This document shows, piece after piece, positions 1 to 64,000 of a stretch of 64,000 nt of DNA. The stretch spans positions 124,001 through 188,000 of the forward strand of contig JAGBEO010000003.1 of assembly GCA_017936885.1 (NCBI GenBank), given 5' to 3'. This DNA is from Lachnospiraceae bacterium. GTDB taxonomy: Bacteria; Bacillota; Clostridia; Lachnospirales; Lachnospiraceae. Every line of letters begins with the position of its first letter. The first letter of the stretch is position 1. A program made the translations under genes and the position numbers. A model generated the notes under the pieces. It worked only from the letters and a program-made list of their open reading frames with translations. It was not told where the DNA came from and searched no databases.

Positions 1-994
1 GGATATGCCCTATAGTGAAGGGCTGGAAAGCGGGCTGATCGAAGAAATCTATCCTCTGAATGAGTATCTGGACAGTATTATTGATGCGGTGGATATGGAA
101 AAAATTAAGAGCAGAGGGCTTCGCGTTGCTTTAGACCCGATGTACGGGGTCAGCGAAACATCCCTGAAAACCATTCTGATGACGGCAAGATGCGAGGTTG
201 AGACGATCCATGAGCGTCATGATACCCTTTTCGGCGGCAAACTCCCCGCTCCTACTGCGGATACGCTGCGTGCCCTGCAGAACTATGTGCTTGACAGAGG
301 CTGTGATCTGGGAATTGCAACAGACGGTGATGCAGACCGGATCGGTGTCATTGACGATAAAGGAAACTTTTTACATCCTAATGATATCTTAGTGCTACTC
401 TACTATTATCTGTTAAAATATAAGGGATGGCATGGACCGGCAGTCCGTAACATCTGTACCACGCACCTTCTCGACAGGGTGGCGGCAAGCTTTGGGGAAG
501 AGTGTTATGAAGTTCCGGTTGGTTTTAAACATATCTCGGCTAAAATGTTTGCCACGGATGCCGTGATCGGCGGTGAGTCTTCCGGCGGTATGGCAGTCAA
601 AGGGCACATCAAGGGCAAGGATGGAATCTATGCCTCCGCATTACTGGTAGAGATGATTGCCGTGACAGGAAAGAAACTGTCTGAGATTATGGATATGATC
701 AGAACAGAGTACGGCGGCATGGCATTGGAAGAGCGTGATTACCGTTTCAGTCAGAAAAAGAAAGAAGAAATCAAAAAACAGCTTTTGGAGGATAAAGAAC
801 TGCCGCAGATCCCATATGAGGTGGACCATATTTCTTATCTGGATGGCTTAAAAATTTACTTGAAGGACGGCGGCTGGATATCTGTTCGATTCTCAGGAAC
901 AGAACCGTTACTGCGTATTTTCTGTGAAATGAAAGAGAAGAAAGCGGCAGCGGCGTTCTGTGAACTGTTTGAACAGTACCTGGATATCGGCTAA
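1..994 (+). CDS. Phosphoglucomutase/phosphomannomutase family protein (5' partial)
   Basis: Interconverts hexose 1- and 6-phosphates (alpha-D-phosphohexomutase superfamily). The reading frame is open to the left edge, so the N-terminal part with the catalytic phosphoserine loop lies outside the window. Visible, counted from the ATG at 5: the metal-binding loop DGDADR at about 107-112, the sugar-specificity loop GGESSGG at 189-195, and the phosphate-binding loop RFSGTE at 295-300. These mark domains 2 to 4 as complete. Substrate preference (glucose, mannose or glucosamine phosphate) cannot be settled from this part. It precedes a sugar importer operon but is separated from it by 85 bases. Confidence 0.9.
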   Translation, partial: DMPYSEGLESGLIEEIYPLNEYLDSIIDAVDMEKIKSRGLRVALDPMYGVSETSLKTILMTARCEVETIHERHDTLFGGKLPAPTADTLRALQNYVLDRGCDLGIATDGDADRIGVIDDKGNFLHPNDILVLLYYYLLKYKGWHGPAVRNICTTHLLDRVAASFGEECYEVPVGFKHISAKMFATDAVIGGESSGGMAVKGHIKGKDGIYASALLVEMIAVTGKKLSEIMDMIRTEYGGMALEERDYRFSQKKKEEIKKQLLEDKELPQIPYEVDHISYLDGLKIYLKDGGWISVRFSGTEPLLRIFCEMKEKKAAAAFCELFEQYLDIG

Positions 995-1079
995 ATTTTC
1001 CCAACCGGATTTGGCATAGAAGTTTGATGAGAATGGGCTTTCAAAAAGGGTGTGAATAGGATAGACTAGAAGAAAAGAC

Positions 1080-2906
1080 ATGATTCACACGTCGGAAAAA
1101 GGAACGGTTGTCAGTATGAAAGCACTTATGCAACGGATAAAGAATAAAAACCGGAAGAGAAAATCACTCAAATGGAGCATGGTAAGGATGCTCCTTCTTG
1201 GGTGGTTTTTTCCATTGTTTCTGATAACATTTCTAATGTTTGTCCTGGCGATGGAGAATATTAACAAACAGGTGGAGAATACCATTATGTCTACCACGGA
1301 GAAGGCAGTGGAAATTATGCAGATGCAGTTGAAAGATTGCGAAACCGCTTCCAAGAATGCCTCATATATTCCTACTATTGCCAAAAGCTATATTGCCTAT
1401 CAGCAAGACGGCAATGATAAGGATTTTAAAGACAGTGTGGAAACTTTCTTGAAGCAACAGTATAAGTACAACGACAACTGCAAGACAGCAGAACTGATTT
1501 TGGTTGAAAATCCGGAGAAGCGTTACTTTACGTTAAACAACAGCAATAATGCAACGTATCAGGATATTAAATTCTTTGAACAGTATGCTCAGGACAGAAT
1601 CCTGCAGGTGGCTGAAACGTTGGATACGGCGACGACACTGGTGGGCGTAGAAGGAAGAATCTATATGGTGAGAAATCTTGTCAATTCTTCTTTTCAGCCC
1701 TATGCAGTGCTTGCACTGGAATTGGATCAAGATTCTCTGATGCAGAGTTATGCGGGCATCTGGGGTTATAATGCCGCAGCATTATATTGGGATAATGTGC
1801 TGCTTGCGTCAGACCGGGTAACAACAGAAGAAACTTGTCTGAGCGAGGAGATCAATGCAAAATTAGAGCAGAGCAATGTGGTGTATGAGCAGAAACATGG
1901 GGAATATTCCTACGTATATCGCAAGATGAAACTGTATCAGGGCACTATGGTACTGGTGGTACAGATTGAAAATGATATTACCCAGTCAGGGCTGTTGACG
2001 GTACGTTCCTTTTTTCTGATTCTGGTACTTTTTATGATCCCGCTTGTAATTCAGATACTGCATTTCTTCCATAATAAAGTCAATGTGCCTTTGGAAGAAG
2101 TGATCGTTGCATCTAATGAGGTGCGGGAGGGTAATCTCGGTATGCAGATCGAAAACAGGGAAGACAGCGAAGAGTTTTGTCATTTGCGGGATTCCTTCAA
2201 CCACATGTCCCTGCGGTTAAAAAATCAGTTCGACAAAATCTATCTGGAAGAGGTTGCCCTCAGGGATGCGAAAATCATGGCGCTGCAGTCACAGATCAAC
2301 CCGCATTTTTTGAATAATACGCTGGAGATTATCAACTGGGAAGCACGTCTGAACGGGAATTATAAGGTCAGCGGTATGATAGAGGCGCTTTCTACCATGT
2401 TGGAAGCTACCATGAACAGGAAAGCGAAACAGTTTCATTCCGTCGCGGAGGAAATGGCATATGCAGACGCTTATTTATATATTATTTCCCAGCGTTTTGG
2501 GGAGAAGTTTAAATGTACGAAACAGATAGACGAATCTTTATTAAAGGTACAGATTCCCAGATTGATTATCCAGCCCATCGTGGAAAATGCGGTGGAGCAC
2601 GGCATGGATATCACAAAACAGGGACAGTTAGAGATCCGATTATATCAGAAAGAGGATAACTATCTGTGCATTGAAATAGAAGACAACGGGCAGCTCAACA
2701 AAGAAAAGAGAGAAAAAATAGACAGGCTGCTCTCGCAGGAGACTGATCCTTCAGAAGAAAAAAGGGTCAGTTTAGGTATTCGTAATGTAGATCAAAGACT
2801 GAAAATGATTTACGGTATGGCTTGTGGATTATTTATAGACAGTAACGAAAAAGGACATACCGTTAGTACAATTTTGATAAAAACAGACCATCCAACAGAG
2901 CAATAA
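1080..2906 (+). CDS. YesM-type sensor histidine kinase
   Basis: Membrane sensor kinase of the YesM/LytS-like class, expected to sense an extracellular sugar signal and phosphorylate the AraC-type regulator encoded at 6307. A basic N-terminus is followed by a membrane helix at about 36-58, an extracytoplasmic sensor region to about 300, a second helix at 303-327, a HAMP linker, a His_kinase domain with the phospho-acceptor in INPHFLNNTL (His409), and a HATPase domain with the N box IVENAVEHG and a late LGIRNVDQRL segment. An alternative start at 1116 would remove 12 residues; neither start has a strong ribosome site. Kinase and regulator bracket the transporter genes, a common layout for carbohydrate ABC systems. 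Confidence 0.9.
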   Translation: MIHTSEKGTVVSMKALMQRIKNKNRKRKSLKWSMVRMLLLGWFFPLFLITFLMFVLAMENINKQVENTIMSTTEKAVEIMQMQLKDCETASKNASYIPTIAKSYIAYQQDGNDKDFKDSVETFLKQQYKYNDNCKTAELILVENPEKRYFTLNNSNNATYQDIKFFEQYAQDRILQVAETLDTATTLVGVEGRIYMVRNLVNSSFQPYAVLALELDQDSLMQSYAGIWGYNAAALYWDNVLLASDRVTTEETCLSEEINAKLEQSNVVYEQKHGEYSYVYRKMKLYQGTMVLVVQIENDITQSGLLTVRSFFLILVLFMIPLVIQILHFFHNKVNVPLEEVIVASNEVREGNLGMQIENREDSEEFCHLRDSFNHMSLRLKNQFDKIYLEEVALRDAKIMALQSQINPHFLNNTLEIINWEARLNGNYKVSGMIEALSTMLEATMNRKAKQFHSVAEEMAYADAYLYIISQRFGEKFKCTKQIDESLLKVQIPRLIIQPIVENAVEHGMDITKQGQLEIRLYQKEDNYLCIEIEDNGQLNKEKREKIDRLLSQETDPSEEKRVSLGIRNVDQRLKMIYGMACGLFIDSNEKGHTVSTILIKTDHPTEQ

Positions 2907-2934
2907 AAGGCAAAAAAAGACAATACCAACAATT

Positions 2935-2963
2935 TTGAAAGTTCTCCTTCTGGTATATGATAA
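2935..2963 (+). promoter_or_regulatory. Possible promoter for the solute-binding protein gene
   Basis: TTGAAA at 2935-2940 and TGATAA at 2958-2963 are spaced by 17 bases in the 110-base gap after the kinase gene; TATGAT at 2956 is an alternative -10. It would give the binding protein its own transcript start. Confidence 0.45.
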
Positions 2964-3016
2964 ATACATAACATAGATGAGGCGATCATCACACAAATCG
3001 AAAGGGAGGATAACAT

Positions 3017-4426
3017 ATGAAAAAGAGATTGATAGCGGGATTGCTTGCTGGAGTTATGGTATTTTCTCTGACTGCCTGCGGAGGAGCAGACAAGAATCAG
3101 GGAACAGCACAGGAAGCAACTCAGGAAACGGCACAGGAGACCACCGATGCCGAAGAAGAGACAGAAAGTGATGCGGCAGAACCGTCCGGAGCACCTGTTG
3201 AGTTGAATGTAACAACAACATTCGCAGGTGAGGACACAAATGCACAGAACTTTAAGGATGCAGTAGCAGCATGGGAAGCAGAAACCGGAAATACGGTAGC
3301 TGATAGTTCCGCAACATCTGATGAAACCTTCAAGACAAGAGTTGTTACAGACTTTGAAGTAGGTTCCGAGCCGGATGTATTGTTCTTCTTTAACGGAGCA
3401 GATGCTAACAGCTTCATTGAAGCAGGCAAGGTAGTTCCTATTGATGAAATCCGTGCAGAGTATCCGGAATATGCAGACAATATGAATGATGACCTGATTG
3501 CAGACTCTTTGGTAGACGGCAAGAAATATGCAGTACCGGTTAACGGTTACTGGGAAGCAATGTTTGTCAATACTGCAATCCTTGAAGAGGCAGGAGTAGA
3601 GAAGCCGGGCGCAGACTATACAATGGATCAGTTCAAGGAAGACTGCGAGAAGATTAAAGCAGCAGGTTATACACCTATCGCAGCAGCACTTGGCAACATC
3701 CCTCATTACTGGTGGGAGTTTGCGATTTTCAATCATCAGTCACCGGAAAATCATTTGGAGGTTCCTGCCAGTGTAGAAGACGAAAATGGTCAGGCATGGG
3801 TAGATGGTATGAATGATATCAAGGAATTATATGAACTTGGATATTTCCCTGACAATACTTTATCTGCTACAGATGATGAGACATTTGCAATGTTTACAGA
3901 AGGTAAGGCAGCATTCTTAATTGATGGTTCTTGGAAAGTCGGCGGTATTGTAGGTGCTTGCCAGTCTGATCCGGAAGATACTTCTACTATTGATGCAGAT
4001 AAACTGGCACAGTTCGATGTAACTTATGTACCGGGTAACGGAGACAGAAAAGCAACTGATTTAGTCGGTGGTTTATCCATGGGTTATTATATTACAAGAA
4101 AAGCATGGGATGATCCGGATAAGAGAGCAGCAGCAGTAAGCTTTGTAGAATATATGACTTCCGATAGTATCGTGCCTATTTTTGCACAGCATACAGCATC
4201 AGCTCTTAAGAATGCACCGGAAGTAGATTCTGCACAGTTTAACGAATTACAGGTTAAGGCAATGGATATGATGTCCGGTGTTACATCTTTGACAGGTGCA
4301 GTACAGGATCTGTTCCAGGGTGACTGTAGAGTATCTACATTTGACGGTATGCCGGAAATCGTAACTGGCAAGGTCAGCGCAGTGGATGCGGTGGCAGAAG
4401 GACTGGAAATGTATAACAATCAGTAA
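3017..4426 (+). CDS. Extracellular sugar-binding lipoprotein (ABC importer)
   Basis: Family 1 extracellular solute-binding protein that captures a sugar or oligosaccharide at the cell surface and delivers it to the two permeases downstream. The N-terminus is a lipoprotein signal with lipobox LTAC and Cys21 as lipidation site, followed by a Glu/Thr/Ala-rich linker to about residue 60 and a roughly 400-residue binding domain. Length (469 aa) is usual for the family. A ribosome site GGGAGG lies just upstream. The first seven codons and linker are low-complexity, typical of surface tethering. The ligand cannot be read from the sequence. Confidence 0.92.
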   Translation: MKKRLIAGLLAGVMVFSLTACGGADKNQGTAQEATQETAQETTDAEEETESDAAEPSGAPVELNVTTTFAGEDTNAQNFKDAVAAWEAETGNTVADSSATSDETFKTRVVTDFEVGSEPDVLFFFNGADANSFIEAGKVVPIDEIRAEYPEYADNMNDDLIADSLVDGKKYAVPVNGYWEAMFVNTAILEEAGVEKPGADYTMDQFKEDCEKIKAAGYTPIAAALGNIPHYWWEFAIFNHQSPENHLEVPASVEDENGQAWVDGMNDIKELYELGYFPDNTLSATDDETFAMFTEGKAAFLIDGSWKVGGIVGACQSDPEDTSTIDADKLAQFDVTYVPGNGDRKATDLVGGLSMGYYITRKAWDDPDKRAAAVSFVEYMTSDSIVPIFAQHTASALKNAPEVDSAQFNELQVKAMDMMSGVTSLTGAVQDLFQGDCRVSTFDGMPEIVTGKVSAVDAVAEGLEMYNNQ

Positions 4427-4454
4427 AGTTGTGGATAACTGCAGATTGTTTATT

Positions 4455-4482
4455 GGGGCAAGTAATTTACTTGCCCCTTTTT
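4455..4482 (+). terminator. Intergenic terminator/attenuator between binding protein and permeases
   Basis: Perfect inverted repeat GGGGCAAGTAA / TTACTTGCCCC followed by TTTTT. It lies inside the operon, so it probably lets only part of transcription pass, giving more binding protein than permease. Confidence 0.85.
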
Positions 4483-4501
4483 AAAAAAATGGAGGTGGCT
4501 T

Positions 4502-5389
4502 ATGGGAGCAAGTATTTACCGCAATAAGAAACCCGCGTTCGTATTTCTGATTCCTGCTTTCGCTTTTATGGTTGTTTTTCTGTATTATCCATTTTTCAAG
4601 AATATAATAAACAGCTTTATGGAGATAAAACAGCTTGGAAGCTCCGGAACAGGACTGAATACACCGTGGTATGCAAATTATGTGGAAATGTTTCATGATG
4701 AGTATGTGTGGGTTTCTTTAAGAAATACATTGATCATGATGGTTGTGACATTGGTCGGACAGGTTGGGATAGCCATTATACTGGCATTGATGGTAGACAA
4801 TATCTCACGCGGCAAGCAGTTTTTTAAAACCGTGTTTTTCTTTCCGATTGTAATTTCCGCAACAGCACTCGGTTTGTTATTTAATCTGCTCTTCCTGTAT
4901 GATAAGGGTATGATAAATCAGATATTAGAAATGCTTGGAAAGACAGAACTGACGGATTGGAAAGCAGAGGGAATTGCGCTCTTTACCATGATGCTGCCGG
5001 TTATGTGGCAGTACGTTGGTTTCTATTTCGTCATTCTGATCACCGGACTGAATAATATATCAGATGAGCTTTATGAGGCGGCTGAGATTGACGGAGCGAC
5101 AACATGGCAGAAGGTGCGATATATTTCCATACCGCTTCTGCACAATGTGATCTGTACCTGTAGTGTGTTGGCAGTAACAGGAGCGTTGAAAGTATTCGAT
5201 TTACCATGGACGATGTTCCCCAAGGGTATGCCGCTTAAATCAACCTTCTTAACAGGAACTTATATGTATTATCAGACGATGGAAACCAAAAATGTAGATT
5301 ATGGTTCAGCGCTTGCGGTCTTGATTGTAGTGCTCGGCATTGTATTATCTAAGGTTGTCAATGCAATCTTTAAGGAAAAAGATTATTAA
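4502..5389 (+). CDS. Sugar ABC transporter permease (MalF-like)
   Basis: First membrane subunit of the carbohydrate ABC importer, MalF/UgpA type. The 295-residue protein has about six hydrophobic helices, the first at roughly 12-32 after a short basic N-terminus. The cytoplasmic EAA loop, which docks the ATPase, is readable as ELYEAAEIDGA followed by the IPLL end. A strong GGAGG ribosome site sits 8 bases before the ATG. The second permease follows at 13 bases. No ATPase gene is present in the operon, so a shared MsmX-type ATPase encoded elsewhere is expected (inference). Confidence 0.93.
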   Translation: MGASIYRNKKPAFVFLIPAFAFMVVFLYYPFFKNIINSFMEIKQLGSSGTGLNTPWYANYVEMFHDEYVWVSLRNTLIMMVVTLVGQVGIAIILALMVDNISRGKQFFKTVFFFPIVISATALGLLFNLLFLYDKGMINQILEMLGKTELTDWKAEGIALFTMMLPVMWQYVGFYFVILITGLNNISDELYEAAEIDGATTWQKVRYISIPLLHNVICTCSVLAVTGALKVFDLPWTMFPKGMPLKSTFLTGTYMYYQTMETKNVDYGSALAVLIVVLGIVLSKVVNAIFKEKDY

Positions 5390-5402
5390 GGAGGAACGGT
5401 AT

Positions 5403-6260
5403 ATGGCGAAGAAGAAAATTTCGATAGGAAAGACACTGGTATATCTGTTTCTGATATGCTGGTCTGTCACAACCATTTACCCGATTTTCTGGGTAATCGA
5501 GAACTCCTTTAAGGCAAAAGACAAAATCCTGGCAAACTCCTTTGTACTGCCCTTTGGAGATCTTTTTACACTGGCGAATTATAGAAAAGCGTTTAATAAC
5601 CTGAATATTTTTCAGGCATACAAGAGCAGTATTTTTATCTCCACTACCGTATCGCTTGCGGTAATACTGCTTGCGGGAATGGCTGCTTATGCACTTTCCA
5701 GATATCGTTTCATAGGATCGGGCATTATCAACTCCCTTGTAGTGGCGGCTATGATGTTTCCCGTATTTGCAACGATTATTCCGGTGTTTTCCATGGAATA
5801 TAAATGGGGGATTGCCAATACAAGCAGTTGGTTTTTGACGATGCTTTCTGTTATATTGCCGCAGGTGGCAGGCAATTTATCTTTTGCCATTGTGGTCTTG
5901 ATGGGTTATATTAAGGGCTTGCCCATAGAACTGGAGGAAGCAGCTTATATGGAAGGCTGCAATGCATTTCAGATCTATTTCAAAGTTATATTGCCTCTGA
6001 CCAAACCGTCTTTTGCAACGGTAGCAATTTTCTCTTTCCTGTGGAGTTACAACGATCTGTTTACCCAGATGTTTTTTATGAGAACGCCCGACAAGTATGC
6101 CATTACTATGTTATTAAATCAGTTGACTTCTAAAGAGGGAACCAATTATGGTCTGATGGCAGCTGCGGTAACGCTTGTAGTTGTGCCGGTTATTATTGTA
6201 TACTGTTTCCTGCAAAAATATATTATTAAGGGCATGACAGCAGGTGCCGTAAAAGGGTAA
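5403..6260 (+). CDS. Sugar ABC transporter permease (MalG-like)
   Basis: Second membrane subunit of the same importer, MalG/UgpE type, 285 residues. The start at 5403 is chosen because AAGGAGG at 5388-5394 sits 8 bases upstream; an in-frame ATG at 5340 lies inside the preceding gene. About six membrane helices; the EAA loop reads ELEEAAYMEGC ending in ILPL, with Met and Cys where Ile/Asp and Ala are more common. It ends in a basic tail (KGMTAGAVKG) typical of this subunit. The response regulator gene follows after 46 bases with no terminator. Confidence 0.93.
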   Translation: MAKKKISIGKTLVYLFLICWSVTTIYPIFWVIENSFKAKDKILANSFVLPFGDLFTLANYRKAFNNLNIFQAYKSSIFISTTVSLAVILLAGMAAYALSRYRFIGSGIINSLVVAAMMFPVFATIIPVFSMEYKWGIANTSSWFLTMLSVILPQVAGNLSFAIVVLMGYIKGLPIELEEAAYMEGCNAFQIYFKVILPLTKPSFATVAIFSFLWSYNDLFTQMFFMRTPDKYAITMLLNQLTSKEGTNYGLMAAAVTLVVVPVIIVYCFLQKYIIKGMTAGAVKG

Positions 6261-6306
6261 AATAGAGTTAAATACAGTCAAACACAGGATAAACAGGGGG
6301 GAAATC

Positions 6307-7086
6307 ATGTACAAGGTAGCCATTATTGATGATGAGCCGATCATTGTGGAGGGCCTGACCAAGACAATGCCGTGGGAAAAGTGGAACATGCAGGTTATCG
6401 GGTTTGCTTATGACGGTAAAGAAGGGCTTTCTCTGATCCGGAGGGAGCGTCCGGATATTATTATCTCGGATATCAATATGCCGCAGTTAGACGGACTGAA
6501 AATGATTGCGGGACTGAAGTCGGAATTTCCCAACATGCAGATTGTGATTTTGACAGGATATCGGGAATTTGAATATGCGAGGGAAGCTATATCTCTTGGC
6601 GTGACGAGATTTTTATTAAAACCGTCTAAGATGAATGAATTGGAAGAAGCAATGGATGCCGTGAAGGGGAAGCTTGTAAAGCTTGGAATATCGGGAGAAG
6701 AGCATCCGGCGGATGAGAGCGCACGCAGCACAGAGGCGGAAGAGGAAATTCTATATAACAACGAAGCCAACAGTTTCATTGTGAAGAACGCACTGGAATA
6801 TATCAGGGAAAATTATAAAGAGAAGCTGCGGCTCAGTGATGTGGCGGACCAGATTTATGTGAGCCAGTGGCATCTGAGCAAACTCTTAAACAAGCAGATG
6901 GGACAGAATTTTTCGGAGATTTTAAACGGTATCCGTATGGAGAAGGCAAAGGAGCTGTTAAAAGATCCCTCTCTGCGCATCTGCGATATTGCGGAGGAAG
7001 TGGGCTTTCTGGATATGGCGCATTTCTCCAGAGTGTTTAAGAAACTGGAAGGAATGTCTGCCAACGAATATCGTAATAAACATTAA
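6307..7086 (+). CDS. AraC-family response regulator (YesN-type)
   Basis: DNA-binding partner of the YesM-type kinase at 1080. Residues 1-120 form a receiver domain with acidic pocket Asp8-Asp9, phospho-acceptor Asp55 (SDINMP), the Thr of ILTG and the conserved Lys of LLKP. After a linker (120-155) comes a double helix-turn-helix AraC domain (about 160-259) ending in the usual signature with AHFSRVFKK. Expected role: activate transcription of the binding protein and permease genes when the kinase senses substrate. Start supported by GGGGGG just upstream. Length 259 aa is short for YesN proteins, which often carry a longer middle region. Confidence 0.92.
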   Translation: MYKVAIIDDEPIIVEGLTKTMPWEKWNMQVIGFAYDGKEGLSLIRRERPDIIISDINMPQLDGLKMIAGLKSEFPNMQIVILTGYREFEYAREAISLGVTRFLLKPSKMNELEEAMDAVKGKLVKLGISGEEHPADESARSTEAEEEILYNNEANSFIVKNALEYIRENYKEKLRLSDVADQIYVSQWHLSKLLNKQMGQNFSEILNGIRMEKAKELLKDPSLRICDIAEEVGFLDMAHFSRVFKKLEGMSANEYRNKH

Positions 7087-7124
7087 CTGTACTGTAACTA
7101 TTGAGGTAAACTTCACTTGTTTTG

Positions 7125-7153
7125 TTGCGATGAATTGTTTTCTATGCTAAAAT
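7125..7153 (+). promoter_or_regulatory. Promoter of hprK-glcK
   Basis: TTGCGA and TAAAAT spaced by 17 bases, 58 bases before the hprK start codon. Confidence 0.65.
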
Positions 7154-7210
7154 AAAAGCGGTTTGGGGTACAAATTACAATATCATCGCATACAAAACAA
7201 GGAGAAGGAT

Positions 7211-8158
7211 ATGGCAAGTATCAGCTTAACAAAAATCATTGACAAATTTAAATGGGAGAACCTGACACCGGAAATCGATATTTCCAAGATTAAAGTTTCT
7301 CAGCCGGATATCAACAGACCGGCATTGCAGATGGCAGGTTACTTTGAACACTTCGAGACGACACGTCTTCAGATCGTAGGATTTGTGGAATATTCTTATA
7401 TGAACGGACTGGATGAGGAAAAACAGAGGGAGATCTTTGAGAAGCTGTTGAATAATCCGATTCCGGGTATTGTTTTCTGCAGAGAGTTATATCCAAATGA
7501 GTTATTTAAAGAAATTGCGGTTAAATACGGAGTTCCGCTTCTGATGAGCAGGAAAGCTACTTCCGCATGTATGGCTGAGGTTATCAGATGGCTGAATGTC
7601 AAGTTAGCGCCTTGCATCTCGGTACACGGTGTGTTGGTGGATGTATACGGCGAGGGCGTTCTGATTACGGGTGAGAGCGGTATCGGTAAATCCGAGGCGG
7701 CATTGGAGTTGATTAAGAGAGGACACCGTCTGGTTACCGATGATGTGGTAGAAATCCGCAGAGTCAGCGAAGATACCCTGATCGGTTCCGCGCCGGATAT
7801 TACGAAGCATTTTATTGAGCTTCGCGGCATCGGTATCATAGATGTCAAGGCATTGTTCGGTGCTTCCAGCGTTAGAGATACACAGAATATTGATCTGGTT
7901 ATTCGTCTGGAAGACTGGGATAAAGATAAAGAATACGACCGGCTCGGTTTGGAAGAAGAATACACGGAGTATCTTGGCAATAAAGTAGTCTGCCACAATA
8001 TTCCGATCAGACCGGGACGTAATCTGGCCGTGATCTGTGAATCTGCTGCGGTTAACCATCGTCAGAAGAAGATGGGCTATAATGCGGCACAGGAGTTATA
8101 TAAGCGTGTGCAGAATTCCCTGGCTCGCGGAAGAGACAATGATGGAGACGAGGAATAG
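7211..8158 (+). CDS. hprK: HPr kinase/phosphorylase
   Basis: Bifunctional enzyme that phosphorylates and dephosphorylates Ser46 of HPr-type proteins and so controls catabolite repression in Firmicutes. An N-terminal regulatory domain (1-130) precedes the kinase domain, with Walker A loop GESGIGKS at 154-161, the TDDVVEI motif, and the HPrK signature around IELRGIGIIDV. Start at 7211 is supported by AAGGAGA at 7200; an upstream in-frame start at 7163 lacks a ribosome site and would add 16 atypical residues. Length 315 aa is normal. Two HPr-like proteins with the Ser site but without the His site are encoded in the same window (12120 and 57543). Confidence 0.97.
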   Translation: MASISLTKIIDKFKWENLTPEIDISKIKVSQPDINRPALQMAGYFEHFETTRLQIVGFVEYSYMNGLDEEKQREIFEKLLNNPIPGIVFCRELYPNELFKEIAVKYGVPLLMSRKATSACMAEVIRWLNVKLAPCISVHGVLVDVYGEGVLITGESGIGKSEAALELIKRGHRLVTDDVVEIRRVSEDTLIGSAPDITKHFIELRGIGIIDVKALFGASSVRDTQNIDLVIRLEDWDKDKEYDRLGLEEEYTEYLGNKVVCHNIPIRPGRNLAVICESAAVNHRQKKMGYNAAQELYKRVQNSLARGRDNDGDEE

Positions 8159-8180
8159 AAGATTAATCATAAAGAAAGGC

Positions 8181-8203
8181 AGGCGTTTCTTTGCAAGACG
8201 CCT
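8181..8203 (+). other. Small hairpin between hprK and glcK
   Basis: AGGCGT pairs with ACGCCT across an 11-base loop, with no T run. It may tune mRNA stability or translation of glcK; function unknown. Confidence 0.4.
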
Positions 8204-8219
8204 CGGAATGGAGAATAAA

Positions 8220-9158
8220 ATGGCAAGTCATGTATTTGGAGTGGATGTAGGCGGTACAACCGTCAAATTGGGATTGTTTGATATCAGCGGAAATGTTATT
8301 GACAAATGGGAGATCCCTACAAGAACAGAGAACGGCGGCGAGAAAATCCTGCCGGATATCGCAGCCAGTATCAAGGACAAAATGGCAGAGAAACAGATTG
8401 CGAAGGATGATGTCGCAGGTGTAGGGGTAGGCGTTCCCGGCCCGGTAGACGGAGACGGAATCGTACATATGGCAGTGAACTTGGGATGGGGCGAACTGGA
8501 TCTGAAGAAAGAACTGGAAGCCCTGTTGGACGGCATGAAAGTAGAAGGCGGTAATGATGCCAATGTGGCAGCCCTCGGCGAGATGTGGAAGGGTGGCGGT
8601 CAGGGTCATCAGAGTCTGGTGGCTGTTACACTGGGAACCGGTGTCGGCGGCGGCATAATCATCAACGGAAAAATTATGACGGGTGCCACGGGAGCCGGCG
8701 GTGAGATCGGGCATATCCATGTGGAAGACGATGAGACGGAGGCTTGCGGATGCGGCAATTACGGATGTCTGGAAGAATATGCTTCTGCTACGGGTATTAC
8801 CAGACTTGCCAACAGAGCTTTACGGGCAAGCAGTAAGGACAGTGTTCTCAGGAACGGAGAAGTATCTGCCAAAACCGTATTCGATGCGGTGAAAGCCGGA
8901 GATGAACTGGCAATCGAGGTTGCGCAGAAATTCGGAGATTACCTTGGTAAAGGCCTGGGTGTTATTGCAGGCGTTATTAATCCGGAAATTTTCGTAATCG
9001 GCGGCGGTGTTTCCAAGGCGGGAGAGGTACTCTTTGAATATATTCGTCCTTCCTATGAAAAGACTGCTTTCCATGCCTGCAAAAATACCGAATTTGCATT
9101 GGCAACGCTGGGAAATGATGCAGGTATCTATGGAGCTGCCAAGATGGTATTAGATTAA
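8220..9158 (+). CDS. glcK: ROK-family glucokinase
   Basis: ATP-dependent glucokinase of the ROK family, producing glucose 6-phosphate in the cytoplasm. ATP site DVGGTTVKLG near the N-terminus, sugar-binding segment GNDANVAALGE, phosphate motif VTLGTGVGGG, a histidine with the zinc cluster CGCGNYGC, and the ROK end motif around VIGGGVSKAG. Start at 8220 follows GGAGA by five bases; ATG 8208 has no ribosome site. 312 residues is normal. It lies 61 bases after hprK and is probably on the same transcript, coupling glucose entry to the catabolite-control kinase. Confidence 0.93.
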   Translation: MASHVFGVDVGGTTVKLGLFDISGNVIDKWEIPTRTENGGEKILPDIAASIKDKMAEKQIAKDDVAGVGVGVPGPVDGDGIVHMAVNLGWGELDLKKELEALLDGMKVEGGNDANVAALGEMWKGGGQGHQSLVAVTLGTGVGGGIIINGKIMTGATGAGGEIGHIHVEDDETEACGCGNYGCLEEYASATGITRLANRALRASSKDSVLRNGEVSAKTVFDAVKAGDELAIEVAQKFGDYLGKGLGVIAGVINPEIFVIGGGVSKAGEVLFEYIRPSYEKTAFHACKNTEFALATLGNDAGIYGAAKMVLD

Positions 9159-9180
9159 AACAAAACAGATAAAGACAGGA

Positions 9181-9212
9181 CAAGGCACTTGCTCATAATA
9201 GCATGTGCCTTG
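9181..9212 (+). terminator. Hairpin after glcK
   Basis: CAAGGCACTTGC pairs with GCATGTGCCTTG; the following sequence has only a short T stretch, so termination is probably weak. Confidence 0.5.
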
Positions 9213-9258
9213 CGGTTTATACATAATCTAAACAGGAACAGAACATATTAAGATAGAA

Positions 9259-9299
9259 TATAATAGTAACAGTTCAACCAGGCAAAACTGAATTGTTAC
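9259..9299 (+). promoter_or_regulatory. Possible -10 and leader hairpin of murB
   Basis: TATAAT at 9259-9264 lacks a good -35. Directly after it, GTAACAGTTCA (9266) pairs with TGAATTGTTAC (to 9299) as an 11-bp imperfect dyad at the transcript start. It could be an operator or a 5' stabilising hairpin. Confidence 0.4.
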
Positions 9300-9340
9300 G
9301 TAAGACAGCATAATATTTGTAAAATGAGCCGGGGTGTAAA

Positions 9341-10252
9341 TTGAGCACATCAATGTATGATTATATTAAAACGATTATTCCAAGGGAACGGATTCTGTTT
9401 CACGAGCCGATGAGTAAGTACACTACTTTTCGTGTGGGAGGAGAAGCGGAATGTATTCTCATGATTCAGAAAGAGGAGGAGCTTGCACGGCTGATTCCGT
9501 ATCTGAATCAGATTGAACAGGAGTATTTTATTCTGGGTAACGGCAGTAATCTTCTGGTGGGAGATAAGGGTTATCAGGGTATAATCCTGAAATTCGGAGA
9601 GGAAATGGCACAGATACAGGTAGAAGGTACCCGCATGGCTGTTAAGGCCGGGGCGCTGATGTCGAAAGCGGCGGTAACAGCTAAGCAGCATAGTCTGACT
9701 GGCTTGGAATTTGCAGCGGGGATACCCGGCAGTATCGGCGGCGGTATTGTGATGAATGCCGGTGCCTATGACGGCGAGATGAAGCAGATCGTAGAGTCGG
9801 TGCGGGTGATGGATCGGGACGGACAGATTTTGACGCTGGATAATGATACGATGGAATTCGGCTATCGTACCAGCATCATTAAAGACCGGCCTTTTATCGT
9901 GGTGGAAGTGGTATTTCAGCTTGCCGAGGGCGATCCGGAGCAGATCGGTGCCAGAATGGAAGAACTGGCTTTGCTTCGCAAGAGTAAACAGCCGTTGGAA
10001 TATGCCAGTGCGGGAAGTACGTTCAAACGTCCAGAAGGATATTTTGCCGGCAAGCTTATTATGGAAGCCGGAATGAGAGGGTACCGGATCGGTGGAGCGC
10101 AGGTATCCGATAAGCATTGCGGTTTTATCGTGAATACCGGCAAAGCGACGGCTGCGGATATTAAGGAAGTAATAGAGGAAGTGCAGGAACGTGTGAAAGA
10201 GAGGTTTCATGTGGTACTGGAACCGGAGGTTATTTTTTTAGGGGATTTCTAA
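9341..10252 (+). CDS. murB: UDP-N-acetylenolpyruvoylglucosamine reductase
   Basis: FAD- and NADPH-dependent second step of UDP-MurNAc synthesis for peptidoglycan. FAD-binding signatures TTFRVGG, LGNGSNLLV and GIPGSIGGG are present, as are the catalytic serine segment AGSTFKRP, GGAQVSDKHCGF, and the terminal LEPEV glutamate. A TTG start at 9341 is preferred because GGGGTG lies a few bases upstream; ATG 9353 is 16 bases from that site. Length 303 aa fits the type IIb enzymes of Firmicutes. It begins the run murB-rapZ-whiA-crh-like. Confidence 0.96.
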   Translation: MSTSMYDYIKTIIPRERILFHEPMSKYTTFRVGGEAECILMIQKEEELARLIPYLNQIEQEYFILGNGSNLLVGDKGYQGIILKFGEEMAQIQVEGTRMAVKAGALMSKAAVTAKQHSLTGLEFAAGIPGSIGGGIVMNAGAYDGEMKQIVESVRVMDRDGQILTLDNDTMEFGYRTSIIKDRPFIVVEVVFQLAEGDPEQIGARMEELALLRKSKQPLEYASAGSTFKRPEGYFAGKLIMEAGMRGYRIGGAQVSDKHCGFIVNTGKATAADIKEVIEEVQERVKERFHVVLEPEVIFLGDF

Positions 10253-10319
10253 AATTGTTGAAATATGAGGACAAAGGAGAATCTTACAGCACAGTGCTGT
10301 GAGAGAGGGGATAGTAGTT

Positions 10320-11183
10320 ATGAGATTTGTTGTAGTGACCGGTATGAGCGGTTCCGGGAAAAGAACTGCCATGAAAATGCTGGAGGATGTAGGATTTTAC
10401 TGTGTAGACAATCTTCCGGTTCCCTTGATAGAAAAGTTTGTGGATTTGATCGCAACTCCCAATAGCGAGATCAATAAGGTTGCACTGGGCTTGGATGTTC
10501 GCGCGGATCAATCCTTCGGGGATGTACAGCGTATTCTGGATCAGTTGAAAGAAAACGGCTATCATTTTGAGATTCTTTTCCTGGAAGCAAGTGATTCGGT
10601 TCTTCTGAAACGATATAAAGAGACGAGAAGACTTCATCCGTTATCGCCGGAAGGCAGAGTGGAGGAAGGGGTTCACAGAGAACGTGAAATTCTTCAGGGC
10701 ATCAAGCAGAAGGCTGATTATGTCATTGATACATCGAATCTTTTGACGCGAGAGCTTAAGGAAGAAATTGATCACATTTTTGTGCGCAATGAGGAATATA
10801 ATTCTCTGATGGTAAGTATTTTGTCCTTCGGCTTTAAGAACGGTATTCCTGCGGATGCAGATCTTGTGTTTGATGTAAGATTTCTTCCGAATCCGTTCTA
10901 TATTGATGAACTTAAGCATAAAACTGGTAATGACAAGGAAGTACAAGATTATGTTATGAATTTTCCGGAGGCGGGAGAATTTCTGGGGAAATTGGTGGAC
11001 ATGCTGGAATTTTTGATTCCTAATTATGTGAAGGAAGGAAAGCATCAGTTGGTGATCGGCATAGGTTGTACCGGCGGCAAGCACAGAAGCGTAACGCTGG
11101 CGAATGAGCTCTATGCGAAGATGAAGGTTCACGGTAATTATGGTACTAAGCTGTACCATAGGGATATTAAACAGGGAGTATAA
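10320..11183 (+). CDS. rapZ: RapZ/YvcJ-type nucleotide-binding protein
   Basis: P-loop ATPase/GTPase family; E. coli RapZ is an RNA-binding adaptor in amino-sugar control, and the Firmicute YvcJ role is less clear. Walker A GMSGSGKRT lies near residues 8-16, and the C-terminal domain has the conserved GCTGGKHRSV segment. Start ATG 10320 is preferred because GAGAGGGG ends 9 bases before it; the GTG at 10299 has no ribosome site. whiA begins one base after the stop. In B. subtilis glmR (yvcK) stands between these two genes; it is absent here. Confidence 0.93.
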   Translation: MRFVVVTGMSGSGKRTAMKMLEDVGFYCVDNLPVPLIEKFVDLIATPNSEINKVALGLDVRADQSFGDVQRILDQLKENGYHFEILFLEASDSVLLKRYKETRRLHPLSPEGRVEEGVHREREILQGIKQKADYVIDTSNLLTRELKEEIDHIFVRNEEYNSLMVSILSFGFKNGIPADADLVFDVRFLPNPFYIDELKHKTGNDKEVQDYVMNFPEAGEFLGKLVDMLEFLIPNYVKEGKHQLVIGIGCTGGKHRSVTLANELYAKMKVHGNYGTKLYHRDIKQGV

Positions 11184-11184
11184 A

Positions 11185-12105
11185 ATGTCTTTTTCGGGAA
11201 CTGTAAAAGAAGAGCTTGCGGCACAGATCAGTTCTGCCAGACATTGTCAGTTGGCGGAGCTTGGGGCGCTGCTTCATTTCGCCGGAGGTACTTGTGAGGA
11301 TGGTCTTCACCTAAGCCTTGAGACAGAAAATGAGGCAGTTGCGAGAAAATGCTTTACATTACTTAAAAAAACATTTAATATAGAAACTGTTGTTATGCCA
11401 AGCATAACTATGCAGGGAAAATGCAGATTGTTGTCTGATGATGAGGTGGAGGCCAAAGTAATACAGGCACTGCATCTGAAGGATGAGACACAAAACAGAG
11501 TGGTGTTGGATGTTCCGGTTAACGCTCTGTTAATTAAGAATTCCTGTTGTTTGAGAGCTTATCTTCGTGGGGCATTTCTATGTGTAGGATCTATGAGTGA
11601 TCCGGAGAAAAGTTATCATCTGGAGTTTGTCTGCAATAACAGAGCACAGGCAGAACAGCTTCAGAGTATTATTCAGGAGTTTCAGATAGAAGCTAAGATC
11701 ATTAAACGTAAGAAATATGATGTGGTATATCTGAAAGAGGGAGCTGGCATTGTTGATCTTCTCAACGTTATGGAAGCCCATGTATCCCTGATGAATCTGG
11801 AAAATTTGAGAATCGTGAAAGAGATGCGTAATTCCATTAATAGGCGCGTTAATTGTGAAACGGCGAATATTTCCAAAACCGTTACGGCGGCATCTAAACA
11901 GATAGAAGACATTATTTTGATCAGAGACAGATATGGATTTGAAAATCTGCCGGATAATCTGCGGCAGATGGCAGAGATCCGTTTAGAATATCCGGATGCG
12001 GCGCTGAAGGAATTGGGTGGGTATCTGGAACCACCGGTTGGCAAATCGGGTGTAAATCATAGGTTGCGTAGATTAAGTGAGATTGCTGATAGAATCAGGT
12101 TGTAA
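11185..12105 (+). CDS. whiA: WhiA-type DNA-binding protein
   Basis: WhiA family, with a LAGLIDADG homing-endonuclease-like N-terminal domain and a C-terminal helix-turn-helix. In Actinobacteria it controls sporulation; in Firmicutes it is linked to cell division and chromosome segregation. Visible signs are the opening MSFSGTVKEELA, the YLRGAFLCVGS segment of the LAGLIDADG-like fold, NRRVNCETANISKT in the linker and a C-terminal HTH around VGKSGVNHRLRRL. Start ATG 11185 overlaps closely with the end of rapZ. 306 residues, normal. Confidence 0.95.
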   Translation: MSFSGTVKEELAAQISSARHCQLAELGALLHFAGGTCEDGLHLSLETENEAVARKCFTLLKKTFNIETVVMPSITMQGKCRLLSDDEVEAKVIQALHLKDETQNRVVLDVPVNALLIKNSCCLRAYLRGAFLCVGSMSDPEKSYHLEFVCNNRAQAEQLQSIIQEFQIEAKIIKRKKYDVVYLKEGAGIVDLLNVMEAHVSLMNLENLRIVKEMRNSINRRVNCETANISKTVTAASKQIEDIILIRDRYGFENLPDNLRQMAEIRLEYPDAALKELGGYLEPPVGKSGVNHRLRRLSEIADRIRL

Positions 12106-12119
12106 AGGAGGAGAATATT

Positions 12120-12374
12120 ATGATTCAAAAATCTATCCAGATTAAACTGGAGACTGGCTTGGAAGCCAGACCGGTTGCAATGCTCGTACAGGTGGCGAGT
12201 CAGTTTGAGAGTACAGTGTACATCAACTCAGGGGACAGAAAAGTAAATGCAAAAAGTATTATGGGTATGATGAGTCTGGGTCTTGATAACGGTGAAGAAG
12301 TAACCGTAACTGCAGACGGCAGTGATGAAGAAGCCGCTGTTACTGAAATCGAAAAGTTCCTGAGCGGTAAATAA
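12120..12374 (+). CDS. Crh-like HPr-family protein lacking His15
   Basis: HPr fold, 84 residues. The residue at the PTS phosphorylation position is Glu15 (GLEARPVA) in place of the His of canonical HPr, so phosphate transfer from enzyme I to sugars should be impossible. The regulatory site is intact: Ser46 in NAKSIMGMM, the target of HPr kinase. This matches B. subtilis Crh, which has Gln15 and follows whiA (yvcL); here too the gene follows whiA, by 14 bases with AAAGGAGGA before the ATG. Likely role: CcpA co-repressor or other regulatory use of Ser46 phosphorylation. Glu15 could mimic phospho-His (inference). Confidence 0.88.
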   Translation: MIQKSIQIKLETGLEARPVAMLVQVASQFESTVYINSGDRKVNAKSIMGMMSLGLDNGEEVTVTADGSDEEAAVTEIEKFLSGK

Positions 12375-12415
12375 TAGGGACAAGCAGCATAATGACATTT
12401 GATAAGGCAGAATAT

Positions 12416-12448
12416 AAGGGGGATTTCCGTTGGGAGATCTCCTTTTTT
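12416..12448 (+). terminator. Terminator of the murB-rapZ-whiA-crh-like run
   Basis: AAGGGGGAT pairs imperfectly with ATCTCCTT, followed by TTTTTT. Confidence 0.75.
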
Positions 12449-12579
12449 AGTAACAGGAAATAGGTAATTATAAAAGTGTGCGAATAGAATGATGACTTAG
12501 CATGATGTATGTAGTATTTTAAAACTGCTTATGATATGATTGTAACAGATGGAAGATATTAAGATGGGAGGGAATCATT

Positions 12580-13470
12580 ATGGATAAGAAGATGTTGTTT
12601 ATCTACAATCCACGGGCAGGTAAAGCGCAGATTAGAAGTAATCTTCTCGATATCATTGATACTTTTGTCAAAGCGGGATATGAAGTGACCGCCTATCCCA
12701 CCCAGGCATCAGGGGATGCAGTCAAGGCAGTTAAGGAACGTCATGCAGGATATGATATCGTGGTCTGCAGCGGTGGTGACGGAACCCTTGACGAGGTTGT
12801 GACGGGAATGATGCAGTGCGAGGAAAAGCTGCCCATCGGTTATGTGCCTGCAGGCAGTACCAATGATTTTGCCAATAGTCTCAAAATTCCTAAAAGTATG
12901 ATTAAGGCTGCGGATGTGGTTGTAAACGGAAGAAATTTTGCATGTGATATCGGAGCGTTTAATGATGACAGTTTTATTTATGTGGCGGCTTTCGGTATTT
13001 TTACGAATGTGTCTTATGAGACGAAGCAGGATATTAAAAATGTTTTAGGACATGCGGCATATCTGTTGGAAGGAGTCAAAGCATTGCCTTCTATACGTGC
13101 CTATCCGCTTAAAATTACATGCGATGATCGCATTGTGGAGGGTGAGTTCTTATACGGAATGATCACTAACTCCTATTCGGTGGGCGGTTTTAAAGGGATT
13201 ACAGGGAAGAATGTTCTGTTAAATGATGGTCTGTTTGAGGTCACATTGATACGGAGACCTTCGAATCCATTGGAATTGAATAACATTATTCTGGCGATGG
13301 TGGATAAAAGGGTGAAGTCGGAACACATCTATTCCATGACCGCGTCCAAAGTCATAGTAGAAGCAGAAGAACCCCTGGCATGGACGCTGGATGGTGAGTT
13401 TGGCGGTGATCATCGAAGAGCGGCGATTGAAAACAGGAAGAGAGCGTTGGAAATCCGTGTTCCGGAATAA
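12580..13470 (+). CDS. Diacylglycerol/lipid kinase family protein (YegS/DagK type)
   Basis: DAGK-catalytic-domain protein that phosphorylates a lipid such as diacylglycerol at the membrane, recycling it to phosphatidate. Motifs: NPRAGK near residue 10, the nucleotide loop SGGDGTLDEV at about 65-74, PAGSTNDFA at about 91-99, and a C-terminal LDGEFGG. Length 296 aa is typical. AGGGAGG stands before the ATG. It is a single gene with terminators or promoters on both sides. The exact lipid substrate cannot be determined. Confidence 0.88.
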   Translation: MDKKMLFIYNPRAGKAQIRSNLLDIIDTFVKAGYEVTAYPTQASGDAVKAVKERHAGYDIVVCSGGDGTLDEVVTGMMQCEEKLPIGYVPAGSTNDFANSLKIPKSMIKAADVVVNGRNFACDIGAFNDDSFIYVAAFGIFTNVSYETKQDIKNVLGHAAYLLEGVKALPSIRAYPLKITCDDRIVEGEFLYGMITNSYSVGGFKGITGKNVLLNDGLFEVTLIRRPSNPLELNNIILAMVDKRVKSEHIYSMTASKVIVEAEEPLAWTLDGEFGGDHRRAAIENRKRALEIRVPE

Positions 13471-13529
13471 AGGCGGCATTACCATGGAGAAAAAATGGTG
13501 ATATTTGGTTCTATTTTCATAGAATATGT

Positions 13530-13558
13530 TTGCGAAAGACCAAGCTTTGGGTTATAAT
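13530..13558 (+). promoter_or_regulatory. Promoter of fba
   Basis: TTGCGA and TATAAT with 17-base spacing, about 78 bases before the fba start. Confidence 0.75.
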
Positions 13559-13635
13559 AGGAACGGTAGTTAATATCCGGTTTTGTAACCGGTCATAATA
13601 ATCATACAATAAAATTAAGAAAGGTGGTAAAAACA

Positions 13636-14604
13636 ATGCCATTAGTTACAACCAAAGAAATGTTTGAGAAGGCATACAATGGCGGTTATGCGGTTGGTGC
13701 ATTCAATGTTAACAACATGGAAATCGTTCAGGGTATCACAGAAGCAGCCGGTGAGCTGAACAGCCCGGTTATTCTTCAGGTTTCCAAGGGAGCTCGTGCT
13801 TATGCTAACCATACTTATCTGGTTAAGTTAGTAGAGGCAGCAGTTGCGGAGAATCCGCAGATCCCGATCGCTCTTCACTTAGATCACGGCGATACTTTTG
13901 AACTGTGTAAATCCTGTATCGACGGCGGATTTACATCTGTCATGATCGATGCTTCTTCTAAGTCCTTTGAGGACAATATCGCTCTGACAAAACAGGTTGT
14001 AGAGTATGCTCATGCACATGGCGTAGTAGTTGAGGCTGAGCTTGGTACTTTAGCAGGTGTTGAGGACGAAGTTGTTGTAGAAGCAGGTAAAGAAATGTAT
14101 ACCCGTCCTGAGGAAGTAGAAGAGTTCGTTTCCAGAACAGGCTGTGACTCCCTTGCAATTGCAATCGGTACTTCCCACGGCGCATACAAGTTTACGGCAG
14201 CTCAGTGTACAAGAAATGAAGACGGTATCCTTGTTCCGCCTCCGCTTCGTTTCGATGTATTAGAGGAGTGCATCAAGCGTCTCCCTGGTTTCCCGATCGT
14301 TCTTCACGGTTCTTCTTCCGTTCCGCAGGAGTTCGTAGCTATGGTTAACCAGTACGGCGGTAATATGCCTGATGCAGTAGGTATTCCGGAAGAGCAGCTT
14401 CGTAAAGCAGCAGAGCTTGCCGTATGTAAGATCAATATCGACTCCGATATCCGTCTTGCTATGACAGGTAACATCCGTAAATACTTCGCAGAGCATCCGG
14501 ATCATTTCGATCCTCGTCAGTATCTGAAACCGGCTCGTCAGGCTGTTAAGGATATGGTTGCTCATAAGATCGTGAACGTTCTTGGTTCTGACGGCAAGGC
14601 TTGA
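13636..14604 (+). CDS. fba: Class II fructose-1,6-bisphosphate aldolase
   Basis: Zinc-dependent aldolase of glycolysis, splitting fructose 1,6-bisphosphate to DHAP and glyceraldehyde 3-phosphate. Zinc and catalytic motifs are visible: HLDHGD, EAELGTLAG, TSHGAYK, LHGSSS and INIDSD. Start at 13636 follows AAGGTGG by 8 bases; a GTG at 13624 overlaps that site. 322 residues. It has its own promoter and terminator, and codon choice (frequent CTT, CGT, TCC) looks like that of a highly expressed gene. Confidence 0.97.
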   Translation: MPLVTTKEMFEKAYNGGYAVGAFNVNNMEIVQGITEAAGELNSPVILQVSKGARAYANHTYLVKLVEAAVAENPQIPIALHLDHGDTFELCKSCIDGGFTSVMIDASSKSFEDNIALTKQVVEYAHAHGVVVEAELGTLAGVEDEVVVEAGKEMYTRPEEVEEFVSRTGCDSLAIAIGTSHGAYKFTAAQCTRNEDGILVPPPLRFDVLEECIKRLPGFPIVLHGSSSVPQEFVAMVNQYGGNMPDAVGIPEEQLRKAAELAVCKINIDSDIRLAMTGNIRKYFAEHPDHFDPRQYLKPARQAVKDMVAHKIVNVLGSDGKA

Positions 14605-14629
14605 GAAATAAGACAATAATGATAGAAAG

Positions 14630-14659
14630 AATGCGGTCACATGTTGGCCGCATTTTTTG
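14630..14659 (+). terminator. Terminator of fba
   Basis: AATGCGG pairs with CCGCATT, followed by a T run. Confidence 0.85.
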
Positions 14660-14771
14660 CGTCATAAGAGAAAGTACTTCAGTAATAGGATACGTGGGAG
14701 TTGATGATGAGGATATATCAGTCAATATGTCGAGTCGTATTTAGGGCTGCATGGTTACATAGAAATTAGAA

Positions 14772-14816
14772 GAAAAAAGGAAAGTCTCATTCGTTTTTTA
14801 AGAATGAGACTTTCCT
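14772..14816 (-). terminator. Terminator of the AGCS symporter gene
   Basis: A 15-bp perfect stem (14778-14792 with 14802-14816). Read on the minus strand it is followed by six T, directly downstream of the symporter stop codon. Confidence 0.9.
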
Positions 14817-14838
14817 ATATTGCTCAGTTTATATAATC

Positions 14839-16317
14839 TTAGATCTCTTTTTCATGCTCATCATTGATTTCAGGGAAAACAGATAGCATTGGCTTAACGT
14901 CCTTTCCCTTCAAAATACGATCAACATAGTTCTTCGTAATCTTCATAACAATAGGTGACAAGCTAAGTACACCGATTAAGTTCGGGATAGCCATCAATCC
15001 GTTGAAGGTATCGGATAAATCCCATGCAAGACTTAAATTCATAGTCGCACCTACGAAGATCATCAGCACAAATACAATTTTGTATGCGATGGTAGATTTT
15101 GTACCAAATAAGTATTCCCAGGCCTTAGAACCATAATGACTCCAACCGAGTACGGTTGAAAAGGCAAATAGCAGGATAGCGATTGCGATGAAGGCTGGAC
15201 CGAAGCTGCCAAATATCGTTGCAAATGCCTCACCTACAAGGGCGGAACCGGAAGCCTCACTTAAAACTGCACCTGTCTCTAAGTCGATAAGACCGGAGGA
15301 CAGAACCGAGAAGGCTGTCAATGTACAAACAACTATAGTATCGGCAAATACCTCGAAGATACCCCACATACCCTGACGAACAGGTTCCCTTACGTTGGAA
15401 TTAGAGTGTACCATAACAGAGGAACCAAGACCTGCTTCATTAGAGAATACACCACGTTTCATACCCCAGGTAAGAGCCATCTTTACACCGGAACCGACAA
15501 TACCGCCGCCTACAGCCCTCAGACCGAAAGCGCCTTTGAAGATTGCAGAAAAGATTGCACCGGTCTGTCCGATGTTCATGAAGAAAATTACCAGTGCACC
15601 AAGAATATATGCAATAGCCATAAAGGGAACCAGTTTCTCTGTAACGGATGCAATTCTCTTAAGTCCGCCGACAATAACAAGCGCTGCAATGATTAACAGT
15701 GCAATACCTGTTACATAAGGCGGAATGGAGAAAGCAGCCTCCATATTGGCGGAGATAGAGTTTACCTGACTCATATTACCGATACCAAAGGATGCTAACA
15801 GGCAGAAGATAGAGAACAGTACAGCCAGAACTGCACCGATCTGCTTGAAGCCCTTGTAAGAACCGAGACCGTCTTTCAAATAGTACATGGCACCACCGCA
15901 CCACTCGCCTTTTTGGTTTTTACGGCGATAGTAGATACCGAGAACATTTTCGGAATAGTTCGTCATCATGCCGAAGAAAGCAACAATCCACATCCAGAAG
16001 ATTGCACCCGGACCGCCTGCGATTAACGCGCTGGCGACACCTACGATGTTACCGGTGCCGATTGTGGCTGCAAGAGCAGTACACAGAGACTGGAACTGGG
16101 AAATGGACTGATCGTCTTTATCCGTATGTTTCGTTACATGTTTGTCTTTAAAAATACCGCCGATCGTATTTTTAAACCAGTGTCCGATGTGGGACAACTG
16201 AAAAAATTTGGTCAGCACAGTCATTAGAATACCTGTACCGACGAGCAATACCAACATCGGAATTCCCCACACGAATCCGTTGATGGCACTGTTCACATTT
16301 GTGATCATTTCTACCAT
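14839..16317 (-). CDS. Sodium:alanine/glycine symporter (AGCS family)
   Basis: Cation-coupled small amino acid importer, about 11 membrane helices, 492 residues. AGCS hallmarks: the opening INGFVWGIPMLVLLVGTG, FQSLCTALAATIGTGNIVGV, the MYYLKDGL segment and GVFSNEAGLGSS. The gene stands alone between its terminator and a tandem glycine riboswitch, so glycine is the probable main substrate and regulatory ligand. AGGAGGAGA precedes the start. Confidence 0.95.
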   Translation of the reverse strand: MVEMITNVNSAINGFVWGIPMLVLLVGTGILMTVLTKFFQLSHIGHWFKNTIGGIFKDKHVTKHTDKDDQSISQFQSLCTALAATIGTGNIVGVASALIAGGPGAIFWMWIVAFFGMMTNYSENVLGIYYRRKNQKGEWCGGAMYYLKDGLGSYKGFKQIGAVLAVLFSIFCLLASFGIGNMSQVNSISANMEAAFSIPPYVTGIALLIIAALVIVGGLKRIASVTEKLVPFMAIAYILGALVIFFMNIGQTGAIFSAIFKGAFGLRAVGGGIVGSGVKMALTWGMKRGVFSNEAGLGSSVMVHSNSNVREPVRQGMWGIFEVFADTIVVCTLTAFSVLSSGLIDLETGAVLSEASGSALVGEAFATIFGSFGPAFIAIAILLFAFSTVLGWSHYGSKAWEYLFGTKSTIAYKIVFVLMIFVGATMNLSLAWDLSDTFNGLMAIPNLIGVLSLSPIVMKITKNYVDRILKGKDVKPMLSVFPEINDEHEKEI

Positions 16318-16391
16318 AATATTTCTCCTCCTTCGTTCGTATCAGGTATAACGGTTAGCACTTCACAGTAACAAGGTCTTTCCTATGAGAT

Positions 16392-16424
16392 AAAAAAGCG
16401 CAGACATACATAAGGATGTCTACG
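16392..16424 (-). terminator. Riboswitch expression-platform terminator
   Basis: On the minus strand GCGTAGACAT pairs with ATGTCTGCGC and is followed by six T, between the glycine aptamers and the symporter start. Transcription would stop here unless the aptamers bind glycine (inference on the sign of control). Confidence 0.85.
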
Positions 16425-16437
16425 CTGACAAATTCAT

Positions 16438-16637
16438 AAAGGGCTGTCCTTTTGCCTGAGAGATTCGCTATATGAACATATAACTTTCACCTTCGGCCCC
16501 TACGTCAACACCAAAATGTGATAGCGTAAGTTTCTCCAGCACATCATCCGTCTGCAGTCCTCTCCTGATAGTCAGGAACCTGAAAGTGTTACTTCTTCGG
16601 TAAGCATTATGATATAGGTATTAGCTTTTTCCTGCAG
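16438..16637 (-). promoter_or_regulatory. Tandem glycine riboswitch (two aptamers)
   Basis: Read on the minus strand, aptamer I is closed by CTGCAG at 16637-16632 and 16557-16552 and contains ACCGAAGAAGTAA and CTTTCAGG cores. Aptamer II (about 16545-16440) has TGCTGGAGA, GCCGAAGGTGAAA and the hallmark ATCTCTCAGGCAAAAGGACAG split here as ATCTCTCAGG and CAAAAGGACAG. The order aptamer-aptamer-terminator-AGCS gene is the established glycine riboswitch architecture. Confidence 0.95.
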
Positions 16638-16673
16638 ATTTCACCTGATCTATTAAATTATGTAACTTTACAT

Positions 16674-16702
16674 ATTGTAGCACATAGGAGACTGTATAGC
16701 AA
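16674..16702 (-). promoter_or_regulatory. Promoter of the riboswitch-symporter transcript
   Basis: On the minus strand TTGCTA (16702-16697) and TACAAT (16679-16674) are 17 bases apart, about 35 bases before aptamer I. Confidence 0.75.
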
Positions 16703-16960
16703 GAGAAAATTGTATACATGGATATCGGTATGTGAAAAGAGATAAAAAAATCCTTATAAAAGGGAGGATGCCAAGTAAAATTGCTTTTACTTGGCATTTA
16801 TTATGAAAAAGTTTTTAATTAATCAGTTAACTTTGAAGTGTTCTTTGCTTTGTTGTATCTTATAGTATTAGTATACGGTGGAGAAATGTCTAAAAAATGT
16901 TGCCGAAGTGAAGTTTTTTTAAATTAAATTTGAACAAATTATGAACGAGGATGTCCCAAA
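16703..16960. other. Intergenic stretch with an orphan hairpin
   Basis: No gene is visible. A 13-bp perfect inverted repeat (ATGCCAAGTAAAA at 16768-16780 with its partner at 16785-16797) stands alone, far from both flanking genes. It has no long T run directly after it on either strand. The rest is AT-rich sequence without recognisable signals. Confidence 0.5.
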
Positions 16961-17020
16961 GAAATAAAAGGCGTAACAGTGCATAATAGGCTTTGAAAGC
17001 AGATTATGCACTGACGCCTT
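16961..17020 (-). terminator. Terminator of the cyclophilin gene
   Basis: Long stem on the minus strand: AAGGCGT-CAGTGCATAAT pairs with ATTATGCACTG-(TT)ACGCCTT, then TTTTATTTCTTT. It lies 62 bases after the cyclophilin stop. Confidence 0.85.
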
Positions 17021-17082
17021 CTATAAACAAACCGGATATTTACCGGTACTCAAGACATAAATACGGCTTCTTGGCAATGAGA

Positions 17083-17616
17083 TCAGAATCCGGCGTGGAT
17101 CTTGTCCGGTTCAGGATATTCTACACCGAAAGTTTCCACGGTAACCGTTTTGATCACCTGATCTTCTAAAGGACGGTCAGAGTAATCGGTAGCTGTCTCA
17201 GCGATTTTATTTACATTTTCAATGCCTTCTGTGACTTTGCCGAAAGCAGCGTAGGAGCCGTCTAAATGAGGGGCGTCCTTGTGCATGATAAAGAACTGGC
17301 TGCCGGCGGAATTGGGGTGCATGCTTCTTGCCATAGAGAGAACGCCGGCGGTGTGCTTTAAGTCATTGGGATAACCATTCTGTGCAAACTCGCCGCGGAT
17401 AGAATATCCCGGACCGCCCATGCCTGTCCCTTCCGGGTCGCCGCCCTGAATCATGAAGCCCTTGATGACTCTGTGGAAAATCAGACCGTCATAGAAGTTT
17501 TTCTGGATGAGGCTGATAAAGTTGTTGACGGAGATTGGTGCGATATCAGGATAAAGCTCTGCTTTGATTACATCGCCGTTCTCCATGGTAAAAGTAACAA
17601 TTGGATTCTGTGCCAT
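17083..17616 (-). CDS. Peptidyl-prolyl cis-trans isomerase (cyclophilin type)
   Basis: Cytoplasmic cyclophilin that accelerates proline isomerisation in folding proteins. Signature segments: FHRVIKGFMIQGGDP, the SAGSQFFI motif, and FGKVTEG. No signal peptide. Start at 17616 is chosen because AAAGGGAA precedes it and the residues upstream (to 17685) look unlike the family. 177 residues. The promoter is only about 13 bases upstream of the transcript start, giving a very short leader. Monocistronic. Confidence 0.95.
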   Translation of the reverse strand: MAQNPIVTFTMENGDVIKAELYPDIAPISVNNFISLIQKNFYDGLIFHRVIKGFMIQGGDPEGTGMGGPGYSIRGEFAQNGYPNDLKHTAGVLSMARSMHPNSAGSQFFIMHKDAPHLDGSYAAFGKVTEGIENVNKIAETATDYSDRPLEDQVIKTVTVETFGVEYPEPDKIHAGF

Positions 17617-17635
17617 TGTAAATTCCCTTTCTTCT

Positions 17636-17664
17636 ATTATAATATAATCATGATAACTGCTCAA
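17636..17664 (-). promoter_or_regulatory. Promoter of the cyclophilin gene
   Basis: On the minus strand TTGAGC (17664-17659) and TATAAT (17641-17636), 17-base spacing. Confidence 0.75.
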
Positions 17665-17832
17665 AGCGGGAAGAAAGTATCCCATACTGTTATTCTGAAT
17701 GACAGGCTGAAACTGACATTGGGTGTGAATGGTAACAGGTATTGCGGATATGACTGCCTGAGTAACTTTGAAGAGTTATTGATAAGTATTATTGTAGCCG
17801 AAATGACGGAATCGGTAAAGAGGGTTTTGCAG

Positions 17833-18789
17833 ATGATTAGAAAGGTTGTTTTTCTATTAAAAGAATATGAAGGAATAGATTGGGAGCTGCGGCTGACAGA
17901 ATTGGTGTCGGATCTGCAAAAAAATAAGATCGCTTATGCTTTTTGCAAAGTTCCTGACAGTCATCTGGAACCTGATATAATAGAAGATAAAAATGCAGAA
18001 TATGCAAAGACAGAATATGCGAATGCCCCAAATCGTGGCACGGAAGAAATATATGAAAGCAGGGATTCAGCCGCCGGTAGTAAGATAAAGCACATTATAT
18101 ATATATCGGATGCTCCCGCGATATGCAGAAAATTGGCGGATCGGGGATGCTGTGTGCTTCCCTATCGGCATGATTATAACCGGGAAGAAGGTTTTGAAAG
18201 CAGCAGATATTTTTATATAGCAGAGCGACTGGAAGAGATGGATTATGAATCCCTTGATATGGCATATCGCCGTCTGGCAGGTTTACCGTGGGAAATTCTC
18301 AGGACAAAACGGTGTATTATCAGGGAAACGACGGTAGAAGATGTGGATGCATTCTATCAGATATATCGGGAACCGGATATTACTGCATATATGGAAGACC
18401 TTTATGCTGACCGGAATGAGGAAATTGCCTATGTGCAGGATTATATTAAGAAGATATATCATTTCTACGGATATGGTATGTGGACAGTGACGGCGAAGGA
18501 CGGAGGTCGGGTCATCGGCAGGGCAGGCATCAGTTGGCGGGAAGGGTTCGATCTGCCGGAATTGGGGTTTGTGATCGGTGTGCCCTGGCAGCGGCAGGGA
18601 TACGCTTATGAGGTGTGCAGTGCGATTCTTGCATATGCTAGAGACGAATTGGGAATGACGCGGGTGCAGGCGTTGGTGATGAGGGGGAATGAGAAATCCG
18701 GAAAGCTGTGTGGAAAGCTGGGGTTTCATAAACAACAAGAAGTAAATCTGGAAAGGGAGATTTATACGGTATTCGAGATTGACTTGTGA
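17833..18789 (+). CDS. Two-domain GNAT-family N-acetyltransferase
   Basis: The C-terminal half (about residue 155 to 318) is a RimJ/RimL-like GNAT acyltransferase: it begins LRTKRCIIRETTVEDV, has the acetyl-CoA loop VPWQRQGYAYE and ends GKLCGKLGF. The N-terminal half (1-150) is not a GNAT domain; it contains IIYISDAPAICRKLADRG followed by YRRLAGLPW, resembling the distal half of a HAD-like phosphatase fold without its nucleophile motif (inference). Start 17833 is preferred because AGAGGG ends 8 bases before it. The frame stays open upstream to 17473, but that part is antisense to the cyclophilin gene. Substrate unknown. Confidence 0.8.
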   Translation: MIRKVVFLLKEYEGIDWELRLTELVSDLQKNKIAYAFCKVPDSHLEPDIIEDKNAEYAKTEYANAPNRGTEEIYESRDSAAGSKIKHIIYISDAPAICRKLADRGCCVLPYRHDYNREEGFESSRYFYIAERLEEMDYESLDMAYRRLAGLPWEILRTKRCIIRETTVEDVDAFYQIYREPDITAYMEDLYADRNEEIAYVQDYIKKIYHFYGYGMWTVTAKDGGRVIGRAGISWREGFDLPELGFVIGVPWQRQGYAYEVCSAILAYARDELGMTRVQALVMRGNEKSGKLCGKLGFHKQQEVNLEREIYTVFEIDL

Positions 18790-18898
18790 GATGATGATGA
18801 TCGGATATATTTCAATATGCATTTCTATTTACAACCAGGCACACATGTGGTAAAGTTGGCTCTGTGAAAATCTTACAACAGAAATTGGACAATAAAGC

Positions 18899-19843
18899 AT
18901 GAAAAAAGAATTCAGAAATTCATTATTACTAATATTAACGGCACTGATCTGGGGAACAGCCTTTGTGGCACAAAGAGAGGGCGGAGCCGAGGTTGGTCCC
19001 TATACCTTCAACTGTATCCGTTCCCTGATCGGGGCGGTTGTTTTGCTTCCGGTTATTAAATTATTGGAGAAACGCACGTCAGGAGAAACTTCCCCAAATA
19101 CGGCAGATAGAAAAACGCTGTGGGTGGGCGGCATATCCTGTGGAGTTGTTCTGTTTGTGGCGAGTACCTTTCAGCAGCTTGGTATGTATTATGGCACGAC
19201 TGCCGGAAAAGCGGGTTTTCTAACTGCCTGCTACATTTTGATTGTTCCGTTACTTGGCTTGTTTTTGGGTAAGAAGTGTCATTGGAATGTATGGTTTAGT
19301 GTGCTGATTGCGTTATGCGGACTCTACTTCTTGTGTCTGACCAACGGTTTTACCCTTCAGCTCAGCGATGGGCTTGTACTCTTGTGTGCTGTCTCCTTTG
19401 CAGTACATATTTTGGTGATTGACCATTTCTCCCCGCTTGTAGATGGGGTAAGATTATCCTGCATTCAGTTTTTCGTATGTGGTGTACTGGGATTGGTTCC
19501 TATGATTGGTTTGGATATGCGGCATTCTGCGGCGGGAGCCGGATTGTGGATAGCGTCCCTTGGTTCTTGGGATGTCTGGCTGCCGATTCTGTATGCGGGC
19601 GTTCTATCCTGCGGCGTAGGTTACACATTGCAGGTGGTAGGTCAGGATGGCATTAATCCTACGATAGCCTCGTTGTTGATGAGCCTGGAATCTGTTTTTT
19701 CGGTGCTGGCCGGCATGATTCTTCTACATGAAACTATGAGTGGCAGAGAACTTCTTGGATGTGTTTTGGTATTTGCGGCGGTTTTGTTTGCCCAGATTCC
19801 TTTAGAAAAAAGAAGGCATAAAAGAGAAATAAAAAAATTATAA
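18899..19843 (+). CDS. DMT-superfamily transporter (EamA domain)
   Basis: Ten-helix drug/metabolite exporter with two EamA repeats, 314 residues. The first repeat opens with LTALIWGTAFVAQREG, a frequent start for this family, and the second ends with GVLSCGVGYTLQVVGQ and SLESVFSVLAGMILLHE. A basic tail (EKRRHKREIKK) marks the cytoplasmic C-terminus. The ribosome site is weak. The substrate cannot be predicted; amino acids or nucleotide sugars are common for relatives. Confidence 0.88.
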   Translation: MKKEFRNSLLLILTALIWGTAFVAQREGGAEVGPYTFNCIRSLIGAVVLLPVIKLLEKRTSGETSPNTADRKTLWVGGISCGVVLFVASTFQQLGMYYGTTAGKAGFLTACYILIVPLLGLFLGKKCHWNVWFSVLIALCGLYFLCLTNGFTLQLSDGLVLLCAVSFAVHILVIDHFSPLVDGVRLSCIQFFVCGVLGLVPMIGLDMRHSAAGAGLWIASLGSWDVWLPILYAGVLSCGVGYTLQVVGQDGINPTIASLLMSLESVFSVLAGMILLHETMSGRELLGCVLVFAAVLFAQIPLEKRRHKREIKKL

Positions 19844-19851
19844 AAAGGATA

Positions 19852-19880
19852 TTGACACCTCTAAATGATGGTGTTACAAT
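19852..19880 (+). promoter_or_regulatory. amt: Strong promoter of the amt leader
   Basis: Consensus TTGACA and TACAAT separated by exactly 17 bases, nine bases after the DMT gene. The predicted transcript start is near 19887, leaving a 5' leader of about 225 bases before amt. Confidence 0.88.
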
Positions 19881-19889
19881 ACAACACAT

Positions 19890-19929
19890 GAAGCAAAGGC
19901 GCTTCGAGGAAACTCGGAGTGCCTTTTTT
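19890..19929 (+). promoter_or_regulatory. Hexaloop hairpin overlapping a terminator (amt leader, first)
   Basis: GAAGC (19890) pairs with GCTTC (to 19905) around the six-base loop AAAGGC. The same bases, from 19895, form a rival 14-bp terminator stem with GAAA tetraloop ending in TTTTTT. A loop with A1 and G4 that competes with a terminator is the P2 arrangement of ANTAR-protein antitermination targets. Confidence 0.7.
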
Positions 19930-19996
19930 GTTAGTATAAGGATGACTCGCAAGGCGTGACATCCGTTGTTGTTTTAACTGAATCATTTTTGTAAAA

Positions 19997-20053
19997 ATGC
20001 GAAGCAATGGGGCTTGTGGAAAGGATAAGGAGACCATTGGATTCGCTTTTTTT
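19997..20053 (+). promoter_or_regulatory. Second hexaloop hairpin and terminator (amt leader)
   Basis: AAGC (20002) and GCTT (to 20015) flank the loop AATGGG, again A1 and G4. The rival stem GCGAA-AATGG / CCATT-TTCGC ends in seven T. A further stem CATTTTGC / GCAAAATG (20054-20082) follows before the ribosome site. Confidence 0.55.
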
Positions 20054-20113
20054 CATTTTGCGAAAGGTAATTTTGCAAAATGTATATATTAAACAATGTG
20101 AGGAGGAACTATT

Positions 20114-21883
20114 ATGACAGAAGAAATTATGGAGGTTCTAAACGGGCAAGTGTTCGGTGTCTGGTTTTTGATTGGTGCCGCGCTGGTATTCTGGATGCAG
20201 GCTGGATTTGCCATGGTAGAGACAGGTTTTACCAGAGCGAAGAATGCGGGAAATATCATCATGAAGAATCTGATGGATTTCTGTATCGGTACTGTAATGT
20301 TTATCCTGATCGGTTTCAGTTTGCTGCTTGGCGAGGATATGGTTGGACTGATCGGTAAACCTGGTTTTGACATTTTTACTGCATACGAAAGTTTTGACTG
20401 GTCCAACTTCGTATTCAACTTAGTATTCTGTGCTACCACGGCTACAATCGTATCCGGTGCGATGGCAGAGAGAACCAAATTCTTAAGCTACTGTGTCTAT
20501 TCCGCAGTAATTTCTGCTTTGATTTATCCAATCGAGGCACATTGGATTTGGGGCGGCGGCTGGTTATCACAGATTGGTTTTCACGATTTTGCCGGTTCTT
20601 GTGCAATTCATATGGTAGGTGGTATTTCTGCACTGATTGGCGCTAAGATTCTCGGTCCCCGTATCGGCAAATTCACTAAGGATAAGAACGGAAAAATTAC
20701 GAAAGTAAATGCTTTTCCGGGACACAGCATCCCGCTTGGTTCACTTGGTGTATTCATCCTGTGGTTAGGCTGGTACGGTTTCAACGGTGCGGCAGCTACA
20801 AGCATTGATCAGTTGGGTTCTATTTTTGTAACAACAACGATTGCTCCTGCTGTTGCAACTGTAGTATGTATGATCTTTACTTGGATTAAATATGGTAAAC
20901 CTGATGTATCCATGTGTTTGAATGCATCATTGGCAGGGCTTGTTGCGATTACGGCACCTTGTGATGTTACGGATGCTTTCGGTGCGATCGTGATCGGTGC
21001 AGTTGCAGGTCTTCTGGTAGTATTTGGTGTTTGGCTTTTAGATTACAAGTTACGTGTTGATGATCCGGTTGGTGCGGTTGCAGTACATATGATGAACGGT
21101 ATCTGGGGTACTATTGCAGTTGGTTTATTTGCAACGAACACAGCGCCGGGTTACTCCATCGCAGATGCAAACGGCAACGAGCTTGTAGGTCTCTTCTATG
21201 GCGGTGGATTTAAGCTTCTTGGTTTACAGCTTATCGGTTTCGTATCCGTGGCAGCATGGACAGCAGTGACGATTACCATTGTATTTCTTGTTATTAAAGC
21301 AACAATCGGACTTCGTGCTTCTCAGGAAGAAGAGATCATCGGTCTGGATGCGACAGAGCATGGTCTTGCATCTGCCTATTCAGGATTCAGTATTATGGAT
21401 GTGTCCAATACGATGTCTATGGATATCAATGAGAACACAAGCCTTGGTACAGACGATTATGAGTCTGCTACACAGGTACAGAAGGATGCGGCCGTTCAGG
21501 TTGCTCAGGTTCCTGTTGCATCTGCAACGGGTATCTATAAGGTATCCATCATTGCCAAACTGTCCAGATATGATCAGTTGCGTAAGGCAATGAATGATCT
21601 TGGTGTAACCGGTATGACGGTAACACAGGTTATGGGCTGCGGTATTCAGAAAGGTGCCGGCGAAATGTATCGTGGTGTTGAGATAGATGCAACCTTACTG
21701 CCGAAGGTTAAAGTAGAAGTTGTAGTCAGCAAGATTCCTGTAGACGCTGTTGTGGAGGCTGCTAAGAAAGCCCTTTACACAGGTCATATCGGAGACGGTA
21801 AGATCTTCGTATACAATGTTGATAAAGTTGTTAAGATCCGTACAGGTGAAGAAGACTTTGCAGCATTGCAGGATGTAGAATAG
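20114..21883 (+). CDS. amt: Amt ammonium transporter fused to a PII (GlnB/GlnK) domain
   Basis: Residues 1 to about 410 are an Amt/Rh channel with about 11 helices: GFAMVETGFTRAKNAGN, GAMAERTKF and the pore histidines in SCAIHMVGG and AVAVHMMNG. After a roughly 55-residue linker, residues 472-589 are a full PII signal domain: GVTGMTVTQVMG, T-loop GCGIQKGAGEMYRG, and B/C loops GHIGDGKIFVY and IRTGEED. In place of a separate GlnK plug the regulator is covalently attached. The T-loop keeps Gln39 and Tyr46 equivalents but Ile replaces the Tyr51 used for uridylylation. AGGAGG precedes the ATG. Placed after a nitrogen-type attenuator leader. Confidence 0.95.
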   Translation: MTEEIMEVLNGQVFGVWFLIGAALVFWMQAGFAMVETGFTRAKNAGNIIMKNLMDFCIGTVMFILIGFSLLLGEDMVGLIGKPGFDIFTAYESFDWSNFVFNLVFCATTATIVSGAMAERTKFLSYCVYSAVISALIYPIEAHWIWGGGWLSQIGFHDFAGSCAIHMVGGISALIGAKILGPRIGKFTKDKNGKITKVNAFPGHSIPLGSLGVFILWLGWYGFNGAAATSIDQLGSIFVTTTIAPAVATVVCMIFTWIKYGKPDVSMCLNASLAGLVAITAPCDVTDAFGAIVIGAVAGLLVVFGVWLLDYKLRVDDPVGAVAVHMMNGIWGTIAVGLFATNTAPGYSIADANGNELVGLFYGGGFKLLGLQLIGFVSVAAWTAVTITIVFLVIKATIGLRASQEEEIIGLDATEHGLASAYSGFSIMDVSNTMSMDINENTSLGTDDYESATQVQKDAAVQVAQVPVASATGIYKVSIIAKLSRYDQLRKAMNDLGVTGMTVTQVMGCGIQKGAGEMYRGVEIDATLLPKVKVEVVVSKIPVDAVVEAAKKALYTGHIGDGKIFVYNVDKVVKIRTGEEDFAALQDVE

Positions 21884-21960
21884 GCTGAACAAATTCAGAG
21901 GCTGAATAAATTCAGCCGCAAGTTAATTATGCGTATACCTATATCCCTTAGTTTGTATAT

Positions 21961-22007
21961 ATAAAACGGGCTCCTTGGTGCTTCCACCGCCGAGGGGCTT
22001 GTTTTAT
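21961..22007 (+). terminator. Strong hairpin after amt
   Basis: ATAAAAC at 21961 and GTTTTAT to 22007 close a stem of about 16 pairs with GT wobbles, continued by GGTG / CACC around a CTTC loop. No long T run follows, but it probably ends the amt transcript. A smaller stem GGCTGAA / TTCAGCC (21902-21917 region) lies just after the stop codon. Confidence 0.55.
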
Positions 22008-22110
22008 GTGATAGGAAAGTGACCGGGCAGTGGTGAGAAGCAAGACTTTTTTATTGCTGCGGGTACAGATTAAAAAAATGCTAAAACATGATATTGCTGT
22101 ATGGAAAATC

Positions 22111-22213
22111 TTGTTACACATCAGAGATGTATGGTATGATAAGAACACGTTTTGAGCCGGGAAAATAGAATGTGCGTCATCCTATAGATTAGAATATCCG
22201 ATTCCGGTTCAAA
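22111..22213 (+). promoter_or_regulatory. Promoter and leader stem of pyk
   Basis: TTGTTA (22111) and TATGAT (22135-22140) are 18 bases apart. In the leader, TTTGAGCCGG (22151-22160) pairs with CCGGTTCAAA (22204-22213), enclosing about 43 bases. Function of the leader stem is unknown. Confidence 0.55.
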
Positions 22214-22251
22214 ATAATAGAAAACGGCAGAGCAGTAAGAATGGAGGAAAA

Positions 22252-23667
22252 ATGAGAAAAACTAAAATTGTATGTACCTTGGGTCCCTCTACGGACAATG
22301 AAAGTGTATTAAAACAAATGATGATAGAGGGAATGAACGTAGCCAGATGCAATTTTTCCCATGGAACCTACGACGAGCATAAGAAGAGAATGGATATGGT
22401 CAAGAAGCTTCGTAAAGAAGTGGGCAAGCCGGTAGCTGTTCTACTGGATACCAAGGGGCCGGAGGTTCGTGTTAAGGACTTCAAGGAAGGAAAAGTAACG
22501 TTAGAAGAAGGACAGCTTTTTACTTTGACGGCAGAAGAAGTGGAAGGTACGAAAGACAAGGTAAGTGTTACGTATAACCGGCTCTACGAAGATTTGGAAG
22601 TAGGAATGCGCGTGCTGATTGATGACGGGCTGATTGAGATGAAAGTAGAGAAGGTGAATAAGAATGATATCGTCTGCCGTGTCATTAACGGCGGGGTGGT
22701 ATCTAACCACAAAGGTGTCAATGTGCCGGATGTGGATCTGTCTATGCCCTATATCAGCGATAAAGACAGAGAAGATATTCTTTTCGGTATCAGTCAGGAT
22801 GTGGATTTTATTGCGGCATCTTTCGTACAGAAGAAGGAAGATATTTTACAGCTCCGTAAGCTGTTAGAGAAAAACGGCGGTGAGGATATCAAGATTATCT
22901 CTAAGATCGAAAACGCACAGGGTGTAGCAAATATCGATGATATCATTGAAGTGTCAGATGGTATCATGGTGGCACGTGGTGATATGGGGGTTGAGATTCC
23001 TTATGAGGAAGTGCCGGTTATCCAGAAAAAAATCATCAAGAAAGTATACCGTGCCGGAAAACAGGTAATCACGGCGACGCAGATGTTAGAGTCTATGATT
23101 AAGAATCCGAGACCGACCCGTGCGGAGACGACGGATATCGCCAATGCGGTGTATGACGGAACCAGTGCGATTATGTTATCCGGAGAGACGGCAGCGGGTG
23201 CCTATCCTGTGGAAGCAGTCAGAACGATGGTAAGAATTGCAGAGCGTACAGAACAGGATGTGGATTACCGCAAGCGTTTCTTCGAGTTTGAGCGGGAAGC
23301 CAATCCGGATATTACAGATGCCATCTGTCACGCTACCTGTACGACAGCATTAGACTTAAATGCCAAAGCAATCGTGACAGTCACTAAGTCGGGCAGATCA
23401 GCCCGAATGGTGTCCAGATATCGTCCGGAGAGTGACATTATCGGCTGTGCGACTACAGAGAAGGTGTGCAGGCAGTTATCCTTATCATGGGGAGTGTCGC
23501 CGGTTTTGATTAAGGAAGAGCAAGAGGTATTTAATCTGTTTGACAAAGCGATTATGGCAGCAAAGAAAATCGGACTGTTAAATGAAGGAGATTTGACAGT
23601 CATCACATCCGGTGTACCGATCGGGTTCTCCGGGACAACGAATATGATTAAAGTGCAGATTGTATAA
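22252..23667 (+). CDS. pyk: Pyruvate kinase
   Basis: Last step of glycolysis: phosphoenolpyruvate plus ADP to pyruvate plus ATP. Opens with KTKIVCTLGPSTDN and NFSHG; active-site segment IISKIENAQG, the GDMGVEIP loop, and ATQMLESM are all present. The protein ends at residue 471 with the allosteric domain (TKSGRSARMVSRYRP and VITSGVPIG), and lacks the extra C-terminal PEP-utilizer-like domain found in Bacillus enzymes. Own promoter and terminator. Confidence 0.97.
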   Translation: MRKTKIVCTLGPSTDNESVLKQMMIEGMNVARCNFSHGTYDEHKKRMDMVKKLRKEVGKPVAVLLDTKGPEVRVKDFKEGKVTLEEGQLFTLTAEEVEGTKDKVSVTYNRLYEDLEVGMRVLIDDGLIEMKVEKVNKNDIVCRVINGGVVSNHKGVNVPDVDLSMPYISDKDREDILFGISQDVDFIAASFVQKKEDILQLRKLLEKNGGEDIKIISKIENAQGVANIDDIIEVSDGIMVARGDMGVEIPYEEVPVIQKKIIKKVYRAGKQVITATQMLESMIKNPRPTRAETTDIANAVYDGTSAIMLSGETAAGAYPVEAVRTMVRIAERTEQDVDYRKRFFEFEREANPDITDAICHATCTTALDLNAKAIVTVTKSGRSARMVSRYRPESDIIGCATTEKVCRQLSLSWGVSPVLIKEEQEVFNLFDKAIMAAKKIGLLNEGDLTVITSGVPIGFSGTTNMIKVQIV

Positions 23668-23670
23668 ATA

Positions 23671-23709
23671 ACAACTCCCGGCATATATTTACGGTATGCC
23701 GGGAGTTGT
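23671..23709 (+). terminator. Terminator of pyk
   Basis: A 15-bp perfect stem, ACAACTCCCGGCATA and its complement, four bases after the stop codon; T run weak, so it may also protect the 3' end. Confidence 0.7.
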
Positions 23710-23722
23710 AGTAAAGATCACT

Positions 23723-24021
23723 CTATTTTTGTGATTCTAGTTCCAGACAGTCTTCTGTATGATCTTCAAAAGAATCGGAAAGATACTGATAAAATTCTTC
23801 CTCTTTTCGCCCTAATCCATTATAGAAAACGATATAGTGCGGTGTTGGTATTTTAATGCGTTTTTCACGCTCAGATCATCTGTCTCCGTATAAGTGGTTC
23901 CGTTCAGGGCGTTATAAAGCTCTAAAAGCCGGACCTTATCCTTGAAGAGTTGTCTGAAGACTCTGTCTTTATAGGTAAAATAAACTGGCTGCTTTGTTCT
24001 TGGGGTTTCCGTAATGTTCAT
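23723..24021 (-). pseudogene. Remnant of an Rpn-family recombination-promoting nuclease
   Basis: On the minus strand the first frame (24021 to 23812) encodes a typical Rpn N-terminus: FTYKDRVFRQLFKDK and LLELYNALNGTTYTETDDL. It then runs out of frame. A second frame, ending at a TAG at 23725-23723, continues with a typical later segment: RIKIPTPHYIVFYNG and EEEFYQYLSDSFE. About 50-60 codons that normally lie between, including the nuclease core, are missing and the C-terminal half is lost. This is therefore a deleted and frameshifted gene, probably without activity. Confidence 0.75.
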
Positions 24022-24205
24022 TATTTTCTCCTTTCTTACGGTATTGCAGGGAACAATGACCTGTAAGAAAAGTCTGTCTTGATTCCCTGCTCAGTTATTT
24101 GTTGAATTGATAGCAAGGATTCTAAAACAGATTGAATACCGGATATGGTATTCATAAGAAAATAGAATAAAACGAATTTCCGTTAGAATTATATGCTATA
24201 AAAAG

Positions 24206-24235
24206 ATTGTAGCAAAGGTATCGGTATGGTGTCAA
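24206..24235 (-). promoter_or_regulatory. Promoter facing the Rpn remnant
   Basis: On the minus strand TTGACA (24235-24230) and TACAAT (24211-24206), 18-base spacing. A near-consensus promoter retained upstream of a broken gene. Confidence 0.65.
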
Positions 24236-24241
24236 GAGTTT

Positions 24242-25189
24242 TTATAAAAACAAGCTAACCACCGGAATTGTTACCAAACTTAAAATAGTAGTCAGGATAA
24301 TCCCCTGGGAAATCGTATCGGTTTCCACATTCAACTGCTTGGACAGCATCAGCGGCATATTGGCAGCGGGCACCGCAAGCATCAGCGCCATGGTGTTGAG
24401 AATCAGCGTATTGTGTACAAACGGGCGTACCAGCAGAATACAGCCGATGGGAATGAGAATCTGGCGCAGCAGCGTAAAGACATACAACCTTGGGTGGGAA
24501 AAGATCTCTTTCGGTGCCATTTGCGCTACGGACACACCGAGAACCAGCATGGACAGAAGCGTGGTAGCTCTGCCGATATAAGACATAGTGGATGTGATGA
24601 TAACAGGTACATCGAAATTGCCCAGATAAAATACGATCGTAGCAACCGCAGAGACGGTTCCGGCGTTGATGATCTTTTGCCAACGGCTGGAAGTGGCAGA
24701 CGTGTCACAATCGGAATCGGACTGTTTGGCAGCGGCTTTCTGTAAAGTGGAAATACCAAATGTATAAATCAATATGTTAAAGAGCAGATTAAAAATAGAT
24801 ACAAAGATCAAGGACTCCGTACCCAGTACGGCAGAGGCCAGCGGAATACCGATAAAACCGGTATTGCCGAAGATTGTCAGCATCCGATAAGCATAGTGGT
24901 ACCGGTTCGGAACACGAAGAATATAGGGAATCAGGAAACTGAATGCGATCAGGATAGCATAGATAGCAGCATATATGCCGAGTGAAAGGGCAAGTTCCTG
25001 TATGGATACCTTGGGACCGTCATCGAACGCAGAACAGATCAGCAGCGCCGGATTTGTTACATTAACAATTAAACCGGAGATCTGTTTGGAAGTCATTTCA
25101 GACAACATTTCTTTTTGAAACAGGAGCATTCCGATTCCGATTAAAATAAAGATAATAATCATTTGCTGCAATACAACTTCAATACTCAT
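24242..25189 (-). CDS. AEC-family permease (auxin efflux carrier type)
   Basis: Membrane transporter of the AEC family, often malate/citrate or other organic acid carriers in bacteria. 315 residues, about ten helices in two halves; KQISGLIVNVTNPALLI near the start and MLAVPAANMPLMLSKQ near the end are family-typical. Start at 25189 follows AAGGAAC; upstream in-frame Met at 25228 has no ribosome site. It is transcribed away from glpK, from its own promoter. Confidence 0.88.
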   Translation of the reverse strand: MSIEVVLQQMIIIFILIGIGMLLFQKEMLSEMTSKQISGLIVNVTNPALLICSAFDDGPKVSIQELALSLGIYAAIYAILIAFSFLIPYILRVPNRYHYAYRMLTIFGNTGFIGIPLASAVLGTESLIFVSIFNLLFNILIYTFGISTLQKAAAKQSDSDCDTSATSSRWQKIINAGTVSAVATIVFYLGNFDVPVIITSTMSYIGRATTLLSMLVLGVSVAQMAPKEIFSHPRLYVFTLLRQILIPIGCILLVRPFVHNTLILNTMALMLAVPAANMPLMLSKQLNVETDTISQGIILTTILSLVTIPVVSLFL

Positions 25190-25286
25190 ATGATTTGTTC
25201 CTTTTCTTCTATAATAATATATTATCATTGCCTGTTACAGGTCATTTCAAACACAGACAGAATCATCTGTCAGCAACAACTTGTCC

Positions 25287-25315
25287 ATTATAGCACGATT
25301 TCCTTAATATGTAAA
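25287..25315 (-). promoter_or_regulatory. Promoter of the AEC permease gene
   Basis: On the minus strand TTTACA (25315-25310) and TATAAT (25292-25287), 17-base spacing. Confidence 0.7.
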
Positions 25316-25443
25316 AATACATATCCGATTATAGACGAAATGGCGGTAAGTATTATATACTTAATGTTAGTTTGTAGTAGCAATTTATCCTTTGGAGATA
25401 CACAGGAAATCTGCAGGTTTAAGAAAGGAGCATGGATATCACG

Positions 25444-26943
25444 ATGCAGCAGTATATCATGGCATTAGATCAGGGAACCACCAGTTCCCGCTGTATTTTG
25501 TTTGACAGAAAGGGAACGATCTGCAGTAAGGCACAGAAGGAATTTACACAGATCTATCCGCAGGCGGGATGGGTAGAGCATAATCCCCGTGAAATATGGG
25601 CTTCCCAGTTGGCTGTGGCAATTGAGGCGATGGCGAATATCGGAGCAACTGCATCGCAGATAGCGGCGATCGGTATCACCAATCAGCGTGAGACAACTAT
25701 TGTCTGGGATAAGAAGACGGGAGAGCCGGTTTATAATGCTATTGTGTGGCAGTGTCGCAGAACGGCGGAATTTATTGATGAATTAAAAGAGCAGGGATAT
25801 ACTGAGATGATACGGGCCAAGACGGGACTTGTGCCGGATGCCTATTTCTCAGGCAGTAAGATTGCGTGGATATTAGATCATGTGGAGGGGGCAAAGGAAC
25901 GCGCTGAGCGCGGCGAACTTCTCTTCGGCACAGTGGACAGCTGGCTGATCTGGAATCTGACCAAGGGCGCTGTACATGCGACGGATTACACTAATGCTTC
26001 ACGGACGATGCTTTATAATATACATGAATTAAAGTGGGATGAAGAACTGTTATCTATTCTGCGTATCCCGGAACAGATGCTGCCGGAGGTAAAACCATCC
26101 AGTGCAATTTATGGTATGAGTGACAGCAGTATTTTCGGTGCACCCATTCCTATTGCGGGAATAGCCGGTGACCAGCAGGCAGCATTGTTCGGCCAGTGTT
26201 GTTTTGAACCGGGGCAGGTGAAGAATACTTACGGTACGGGTTGCTTCTTATTGATGCACACCGGAAAGGATGCGATTGCATCTAAGCATGGATTGCTGAC
26301 TACTATTGCGGCGGGGAGTGAGAAGCAGCCGGAGTATGTCTTAGAGGGCAGTGTGTTTGTGGCAGGTGCGGCAGTGCAGTGGATGCGGGATGAAATGCGT
26401 ATGATGAAGATTGCGCAGCATTCTGAGAAATATGCCATGCGGGTAGAAGACAGCAATGGAGTCTATGTGGTGCCTGCTTTCGTAGGAATGGGAACACCTT
26501 ACTGGAATCCATATGCAAGGGGAACCGTTGTGGGGATTACAAGAGGATGCCAAAAGGAGCATTTTGTCCGGGCGACATTAGAATCCATCGCTTATCAGTC
26601 AGCGGATGTTCTGCTTGCCATGGAGGAGGATGCTGGGATTGCATTAAGTGAGCTTAAAGTAGATGGCGGAGCCAGTACCAATGATTTCCTTATGCAGTTT
26701 CAGGCCGATATCATCGGGCAGAGCGTGCACCGTCCAAGCTGTACTGAGACTACGGCGCTGGGTGCCGCTTATCTGGCAGGACTGTCCACAGGCTATTGGA
26801 AGGACAAGGAAGAGATCTGTGAGAATTGGCAGTTAGACCGGCGCTTTGAGGCGGCGATGGAGGAAGAGAAACGGAAGAAGCTTTATAAAGGATGGAAACG
26901 GGCGGTCAGATGTGCCCTGGCGTGGGCAGAGGATGAAGAGTGA
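25444..26943 (+). CDS. glpK: Glycerol kinase
   Basis: FGGY-family kinase that makes glycerol 3-phosphate from glycerol and ATP. Phosphate-1 loop [10 protein letters not shown], glycerol-site [10 protein letters not shown] and [24 protein letters not shown] and the [12 protein letters not shown] segment all fit. Start ATG 25444 gives the family-typical opening; the ATG at 25432 touches the AAAGGAG ribosome site and is unlikely to be used. 499 residues. The site equivalent to the HPr-phosphorylated histidine region of Firmicute GlpK was not resolved. Followed by an alpha-galactosidase gene after 98 bases. Confidence 0.95.
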
Positions 26944-26949
26944 AAGTGA

Positions 26950-27005
26950 TTGCGAAACTCACTTAGGTTTGCACAATTAGTTGAACGCTGTGATGAGTTT
27001 CGCAA
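26950..27005 (+). repeat. 12-bp inverted repeat between glpK and the galactosidase gene
   Basis: TTGCGAAACTCA (26950-26961) and TGAGTTTCGCAA (26994-27005) are perfect complements with 32 bases between. A near copy of the right arm, TGATGAGTTTTGCAA, recurs at about 29253, just after the galactosidase gene. Could be an operator pair or mRNA structure. Confidence 0.55.
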
Positions 27006-27041
27006 ATGCCTATAGAGAATTGAAATAGGAAGGATATTAAA

Positions 27042-29255
27042 ATGAATATAAGTTATAATGAAAAGAACCGCGTATTTAAATTAGATACAGCGCATACCAG
27101 CTATTGTATCGGTATTGTGGATGAGGAGAATTTCGTCGGACACATTTATTATGGAAGAAAATTAAGCGAGGATAATCTCGTTTATCGGATGCGTACTATG
27201 GAAGCACCCTTTGTACCTTCTCAGAATAATAGGGACAGAACTTCTTTCTTAGATTCGTTCCCGATGGAATATACGGGCAATAATCTGGGAGATTACAGGG
27301 AAGGAACCTTAAGCGTCAGAAGCGCGGGCGGACATACGGGCGTGTCGCTGTCTTTTGTTTCCCATCGGATTTATGACGGCAAAGAAGGACTGGAAGGCTT
27401 ACCGGCTACTTTTGGCAGGGAAAATGAATGCAAGACATTGGAGCTCGTTTGCGAGGATAAGCATTTGGACTTACAGGTTATTTTGTCCTATAGTATTTTT
27501 GCAGACAACGATGCTATTGCCAGAAGCGTTAAAGTAGTGAATCACGGCAAAGAGCCGATTTATCTGACGAGAGTATTATCTGCCTGTATCGATATGGATA
27601 ACGAGGAATATGAGATGATCACACTGCACGGGTCATGGGCGAGGGAGCGCGCTATCCAGACCCGCCCTGTGATGCTTGGCAAGCAGGGTGTCTCTTCCGT
27701 GCGTGGAGAGTCCAGCCATCAGGAACATCCCTTTATGGCATGGAAACAGAAGCAGACAACCGAAGAAACCGGTGACATTTACGGAATGAATTTTGTATAT
27801 TCCGGCAACTTTCTGGCACAGATTGAAGCCAATCAGTTCGGCAGCATCCGTGCGATGATGGGGATTCATCCGGAGAATTTCTGCTGGAAGCTGGAAACAG
27901 GAGAAAGTTTCCAGGCGCCGGAGGTTATCTGTATTTATTCCGCAGAAGGCATCGGTGGTATGACAAGGAGCCTGCATGATCTGTACCGGAACCATCTGAT
28001 CCGCGGTGAATATAAAGATAAGAAAAGACCGATTCTGATCAACAACTGGGAAGCAACCTATTTTGATTTTGATACGGAGAAATTACTGGATATTGCCAGA
28101 CAGGCATCCGAACTGGGGATTGAGATGCTGGTTATGGATGACGGCTGGTTTGGACATAGAAATGATGATAACACAAGCTTAGGTGACTGGCAGGTTAATG
28201 AGACCAAGATAAACGGCGGTTTGAAATATTTGGTAGATGAAGTGAACAAGCTGGGTATGAAATTCGGTATTTGGTTTGAACCGGAAATGATCTCGCCGGA
28301 TTCCAATCTATACAGAGCGCACCCCGACTGGGCGATTGCGATTCCCGGCAGAAGCGGAAGCCTTGCCAGAAATCAGTATGTGCTGGACTTGACCAGACAA
28401 GAAGTCAGGGATTATATATACGATATGGTGGCGGCGGTTCTGCACAGCGCCAACATTGAATATGTAAAATGGGATATGAACAGACAGCTAAGCGATATCG
28501 GAAGTTATGGTCTGCCGGCAGACAGACAGGGAGAGCTGTACCACAGACAGGTGCTGGCTTTGTATGAAATGCAGGAGAGACTGGTCACGGAGTTTCCCCA
28601 TTTGCTTCTGGAGAATTGTTCCGGCGGCGGCGCCAGATTTGACGCCGGTATGCTTTACTACAGTCCCCAGATCTGGTGTTCCGATGATACGGATGCGGTG
28701 GAGAGACTTTCCATTCAGGCGGGCACGGCAATGATCTATCCGTTGTCGGCCATGGGCGCCCATGTGTCCGATTGTCCGAATCATACGGTGGGCAGGGTAA
28801 CGCCGTTTGAAACGCGAGGATATGTGGCACTGGCAGGTACGTTTGGATACGAATTGGATGTCACGAAGATCCCGGAAGAGGACCGTGATATGATCCCGGA
28901 TCAGGTTGCTATGTACCATAAGTATAATGATCTAGTGCGTCAGGGAGATTACTACCGTATCGCACATTATACCGAGAATCATTTCTATGATTGTTACGAA
29001 GTGGTGGCGAAAGATAAGAGTGAAGCGCTCATTACTTATATCCAGGTATTAAACCGACCTAACTATCACAGCAGACGGATTTATATTCCTGGGTTAGACC
29101 CTGAGAAAACATATGCGATTGCCAATGCACAGGACTGGCCGGAGATCAGTCAGACCGAGTATAAAGGAGACACTTTACATTATGCAGGTCTTAATATTCC
29201 ACCGCTGTGGGGGGATTTCAAAGGAAGGTTGCTGCATTTGAAGGCATTGCCTTGA
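27042..29255 (+). CDS. Alpha-galactosidase (GH36)
   Basis: Releases terminal alpha-1,6-galactose from raffinose-type sugars or galactomannan fragments. No signal peptide, so it acts in the cytoplasm. 737 residues: N-terminal beta-sandwich to about 330, then the TIM barrel with MDDGWFG, nucleophile Asp478 in KWDMNR and acid/base Asp548 in WCSDDTDA; SGGGARFDAG lies between. The two catalytic positions match those of Geobacillus stearothermophilus AgaA/AgaB. GGAAGG precedes the ATG. It would supply galactose and, with the sugar importer, feed glycolysis. Confidence 0.95.
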   Translation: MNISYNEKNRVFKLDTAHTSYCIGIVDEENFVGHIYYGRKLSEDNLVYRMRTMEAPFVPSQNNRDRTSFLDSFPMEYTGNNLGDYREGTLSVRSAGGHTGVSLSFVSHRIYDGKEGLEGLPATFGRENECKTLELVCEDKHLDLQVILSYSIFADNDAIARSVKVVNHGKEPIYLTRVLSACIDMDNEEYEMITLHGSWARERAIQTRPVMLGKQGVSSVRGESSHQEHPFMAWKQKQTTEETGDIYGMNFVYSGNFLAQIEANQFGSIRAMMGIHPENFCWKLETGESFQAPEVICIYSAEGIGGMTRSLHDLYRNHLIRGEYKDKKRPILINNWEATYFDFDTEKLLDIARQASELGIEMLVMDDGWFGHRNDDNTSLGDWQVNETKINGGLKYLVDEVNKLGMKFGIWFEPEMISPDSNLYRAHPDWAIAIPGRSGSLARNQYVLDLTRQEVRDYIYDMVAAVLHSANIEYVKWDMNRQLSDIGSYGLPADRQGELYHRQVLALYEMQERLVTEFPHLLLENCSGGGARFDAGMLYYSPQIWCSDDTDAVERLSIQAGTAMIYPLSAMGAHVSDCPNHTVGRVTPFETRGYVALAGTFGYELDVTKIPEEDRDMIPDQVAMYHKYNDLVRQGDYYRIAHYTENHFYDCYEVVAKDKSEALITYIQVLNRPNYHSRRIYIPGLDPEKTYAIANAQDWPEISQTEYKGDTLHYAGLNIPPLWGDFKGRLLHLKALP

Positions 29256-29306
29256 TGAGTTTTGCAATTACTTAAATAAAATATGGTAACAGAAAGGACA
29301 TAAATC

Positions 29307-30500
29307 ATGATCGTACAAAAGTATAAAGATATGTTACAAGGTAAATCGGTGATCCGTCAGTTGTCGGAGTTCGCTACGGCAAGGGGTGCGGAGATAGGTT
29401 ATGAAAATGTGTTTGATTACAGTCTAGGTAATCCGTCTGTGCCGGTGCCGCAGCAGTTTACAGACACCATGATTCAAATGCTGCAGGAGAAAAATCCCAT
29501 GGAGCTGCACGGTTACAGCCAGAGCCTGGGTATCCCCTCCGTGAGAGATAAGGTAGCAGCTTCCCTGAATAAGAGATTTGGCATGAATTATACAGGCAAT
29601 CACATCTTCATGACGACAGGTGCGGCAGGTGCGATCGCCCATGCATTGCGGTGCGTGTCGCAGCCGGGTGATGAGATTCTTACGTTTGCACCTTATTTTC
29701 CGGAATATAATCCTTACATCAATCTGACAGGCGCGGCGCTTAAAGTAGTGCCTGCCAATACGGAGAATTTCCAGATCAACTTCGAAGCCTTCGAAGAAAT
29801 GCTTACCGATAAGGTAGCGGCGGTGTTGATCAACACACCGAACAATCCGTCCGGTATGGTATATTCTACAGCGACGATTCGGGAATTAGCAAGAATTATG
29901 ACGGAGAAATCCGAGAAGTACGGTCACGATATTTTCCTGATCTCCGATGAACCGTACAGGGAGATCGTATTTGCCGGCGTGGACGCACCGTATCCGTCTA
30001 AATTTTACAAGAATACCTTGTCCTGTTATTCCTTTTCTAAGTCGTTGTCTCTGCCGGGTGAACGTATCGGTTATATTGCCGTTAACCCGGAATGTACCGA
30101 TGCGGAACTGATCAGCACTATGTGTGGCCAGATCTCCAGAGGAACAGGACACAATTGCCCGCCGTCCATTATACAGCTTGCGGTGGCTGAGGTGCTTGAT
30201 CTGACTTCGGATCTGTCTGTCTATGAGACGAATATGAATATTCTATATAAGGAACTGACGAGCCTCGGTTTCGAGTGCATCAAACCGGGCGGAACCTTCT
30301 ATATGTTCCCCAAGTCGCCGGAAGCGGATGCGGTCGCTTTCAGTGAAAAGGCGAAGAAGTACGATTTGATTCTGGTACCGAGCAACAGTTTCGGCGTAGA
30401 CGGTTACTTCCGTCTTGCGTACTGTATTGATACGGAGAAGGTGGAGCGTTCTTTAGAGGCATTCCGGAAGTTTGTAAAGACTGAGTATGGTAATTTGTAA
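29307..30500 (+). CDS. PLP-dependent aminotransferase (class I/II)
   Basis: Fold-type I aminotransferase, 397 residues. The PLP lysine is Lys245 in YSFSKSLSLPGERIGY; the cofactor-binding NTPNNPSG and SDEPYREIV motifs are present, as is the C-terminal arginine region YFRLAYC. Substrates are not determined; aspartate or alanine-type specificity is common in relatives. It lies 51 bases after the galactosidase gene with AGAAAGGA before the ATG. Confidence 0.9.
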   Translation: MIVQKYKDMLQGKSVIRQLSEFATARGAEIGYENVFDYSLGNPSVPVPQQFTDTMIQMLQEKNPMELHGYSQSLGIPSVRDKVAASLNKRFGMNYTGNHIFMTTGAAGAIAHALRCVSQPGDEILTFAPYFPEYNPYINLTGAALKVVPANTENFQINFEAFEEMLTDKVAAVLINTPNNPSGMVYSTATIRELARIMTEKSEKYGHDIFLISDEPYREIVFAGVDAPYPSKFYKNTLSCYSFSKSLSLPGERIGYIAVNPECTDAELISTMCGQISRGTGHNCPPSIIQLAVAEVLDLTSDLSVYETNMNILYKELTSLGFECIKPGGTFYMFPKSPEADAVAFSEKAKKYDLILVPSNSFGVDGYFRLAYCIDTEKVERSLEAFRKFVKTEYGNL

Positions 30501-30631
30501 TTTGTAATTGTATAAAATGCATAATCAGCACAGCTGCGCTTTCGCTTTGTTCCAGACGCAACGGACACCGGGGCTGGTTATGGTGATGCAGTTTGCTGTT
30601 GATTAAAAATTTAGAGAAAGAGGGAATGGAT

Positions 30632-31483
30632 ATGTATCAAGCCGGGCTTATTTTGGAAGGCGGCGGCATGAAAGGGATTTATACCGCCGGCGTATTGGAT
30701 TTCTTTCTGGAGAAAGGGATTGATTTTTCAAGCTGTTACGGAGTATCCGCAGGCGCCTGCTGTCTGTGCAGTTATTTGTCAAAGCAGAAAGGAAGAGCTT
30801 ACCATGTAAATGTGGATTATCTGGATCAGAAAGCGTATTGCAGCGTGGAAAGTCTGTTAAAGACCGGAGATTTGTTCGGGACCGATATGTGTTATGGATT
30901 GATTCCGGATTATCTGAACCCATATGATTATGATGCGTTTAACCGCTATGAAGGTAAAGCATACGCAGTGGTTACTAATATCAGAACAGGAGAAGCGGAA
31001 TATATGTTATTGGAAGACATGCACAGAGATATTATTGCTGTGCGTGCTTCCAGTTCTATGCCGTTGGTTTCGAGAAATGTACGGATCGGCGATGAGCTTT
31101 ATCTGGACGGCGGTATTGCAGATTCCATTCCTCTCAGACGTTCTATGAAGGATGGCAATACGAAGAATGTCATCGTTATGACGAAAGAGGAAGGTTATAT
31201 CAGGAAGCCTGCCGGAAAAGAACTGGCGCTCATAAAGGCAAGGTATATACGTTATCCTAAGATATATGAGCTTATGAGGGAAAGACACCTTGCCTATAAC
31301 AGCACGGTACAGTATATCGAAGAAATGCAGGCACAGGACAAAGTATTCGTAATCCGTCCCAAACATAAAAGTGATGTGGGAAGAGTAGAAAAAGACAGGG
31401 CAAAGCTTGAGGCGCTTTATGAAGAGGGATATCGCGATGCCCAAAATTGTTATTTGGATTTGATGGAATATCTGCACAAATAG
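30632..31483 (+). CDS. Patatin-like phospholipase
   Basis: Intracellular serine lipase/esterase with a Ser-Asp dyad. Oxyanion loop GGGMKG at about 9-14, nucleophile Ser39 in GVSAGA, catalytic Asp159 in LDGGIADSIPL. No signal peptide. Start 30632 is preferred because AGAGGG ends 7 bases before it; ATG 30626 is too close and 30593 has no ribosome site. 283 residues, close to E. coli YjjU-type proteins. Likely acts on membrane phospholipids or acyl esters. Confidence 0.88.
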   Translation: MYQAGLILEGGGMKGIYTAGVLDFFLEKGIDFSSCYGVSAGACCLCSYLSKQKGRAYHVNVDYLDQKAYCSVESLLKTGDLFGTDMCYGLIPDYLNPYDYDAFNRYEGKAYAVVTNIRTGEAEYMLLEDMHRDIIAVRASSSMPLVSRNVRIGDELYLDGGIADSIPLRRSMKDGNTKNVIVMTKEEGYIRKPAGKELALIKARYIRYPKIYELMRERHLAYNSTVQYIEEMQAQDKVFVIRPKHKSDVGRVEKDRAKLEALYEEGYRDAQNCYLDLMEYLHK

Positions 31484-31519
31484 TATAATAAGTTATAAGG
31501 AAAGGTATGGAAATACAAT

Positions 31520-32344
31520 ATGGATATCATAGAAATTTTAAAGGCTGTACTCTTCGGTATCGTAGAGGGAATTACGGAATGGCTTCCTATCAGCAGTACG
31601 GGACATATGATTTTGTTGAATGAATTTGTTACCCTGAATGTGTCAGAAGAATTCTGGGAGATGTTTCTGGTTGTTATTCAGCTTGGAGCGATTCTGGCGG
31701 TAGTCATTTTATTCTGGGATAAAATATTTCCGTTTCGTTTTAAGGAAAAACCTGTCATCAGGAAAGACATCTTTGTGCTGTGGTTTAAGATTCTGGTGGC
31801 GTGTATACCAGCGGCGGTGATCGGACTTGCTTTTGATGATGTGTTTGATGCGCTCTTTTATAATCCGTGGTGCGTGGCAATAGCGCTGATCGTCTTCGGT
31901 ATCGCTTTCATTTTTATTGAAAACAGAAATAAGAATGTATCCGCCAGGATTACCGGGCTGGATCAGATCACCTATCAGACGGCGTTGATGATCGGTGTCT
32001 TTCAGCTGCTTGCAGCCATATTTCCCGGTACATCCCGTTCCGGCGCAACGATCGTGGGAGCGCTTTTAATAGGAGTGTCCAGAACTGTGGCGGCGGAGTT
32101 TACATTCTTTCTTGCTATTCCGGTTATGCTTGGCGCCAGCCTTTTGAAGATTGTGAAGTTTGGGTTCAGTTTCACAGGCACGGAACTGACCATATTATTT
32201 GTAGGAATGATCGTTGCTTTTGCAGTATCCGTGGTTGTAATCAGGTTCCTGATGGGATATATCAAAAAACATGATTTTAAAGTATTCGGATGGTATCGTA
32301 TTGTGCTGGGTGTGGCAGTGCTGTTATATTTCGCATTGGCATAA
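31520..32344 (+). CDS. uppP: Undecaprenyl-diphosphatase
   Basis: Integral membrane phosphatase (BacA type) that recycles undecaprenyl pyrophosphate to the monophosphate carrier for wall synthesis; overproduction gives bacitracin resistance in other bacteria. 274 residues, about eight helices. Both conserved motifs are present: EGITEWLPISSTGH near residues 14-27 and PGTSRSGAT near 171-179. Ribosome site AAGGAAAGG upstream. Confidence 0.96.
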   Translation: MDIIEILKAVLFGIVEGITEWLPISSTGHMILLNEFVTLNVSEEFWEMFLVVIQLGAILAVVILFWDKIFPFRFKEKPVIRKDIFVLWFKILVACIPAAVIGLAFDDVFDALFYNPWCVAIALIVFGIAFIFIENRNKNVSARITGLDQITYQTALMIGVFQLLAAIFPGTSRSGATIVGALLIGVSRTVAAEFTFFLAIPVMLGASLLKIVKFGFSFTGTELTILFVGMIVAFAVSVVVIRFLMGYIKKHDFKVFGWYRIVLGVAVLLYFALA

Positions 32345-32445
32345 TTATAATAGATGGGGATAAAATTCAGTGATTTATAATGATTTTTATGTCATTTCGT
32401 ATAAAATACGGGAAGAAAGTGTTCTTATTTGTTACAGATTGTTGA

Positions 32446-32474
32446 TTGACAGTGCATTTTGATTGCGATAAAAT
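32446..32474 (+). promoter_or_regulatory. Promoter of the DUF6465 gene
   Basis: TTGACA and TAAAAT with 17-base spacing, about 100 bases before the start codon. The leader contains a small stem TTCGG/CCGAA near 32539-32552. Confidence 0.8.
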
Positions 32475-32575
32475 CCTCATATGATCCAAAATCAGTGGAT
32501 GATAGGGTATTATGAAAAAGCAGTAACAGTAACGCGTGTTGTTCGGTAGGCCGAATATGTGGAAGGAGAATACTT

Positions 32576-33052
32576 ATGGCAGAGACCAAGAAAACAGCAA
32601 TTGTGAAACCAGTAGCTAAAGCAGTAGCAGCTAAAGCCGCAGATACAAAGACAGCAGAAGTAAAAACAACTCCGGTAGCACCTGTAGCAAAGGCAGAGCC
32701 TGTAGTGGAAGAGAAGAAAGTAACCGTTAAGAAAGAGGCAGCTAAGAAGACAACTGCTAAGAAGGCAGCAGAGAAGAAAGCACCTGCTAAGAAAGAGGCA
32801 GTTAAGAAGACAACAGAAGCCAAGAAAACAACAGCAGCAAAGAAGACGGCTGTAAAAGAGACATTACATGTACAGTTTGCTGGTAAGACATATACAACGG
32901 AAGATCTTGTTAAGATTGCCAAAGATGTATGGAAATATGACTTACAGCAGAATGAAGATGATTTCAAGACAGTAGAGTTATATGTTAAGCCTGAAGAGCA
33001 TACTGTTTACTATGTGATCAATGGCGATGTGACAGGCAGCTTCGGAATTTAA
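32576..33052 (+). CDS. DUF6465 protein with histone H1-like Lys/Ala tail
   Basis: 158 residues. Residues 1-95 are almost entirely Lys, Ala, Thr, Val and Glu, with AAKK and PAKKE-type repeats like those in bacterial histone H1-like proteins. Residues 97-158 form a small acidic/aromatic domain (LHVQFAGKTYTTEDLVKIA to the end) that matches the DUF6465 family of Clostridia. No signal peptide. Function unknown; nucleoid or RNA binding through the tail is plausible. It has its own strong promoter and terminator. Confidence 0.8.
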   Translation: MAETKKTAIVKPVAKAVAAKAADTKTAEVKTTPVAPVAKAEPVVEEKKVTVKKEAAKKTTAKKAAEKKAPAKKEAVKKTTEAKKTTAAKKTAVKETLHVQFAGKTYTTEDLVKIAKDVWKYDLQQNEDDFKTVELYVKPEEHTVYYVINGDVTGSFGI

Positions 33053-33106
33053 TGTTGTTAAGGCATCTGATATCAGAATGCCGGGTACACAAGTAGCACA
33101 AACGGA

Positions 33107-33148
33107 AGCAATTGGTTTGAGTGATAAGCTTGAACTGATTGCTTTTTT
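33107..33148 (+). terminator. Terminator of the DUF6465 gene
   Basis: About 15 pairs, AGCAATTGGTTTGAG with CTTGAACTGATTGCT, followed by seven T. Confidence 0.88.
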
Positions 33149-33220
33149 TGTTTTTTGTATTTTAAAAACTTTTTTTAAAGATTTTTCATAGTTTTTTCAT
33201 AATTTTTTTCCCAAGATATG

Positions 33221-33249
33221 TTGACAACTAAATATCTAAGTGATAACTT
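33221..33249 (+). promoter_or_regulatory. Heat-shock operon promoter
   Basis: TTGACA and TAACTT with 17-base spacing; the CIRCE operator starts 15 bases downstream, over the expected transcript start. Confidence 0.75.
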
Positions 33250-33263
33250 ACTACTAGAAGATG

Positions 33264-33290
33264 TTAGCACTCTAAAGAGTTGAGTGCTAA
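33264..33290 (+). promoter_or_regulatory. CIRCE operator
   Basis: Perfect TTAGCACTC, nine bases, GAGTGCTAA. This is the HrcA binding site that represses the hrcA-grpE-dnaK-dnaJ genes at normal temperature. Confidence 0.98.
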
Positions 33291-33306
33291 CAATGGGAGA
33301 TATGGT

Positions 33307-34335
33307 ATGCAGTTGGATGAAAGAAAATATAAAATATTGCAAGCCATCATTCGTAATTATCTGGAGACAGGAGAGCCGGTCGGAAGCCGCACGATTTCCA
33401 AATATACCGACTTGAACCTAAGCTCGGCAACCATTCGTAATGAAATGGCTGATTTGGAGGAACTGGGATACATTCTGCAGCCTCATACTTCCGCCGGACG
33501 TATTCCGTCAGACAAAGGCTATCGCCTCTATGTGGATAAGATGATGGAGGAGAAAGAGCGGGAAGTAGAAGAGATGAAAGAAATACTTCTTGAGAAGGAA
33601 GATAAAATGGATCATCTCCTGAAACAGGCAGCGAAGGTTCTGGCGAACAATACTGAGTATGCAGCCATGATTTCAGCACCGCAGTATCATCACAATAAAC
33701 TGAAATTTATTCAGTTATCAAGAGTAGATGTCAATCAGATTCTGGCAGTTATCGTAGTGGAAGGCAACGTAATTAAGAATACGATGCTGACGGTGGCAGA
33801 GGAATTAAGCGATGAGACATTGCTTAAACTCAATATTCTGTTAAATACTCATTTGAATGGGCTGTCGCTGGAAGAGATCAATTTGGGAATGATTTCAGCC
33901 ATGAAACAGCAGGCGGGGATTCACAGTGAGATCGTAGCAAGCGTGATTGATGCAGTGGCGGAAGCAATTAAGGCAGATGAAGACTTGGAGATTTACACAA
34001 GCGGCACCAAGAACTTTTTCAAATATCCGGAACTTGCGGATCATGAGAGAGCGAGTGAGCTGATCACCACCTTTGAAGAAAAACAGGTACTGAGTGAACT
34101 GGTGCAGGAAAATCTGTCAGATGATAACAATACCGGCATTCAGGTTTATATCGGGAATGAGACTCCCGTAGTCGGCATGAAAGACTGCAGCATCGTGACA
34201 GCTACTTATGAGCTGGATGAGGGTATGAAAGGAACCATCGGTATTATCGGTCCGAAGCGAATGGATTATGAGAAAGTGGTCAGTAACCTGAAGCTTTTAA
34301 AACATCAGTTGGACGATTTATATAAGAAGAATTAG
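33307..34335 (+). CDS. hrcA: Heat-inducible transcription repressor
   Basis: Binds CIRCE and represses class I heat-shock genes; its folding depends on GroEL. N-terminal winged helix (LDERKYKILQAIIRNYLETG, then GSRTISKY and ATIRNEMADLEELG), followed by a GAF-like dimer domain ending DDLYKKN. Start ATG 33307 follows GGGAG by 7 bases; an upstream TTG at 33280 would lie inside the CIRCE. 342 residues. Autoregulated through the CIRCE just upstream. Confidence 0.97.
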   Translation: MQLDERKYKILQAIIRNYLETGEPVGSRTISKYTDLNLSSATIRNEMADLEELGYILQPHTSAGRIPSDKGYRLYVDKMMEEKEREVEEMKEILLEKEDKMDHLLKQAAKVLANNTEYAAMISAPQYHHNKLKFIQLSRVDVNQILAVIVVEGNVIKNTMLTVAEELSDETLLKLNILLNTHLNGLSLEEINLGMISAMKQQAGIHSEIVASVIDAVAEAIKADEDLEIYTSGTKNFFKYPELADHERASELITTFEEKQVLSELVQENLSDDNNTGIQVYIGNETPVVGMKDCSIVTATYELDEGMKGTIGIIGPKRMDYEKVVSNLKLLKHQLDDLYKKN

Positions 34336-34406
34336 AATCAAAACAGTCATCAAATAGCCGACGGTAGGAAAGACTAAGGACTATCTGATAGAAAGGAATG
34401 AGAGAC

Positions 34407-35024
34407 GTGGCAGAAGAAAAGATGCAGGATGAAAACATAACACAGGAAAGTGTGACAGAAGAAAATGTAACAATGGAAGACCAAACAGCCGAAGTGGAAC
34501 TGGACAGAGCAGAAGATGCTGATAAAGAGGTCTCCAAGGAAGAACAGAAAGAAAAGAAGAAAAAAGAAAAATCCGATAAAAAGCAGGATGCCCTGAAAGA
34601 GAAAATTGATGAGCTGGAAGATCGGGTCAAACGTCAGATGGCTGAGTTTGATAATTTTCGTAAGCGAACGGAGAAAGAAAAGACAGCAATGTTTGAGACC
34701 GGTGCCAAAAGCGTAATCGAAAAGATTCTTCCCGTAGTTGATAACTTCGAGAGAGGTTTGGCAAGTATACCGGAAGAAGAGAAGGGCAGCGGTTTTGCAC
34801 AGGGCATGGAAATGATTTACAAGCAGTTAATGACAGAGCTTGAGAACATGGAAGTAAAGCCGATCCCGGCAGTGGGAGAGGAATTCAATCCCGATTTCCA
34901 TAATGCAGTGATGCAGGTGGAGAGTGAGGAATATGAATCCGGTGTGATTGCACAGGAACTTCAAAAAGGTTATACCTATCGTGACAGTGTTGTACGGCAC
35001 TCCATGGTAGCAGTTGTAGAGTAA
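34407..35024 (+). CDS. grpE: DnaK nucleotide exchange factor GrpE
   Basis: Releases ADP from DnaK. A very acidic and lysine-rich N-terminal region (to about 60) leads into the long coiled coil (KIDELEDRVKRQMAEFDNF) and the C-terminal beta domain with PIPAVGEEFNPDFHNAVMQV. A GTG start at 34407 is preferred because AAAGGA ends 9 bases before it; the ATG at 34398 directly abuts that site. 205 residues. Confidence 0.95.
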   Translation: MAEEKMQDENITQESVTEENVTMEDQTAEVELDRAEDADKEVSKEEQKEKKKKEKSDKKQDALKEKIDELEDRVKRQMAEFDNFRKRTEKEKTAMFETGAKSVIEKILPVVDNFERGLASIPEEEKGSGFAQGMEMIYKQLMTELENMEVKPIPAVGEEFNPDFHNAVMQVESEEYESGVIAQELQKGYTYRDSVVRHSMVAVVE

Positions 35025-35046
35025 TATTAATTTTTATAGTATATAG

Positions 35047-36921
<1,875 letters not shown>

Positions 36922-36937
36922 TGTAAAGACTAAAAGA

Positions 36938-36972
36938 AGTTCTAAGGTGTCGGAATACGGCGCCTTAGAACT
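36938..36972 (+). other. Hairpin between dnaK and dnaJ
   Basis: AGTTCTAAGG pairs perfectly with CCTTAGAACT. No T run follows, so it probably reduces but does not stop transcription into dnaJ, or marks an RNA processing site. The remaining 160 bases to dnaJ are AT-rich. Confidence 0.6.
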
Positions 36973-37134
36973 CCTATGTTTGTCCCGGAAGAAATTGCAT
37001 GGGCAATTTCTTGTCAGCGTATCATTTTTATTGGCAGAAAATGCAGCAATTACTTTTCGGGGTAGAAAATATACAATATATGTAATATAAGACTGAGAAC
37101 AGATAGGACATAGATATATAGGAAGGTTACGATT

Positions 37135-38310
37135 ATGGCAGAACAGAAAAGAGATTATTATGAGGTACTCGGCGTAGACAAAAATGCCGACGAGGCCGCA
37201 ATTAAAAAAGCATATAGAGTTCTGGCTAAAAAATATCATCCTGATATGAATCCCGGCGATGCGGAAGCGGAGAAGAAATTTAAGGAAGCGTCCGAAGCCT
37301 ATGCAGTCCTGAGTGATCCGGAGAAAAGACGACAGTATGACCAGTATGGCCATGCTGCCTTTGACGGTGCTGGGGGAGCCGGAGGATTCGGCGGCTTTGA
37401 TTTCAACAGTGCTGACTTTAGCGATATTTTCGGAGATATTTTTGGTGATATCTTTGGAGGAGGCCGGCGAGGCGGCAGAAATAACGGTCCGATGAAGGGT
37501 GCCAATATCCGTACCAGCGTCCGAATTACTTTTGAGGAAGCAGTGTTCGGTGTGGAGAAAGAAATTGAGCTGACATTGAAAGATGAATGTACGGCATGTC
37601 ATGGAACCGGCGCGAAGCCGGGCACCAGTCCAGAGACATGTACCAAGTGCGGAGGTAAAGGTCAGGTAGTATTTACCCAGCAGTCCTTCTTCGGTACTGT
37701 GAGAAATGTGCAGACCTGTCCGGATTGTCACGGAACCGGTAAAGTGATCAAAGACAAATGTCCGGATTGCCGCGGAACAGGATACATTGCTAATAAGAAG
37801 AAGATTCAGGTGTCTATCCCTGCGGGTATTGATAACGGACAGTGTGTCCGCATCCGTGATAAGGGAGAACCGGGAACAAACGGCGGACCGAGAGGAGATC
37901 TGTTGGTCGAGGTTATCGTAGGCAGACATCCGATCTTCCAGAGACAGGATGAAAATATTTATTCTACTGTACCGATGTCCTTTGCAATTGCTGCATTGGG
38001 CGGTGATATCGTGATCGACACCGTAGACGGCAAAGTAATCTATGAGGTGAAACCCGGAACCCAGACGGATACCAAGGTGCGTCTGAAAGGAAAGGGTGTT
38101 CCTTCCTTGCGAAATAAAGACGTGCGCGGTGATCACTATGTGACATTGGTGGTACAGGTGCCGGATAAATTGTCCCATGAAGCGAAGGAACTTTTAAAGA
38201 AGTTTGATGAGCAGACGGGTGATACCTTGAATGCTGCGAAGAATGTGTCTTCCGGTAATGCGGATGACCAGCCGAGCGGCGGGAAAGGGAAGAAGAAGTT
38301 TTGGAAGTAA
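37135..38310 (+). CDS. dnaJ: Chaperone DnaJ (Hsp40)
   Basis: Stimulates the DnaK ATPase. J domain at 1-70 with [11 protein letters not shown] (HPD motif), a Gly/Phe-rich region, four CxxCxGxG zinc motifs ([32 protein letters not shown]) at about 150-215, and the C-terminal substrate domains. 391 residues, complete type I DnaJ. In many Firmicutes prmA follows directly; here the next 14 kb are accessory genes. Confidence 0.97.
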
Positions 38311-38357
38311 ATAGTAGTACCGGCACAATTTAATAAATGCTATTACTAATATCTTTG

Positions 38358-38396
38358 GAAACGGCAGAAATTTTTATTCGGCCGTTTCTTTTTTTG
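38358..38396 (+). terminator. Terminator of the dnaK operon
   Basis: GAAACGGC pairs with GCCGTTTC, followed by nine T. Confidence 0.93.
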
Positions 38397-38473
38397 CTCT
38401 TTTTATTTAAATTTTAGCAACTTTTCATAAAAGCCATTAAAAAAGATTGTTAAATAGCACAATAGAAAAACTC

Positions 38474-38502
38474 TTGTATAACCTTTTTTCGTCACATATA
38501 AT
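38474..38502 (+). promoter_or_regulatory. Promoter of the GH53 gene
   Basis: TTGTAT and a perfect TATAAT, 17-base spacing; transcript start expected near 38509. Confidence 0.85.
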
Positions 38503-38516
38503 AAAAAGTGAAAAGC

Positions 38517-38551
38517 GCAACCGATTGCGCAACAGTTGCGCAATCGGTTGC
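38517..38551 (+). promoter_or_regulatory. LacI-type operator palindrome
   Basis: A 17-bp perfect inverted repeat with a one-base centre. Each arm contains a LacI-family half arrangement with central CG: GCAACCGATTGC and GCAATCGGTTGC. It begins eight bases after the expected transcript start of the galactanase gene, a normal position for a roadblock operator. Confidence 0.75.
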
Positions 38552-38591
38552 ACGAGTGAGAAGACATTATGTGTTGGAAAATGCATAATGA

Positions 38592-45995
<7,404 letters not shown>

Positions 45996-46005
45996 AAATA
46001 TGAGC

Positions 46006-46060
46006 AAGGAGCTGTTGCAAAAGCAGATTAGTAATCTGCCGGAGCAATGGCTCCTTTTTT
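46006..46060 (+). terminator. Terminator of the GH53 gene
   Basis: AAGGAGC-TTGC pairs with GCAA-GCTCCTT around an inner GCAGATTAGTAATCTGC hairpin; a T run follows. Confidence 0.88.
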
Positions 46061-46113
46061 GTGTCATTGAGTCTGAAAAGCTATTTTTAATATCACATTT
46101 TGTTGTTATGCTA

Positions 46114-46143
46114 TTGCCGAAATAATAGGGGGGGGGGTATAAT
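46114..46143 (+). promoter_or_regulatory. Promoter with a G10 tract in the spacer
   Basis: TTGCCG (46114-46119) and a perfect TATAAT (46138-46143) are 18 bases apart, and the last ten spacer bases are all G (46128-46137). Slippage by one base would give 17 or 19 base spacing and change promoter strength. Confidence 0.75.
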
Positions 46144-46192
46144 AAAATTGGTTTTTTTTAGTAATACACAATATATGTAGAAGGGAGATTAA

Positions 46193-46555
46193 ATGAAACA
46201 AAAGATGCTGAAAATCATCATTGTGATTGCAATCATCCTTGTGCTGATGCTGGCAGGATGGTATGTGATGTTTTCTTATTTAGGCATTGGACCGGCTTTT
46301 CCGTTTCTTCCGGAGCAGGAGATTGATATGGAGAGTGTCGAGATGGGAAAATTGGCGGAAGATCAATTGATGGCATTGGTGGAAACCGAAGACGGGGCTG
46401 AGGAAATCGCAGAGCAGTATGGTATTGAACTGGTTTCTTTTGCAGACGGCGTGGCAACCTACAGAACGCAGGAAGATCCGAATGAAGTGATTGTAAGAGG
46501 ACAGGAAAACGGATATCCGCAGCTTTATCTGAATTATGTTCGGACAATTGATTAA
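46193..46555 (+). CDS. Membrane-anchored protein resembling a free subtilisin prodomain
   Basis: 120 residues. A single hydrophobic helix at 7-29 without clear cleavage site is followed by a short linker and a 55-residue domain (66-120). That domain is similar to the prodomain of the subtilase encoded next door: AEEIAEQYGIEL, a GV-T strand and PQLYLNYVRTI here correspond to AETIAEAYHAEL, GVVT and PAVYPNYYRYI there. Prodomains of this I9-like kind act as folding helpers and inhibitors. Hence a membrane-held inhibitor or chaperone for the protease is likely (inference). Start follows AAGGGAGA; 63 bases separate it from the protease gene, with no terminator or promoter between. Confidence 0.75.
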   Translation: MKQKMLKIIIVIAIILVLMLAGWYVMFSYLGIGPAFPFLPEQEIDMESVEMGKLAEDQLMALVETEDGAEEIAEQYGIELVSFADGVATYRTQEDPNEVIVRGQENGYPQLYLNYVRTID

Positions 46556-46618
46556 GCAACAGAGTTCACAATAGTTACATTCATTAGTGAATAATAATAA
46601 AGAAAGATGAGGAGAGAG

Positions 46619-49600
46619 ATGAGTACAACGAGAAAAGTAAGGAATGCTGTGTTATCACTGCTGTTATCCGCGGCTTTGATTGCGGAACCGACGGTTGGTT
46701 CTGCTGTTGCATATGCTGCAGAGCCTGTTGACGGACAGCGTGTAAGTTTCAGTGTGACAGAGGATGAGCAGGACGGTTCCGGTGAATCAGGAAGCAAAGA
46801 AGGCGGTTCCAGTGAGTCAGGGAAAGAAGAAGGCGGTTCCAGCGAGTCAGGGAAAGAAGAAGGCGGTTCCGGTGAGTCAGGGAAAGAAGAAGGCGGTTCC
46901 GGTGAGTCAGGGAAGGAAGAAGGCGGTTCCGGTGAGTCGGGGAGCGAAGAAGGCGGTTCCGGCGAGTCAGGGAGCGAAGAAGATGGCTCTGGTGAATCAG
47001 GAAATGAGCAGGATGGTTCCGATGAGTCAGGAAGTGAAGAGGACGGTTCAGAAACAGAGGAAGATGATGAACTGAATCAGGAAGAAGAGAATCCGGAAAC
47101 AGAGGAAGAATCTGAAGAAGTGGATGAACTTGAAGAGGAAAAGACAGAGAAAGAAACAGAGGATGAAGAAGAGGAGAAGTTAGAAGGCTTTTCTTCCATG
47201 CCCTCCGGTTATAAGCTCTCATCTGAACAGAAGGAACTGAAAGCGGACCTGGCTGCAAGTATGAGTTCTTTTGATGAAGACGGAGAAGGTTCTCTTTATG
47301 TTGAGAGAGAAGTATTTGCTTTTGCAGATTCAAGAGAGGAAGCGGAAACGATTGCAGAAGCTTATCACGCAGAATTGATTGAGTATGATCTGGGTGTTGT
47401 TACTATGAAGCTGACAGAGGGGACTTCTGTCGGTAAAGCATTACGGGTGGCAGCATCTGCGGATAACAATCTGCCTGCTGTCTATCCGAATTATTACCGT
47501 TATATTACTACGGAATCGGAGTTAGAGGAAAGCAGCAGTGATTCTGATTCCCAGATAGAGATTGTGGAAGAAGAATATGACACGGCAGCAGATGAAGAGT
47601 TGGGAAGTGAAGAAGGGGATGTATTATCTCCGGAAGCTTATGAGTATGCGGTGGAGGCATACAGTGATCCTTATTTGTCCCCCGGAAGCAGTATGTATCA
47701 GTGGCAGCATGTTAATGTCGGTTCCGTCTATGCGTGGAATGCAGGATATACCGGAAGCGGTGTTAAGGTGGCAGTGCTGGACAGCGGTGTGACTCCGATG
47801 TCAAATGAGCTGACACTTGCCGGAAATGCAAATGCAATCAGTCCTTCCAGTGCGGCAACAGACGGCAACGGACATGGAACACATGTGGCAGGTATTATCG
47901 GTGCGAAAACCAACTCGATCGGCGGTGCAGGTATTGCGCCGAATGCGAGCATTTATAATGTTAAGGTAATGAGTGATGACGGTTCTGGTACGGATGATGA
48001 TATCTTAAGAGGTATTCAACAAGCCATTGACTGGAAAGTAAATGTAATTAACATGAGTTTAGGCGGTGTTGGATACAGTACGGCTTTCCAGAATAAAATT
48101 AATCAGGCATATAAGAACGGAATAGCTGTTTTTGCTGCTGCAGGCAATGACGGCGGCAGTAATATGCATTATCCCGCAGCGTATGATCATGTAATCAGTA
48201 TTGGTGCGGTAGATAATAATAATGAGAGAGCATCTTTTTCAAATTATGGAGCATGGGTGGATCTGAGTGCGCCGGGTGTTAATATCTGGTCTACCGGAAC
48301 CAGTGGAACTTCTTATGTGAGTATGAGCGGAACCTCCATGGCATGTCCGGTTGCCGCAGGTGAAGCAGCGGTTATTTTGTCTGCAAATCTGTCAGCAATC
48401 AAAGGGAAATCCGGCGGTGCCAAAGTGGATGCTTTGGAAAACTTTATGAAGGCAAATGCGGTTAATGCCGGTTCCGGTATGGGCAGAGGCGTTACCAGCC
48501 TGACGAAGGCATTTAATATCAGTGTAGCATCAGCAAAGCCGGCGGCACCGAATATTATAGCATCGGTTGCAAAGAATGCACAGAGTGTATCGGTTAAGAT
48601 CACGGCGGCAGCAGGAACAACGATTTACTATACGACAGACGGTAAGGCACCTACTTATAAAGATGGTGTTGCAGGAGCTAATACCTTGCGGTATACGGGA
48701 ACTGTTATGATAGCAGATGTGCAGAAGGGAACAGTACAGGCAATTGCAGTCAATGCAAGCGGTGTATCCAGTGCGGTGAAAAAAGTCAGCTTTACCTTAA
48801 AACCGTATGTGTCAAGTATTGAGATTTCCGGCGTGTCCCAGGTTGTGAAAGGGAAATCCTCCCAGTTAACCGCGACAGTATTGCCGACTTATGCAACAAA
48901 TAAGAAGATAACATGGAGTATAAAAAAGAGTAATGGAAGTAAGGTTGAAAAGGCAGATGGCGTAACCGTTAGTACCAATGGTAAAGTGACTGCGACTAAG
49001 ACAGCAAAAGCAGGAACTTATACTGTAACGGCAAAGGCACAGGATGCTTCCGGTAAAACGGCTACATATACGATTACAATTATTGATTCGGTTAAGATAG
49101 CATCAGCGAAGTTTACCTCAACGAAATTGGATCTGGCAATACCGACCAATAAAACATATAATATGTCATCGATGCTTGATGCAAAGACAGTATCGGGTGC
49201 GAAGGCAGCGGTATCTGATTTTAAGTGGACGAGCAGCAATACTGCGATTGCAACCGTAGATGCCAAGGGTGTTGTAACACCGAAGGCACCGGGCAGTGTA
49301 ACGATTACTGCACTGGCGAATGATACAAGTAATAAGAAGGCAACCTGTAAACTGACAATTAAGCAGCTTGCAACCACGGTAACGATTACGGGAGATAACC
49401 AGGTTGCACGCGGTAAGAGACTCACCTTAAAGGCAACAGTAGATCCGACCAATGTAAGCAATAAAAAGGTTACATGGAGTATTACGAAAAGCAATGGAAG
49501 TCAGGTGTCAAAGACAGACGGCGTAACAATCAGCTCATCAGGTGTTGTGTCAGCTACAGCAAAAGCAACAACGGGAGCTTATAAAGTAACGGCAACAGCG

Positions 49601-50560
49601 GCAGATGGAAGTAAGTGCGCTGCTTCCAAGACGATTACGGTCAAAGGCGGTGTGATCAACTCTTTGACCTTTGATAAGAAGGCGGGTACTATTTACCGGA
49701 CGGCAGGTTCTTCTTCGGCACCTACCAAAATGACGATTAAGGCGACCCTGAAAGGAACCAGCGGATTTGCAGGCAATGCCTATACGTGTACAAGCAGTAA
49801 TGAGGGTATTGCTACCGCATCGGCAACAGGAACAAACGGTACGGTAACGATTACAGTAAAGGCAACAGGCAAAGCCACCGGCAAGACAACGATTACGCTT
49901 GCATCTACCGATGGAAGCAATAAGAAGGCGACATGTACAGTTACGGTAAATAATCCGGTATCCAAAATAAATATTGCCCCTACAGCCGGCAATAACAACT
50001 ATGTTGCGAAAGGAAAGACTTTAGCGCTGAAAGCAACATTAGAGACAGAATACGGTGCAGTTTCCAATAAGAATGTGACATGGAATATATACGACAGCAA
50101 TGGAAAAGAAGCAACTGCCAAGTCTCATGGCGTGTCCATTAATGCCAGCGGTACGGTAAATGTAACGAAGACTGCTAAGTTAGGTACTTACAAGGTGAAA
50201 GCAACTGCTAAGGACGGAAGTGGTGCTAATGCTTCATATAGTATTAAAGTCACAGAGGGTGTTGAGGAAATATTTGTATTATATAAGGGATATCCATTAA
50301 CTACAAAAGGGACGAATACCATGAAGCAGTATTGGACGGCTTACTTCCCGATTTCATGGGAATCATCCAATGGCAGTTATTCCGGTTCTTTTGCGGTTTC
50401 ATCCTCTAATCCTAAAGTGATGTCAGGATCGATCGTATATTCGAACGGTTATCCATATCTTTTGGTTTCTGCAGATAATCCAGGAACTGCAACTATTACA
50501 CTTAAGGCGATGGATGGCAGCGGTAAACAGGTGAAATATAAGTTTAGGGTATATAAGTAG
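46619..50560 (+). CDS. Secreted S8 subtilisin-like protease with Ig-like repeats
   Basis: 1313 residues. Signal peptide with AYA cleavage region near 37; a Gly/Ser/Glu repeat (about 53-142) and acidic stretch to 195; I9-like prodomain about 236-296; peptidase S8 domain with Asp388 (AVLDSGV), His419 (GNGHGTHVAG) and Ser573 (GTSMACP); a chitobiase-type beta domain (TTIYYTTDGKAPT); then about six bacterial Ig-like (Big_2) domains to the C-terminus. No LPxTG. Start ATG 46619 is preferred because GAGGAG lies just before it; the ATG at 46607 is upstream of that site. Likely processes surface or host proteins. Co-transcribed with the prodomain-like gene. Confidence 0.9.
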   Translation: MSTTRKVRNAVLSLLLSAALIAEPTVGSAVAYAAEPVDGQRVSFSVTEDEQDGSGESGSKEGGSSESGKEEGGSSESGKEEGGSGESGKEEGGSGESGKEEGGSGESGSEEGGSGESGSEEDGSGESGNEQDGSDESGSEEDGSETEEDDELNQEEENPETEEESEEVDELEEEKTEKETEDEEEEKLEGFSSMPSGYKLSSEQKELKADLAASMSSFDEDGEGSLYVEREVFAFADSREEAETIAEAYHAELIEYDLGVVTMKLTEGTSVGKALRVAASADNNLPAVYPNYYRYITTESELEESSSDSDSQIEIVEEEYDTAADEELGSEEGDVLSPEAYEYAVEAYSDPYLSPGSSMYQWQHVNVGSVYAWNAGYTGSGVKVAVLDSGVTPMSNELTLAGNANAISPSSAATDGNGHGTHVAGIIGAKTNSIGGAGIAPNASIYNVKVMSDDGSGTDDDILRGIQQAIDWKVNVINMSLGGVGYSTAFQNKINQAYKNGIAVFAAAGNDGGSNMHYPAAYDHVISIGAVDNNNERASFSNYGAWVDLSAPGVNIWSTGTSGTSYVSMSGTSMACPVAAGEAAVILSANLSAIKGKSGGAKVDALENFMKANAVNAGSGMGRGVTSLTKAFNISVASAKPAAPNIIASVAKNAQSVSVKITAAAGTTIYYTTDGKAPTYKDGVAGANTLRYTGTVMIADVQKGTVQAIAVNASGVSSAVKKVSFTLKPYVSSIEISGVSQVVKGKSSQLTATVLPTYATNKKITWSIKKSNGSKVEKADGVTVSTNGKVTATKTAKAGTYTVTAKAQDASGKTATYTITIIDSVKIASAKFTSTKLDLAIPTNKTYNMSSMLDAKTVSGAKAAVSDFKWTSSNTAIATVDAKGVVTPKAPGSVTITALANDTSNKKATCKLTIKQLATTVTITGDNQVARGKRLTLKATVDPTNVSNKKVTWSITKSNGSQVSKTDGVTISSSGVVSATAKATTGAYKVTATAADGSKCAASKTITVKGGVINSLTFDKKAGTIYRTAGSSSAPTKMTIKATLKGTSGFAGNAYTCTSSNEGIATASATGTNGTVTITVKATGKATGKTTITLASTDGSNKKATCTVTVNNPVSKINIAPTAGNNNYVAKGKTLALKATLETEYGAVSNKNVTWNIYDSNGKEATAKSHGVSINASGTVNVTKTAKLGTYKVKATAKDGSGANASYSIKVTEGVEEIFVLYKGYPLTTKGTNTMKQYWTAYFPISWESSNGSYSGSFAVSSSNPKVMSGSIVYSNGYPYLLVSADNPGTATITLKAMDGSGKQVKYKFRVYK
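46775..47044 (+). repeat. 30-bp tandem repeat in the subtilase gene
   Basis: About nine copies of a 30-bp unit encoding GSGESGKEEG-like decapeptides; the middle copies are almost identical at DNA level, the last ones diverged. In-frame copy changes would alter length of the stalk between signal peptide and prodomain. Confidence 0.92.
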
Positions 50561-50579
50561 TTTGCACTACATAGCACAG

Positions 50580-50621
50580 AAAGCAGGACTTACTTGGGAA
50601 TCCAAATAAGTCCCGCTTTTT
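50580..50621 (+). terminator. Terminator of the subtilase gene
   Basis: AAAGC-GGACTTA-TTGG pairs with CCAA-TAAGTCC-GCTTT and is followed by T. Confidence 0.9.
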
Positions 50622-50658
50622 TATTTCCATTAAAATTCTTAATTTTCCCTTATCCAAG

Positions 50659-50687
50659 TGTACACTATCTTCATTTTCGGGTATAAT
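50659..50687 (+). promoter_or_regulatory. Promoter of the DUF3048 gene
   Basis: TGTACA and TATAAT with 17-base spacing, 85 bases before the ATG. Confidence 0.55.
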
Positions 50688-50771
50688 AAAAACATTCATG
50701 GTGTAAAAATTATATATATGGCAAAATAAAATCACAGCCCAAAGTACAAACAGTGCAGAAAAGAGGTACCA

Positions 50772-52025
50772 ATGTTTCAAAAGAAAGCAGCTTTACTCAC
50801 AGCAACCATATTAACGATAACAACCTGTCTGACAGCCTGCGGGAAGGAACGTGAACCTCTGCCGGAACCACAGGTAGACGAAGTACAGGAGGAAGAGGAA
50901 ATAGAGACAGAGCCGGAAGAAGAGCCGGTGGAGGAAGAAGAACTAACCACAGCCTACCCGGTGATCGAAGAACGGGAAGAAGTAAACGGTGAGATCCAAA
51001 GCTTCCTGACCGGAGAATGGACAAGCGTTGAACAGGCCAAGAGAAGACCTATCGCCGTCATGATTCCCAATAACGCCCCGGCTATGCCCCAGTACGGCTT
51101 ATCGCAGGCGGGTATTATTTACGAAGCTCCGGTGGAAGGCCGTATTACCAGATTGATGGCAGTATTCGAGAATTTTGATGAATTGGATAGGATTGGCCCG
51201 GTCAGAAGCAGCAGGGACTATTATATATATATGGCGATGGGGTATGAAGCCATCTATTGCAACTGGGGACTTGCCAAGCCCTATGTAGAAGAATTGATTA
51301 ACAGGCCGAATTATTACAATATCAGTGCAGCGGTAGACGGTATTCATAATCCTGCGGATGAAGCCTTTAAGAGAGTCAGTCGGCCGGGTTATGCCCTGGA
51401 GTTTACCGGCTATCTGGATATTGAAGGCGTATTTAAGGCAGCGGAGCGTCTGGGTTATGACTGGAATTATGATGAGAATTATGTGCCTCCGTTCCTATTT
51501 GCAGCAGATGATGTAACGGCGGATTATGCGGATAACGATGCTGCTGCCCTCATTTATCCGGGTGGCAAGTCCGGTGGTAATTCCGGCGGCTACGGTTCAT
51601 ATCACCCTTATTTCGAATATCATGAGGATGATCATCTGTACTATCGTTATCAGGATGGTAAGGCGCAGATGGACGAATATAATAATGAGCAGCTTGCAGT
51701 AAGCAATGTGGTATTCCAATATTGTCATGGTGAGGTCAGAGATGACCACGATTATCTTGCATTCGGTGTACACGGTGAAGGCGATGCCATTGTCTTTACG
51801 AACGGTAAAGTAATCAAAGGCAAATGGATGCGTTATGACGGTGATTTTACACCGGCGAAATTCTTTGATGAAGAAGGAAATGAGATTATCTTTAACCAGG
51901 GTAAAACGTGGATATGTAATATCTGGCAGGAGTACGGTGAATATGTGGAGTATGGTACGGATTCCAATAATCTGACTACACCGGATGTGCCCTCTGTCAC
52001 CGGAAACGACAAAGAGGATACGTAA
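50772..52025 (+). CDS. DUF3048-domain lipoprotein (YerB-like)
   Basis: 417 residues. Lipoprotein signal with lipobox LTAC (Cys23), then a Glu/Pro-rich linker to about 80. The DUF3048 domain follows: RPIAVMIPNNAPAMPQYGL, IYEAPVEGRITRLMAVFE, and RIGPVRSSRDYYI; a C-terminal DUF3048_C part has YHGEV-like and DGDFTPAKFF segments. B. subtilis YerB is the named relative; its biochemical role is not settled. Faces the outside of the membrane. Between its own promoter and terminator. Confidence 0.9.
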   Translation: MFQKKAALLTATILTITTCLTACGKEREPLPEPQVDEVQEEEEIETEPEEEPVEEEELTTAYPVIEEREEVNGEIQSFLTGEWTSVEQAKRRPIAVMIPNNAPAMPQYGLSQAGIIYEAPVEGRITRLMAVFENFDELDRIGPVRSSRDYYIYMAMGYEAIYCNWGLAKPYVEELINRPNYYNISAAVDGIHNPADEAFKRVSRPGYALEFTGYLDIEGVFKAAERLGYDWNYDENYVPPFLFAADDVTADYADNDAAALIYPGGKSGGNSGGYGSYHPYFEYHEDDHLYYRYQDGKAQMDEYNNEQLAVSNVVFQYCHGEVRDDHDYLAFGVHGEGDAIVFTNGKVIKGKWMRYDGDFTPAKFFDEEGNEIIFNQGKTWICNIWQEYGEYVEYGTDSNNLTTPDVPSVTGNDKEDT

Positions 52026-52098
52026 GTATCTGCAGATACGGCAAAGTCCGGCTGTTGGTGGCAGAATGAGAGAAGAGCATATTGACAGAAGATGTACG

Positions 52099-52137
52099 AG
52101 AACCCTCAGGCCGTGTTGTGTCCTGAGGGTTCTTTTT
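52099..52137 (+). terminator. Terminator of the DUF3048 gene
   Basis: AGAACCCTCAGG pairs perfectly with CCTGAGGGTTCT, followed by TTTTT. Confidence 0.95.
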
Positions 52138-52337
52138 ATCTTCTTTTAGTCTATGGGCTATGTTTTCCGGCTGCTGTTTATAAGGGGAATGGCAGCGAAC
52201 GCGGAAAAATACTGATTTTTCAAAAATTATTTTAATATTTTCCAAGTGAGAAAGGTTTTAAGTATGCCGGATATGTGGTAAAATCATGGTTATGGAAACT
52301 GGGAAGTTTCACAAAAATTGAAATGAGGTTATATTTC

Positions 52338-53327
52338 ATGAAATGGATGAAATTCAGAATTAAAACGATTACGGAAGCAGAAGATATTATTATCAGTACC
52401 CTCTATGACATAGGTTTAGAGGGCGCTCAGATTGAAGATAAGATTCCCCTTACGGCGTTGGAGAAGGAGCAGATGTTTGTAGATATCCTGCCTGACGGAC
52501 CGGAGGATGACGGTATTGCATACTTAAGCTTCTTCGTGGAAGAGAAGGAGGATGGCAGTCTGGAGGTAGACGGCATGCCGACCGATAAGGATACAATCGT
52601 ATCACAGATTGAACAGGAATTGGAGGAACTGCGGTTTTTCATGGAAATCGGGGAAGGCTCCATAACAGTGACAGAGACCGAAGATATTGACTGGATTAAC
52701 AATTGGAAGCAGTATTTTCACCAGTTCTATATTGATGACCTTTTAGTCATTCCTTCCTGGGAAGAGGTTAAGGAAGAAGATAAGGACAAAAAAATACTAC
52801 ATATAGATCCGGGCACAGCTTTTGGTACGGGTATGCATGAGACGACTCAGTTATGCATCCGTCAGATTAAGAAATTCCTGACTCAGGAGACGGAATTATT
52901 AGATGTAGGAACAGGAAGCGGTATTTTGGCAATCTTAGCTTTGATGTACGGCGCAAAGCATGCCGTTGGCACGGACTTAGACCCTTGTGCGGTAGAAGCG
53001 GTAGCGCAGAATATGGAAGCGAACCATATTCCGCAGGAATCCTTCCAAATGATGATTGGTAATATAATCACGGATCAGGAAGTACAGGATAAAGTGGGGT
53101 ATGAGTGCTATGATATCGTGGTGGCAAACATTCTGGCGGATGTGTTAGTGCCGCTGACTCCGGTGATTGTGCATCAGATGAAAAAGGGTGCCGTCTACAT
53201 CACATCAGGAATCATTAATACGAAAGAAGAGACAGTCAGACAAGCTGTGGAAGCGGCAGGCTTAGAGATTTTAGAGGTAACCTATCAAGGCGAATGGGTG
53301 TCTGTGACGGCTCGCAAGAATTCATAG
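52338..53327 (+). CDS. prmA: Ribosomal protein L11 methyltransferase
   Basis: SAM-dependent methyltransferase that trimethylates ribosomal protein L11. The N-terminal substrate domain opens MKWMKFRIKT; the catalytic part has HIDPGTAFGTGMHETT, the SAM loop DVGTGSGILAI and the VANILADVL motif. Start at 52338 follows GAGG by 8-9 bases; the frame extends to 52275 without support. 329 residues. In many Firmicutes it directly follows dnaJ. Confidence 0.95.
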   Translation: MKWMKFRIKTITEAEDIIISTLYDIGLEGAQIEDKIPLTALEKEQMFVDILPDGPEDDGIAYLSFFVEEKEDGSLEVDGMPTDKDTIVSQIEQELEELRFFMEIGEGSITVTETEDIDWINNWKQYFHQFYIDDLLVIPSWEEVKEEDKDKKILHIDPGTAFGTGMHETTQLCIRQIKKFLTQETELLDVGTGSGILAILALMYGAKHAVGTDLDPCAVEAVAQNMEANHIPQESFQMMIGNIITDQEVQDKVGYECYDIVVANILADVLVPLTPVIVHQMKKGAVYITSGIINTKEETVRQAVEAAGLEILEVTYQGEWVSVTARKNS

Positions 53328-53407
53328 TCTGATTTGAGAATTTTGCTGCATTGTTCATGAATATGCCTGTCGGCAGGCAGCAAACTGCTCCGACATGGAT
53401 GATAGGT

Positions 53408-53950
53408 ATGAAGATTTATATGAATAGAAGAATAGAGAAAGAAAGCATACGAAGATGGAGAAATCTGGCGGGAATTCTGGCATTGGTGTGGATGTGTGTG
53501 ATTTTCGCTTTTTCGGCGCAGACGAATGAAGAGTCCAGTGTAGTAAGCGAGGGACTCAGCTATCGGATGGTTCATTCCACCGGATTTCTTTTCCATTTAC
53601 ATTTAGATGAGGAACAGCTTAGAAAGATAGCTGTATCCATTGAGAGCTTTGTCAGAAAAGGTGCGCATATGACGGAGTATGCCATTCTGGCAATCCTGCT
53701 TTTTATCTGGATCGGCAGATGGGAGATAAGTGTGCTGCGCAGAAGCAGCATTGCAGTGGTTGTGACGGCGCTTTATGCGTGCAGTGACGAGTTCCATCAG
53801 TTGTTTGTAGTGGGACGGGCAGGATGCATCCGTGATGTGATGATAGACAGTGTGGGTGCTCTGTTGGGACTTGCACTTTTTCTGATACTTGACAGAGTTA
53901 TCGGAAATGCAAGAACACGCAGGCAGCTTCGACGAAAAGAAGCCCCATGA
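53408..53950 (+). CDS. VanZ-family membrane protein
   Basis: About 180 residues with four hydrophobic helices; family marks are the FAFSAQTNEES segment after helix 1, FVRKGAHMTEYAILAILL, and ALYACSDEFHQLFV with the DVMIDSVGALLG end. VanZ homologues can affect glycopeptide susceptibility, but most chromosomal copies have no known role. Start is uncertain: 53408 and 53420 are both possible and the frame is open to 53351. A basic C-terminal tail follows the last helix. Confidence 0.82.
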   Translation: MKIYMNRRIEKESIRRWRNLAGILALVWMCVIFAFSAQTNEESSVVSEGLSYRMVHSTGFLFHLHLDEEQLRKIAVSIESFVRKGAHMTEYAILAILLFIWIGRWEISVLRRSSIAVVVTALYACSDEFHQLFVVGRAGCIRDVMIDSVGALLGLALFLILDRVIGNARTRRQLRRKEAP

Positions 53951-54028
53951 GGTATCAAAGCAGGATCATCTGATAAGCGGTTTGTGATCTGAGTGACAGA
54001 TTGCGTAAAAACGGAGGAACAGCGGATT

Positions 54029-54772
54029 ATGTATCAGTTTTTTGTGGAGCCGTCACAGATTCAGAATAAAAGAATCGTGATAACCGGCAGTGATGTCAAT
54101 CATATTAAGAATGTTCTTCGCATGAAGGCCGGAGACGAGATCGCAGTCAGCAATGGGATTGACGGTAAAGAATACCATTGCGGGATAGAATCGCTGACAG
54201 AGGATGAAATTGTCTGCGGGCTTCGTTTTATCAAGGAAGACGGTGTGGAGCTTGCCTCTAAGATTTATCTGTTCCAGGGACTCCCCAAGGCGGATAAGAT
54301 GGAGTTGATTATACAGAAAGCGGTGGAACTGGGGGCTTATGAAGTGATCCCTGTGTCTGCCAAGCGGTGTGTGGTTAAACTGGATGAGAAGAAAGCGGCG
54401 AATAAGGTCAGCAGATGGCAGGGAATTGCAGAGGCGGCAGCCAAACAGAGTAAGCGCGCTGTTATTCCCCGGGTACATTCCGTATTGAACATGAAAGAAG
54501 CGATTGCCTATGCGCAGGATATGGAAGTAAAGCTGATTCCTTATGAACTGGCGGAGGATATGCAGCATACAAGGCAGATGATTGAAGCGGTACAGCCCGG
54601 TCAGAGGGTTGCGGTTTTTATCGGCCCGGAGGGCGGTTTCGAGGAAAGTGAGATACAGACGGCTTTGGAAGCCGGGATAGAGCCGGTCACACTCGGCAGG
54701 AGAATCCTGCGGACGGAGACAGCGGGATTCACGGTCATATCATGGCTGATGTATCATTTAGAGCAGGGATGA
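54029..54772 (+). CDS. rsmE: 16S rRNA (uracil(1498)-N(3))-methyltransferase
   Basis: Methylates U1498 of 16S rRNA. SPOUT fold: N-terminal PUA-like domain (YQFFVEPSQI and DVNHIKNVLRMKAGD) and C-terminal knot with IGPEGGFEESEI and LGRRILRTETA. Start at 54029 follows GGAGG; the frame begins at 53993. 247 residues. With prmA it forms the usual ribosome-methylation pair. Confidence 0.95.
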   Translation: MYQFFVEPSQIQNKRIVITGSDVNHIKNVLRMKAGDEIAVSNGIDGKEYHCGIESLTEDEIVCGLRFIKEDGVELASKIYLFQGLPKADKMELIIQKAVELGAYEVIPVSAKRCVVKLDEKKAANKVSRWQGIAEAAAKQSKRAVIPRVHSVLNMKEAIAYAQDMEVKLIPYELAEDMQHTRQMIEAVQPGQRVAVFIGPEGGFEESEIQTALEAGIEPVTLGRRILRTETAGFTVISWLMYHLEQG

Positions 54773-54986
54773 ACCGGCAGATATTAATGATTTTCGGAAA
54801 AAGGGATATTTGCGCGGATCGCAGTGACCATAGATCAGAAAAGAACATAATATATTATATGAGGCGACCTGATTCATTATTCGTTAAATTCAGCATAGCC
54901 GATGATAAAAGTTCCGATAGATGATAGGTTGAAAAATCACGCTGCTCTGACATGAATGATTAGTCTGAAAGAAAGGAATGACAGAA

Positions 54987-56141
54987 ATGGAAGTGTATTT
55001 AGACAACTCTGCGACCACCAGATGCTTCGATGAAGTGGCGCAGTTGATGCATAAGATTATGTGCGAGGATTACGGTAACCCTTCCAGTATGCATCATAAA
55101 GGAGTAGAAGCAGAACAATACTTAAGATATGCCAAAGAGACACTTGCCAGAATTTTAAAAGTAAATGAGAAAGAAATCCTCTTTACCTCAGGAGGTACGG
55201 AGTCTGATAATATTGCGCTGATCGGAACGGCGATGGCAAATCATCGAAGGGGCAGACACCTGATCACGACTCAGATCGAGCACCCCGCGATTCTGCAGAC
55301 GATGTCTTATCTGGAGGATCAGGGCTTTGAAGTGACATATCTTCCCGTAGATCATGAGGGCAGAATCTCTCTGGAGGATTTAGAACGTGCCATAAGACCG
55401 GATACGATATTGGTGTCGATTATGCATACCAATAACGAGATAGGAAGTTTACAGCCGCTTGCGGAAGCGGGTGCCCTGATCAAAAAATGTAATCCGCGTA
55501 CCCTGTTCCATGTGGATGCGGTGCAGGGCTTCGGCAAGTTCCGAATCTATCCGAACAAAATGCATATTGATATGCTTTCGGTCAGCGGGCATAAGATTCA
55601 CGGACCCAAAGGAGTCGGATTCCTCTATATCAAAGAAGGCTCCAAAGTGAATCCGATCATGTATGGAGGCGGTCAGCAGAAGGGAATGCGATCCGGTACG
55701 GAGAATGTTCCCGGTATTGCGGGATTGGCCAAGGCGGCAGAGATGGTCTACGAGAATCTGGACCGTGATATGCAGAGAATGTATGGGCTGCGCGATATGC
55801 TGATCCGCGGTGTAAGCCGGATTGAGGATGTGAAAGTCAACGGCTGCTCGGGCAGCGAGGCTGCGGCACACATTGTGAGCCTGTCTGTCCGCGGCGTTCG
55901 CAGCGAGGTGCTTTTGCATGCGCTGGAAGAACGTGGGATTTATGTGTCTGCCGGAAGCGCCTGTGCATCGAATAAACCCCAGACATCTGCGACGCTCAAA
56001 GCCATTGGTGTAGAAAAAGATTTGTTGGATTCCACAATTCGTTTCAGTTTTTCGGTCTTTACAACAGAAGAAGAAATCCAGTATACTATACAGGCATTGT
56101 GTGAGATGATTCCTATGCTTAGGAGATATACGAGGCATTAG
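54987..56141 (+). CDS. Cysteine desulfurase (NifS/IscS type)
   Basis: PLP enzyme that removes sulfur from cysteine as a protein persulfide. PLP lysine Lys203 in SGHKIHGPKG, active-site Cys326 in GSACASNK. Start ATG 54987 stands 9 bases after AAAGGA; the ATG at 54978 abuts that site. 384 residues. Directly upstream of thiI, the arrangement of Firmicute NifZ-ThiI pairs, so it likely supplies sulfur for tRNA 4-thiouridine rather than general Fe-S assembly (inference). The 205 bases before it hold nothing recognisable. Confidence 0.93.
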   Translation: MEVYLDNSATTRCFDEVAQLMHKIMCEDYGNPSSMHHKGVEAEQYLRYAKETLARILKVNEKEILFTSGGTESDNIALIGTAMANHRRGRHLITTQIEHPAILQTMSYLEDQGFEVTYLPVDHEGRISLEDLERAIRPDTILVSIMHTNNEIGSLQPLAEAGALIKKCNPRTLFHVDAVQGFGKFRIYPNKMHIDMLSVSGHKIHGPKGVGFLYIKEGSKVNPIMYGGGQQKGMRSGTENVPGIAGLAKAAEMVYENLDRDMQRMYGLRDMLIRGVSRIEDVKVNGCSGSEAAAHIVSLSVRGVRSEVLLHALEERGIYVSAGSACASNKPQTSATLKAIGVEKDLLDSTIRFSFSVFTTEEEIQYTIQALCEMIPMLRRYTRH

Positions 56142-56151
56142 AAGTATGAAA

Positions 56152-56210
56152 GGGAATGAAGTTATACTAAGATTGCAAAGAACGCAATCTTAGTATAACG
56201 AAACATTCCC
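56152..56210 (+). repeat. Nested perfect inverted repeat between cysteine desulfurase gene and thiI
   Basis: Outer arms GGGAATG / CATTCCC enclose a 16-bp perfect stem, GTTATACTAAGATTGC at 56161 with its complement ending at 56199, around AAAGAAC. No T run follows. It nearly fills the 87-base gap. Confidence 0.85.
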
Positions 56211-56228
56211 GAAAGAATGGAGAAAAAT

Positions 56229-57407
56229 ATGTTTACAGCTTTTTTGATAAAATATGCCGAGATCGGTGTAAAGGGAAAGAACAGATATTTATTCGAGGAC
56301 GCATTAGTGAAGCAGATTAAATATGCCCTTAAGAAATGTGAAGGCTCTTTTGCAGTACGTAAGACGGACGGACGCATCTATGTGGACGCTATGTCTGAAT
56401 TTGATTTTGATGAGACAGTGGCTAATCTGCAGAAGGTGTTTGGTATTTCCGGTATCTGCCCGGTAGTCTATGTAGAGGACGAGGGATTTGAGAAATTGGG
56501 AGAGACCGTTGTCAAGTATATTGATGATGTGTATCCGGACAAGCATAAGACCTTTAAGGTGGCAGCCAGACGTGCAAGAAAGAATTATCCTCTGAATTCC
56601 ATGGAGATTAATATGGAGATGGGGGGTATTATTTTAGATGCTTATCCTGAGATGAGCGTAGATGTGCATCATCCGGACATCCTTCTGAATATTGAGATTC
56701 GTGACAAGGTATATATTTACTCCGAGATCATTCCGGGACCGGGCGGTATGCCGGTGGGAACGGGCGGCAAGGCTATGCTGCTCTTGTCAGGCGGGATTGA
56801 TTCTCCCGTAGCCGGCTGGATGATTGCGAAGCGCGGTGTGAAAATTGATGCCGTATATTTCCATGCGCCGCCGTATACCAGTGAGCGTGCAAAACAGAAA
56901 GTGGTGGATCTGGCGCGCAAGGTGGCTGCTTATACAGGGCCGATTTATCTGCATATTATTAATTTTACGGATATCCAGCTCTATATCTATGACAAATGTC
57001 CCCATGATGAATTGACGATTATTATGCGGCGTTATATGATGCGGATTGCAGAACATATTGCGAAAGAGACGGAATGTCTGGGATTGATTACGGGAGAGAG
57101 TATCGGGCAGGTGGCTTCCCAGACGATGCACTCTCTGATGGCTACCAATGAAGTCTGCGAACTTCCGGTTTACAGACCGTTAATCGGATTCGATAAAATG
57201 GATATTGTAGATATTTCCGAGAAGATTGACACCTATGAGACATCGATTCTGCCATACGAGGATTGCTGTACGATCTTCGTGGCAAAACATCCTGTGACCA
57301 AGCCGAATCTGAATATTATCAGGAAACATGAGAAAAACTTATATGAGAAGATTGATGAATTGGTGCAGACAGCGCTGGATACGGATGAGTTGATTATTGT
57401 ACAATAG
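56229..57407 (+). CDS. thiI: tRNA 4-thiouridine synthetase
   Basis: Makes s4U8 in tRNA using persulfide sulfur. Ferredoxin-like and THUMP domains (MFTAFLIKYAEIGVKGKNR at the start, then the IRVxGRxYIYSE-type segment), then the PP-loop with SGGIDSP at 187-193 and GESIGQVASQT. The C-terminal rhodanese domain of the E. coli protein is absent, usual in Firmicutes where a dedicated desulfurase is the partner. Start 56229 follows GGAGA by about 6 bases. 392 residues. Confidence 0.95.
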   Translation: MFTAFLIKYAEIGVKGKNRYLFEDALVKQIKYALKKCEGSFAVRKTDGRIYVDAMSEFDFDETVANLQKVFGISGICPVVYVEDEGFEKLGETVVKYIDDVYPDKHKTFKVAARRARKNYPLNSMEINMEMGGIILDAYPEMSVDVHHPDILLNIEIRDKVYIYSEIIPGPGGMPVGTGGKAMLLLSGGIDSPVAGWMIAKRGVKIDAVYFHAPPYTSERAKQKVVDLARKVAAYTGPIYLHIINFTDIQLYIYDKCPHDELTIIMRRYMMRIAEHIAKETECLGLITGESIGQVASQTMHSLMATNEVCELPVYRPLIGFDKMDIVDISEKIDTYETSILPYEDCCTIFVAKHPVTKPNLNIIRKHEKNLYEKIDELVQTALDTDELIIVQ

Positions 57408-57428
57408 GTTCAGGCTAAAGCCTGAACC
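57407..57428 (+). other. Hairpin just after thiI
   Basis: GGTTCAGGCT pairs with AGCCTGAACC, starting at the stop codon. No T run. A similar small stem also ending in CCGCAAG follows the amt stop codon (about 21901-21922). Confidence 0.6.
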
Positions 57429-57488
57429 GCAAGAAGCAACACAGTTGATTCTTGCCGGGTGGATTTGCGTATTGTATTGCGGTATAAC

Positions 57489-57516
57489 AAAAAAGGAACC
57501 GCTTGTCTGCGGTTCC
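57489..57516 (-). terminator. Terminator of the second HPr-like gene
   Basis: On the minus strand GGAACCGC pairs with GCGGTTCC, followed by six T. Confidence 0.9.
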
Positions 57517-57542
57517 GATTTGTTTCTAATGATAAGCGATAC

Positions 57543-57773
57543 TTACATGATGTATGGTTTTAAAGCTTCCATAACTTCATCAGTACCATCTTCAGCATGG
57601 ATGTTCAGATCGATAGGTTTGGATAAATCTAAACTGAAGATACCCATGATAGATTTCGCATCGATAACGTATCTACCGGATACTAAGTCGAAGTCATAAT
57701 CAAACTTTGTAATATCATTTACAAAAGATTTAACCTTATCAATAGAATTTAAAGAAATCTGTACTGTTTTCAT
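57543..57773 (-). CDS. Second HPr-like protein without the PTS histidine
   Basis: 76 residues with an HPr-type fold. The conserved Ser-site helix VIDAKSIMGIFSLDL is intact (Ser41, equivalent to Ser46), but the segment corresponding to the GLHARPA loop reads SIDKVKSFVND, with no His and no RP. Thus it cannot carry PTS phosphate. It could be a substrate of the HPr kinase encoded at 7211 (inference). AAAGGAGG precedes the start. Monocistronic with its own promoter, divergent from mtaB. Confidence 0.85.
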   Translation of the reverse strand: MKTVQISLNSIDKVKSFVNDITKFDYDFDLVSGRYVIDAKSIMGIFSLDLSKPIDLNIHAEDGTDEVMEALKPYIM

Positions 57774-57810
57774 TTAAGAATTACCTCCTTTGATTTTTAA
57801 TACCTTCTGC

Positions 57811-57843
57811 TATAATACTAAATGTTGGAAGAACAAAAGTCAA
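57811..57843. promoter_or_regulatory. Overlapping divergent promoters of mtaB and the HPr-like gene
   Basis: Minus strand: TTGACT (57843-57838) and TAGTAT (57820-57815), 17-base spacing. Plus strand: TATAAT at 57811-57816 with a weak -35 near 57790. The -10 elements overlap, so the two genes may compete for polymerase. Confidence 0.6.
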
Positions 57844-57876
57844 TGATAAAACAATACAAAAAATGCGGGGATTACT

Positions 57877-59184
57877 ATGAAAAGTGTAGCATTACATAAT
57901 CTGGGATGCAAAGTAAACGGCTACGAAATGGACGTTATGCAACAAATGTTACAAGAAAAGGGTTATAAAATTGTACCATTTGATGAACCGGCCGATATTT
58001 ACATTGTAAATACATGTACTGTCACTAATATAGCGGATAGAAAAAGCCGTCAAATGCTTCATCGGGCGAAGAAATTAAATCCGGATGCGGTTGTCGTTGC
58101 GGTCGGATGTTATGTACAGACGGACGAGGCGGGAGTCAGAAAAGATGCGGCGATAGATCTGGCAATCGGAAATAACCGTAAGAAAGATTTGATCTCTATT
58201 TTGGAAAATTATCTGAAACAGCGGGAGTACAGCATAGATATCATCGATATCAACCACACAGATGAATACGAAGAGATGTGCCTGAAGAAAACGGCAGAGC
58301 ATACGCGTGCTTATATTAAAATTCAGGATGGCTGCAATCAGTTCTGCTCTTATTGTATCATTCCTTACGCCAGAGGCAGGGTCAGAAGCCGTAAGGAAGA
58401 GGATATTCTGAGGGAAGTAGAGGGGATTGTGGCAGCAGGATATCAGGAGATCGTGCTGACGGGAATCCATATCAGTTCCTATGGACTTGACAGGGGGAAC
58501 CCGGAGCTTTTGCAGTTGCTGGGGAAACTTCAGGAGATCGCGGGACTTAAGCGTATCCGGTTAGGCTCCTTAGAACCCCGTATTGTCACTGAAGAGTTTG
58601 CAAGGCAGATCAGCGGGATGCCTAAAATCTGTCCGCATTTTCATCTTTCGCTGCAGAGCGGCTGTGACAGTGTGCTGAAGCGGATGAATAGACGTTATGA
58701 CAGTGGGGAATACTTTCACACAACGGAGCTGCTCAGAAAATATTATGATAATCCGGCGATTACAACAGATGTTATCGTAGGTTTTCCCCAGGAAACGGAA
58801 GAGGAATTTAAAGTAACGGAAGCGTTTGTGCAGAAGATAAACTTTTATGAAATGCACATTTTCAAATATTCCAAGAGACAGGGAACTAATGCGGCCGTGA
58901 TGGAAGGGCAGATTACGGAGGCTGAAAAAGGCAGGCGCAGCGCAATCCTGATCGAAGTCGGAAAAAGGATGTCGCATGCGTACCGTGCCGGTTACATAGG
59001 AAAGGAAGCGGAAGTGCTCTTCGAGGATAGGCACGAAATAGAGGGCCACACCTACTGGGTGGGGCATACACCGCAGTATGTCAAGGTGGCGCGGGCGGCT
59101 GACAGCGCTGAAAATCTGAATAACCGGATTGTAACAGGCACTGTGACGGGTTTTTTGGATGATGAAATTTTGCTTATGGAATAG
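57877..59184 (+). CDS. mtaB: tRNA t6A37 methylthiotransferase
   Basis: Radical-SAM methylthiotransferase that turns t6A37 into ms2t6A in tRNA-Lys. N-terminal UPF0004 domain with Cys of NLGCKVN, VNTCTVTN and VGCYVQTD (one Fe-S cluster), radical SAM motif with Cys153, Cys157 and Cys160 in GCNQFCSYC, and a C-terminal TRAM domain. The LGCKVNGYEMD opening and lack of MiaB-type LGCQMN support MtaB over MiaB. 435 residues. Confidence 0.95.
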   Translation: MKSVALHNLGCKVNGYEMDVMQQMLQEKGYKIVPFDEPADIYIVNTCTVTNIADRKSRQMLHRAKKLNPDAVVVAVGCYVQTDEAGVRKDAAIDLAIGNNRKKDLISILENYLKQREYSIDIIDINHTDEYEEMCLKKTAEHTRAYIKIQDGCNQFCSYCIIPYARGRVRSRKEEDILREVEGIVAAGYQEIVLTGIHISSYGLDRGNPELLQLLGKLQEIAGLKRIRLGSLEPRIVTEEFARQISGMPKICPHFHLSLQSGCDSVLKRMNRRYDSGEYFHTTELLRKYYDNPAITTDVIVGFPQETEEEFKVTEAFVQKINFYEMHIFKYSKRQGTNAAVMEGQITEAEKGRRSAILIEVGKRMSHAYRAGYIGKEAEVLFEDRHEIEGHTYWVGHTPQYVKVARAADSAENLNNRIVTGTVTGFLDDEILLME

Positions 59185-59238
59185 ATTGAAAAATCATGCC
59201 GGATAGCATGAATTGATAGAACGTTATCTTTAAAGTGA

Positions 59239-59267
59239 TTGAATTTTGTGTGATGATAGAGTATTAT
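59239..59267 (+). promoter_or_regulatory. Promoter of ireB-ruvX-DUF1292
   Basis: TTGAAT and TATTAT with 17-base spacing, about 56 bases before the ireB start. Confidence 0.6.
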
Positions 59268-59322
59268 GGTAATAATAGGGGTAAATATCATAAACAGAAA
59301 CAATGGATAAGGGCGTGAAACA

Positions 59323-59586
59323 ATGCAGGATTTAGAGAATACACAATTTTTTAGAGTAGAGACGGAACCGGAGACGGGTGTGAAACTGGTACTTGCCACA
59401 GTATATGAAGCATTGACGGAGAAGGGATATAATCCAGTTAATCAGATCGTGGGTTATATTATGTCCGGTGATCCTACTTACATTACGAGCCATAAGAGTG
59501 CGCGAAGCCTGATTATGAAAGTGGAACGTGATGAACTGGTAGAAGAGATGTTAGTGGAATACATTAAGAACTCACTCAAGAAATAG
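59323..59586 (+). CDS. ireB: IreB-family regulatory phosphoprotein (UPF0297)
   Basis: 87-residue cytoplasmic protein. In Enterococcus IreB is a substrate of the PASTA kinase IreK and affects cephalosporin resistance. Conserved blocks: [42 protein letters not shown]. The trio IreB-RuvX-DUF1292 is a conserved Firmicute cluster and is intact here. Confidence 0.94.
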
Positions 59587-59608
59587 GAATGCGGAAGAGA
59601 CAGCGCAC

Positions 59609-60043
59609 ATGAGAATTATGGGATTGGATTTTGGTTCCAAGACGGTGGGAGTGGCGATCAGTGATTCGCTGCTGATTACTGCACAGGGAATCGAGATTAT
59701 CAGAAGAAAAGATGAGAATAAGCTTCGGCAGACGTTAGCGCGTATAGAAGAACTGATTGTAGAGTACGAGGTGTCGGAAATCGTGCTGGGACTTCCGAAG
59801 AATATGAATGATACGCTTGGGGAGAGAGCTGAGCTTTCTCTCGAATTTAAGGACAAGCTGGAGAGAAGAACCGGGCTTCCGGTTGTTATGTGGGACGAGC
59901 GACTTACCACAGTTTCAGCGGATAAAGTAATGATGGAAGCGGGAATCCGCAGAGAACACCGCAAAGAATATGTGGACAAGATCGCAGCCGTATTTATTTT
60001 GCAGGGCTATCTGGATTATCGTGGAAGCAAGGAGAAGAATTAA
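59609..60043 (+). CDS. ruvX: Putative Holliday junction resolvase YqgF/RuvX
   Basis: RNase H-fold nuclease, 144 residues. Opens [16 protein letters not shown] with the catalytic Asp; [15 protein letters not shown] and the MWDERLTT motif are present. Family members act on Holliday junctions or in 16S rRNA 5' processing. The next gene starts directly after its stop codon. Confidence 0.94.
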
Positions 60044-60298
60044 GTGGAAAAGATTGTATTTACACCGGCAGGAGAAGCGGCTGTAGAGTTTTATGTACTG
60101 GAGCAGACGAGACTGGGCGGTATCGATTATATTTTAGTGACGGATTCGGAACAGGGTGACGGAGAGGCACTGATCCTGCGCGATATGTCTGCGCCGGAAG
60201 AGGAAGAGGCAGTGTACGAGATCGTGACAGACGATGAGGAATTAAACGCAGTAGCGGCTGTGTTTGAAAATATGTTGGAAGATATTGAATTATCGTAA
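60044..60298 (+). CDS. DUF1292 protein (YrzB-like, UPF0473)
   Basis: 84-residue acidic protein of unknown function. GTG start immediately after the ruvX stop with AAGGAGA inside the end of ruvX, so translation is probably coupled. Typical segments: FYVLEQTRLGGIDYILV and an acidic C-terminal helix. Third member of the ireB cluster. Confidence 0.9.
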   Translation: MEKIVFTPAGEAAVEFYVLEQTRLGGIDYILVTDSEQGDGEALILRDMSAPEEEEAVYEIVTDDEELNAVAAVFENMLEDIELS

Positions 60299-60329
60299 AG
60301 AAACAGTTACATATGGAGCAGTGTTAAGC

Positions 60330-60406
60330 GGCTTGCAGATAACAGAAAGCTGGTACCGGGTAGAGACGGGATGTACAGGAGGGTATCAGTACAGTATCGC
60401 AAAGCC
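60330..60406 (+). other. Possible structured leader of the RNase J gene
   Basis: GGCTTGC (60330-60336) can pair with GCAAAGCC (60399-60406) with one bulge, enclosing about 60 bases. A short AACAGA/TCTGTT stem with T run (60411-60426) follows. No known riboswitch was recognised in the 155-base gap. Confidence 0.35.
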
Positions 60407-60453
60407 CCTTGAACAGACTCTGTTTTAACTGAAAGAAAATGGAGGTAGATTTT

Positions 60454-62130
60454 TTGAAGAAAATTGAACAAGGGAAAGCAGCGTCGAAGCTGAAAGTTAT
60501 CCCATTAGGCGGATTGGAGCAGATTGGGCTTAATATTACTGCCTTTGAGTATGAGGATAGTATTATTGTGGTGGACTGCGGTCTGTCGTTCCCGGAGGAT
60601 GAGATGCTGGGAATTGATCTGGTCATTCCTGATATTACCTATCTGAAAGATAATGTGGATAAAGTAAAAGGATTCATGATTACCCATGGACATGAGGATC
60701 ATATCGGGGCATTGCCTTATGTATTGAAAGAATTAAATGTTCCTGTCTATGCGACAAAACTGACGATGGGTATTATTGAGAATAAGTTAAGAGAACATGA
60801 TCTGCTGAACAAGACCAAGCGTAAAGTGGTCAAGTTCGGACAGTCCATCAATTTAGGACAGTTCAGGATCGAATTTATCAAGACCAATCACAGTATCGTG
60901 GACGCGGCAGCGTTAGCGATCTATTCGCCTGCCGGAGTGGTAGTGCACACAGGCGATTTTAAAGTAGATTATACGCCGGTATTCGGTGATGCTATTGATT
61001 TACAGAGATTTGCAGAACTCGGTAAAAAAGGAGTATTGGCACTGATGTGTGATTCTACCAATGCCGAGAGATTAGGATTTACACCTTCCGAGAAAACGGT
61101 CGGCAGAACTTTTGATACGCTCTTTTCGGAACACAAGGATACGAGAATTATCATTGCTACCTTTGCGTCCAATGTGGACAGAGTGCAGCAGATTATCAAT
61201 ACTGCCGATAAATTCGGCAGAAAAGTAGTGGTAGAGGGAAGAAGCATGGTCAATATCATTGATACGGCTTCTACTCTTGGATATTTACAGATCCCTGAGC
61301 ATACTTTGATCGATATCGAACAGCTTAAGGATTATCCGGCAGAGAAAACCGTTATTATTACTACGGGAAGTCAGGGTGAGAGTATGGCGGCGCTCAGCCG
61401 TATGGCCAGCGATACCCACAGGAAAATTTCTATCATGCCGGGAGATACGGTTATCTTCTCTTCCCATCCGATACCGGGTAACGAGAAGGCGGTTACCAAT
61501 GTGATTAATGAATTGCAGATGAAGGGCGCTGATGTTATCTTTCAGGATGTACATGTGTCGGGACATGCCTGTCAGGAAGAAATCAAGCTGATTTATTCTC
61601 TGGTTAAGCCCAAATATGCGATTCCGATTCACGGAGAGTACAAGCACAGAAAAGCGCAGGCCAAAATCGCCGCAGAGCTGGGAATTCCGAAAGACCATAT
61701 CTTTATGCTGCAATCCGGTGATATGCTGGAGATGGATCATGAGAGTGCGCAAGTGAGCGGCAAGGTTCCGGTGGGGGCTATTCTGGTAGACGGACTGGGT
61801 GTTGGAGATGTGGGCAATGTGGTATTGCGTGACAGGCAGCATCTGGCAGAGGACGGTATCCTGATTGTGGTGCTGGCGCTTGATTCCTACAGTGATCAGT
61901 TGGTATCCGGTCCGGATATTGTGTCAAGAGGATTTGTTTACGTAAGGGAGTCTGATGAATTGATGGACGAGGCGCGTCTGTTAGTGAATGAGGCTGTGCA
62001 GAAATGTCTTGATAAAGGACAGGCGGATTGGGGTAAGCTTAAGGCTACAATCAAAGATGTGCTTGGTGATTTTGTGTGGAAGAAAACAAAGAGACGCCCT
62101 ATGATTCTGCCCATCATTATGGAAGTGTAG
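60454..62130 (+). CDS. rnj: Ribonuclease J
   Basis: Metallo-beta-lactamase/beta-CASP ribonuclease with endo- and 5'-3' exonuclease activity in mRNA decay. LKVIPLGGLEQIGLN near the start, metal motif HGHEDH at 78-83, MCDSTNAER, the beta-CASP region with GRSMVNI and TTGSQGE, and VHVSGHA. A TTG start at 60454 is preferred: GGAGGT lies 8 bases before it, whereas the ATG at 60439 overlaps that site. About 558 residues, full length. One homologue only in this window; whether J1 or J2 cannot be said. Confidence 0.94.
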   Translation: MKKIEQGKAASKLKVIPLGGLEQIGLNITAFEYEDSIIVVDCGLSFPEDEMLGIDLVIPDITYLKDNVDKVKGFMITHGHEDHIGALPYVLKELNVPVYATKLTMGIIENKLREHDLLNKTKRKVVKFGQSINLGQFRIEFIKTNHSIVDAAALAIYSPAGVVVHTGDFKVDYTPVFGDAIDLQRFAELGKKGVLALMCDSTNAERLGFTPSEKTVGRTFDTLFSEHKDTRIIIATFASNVDRVQQIINTADKFGRKVVVEGRSMVNIIDTASTLGYLQIPEHTLIDIEQLKDYPAEKTVIITTGSQGESMAALSRMASDTHRKISIMPGDTVIFSSHPIPGNEKAVTNVINELQMKGADVIFQDVHVSGHACQEEIKLIYSLVKPKYAIPIHGEYKHRKAQAKIAAELGIPKDHIFMLQSGDMLEMDHESAQVSGKVPVGAILVDGLGVGDVGNVVLRDRQHLAEDGILIVVLALDSYSDQLVSGPDIVSRGFVYVRESDELMDEARLLVNEAVQKCLDKGQADWGKLKATIKDVLGDFVWKKTKRRPMILPIIMEV

Positions 62131-62162
62131 GATTTGCACATTATACTTAAGGAGGAAACATC

Positions 62163-62495
62163 ATGTCAGACAGCGATATCATGATAGCGACAAAAGAATT
62201 TGCAGAGACGATTCAGAAATCGGATACTTATCAGAAATATTATTATCAGAGGGAAAAGATTAAGCGGCAGCCGGAATTGTACGATAAAGTAAATGAATTC
62301 CGTCAGAGAAATTTCGATTTGCAGAATGAGGTTGATAGTGAGGAATTGTTTGACCGCATGGAAGCTTTTGAGAAAGAGTATGAGAAATTCCGCGAGAATC
62401 CGCTGGTAGATGATTTTTTGAGGGCTGAGCTGGCATTCTGCAGAATGATGCAGGACATCAATGTACTTCTCACGACAGAAATAGACTTTGAGTAA
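62163..62495 (+). CDS. YlbF-family regulator
   Basis: 110 residues, largely helical, of the YlbF/YmcA family. In B. subtilis the Y-complex of YlbF, YmcA and YaaT assists RNase Y. Typical: ATKEFAETIQKSDTYQKYY and a C-terminal ELAFCRMMQDINVLL helix. Its position just after RNase J fits a role in RNA turnover. AAGGAGG ribosome site. Confidence 0.88.
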   Translation: MSDSDIMIATKEFAETIQKSDTYQKYYYQREKIKRQPELYDKVNEFRQRNFDLQNEVDSEELFDRMEAFEKEYEKFRENPLVDDFLRAELAFCRMMQDINVLLTTEIDFE

Positions 62496-62519
62496 AACGC
62501 TTCGGAATGAGGTATGGAT

Positions 62520-62909
62520 ATGAAAGCAAAATTGATTATTGGAGCCACGGTGGAGTTGGTCATTAAAGTGGTTGTGTTTGTAGCCATTGTGATGTTTATT
62601 TTAAACACATCCGTCAAAGCATATGATTATGGATACCGGGTGTTTGCGGAGGAACCTGTCTCTGTGGGAGAAGGCAGAACAATCAGCGTAATCGTGGAAG
62701 AGGCGGACTCTGTTAAGGATGTGGGCGAAATGCTGCAGGAAAAAGGGCTGATCCGGGATGCTAATTTATTTATGGTTCAGGAACTTTTGTCTGAGCAGCA
62801 TGGCAAGATCCGGGCGGGGATCTATGATCTGAATACGTCTATGACGAGCCAGGATATGCTGGCAGTCATGGCAGCAGAAAGTGATACGGAGGAAACCGTA
62901 GAAGAATAG
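62520..62909 (+). CDS. Short MltG/YceG-like membrane protein without catalytic domain
   Basis: 129 residues. Membrane helix about 12-32, then an extracytoplasmic domain with ISVIVEEADSVKDVGEMLQ, KGLIRDANLFM and GKIRAGIYDLNTSMTSQDML, which match the LysM-like N-terminal part of the endolytic transglycosylase MltG. The catalytic YceG domain that normally follows is absent and the gene ends in an acidic tail. Start 62520 follows GAGG by 7 bases. It may be a regulatory or scaffold relative, or a fragment fixed by selection. Role unknown. Confidence 0.78.
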   Translation: MKAKLIIGATVELVIKVVVFVAIVMFILNTSVKAYDYGYRVFAEEPVSVGEGRTISVIVEEADSVKDVGEMLQEKGLIRDANLFMVQELLSEQHGKIRAGIYDLNTSMTSQDMLAVMAAESDTEETVEE

Positions 62910-62924
62910 AAACGGGGGATTATC

Positions 62925-63566
62925 GTGATAGTAGATGAGCGCATGAGTGCATTCATTGATTCTCTGGACGCCGGCAATACTCCTTTTTTGAATGAAATAG
63001 AGCGGGAAGCGAAAGAAACCAATGTGCCGATTATCCGGACGCAGATGCAGAGCCTGATGAAGTTCCTTCTGGCAATGCAGAAACCCATGTCGATTCTGGA
63101 AGTTGGCTGTGCCATTGGTTTTTCTGCTTTGTTGATGAGTGAGTATGCACCGGAAGGATGCAGGATCACAACCATTGAGAAATATGAGAAAAGAATCCCG
63201 ATTGCCAGAGGGAACTTCAAGCGTGCGGGACGGGAAGAAAGCATTACATTGTTAGAAGGTGATGCTGCCGATATTCTGAAAGAGCTTACGGGAACCTACG
63301 ATCTGATTTTCATGGATGCGGCCAAAGGTCAGTACATTCACTTTCTGCCGGATATCCTAAGGCTGATGCCCCGGGGCGGAATCCTTTTGTCAGATAATGT
63401 CTTACAGGACGGGGACATCATTGAATCCCGGTTTGCAGTGACGAGACGAAATCGTACCATACACAGCCGTATGAGGGAGTATTTGTATGAAATAAAGCAT
63501 CATCCCGAGTTGGAAACGGTGATACTGCCGGTGGGTGACGGTGTTACCATTAGTATCAAAAAATAG
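62925..63566 (+). CDS. O-methyltransferase, TrmR (YrrM)-like
   Basis: SAM-dependent class I methyltransferase, 213 residues. LEVGCAIGFSALLM is the SAM loop; DLIFMDAAKGQY carries the metal-binding Asp and LLSDNVLQDG the second. In B. subtilis TrmR (YrrM) methylates 5-hydroxyuridine to 5-methoxyuridine at tRNA position 34, and is followed by U32 peptidase genes involved in the hydroxylation; the same order is seen here. GTG start after GGGGG. Confidence 0.88.
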   Translation: MIVDERMSAFIDSLDAGNTPFLNEIEREAKETNVPIIRTQMQSLMKFLLAMQKPMSILEVGCAIGFSALLMSEYAPEGCRITTIEKYEKRIPIARGNFKRAGREESITLLEGDAADILKELTGTYDLIFMDAAKGQYIHFLPDILRLMPRGGILLSDNVLQDGDIIESRFAVTRRNRTIHSRMREYLYEIKHHPELETVILPVGDGVTISIKK

Positions 63567-63574
63567 GAGAAACG

Positions 63575-64000
63575 ATGAGAAAACCTGAGTTATTGATTCC
63601 GGCGAGCAGTCTGGAAGTTTTGAAAACTGCGGTTATATTTGGCGCAGATGCGGTATATATCGGCGGTGAGGCTTTCGGGCTTCGCGCCAAAGCCAAGAAT
63701 TTTACTTCTGAGGAAATGGCGGAGGGGATTGCCTTTGCCCATGAACACGGAGTGCGTGTCCATGTGACGGCGAATATTCTGGCACACAATTATGATCTGG
63801 AAGGAGCCGGGGCATATTTTCATGAATTAAAAGAATTAAAGCCGGATGCACTGATCATTGCGGACCCCGGCATGTTTACGCTGGCAAGGGAGATCTGCCC
63901 GGAAATCGATATTCATGTGTCCACGCAGGCGAACAACACCAATTATATGACCTACCGGTTCTGGTACGAACAGGGCGCGAAGCGCGTGGTATCCGCCAGA
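63575..64000 (+). CDS. Peptidase U32 family protein, TrhP-like (3' partial)
   Basis: The first 142 codons of a U32 protein, continuing past the window edge: MRKPELLIPASSLEVLKTA, ADAVYIGGEAFGLRAKA, NFTSEEM and VSTQANNTNY are family hallmarks. U32 proteins TrhP1/TrhP2 (YrrN/YrrO) take part in 5-hydroxyuridine formation at tRNA U34, using prephenate. It starts 8 bases after the TrmR-like gene with AGGAGA upstream, so both are probably one transcript. Confidence 0.9.
   Translation, partial: MRKPELLIPASSLEVLKTAVIFGADAVYIGGEAFGLRAKAKNFTSEEMAEGIAFAHEHGVRVHVTANILAHNYDLEGAGAYFHELKELKPDALIIADPGMFTLAREICPEIDIHVSTQANNTNYMTYRFWYEQGAKRVVSAR

Follow-up and report, generated by a model that had tools for sequence, protein, structure and literature searches.

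The 64-kb window, the whole stretch of 64,000 nucleotides analysed here, carries a run of ten G between the -35 and -10 elements of a promoter that precedes a secreted-protease locus. We consider, with a probability of about 0.85, that this is a contingency (phase-variable) promoter controlled by slippage, and that the G10 tract very probably makes it a switch of the Neisseria kind, turning on and off (or up and down in volume) at random. In the proposed mechanism, slipped-strand mispairing in replication would add a G to the tract or remove one, and the spacer would shift with it (17 nt for G9, 18 nt for G10 and 19 nt for G11). The altered spacer would change how housekeeping RNA polymerase uses a promoter composed of a weak TTGCCG and a perfect TATAAT, and cells within one clone would come to differ in a two-gene unit for a prodomain-like protein anchored in the membrane and a large secreted subtilase. 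For the assembled G10 state, with its 18-nt spacer, we predict a promoter that is on or nearly so. Phase variability, slippage in living cells, use of the promoter and an effect of tract length on expression are what we infer from a locus that, as known here from its sequence, is built like a porA-type promoter.

The promoter and the genes it precedes

All features of the locus lie on the plus strand. The -35-like hexamer TTGCCG (46114..46119) is weak, with four of six matches to TTGACA. It is followed by 8 nt read directly as AAATAATA, which fill the space between the end of the hexamer at 46119 and the beginning of the tract at 46128. The G10 homopolymer itself (46128..46137) occupies the 3′ part of the 18-nt spacer and abuts the -10 hexamer TATAAT (46138..46143), which matches in six of six positions. 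Hence the arrangement described in the earlier note, TTGCCG and an 18-base spacer ending in ten G before a perfect TATAAT, is exact, and the coordinates are confirmed. The same note regarded the tract as the only one of its kind in the 64 kb, and indeed no other run of at least seven G or C occurs in the window. On the plus strand, runs of 3, 4, 5, 6 and 10 G number 519, 82, 11, 3 and 1, respectively, and an order-3 Markov model estimated from the window predicts 0.0024 starts of G≥10 runs in 64 kb. Runs of about eight or more G are prone to slippage, and the tract is both long enough to slip and longer than chance would provide in the window.

In a promoter scan of positions 45900-50800, the TTGCCG/TATAAT pair ties for first among 15 sites, four of which have 10 of 12 matches. 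Since shuffled sequences also yield 8.5 +/- 2.7 such sites, the promoter call at the G10 tract rests on more than the scan. Upstream, a gene for a 2454-aa protein with a GH53 domain ends at 45995, ahead of the tract, and is followed by a terminator-like hairpin with a 5-bp stem and a T run (46041..46060), so that the G-tract promoter probably begins a new transcription unit; the hairpin scan found four terminator-like sites vs 3.5 in shuffles.

The first gene downstream (46193..46555) encodes a 120-aa protein with a hydrophobic N-terminal segment. Its Pfam search returned no match, and a single comparison aligned 68 aa of its C-terminal part with the subtilase prodomain region at 31% identity (E 2e-7). 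The subtilase gene follows (46619..50560) and encodes a secreted protein with Peptidase_S8, Fn3_assoc and Big_2 repeats according to Pfam. Its start at 46619 was picked for the ribosome binding site, with the longest open reading frame beginning at 46607, and both this site and the signal peptide are by-eye readings. The prodomain similarity, together with the hydrophobic N-terminus, bears out the earlier proposal of a prodomain-like membrane protein, just as Peptidase_S8 and Big_2 bear out that of a large surface or secreted subtilase. We infer that the two genes form one unit. Within the subtilase coding region lies a 30-bp tandem repeat of 9.2 copies (46774..47049), possibly a second length-variable element whose copy number could vary.

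The layout has two close relatives. In Neisseria meningitidis porA, 9-11 G likewise lie in the -35/-10 spacer before a surface-protein gene, and PMC3639595 gives expression as high with 11G, about 2-fold lower with 10G and 13-fold lower with 9G at the surface. As in porA-type promoters, the homopolymer in the window stands between a recognisable -35 and a -10, the -35 being weak, and the product behind it is a surface or secreted one, as judged from the hydrophobic N-terminus of the first gene, Peptidase_S8 with Big_2 and the by-eye signal peptide of the subtilase. Unlike porA, the locus belongs to a Gram-positive gut anaerobe, encodes a secreted protease instead of a porin and has its tract abutting a perfect TATAAT; its length effect is predicted, that of porA measured. 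In Treponema pallidum tp0126, too, poly-G lies between -35 and -10, with expression best at 17 nt (PMC7864442), whereas the lineage and the genes of the tp0126 and tpr promoters are unrelated to ours. The same paper reports that tprL tract lengths vary within Treponema isolates and that the tprL tract spans part of the -10, which is said there to rule out a porA-like spacing mechanism.

Recurrence of the tract-TATAAT junction in relatives

If the tract is a functional part of the promoter, its history in related genomes is informative. A search of genome contigs with the 120-aa protein led to three loci; when the own genome was searched together with 40 relatives, 10 matches came from 9 genomes, counting the window. 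The promoter comparison leaves out four weaker partial matches (L015-L018) and the promoter of a second copy in L007, where the promoter compared has a few ambiguous bases. Among the nine full-length orthologs including the window, the four closest have a tract and five have none. The closest ortholog found (L006/G057, 84% identical protein) reads TTGCAA, 18 nt ending in G9, TATAAT; both promoters hence consist of TTGC.., 18 nt and TATAAT, an extra flank base offsetting the lost G. In the 100 nt leading up to the tract, it matches the window at 59 of 107 alignment columns, scoring level with the best of 200 shuffles, vs 77 of 91 columns at the neighbouring upstream coding end, and the 35-60 nt after TATAAT give no useful alignment. 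With flanks this diverged beside a conserved coding end, the tract-TATAAT junction outlives its flanks. A second ortholog (L079/G015, 62%), which also retains the tract while its flanks diverge from those of the window, has G13-TGA-TATAAT adjoining an N run whose far side ends in G15-A. In the ortholog of G017 (64%), a G10 lies upstream of the -35 and not in the spacer. The five more distant orthologs (51-57%; L007, L008, L011, L012 and L014) lack a tract and have a -10 such as TGTGCTATTAT. As such, the tract seems to belong to the nearer relatives. Tract lengths at the orthologous promoters are G9, G10 and G13 and, with one genome per species, represent differences between species only.

The junction is also found at other promoters of the genus. 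A search for G7 N0-4 TATAAT in 77 genus genomes returned 102 raw hits, which correspond to 50 distinct places in 31 of them; the reversed-pattern control returned 13 raw hits in 9 genomes. Forty-five of the 50 places were examined, window included (those left out are in G062, G007, G081:C17, G014 and G010:C33), and 44 were scored for a -35, one being skipped for Ns upstream. Strong, TTGACA-like hexamers (score >5.5) precede 22 of the 44 sites vs 3.7% of shuffles, and scores >4 are reached by 30 of 44 vs 14.5% of mononucleotide shuffles, leaving 14 without; many sites are mutual orthologs, which makes these counts non-independent. Where a -35 is recognisable, the spacer measures 14 nt (2 sites), 15 (1), 16 (9), 18 (4), 19 (13) or 21 (1). 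The optimal 17-nt spacer occurs at none of these 30 sites, an absence that a simple spacing model would not predict.

Proteins encoded downstream of such sites often begin with a hydrophobic N-terminus (36 of 56 vs 57 of 175 background frames; Fisher 4e-5, orthologs not removed), where the 56 sites comprise 45 from the genus and 11 from other genera and the background consists of mechanically called frames from the window and tract-bearing loci. A Pfam search of ten downstream proteins returned a BspA-like LRR, a solute-binding, a TadZ-like, a T2SSF, a GntR regulator and a FIVAR domain match, one each, and left four unmatched; five of the ten, large or small, begin with signal-peptide-like sequence and are annotated sparsely or not at all in Pfam. 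At L095, L098, L106, L114 and L182, the G-TATAAT place is within an open reading frame or has no gene close to it. At another locus (L092 3035-5050, G071:C13), three tandem paralogous genes for small secreted proteins each have their own G10- or G11-TATAAT promoter.

Outside the genus the layout is rarer. Exact G9 followed by TATAAT occurs in 15 of 77 genus genomes vs 9 of 394 genomes of other genera in the family (Fisher 2e-7). The family draw comprised 397 genomes, three of them genus members without the exact G9 form (the window has G10), and the control pattern was found in none of the family genomes drawn. Eight of the 11 other-genus places have a -35 score of at least 6.6 and most precede signal-peptide or lipoprotein-like genes; L182, mentioned above, is an other-genus place within a long open reading frame. 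Altogether, the earlier suggestion of a porA-type phase-variation tract is supported by comparison, namely by the position of the tract, its recurrence at the same promoter as G9, G10 and G13, and a genus-wide class of similar sites, often before secreted-protein genes.

G tracts throughout the genus

Across its 3.57 Mb in 36 contigs, the own genome contains two G≥9 tracts vs about 0.7 expected from the window composition, a number that is unremarkable, and the case is therefore carried by the position of the tract and its recurrence in relatives. The other tract, a G11 at G000:C10:28423-28433 (L002, minus strand), has a promoter-like layout of TTGATA and TATTTC separated by 18 nt, the last 11 of them G. 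It lies 326 nt upstream of a same-strand 324-aa open reading frame with, by eye, the look of a nuclease or transposase family, and is possibly a second, weaker switch. A plasmid collection searched with window positions 44000-50000 gave no match.

Many relatives are far richer in such tracts. The 77 genus genomes contain 1490 G≥9 tracts, with at least one in 73 genomes, a median of 14 and up to 87 per genome. The median is 18 in the 39 genus genomes with a completeness of 90% or more and a contamination of 5% or less, vs 1 in 118 other-genus genomes filtered by completeness alone. Loss of MutS as the cause of the excess is ruled out, given that a MutS_I domain is present in the own genome and in 74 of the 77 genus genomes; the three without a match are 66-68% complete.

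Contingency loci of the Campylobacter type are of the frameshift kind, with poly-G inside coding sequence. The window tract differs from these in being of the promoter type, whereas other genomes of the genus resemble them: at loci between L119 and L178, genes of the glycan type, methyltransferase and acyltransferase genes among them, contain G9-12, and a shifted-frame stop often comes just past the tract. In a sample of 80 tracts from eight genomes, chosen blind to context from the top of the tract list (G041 contributing one cluster only), 31 were coding and 34 non-coding after removal of tracts with Ns, odd lengths or unclear status. The upstream frame is clear for 30 coding tracts; it remains open for at least 60 codons in 17 of them, and in six only another frame does, as would be expected for genes assembled in an off state. 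Pfam searches of 17 of 24 tract-bearing frames matched six methyltransferases (two FkbM), two acyltransferases, and one each of hexapeptide transferase, WcbI-like, sugar-transfer ATP-grasp, CotH, citrate-lyase-ligase-like and weak AMP-binding (below the cut-off) proteins, with three unmatched. The base after the tract is T in 25 of 31 coding tracts vs 73 of 449 coding runs of 4-6 G, and a stop in some frame follows within two codons in 19 of 30 vs 102 of 449; adjacent stop codons may account for part of the T excess. T follows 39% of the tracts in nine high-tract genomes, a group chosen by eye, vs 71% in the rest of the genus. These nine (G005, G010, G012, G014, G019, G020, G087, G088 and G090) hold 33-87 G≥9 tracts each. 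A further arrangement is found at three flagellin genes (L126, L142 and L173 in G042, G016 and G015), where G10-TAAAATG places the tract 4 nt before the start codon, a position from which a -10 or ribosome binding could be affected.

In the fetched loci, which were selected around tracts, six of eight distinct N runs lie within 80 nt of a tract, and exact lengths in the draft genomes are therefore unsure. Because some are bordered left and right by the same flank, the runs resemble scaffold gaps; masked stretches also give N, and the two are not distinguishable run by run. Only one run (L155 1248-1610, G002:C84) shows a full tract at either end within matching flanks, G11 on the left and G10 on the right, which hints at a trace of mixed tract lengths in the sample, with sequencing error being possible.

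Alternative readings and significance

A homopolymer could arise by chance or through assembly and have no role. The own-genome count of two against 0.7 expected, and draft lengths made unsure by the N runs, would sit well with this reading. The reading is countered by the recurrence of the junction of tract and TATAAT at one promoter across genomes assembled independently, and by the genus-wide excess over the reversed-pattern control; on these ortholog and genus data we reject it. A different view accepts a real promoter and takes its spacer as static, poly-G stiffening or reshaping the DNA beside the -10, or mattering as sequence, with a length that barely changes or has little effect in vivo. 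The window and its closest ortholog share an 18-nt spacer, as though length were held, and MutS is present. Against this stand the differing tract lengths of the orthologs (9, 10 and 13) and the slippage of 9-11 G runs in other bacteria, as described in PMC3639595 and PMC7864442; moreover, a static spacer leaves the frame-breaking coding tracts of the genus unexplained. We consider it unlikely.

Still less probable, in our judgement, is that the tract acts without changing the spacing seen by sigma factor, for instance as a regulator or structure-forming site, a role discussed for poly-G in Treponema tprL and Neisseria opc in PMC7864442. Such a site would agree with the G017 tract upstream of its -35, with G9-10-TATAAT lacking a good -35 at L081, L091, L102 and L104 (the L081 gene being the GntR regulator in Pfam) and with a genus set devoid of 17-nt spacers, yet genus sites are strongly enriched in -35 hexamers at 14-21 nt, and the window has one. 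The slippage-controlled promoter is hence the reading we prefer, and the points against it are tract lengths that differ here between species only, the own-genome count of two G≥9 tracts, the five orthologs without a tract, the G017 tract outside the spacer, the 14 of 44 genus sites without a -35 above 4, the G-TATAAT places inside frames or far from genes, and the lack of 17-nt spacers.

The best-known cases of phase variation by slippage come from Gram-negative bacteria adapted to a host and from spirochaetes. For Lachnospiraceae, we found no report of poly-G phase variation in the open-licence literature searched by titles and abstract starts (family, Roseburia, Clostridia, porA and wider). 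The single locus joins the known porA-type promoters; a genus-wide phasome would be the more interesting result. We think it probable that a whole Lachnospiraceae genus has a poly-G phasome on the scale of Campylobacter or Neisseria, with the window promoter as an outlying member. Its three designs would be G9-11 fused to TATAAT in promoters of secreted-protein genes, G10 lying 4 nt ahead of flagellin start codons, and G10 in surface-glycan genes with a shifted-frame stop codon beside the tract. Given its uniformity, the promoter layout lends itself to direct searches and tests. In summary, the sequence evidence points to a slippage device, at scale, in gut Clostridia. If this is true, secreted proteases and other secreted proteins, flagellins and surface glycans would vary among the cells of one clone, which would affect strain tracking, immune recognition and where draft assemblies break.
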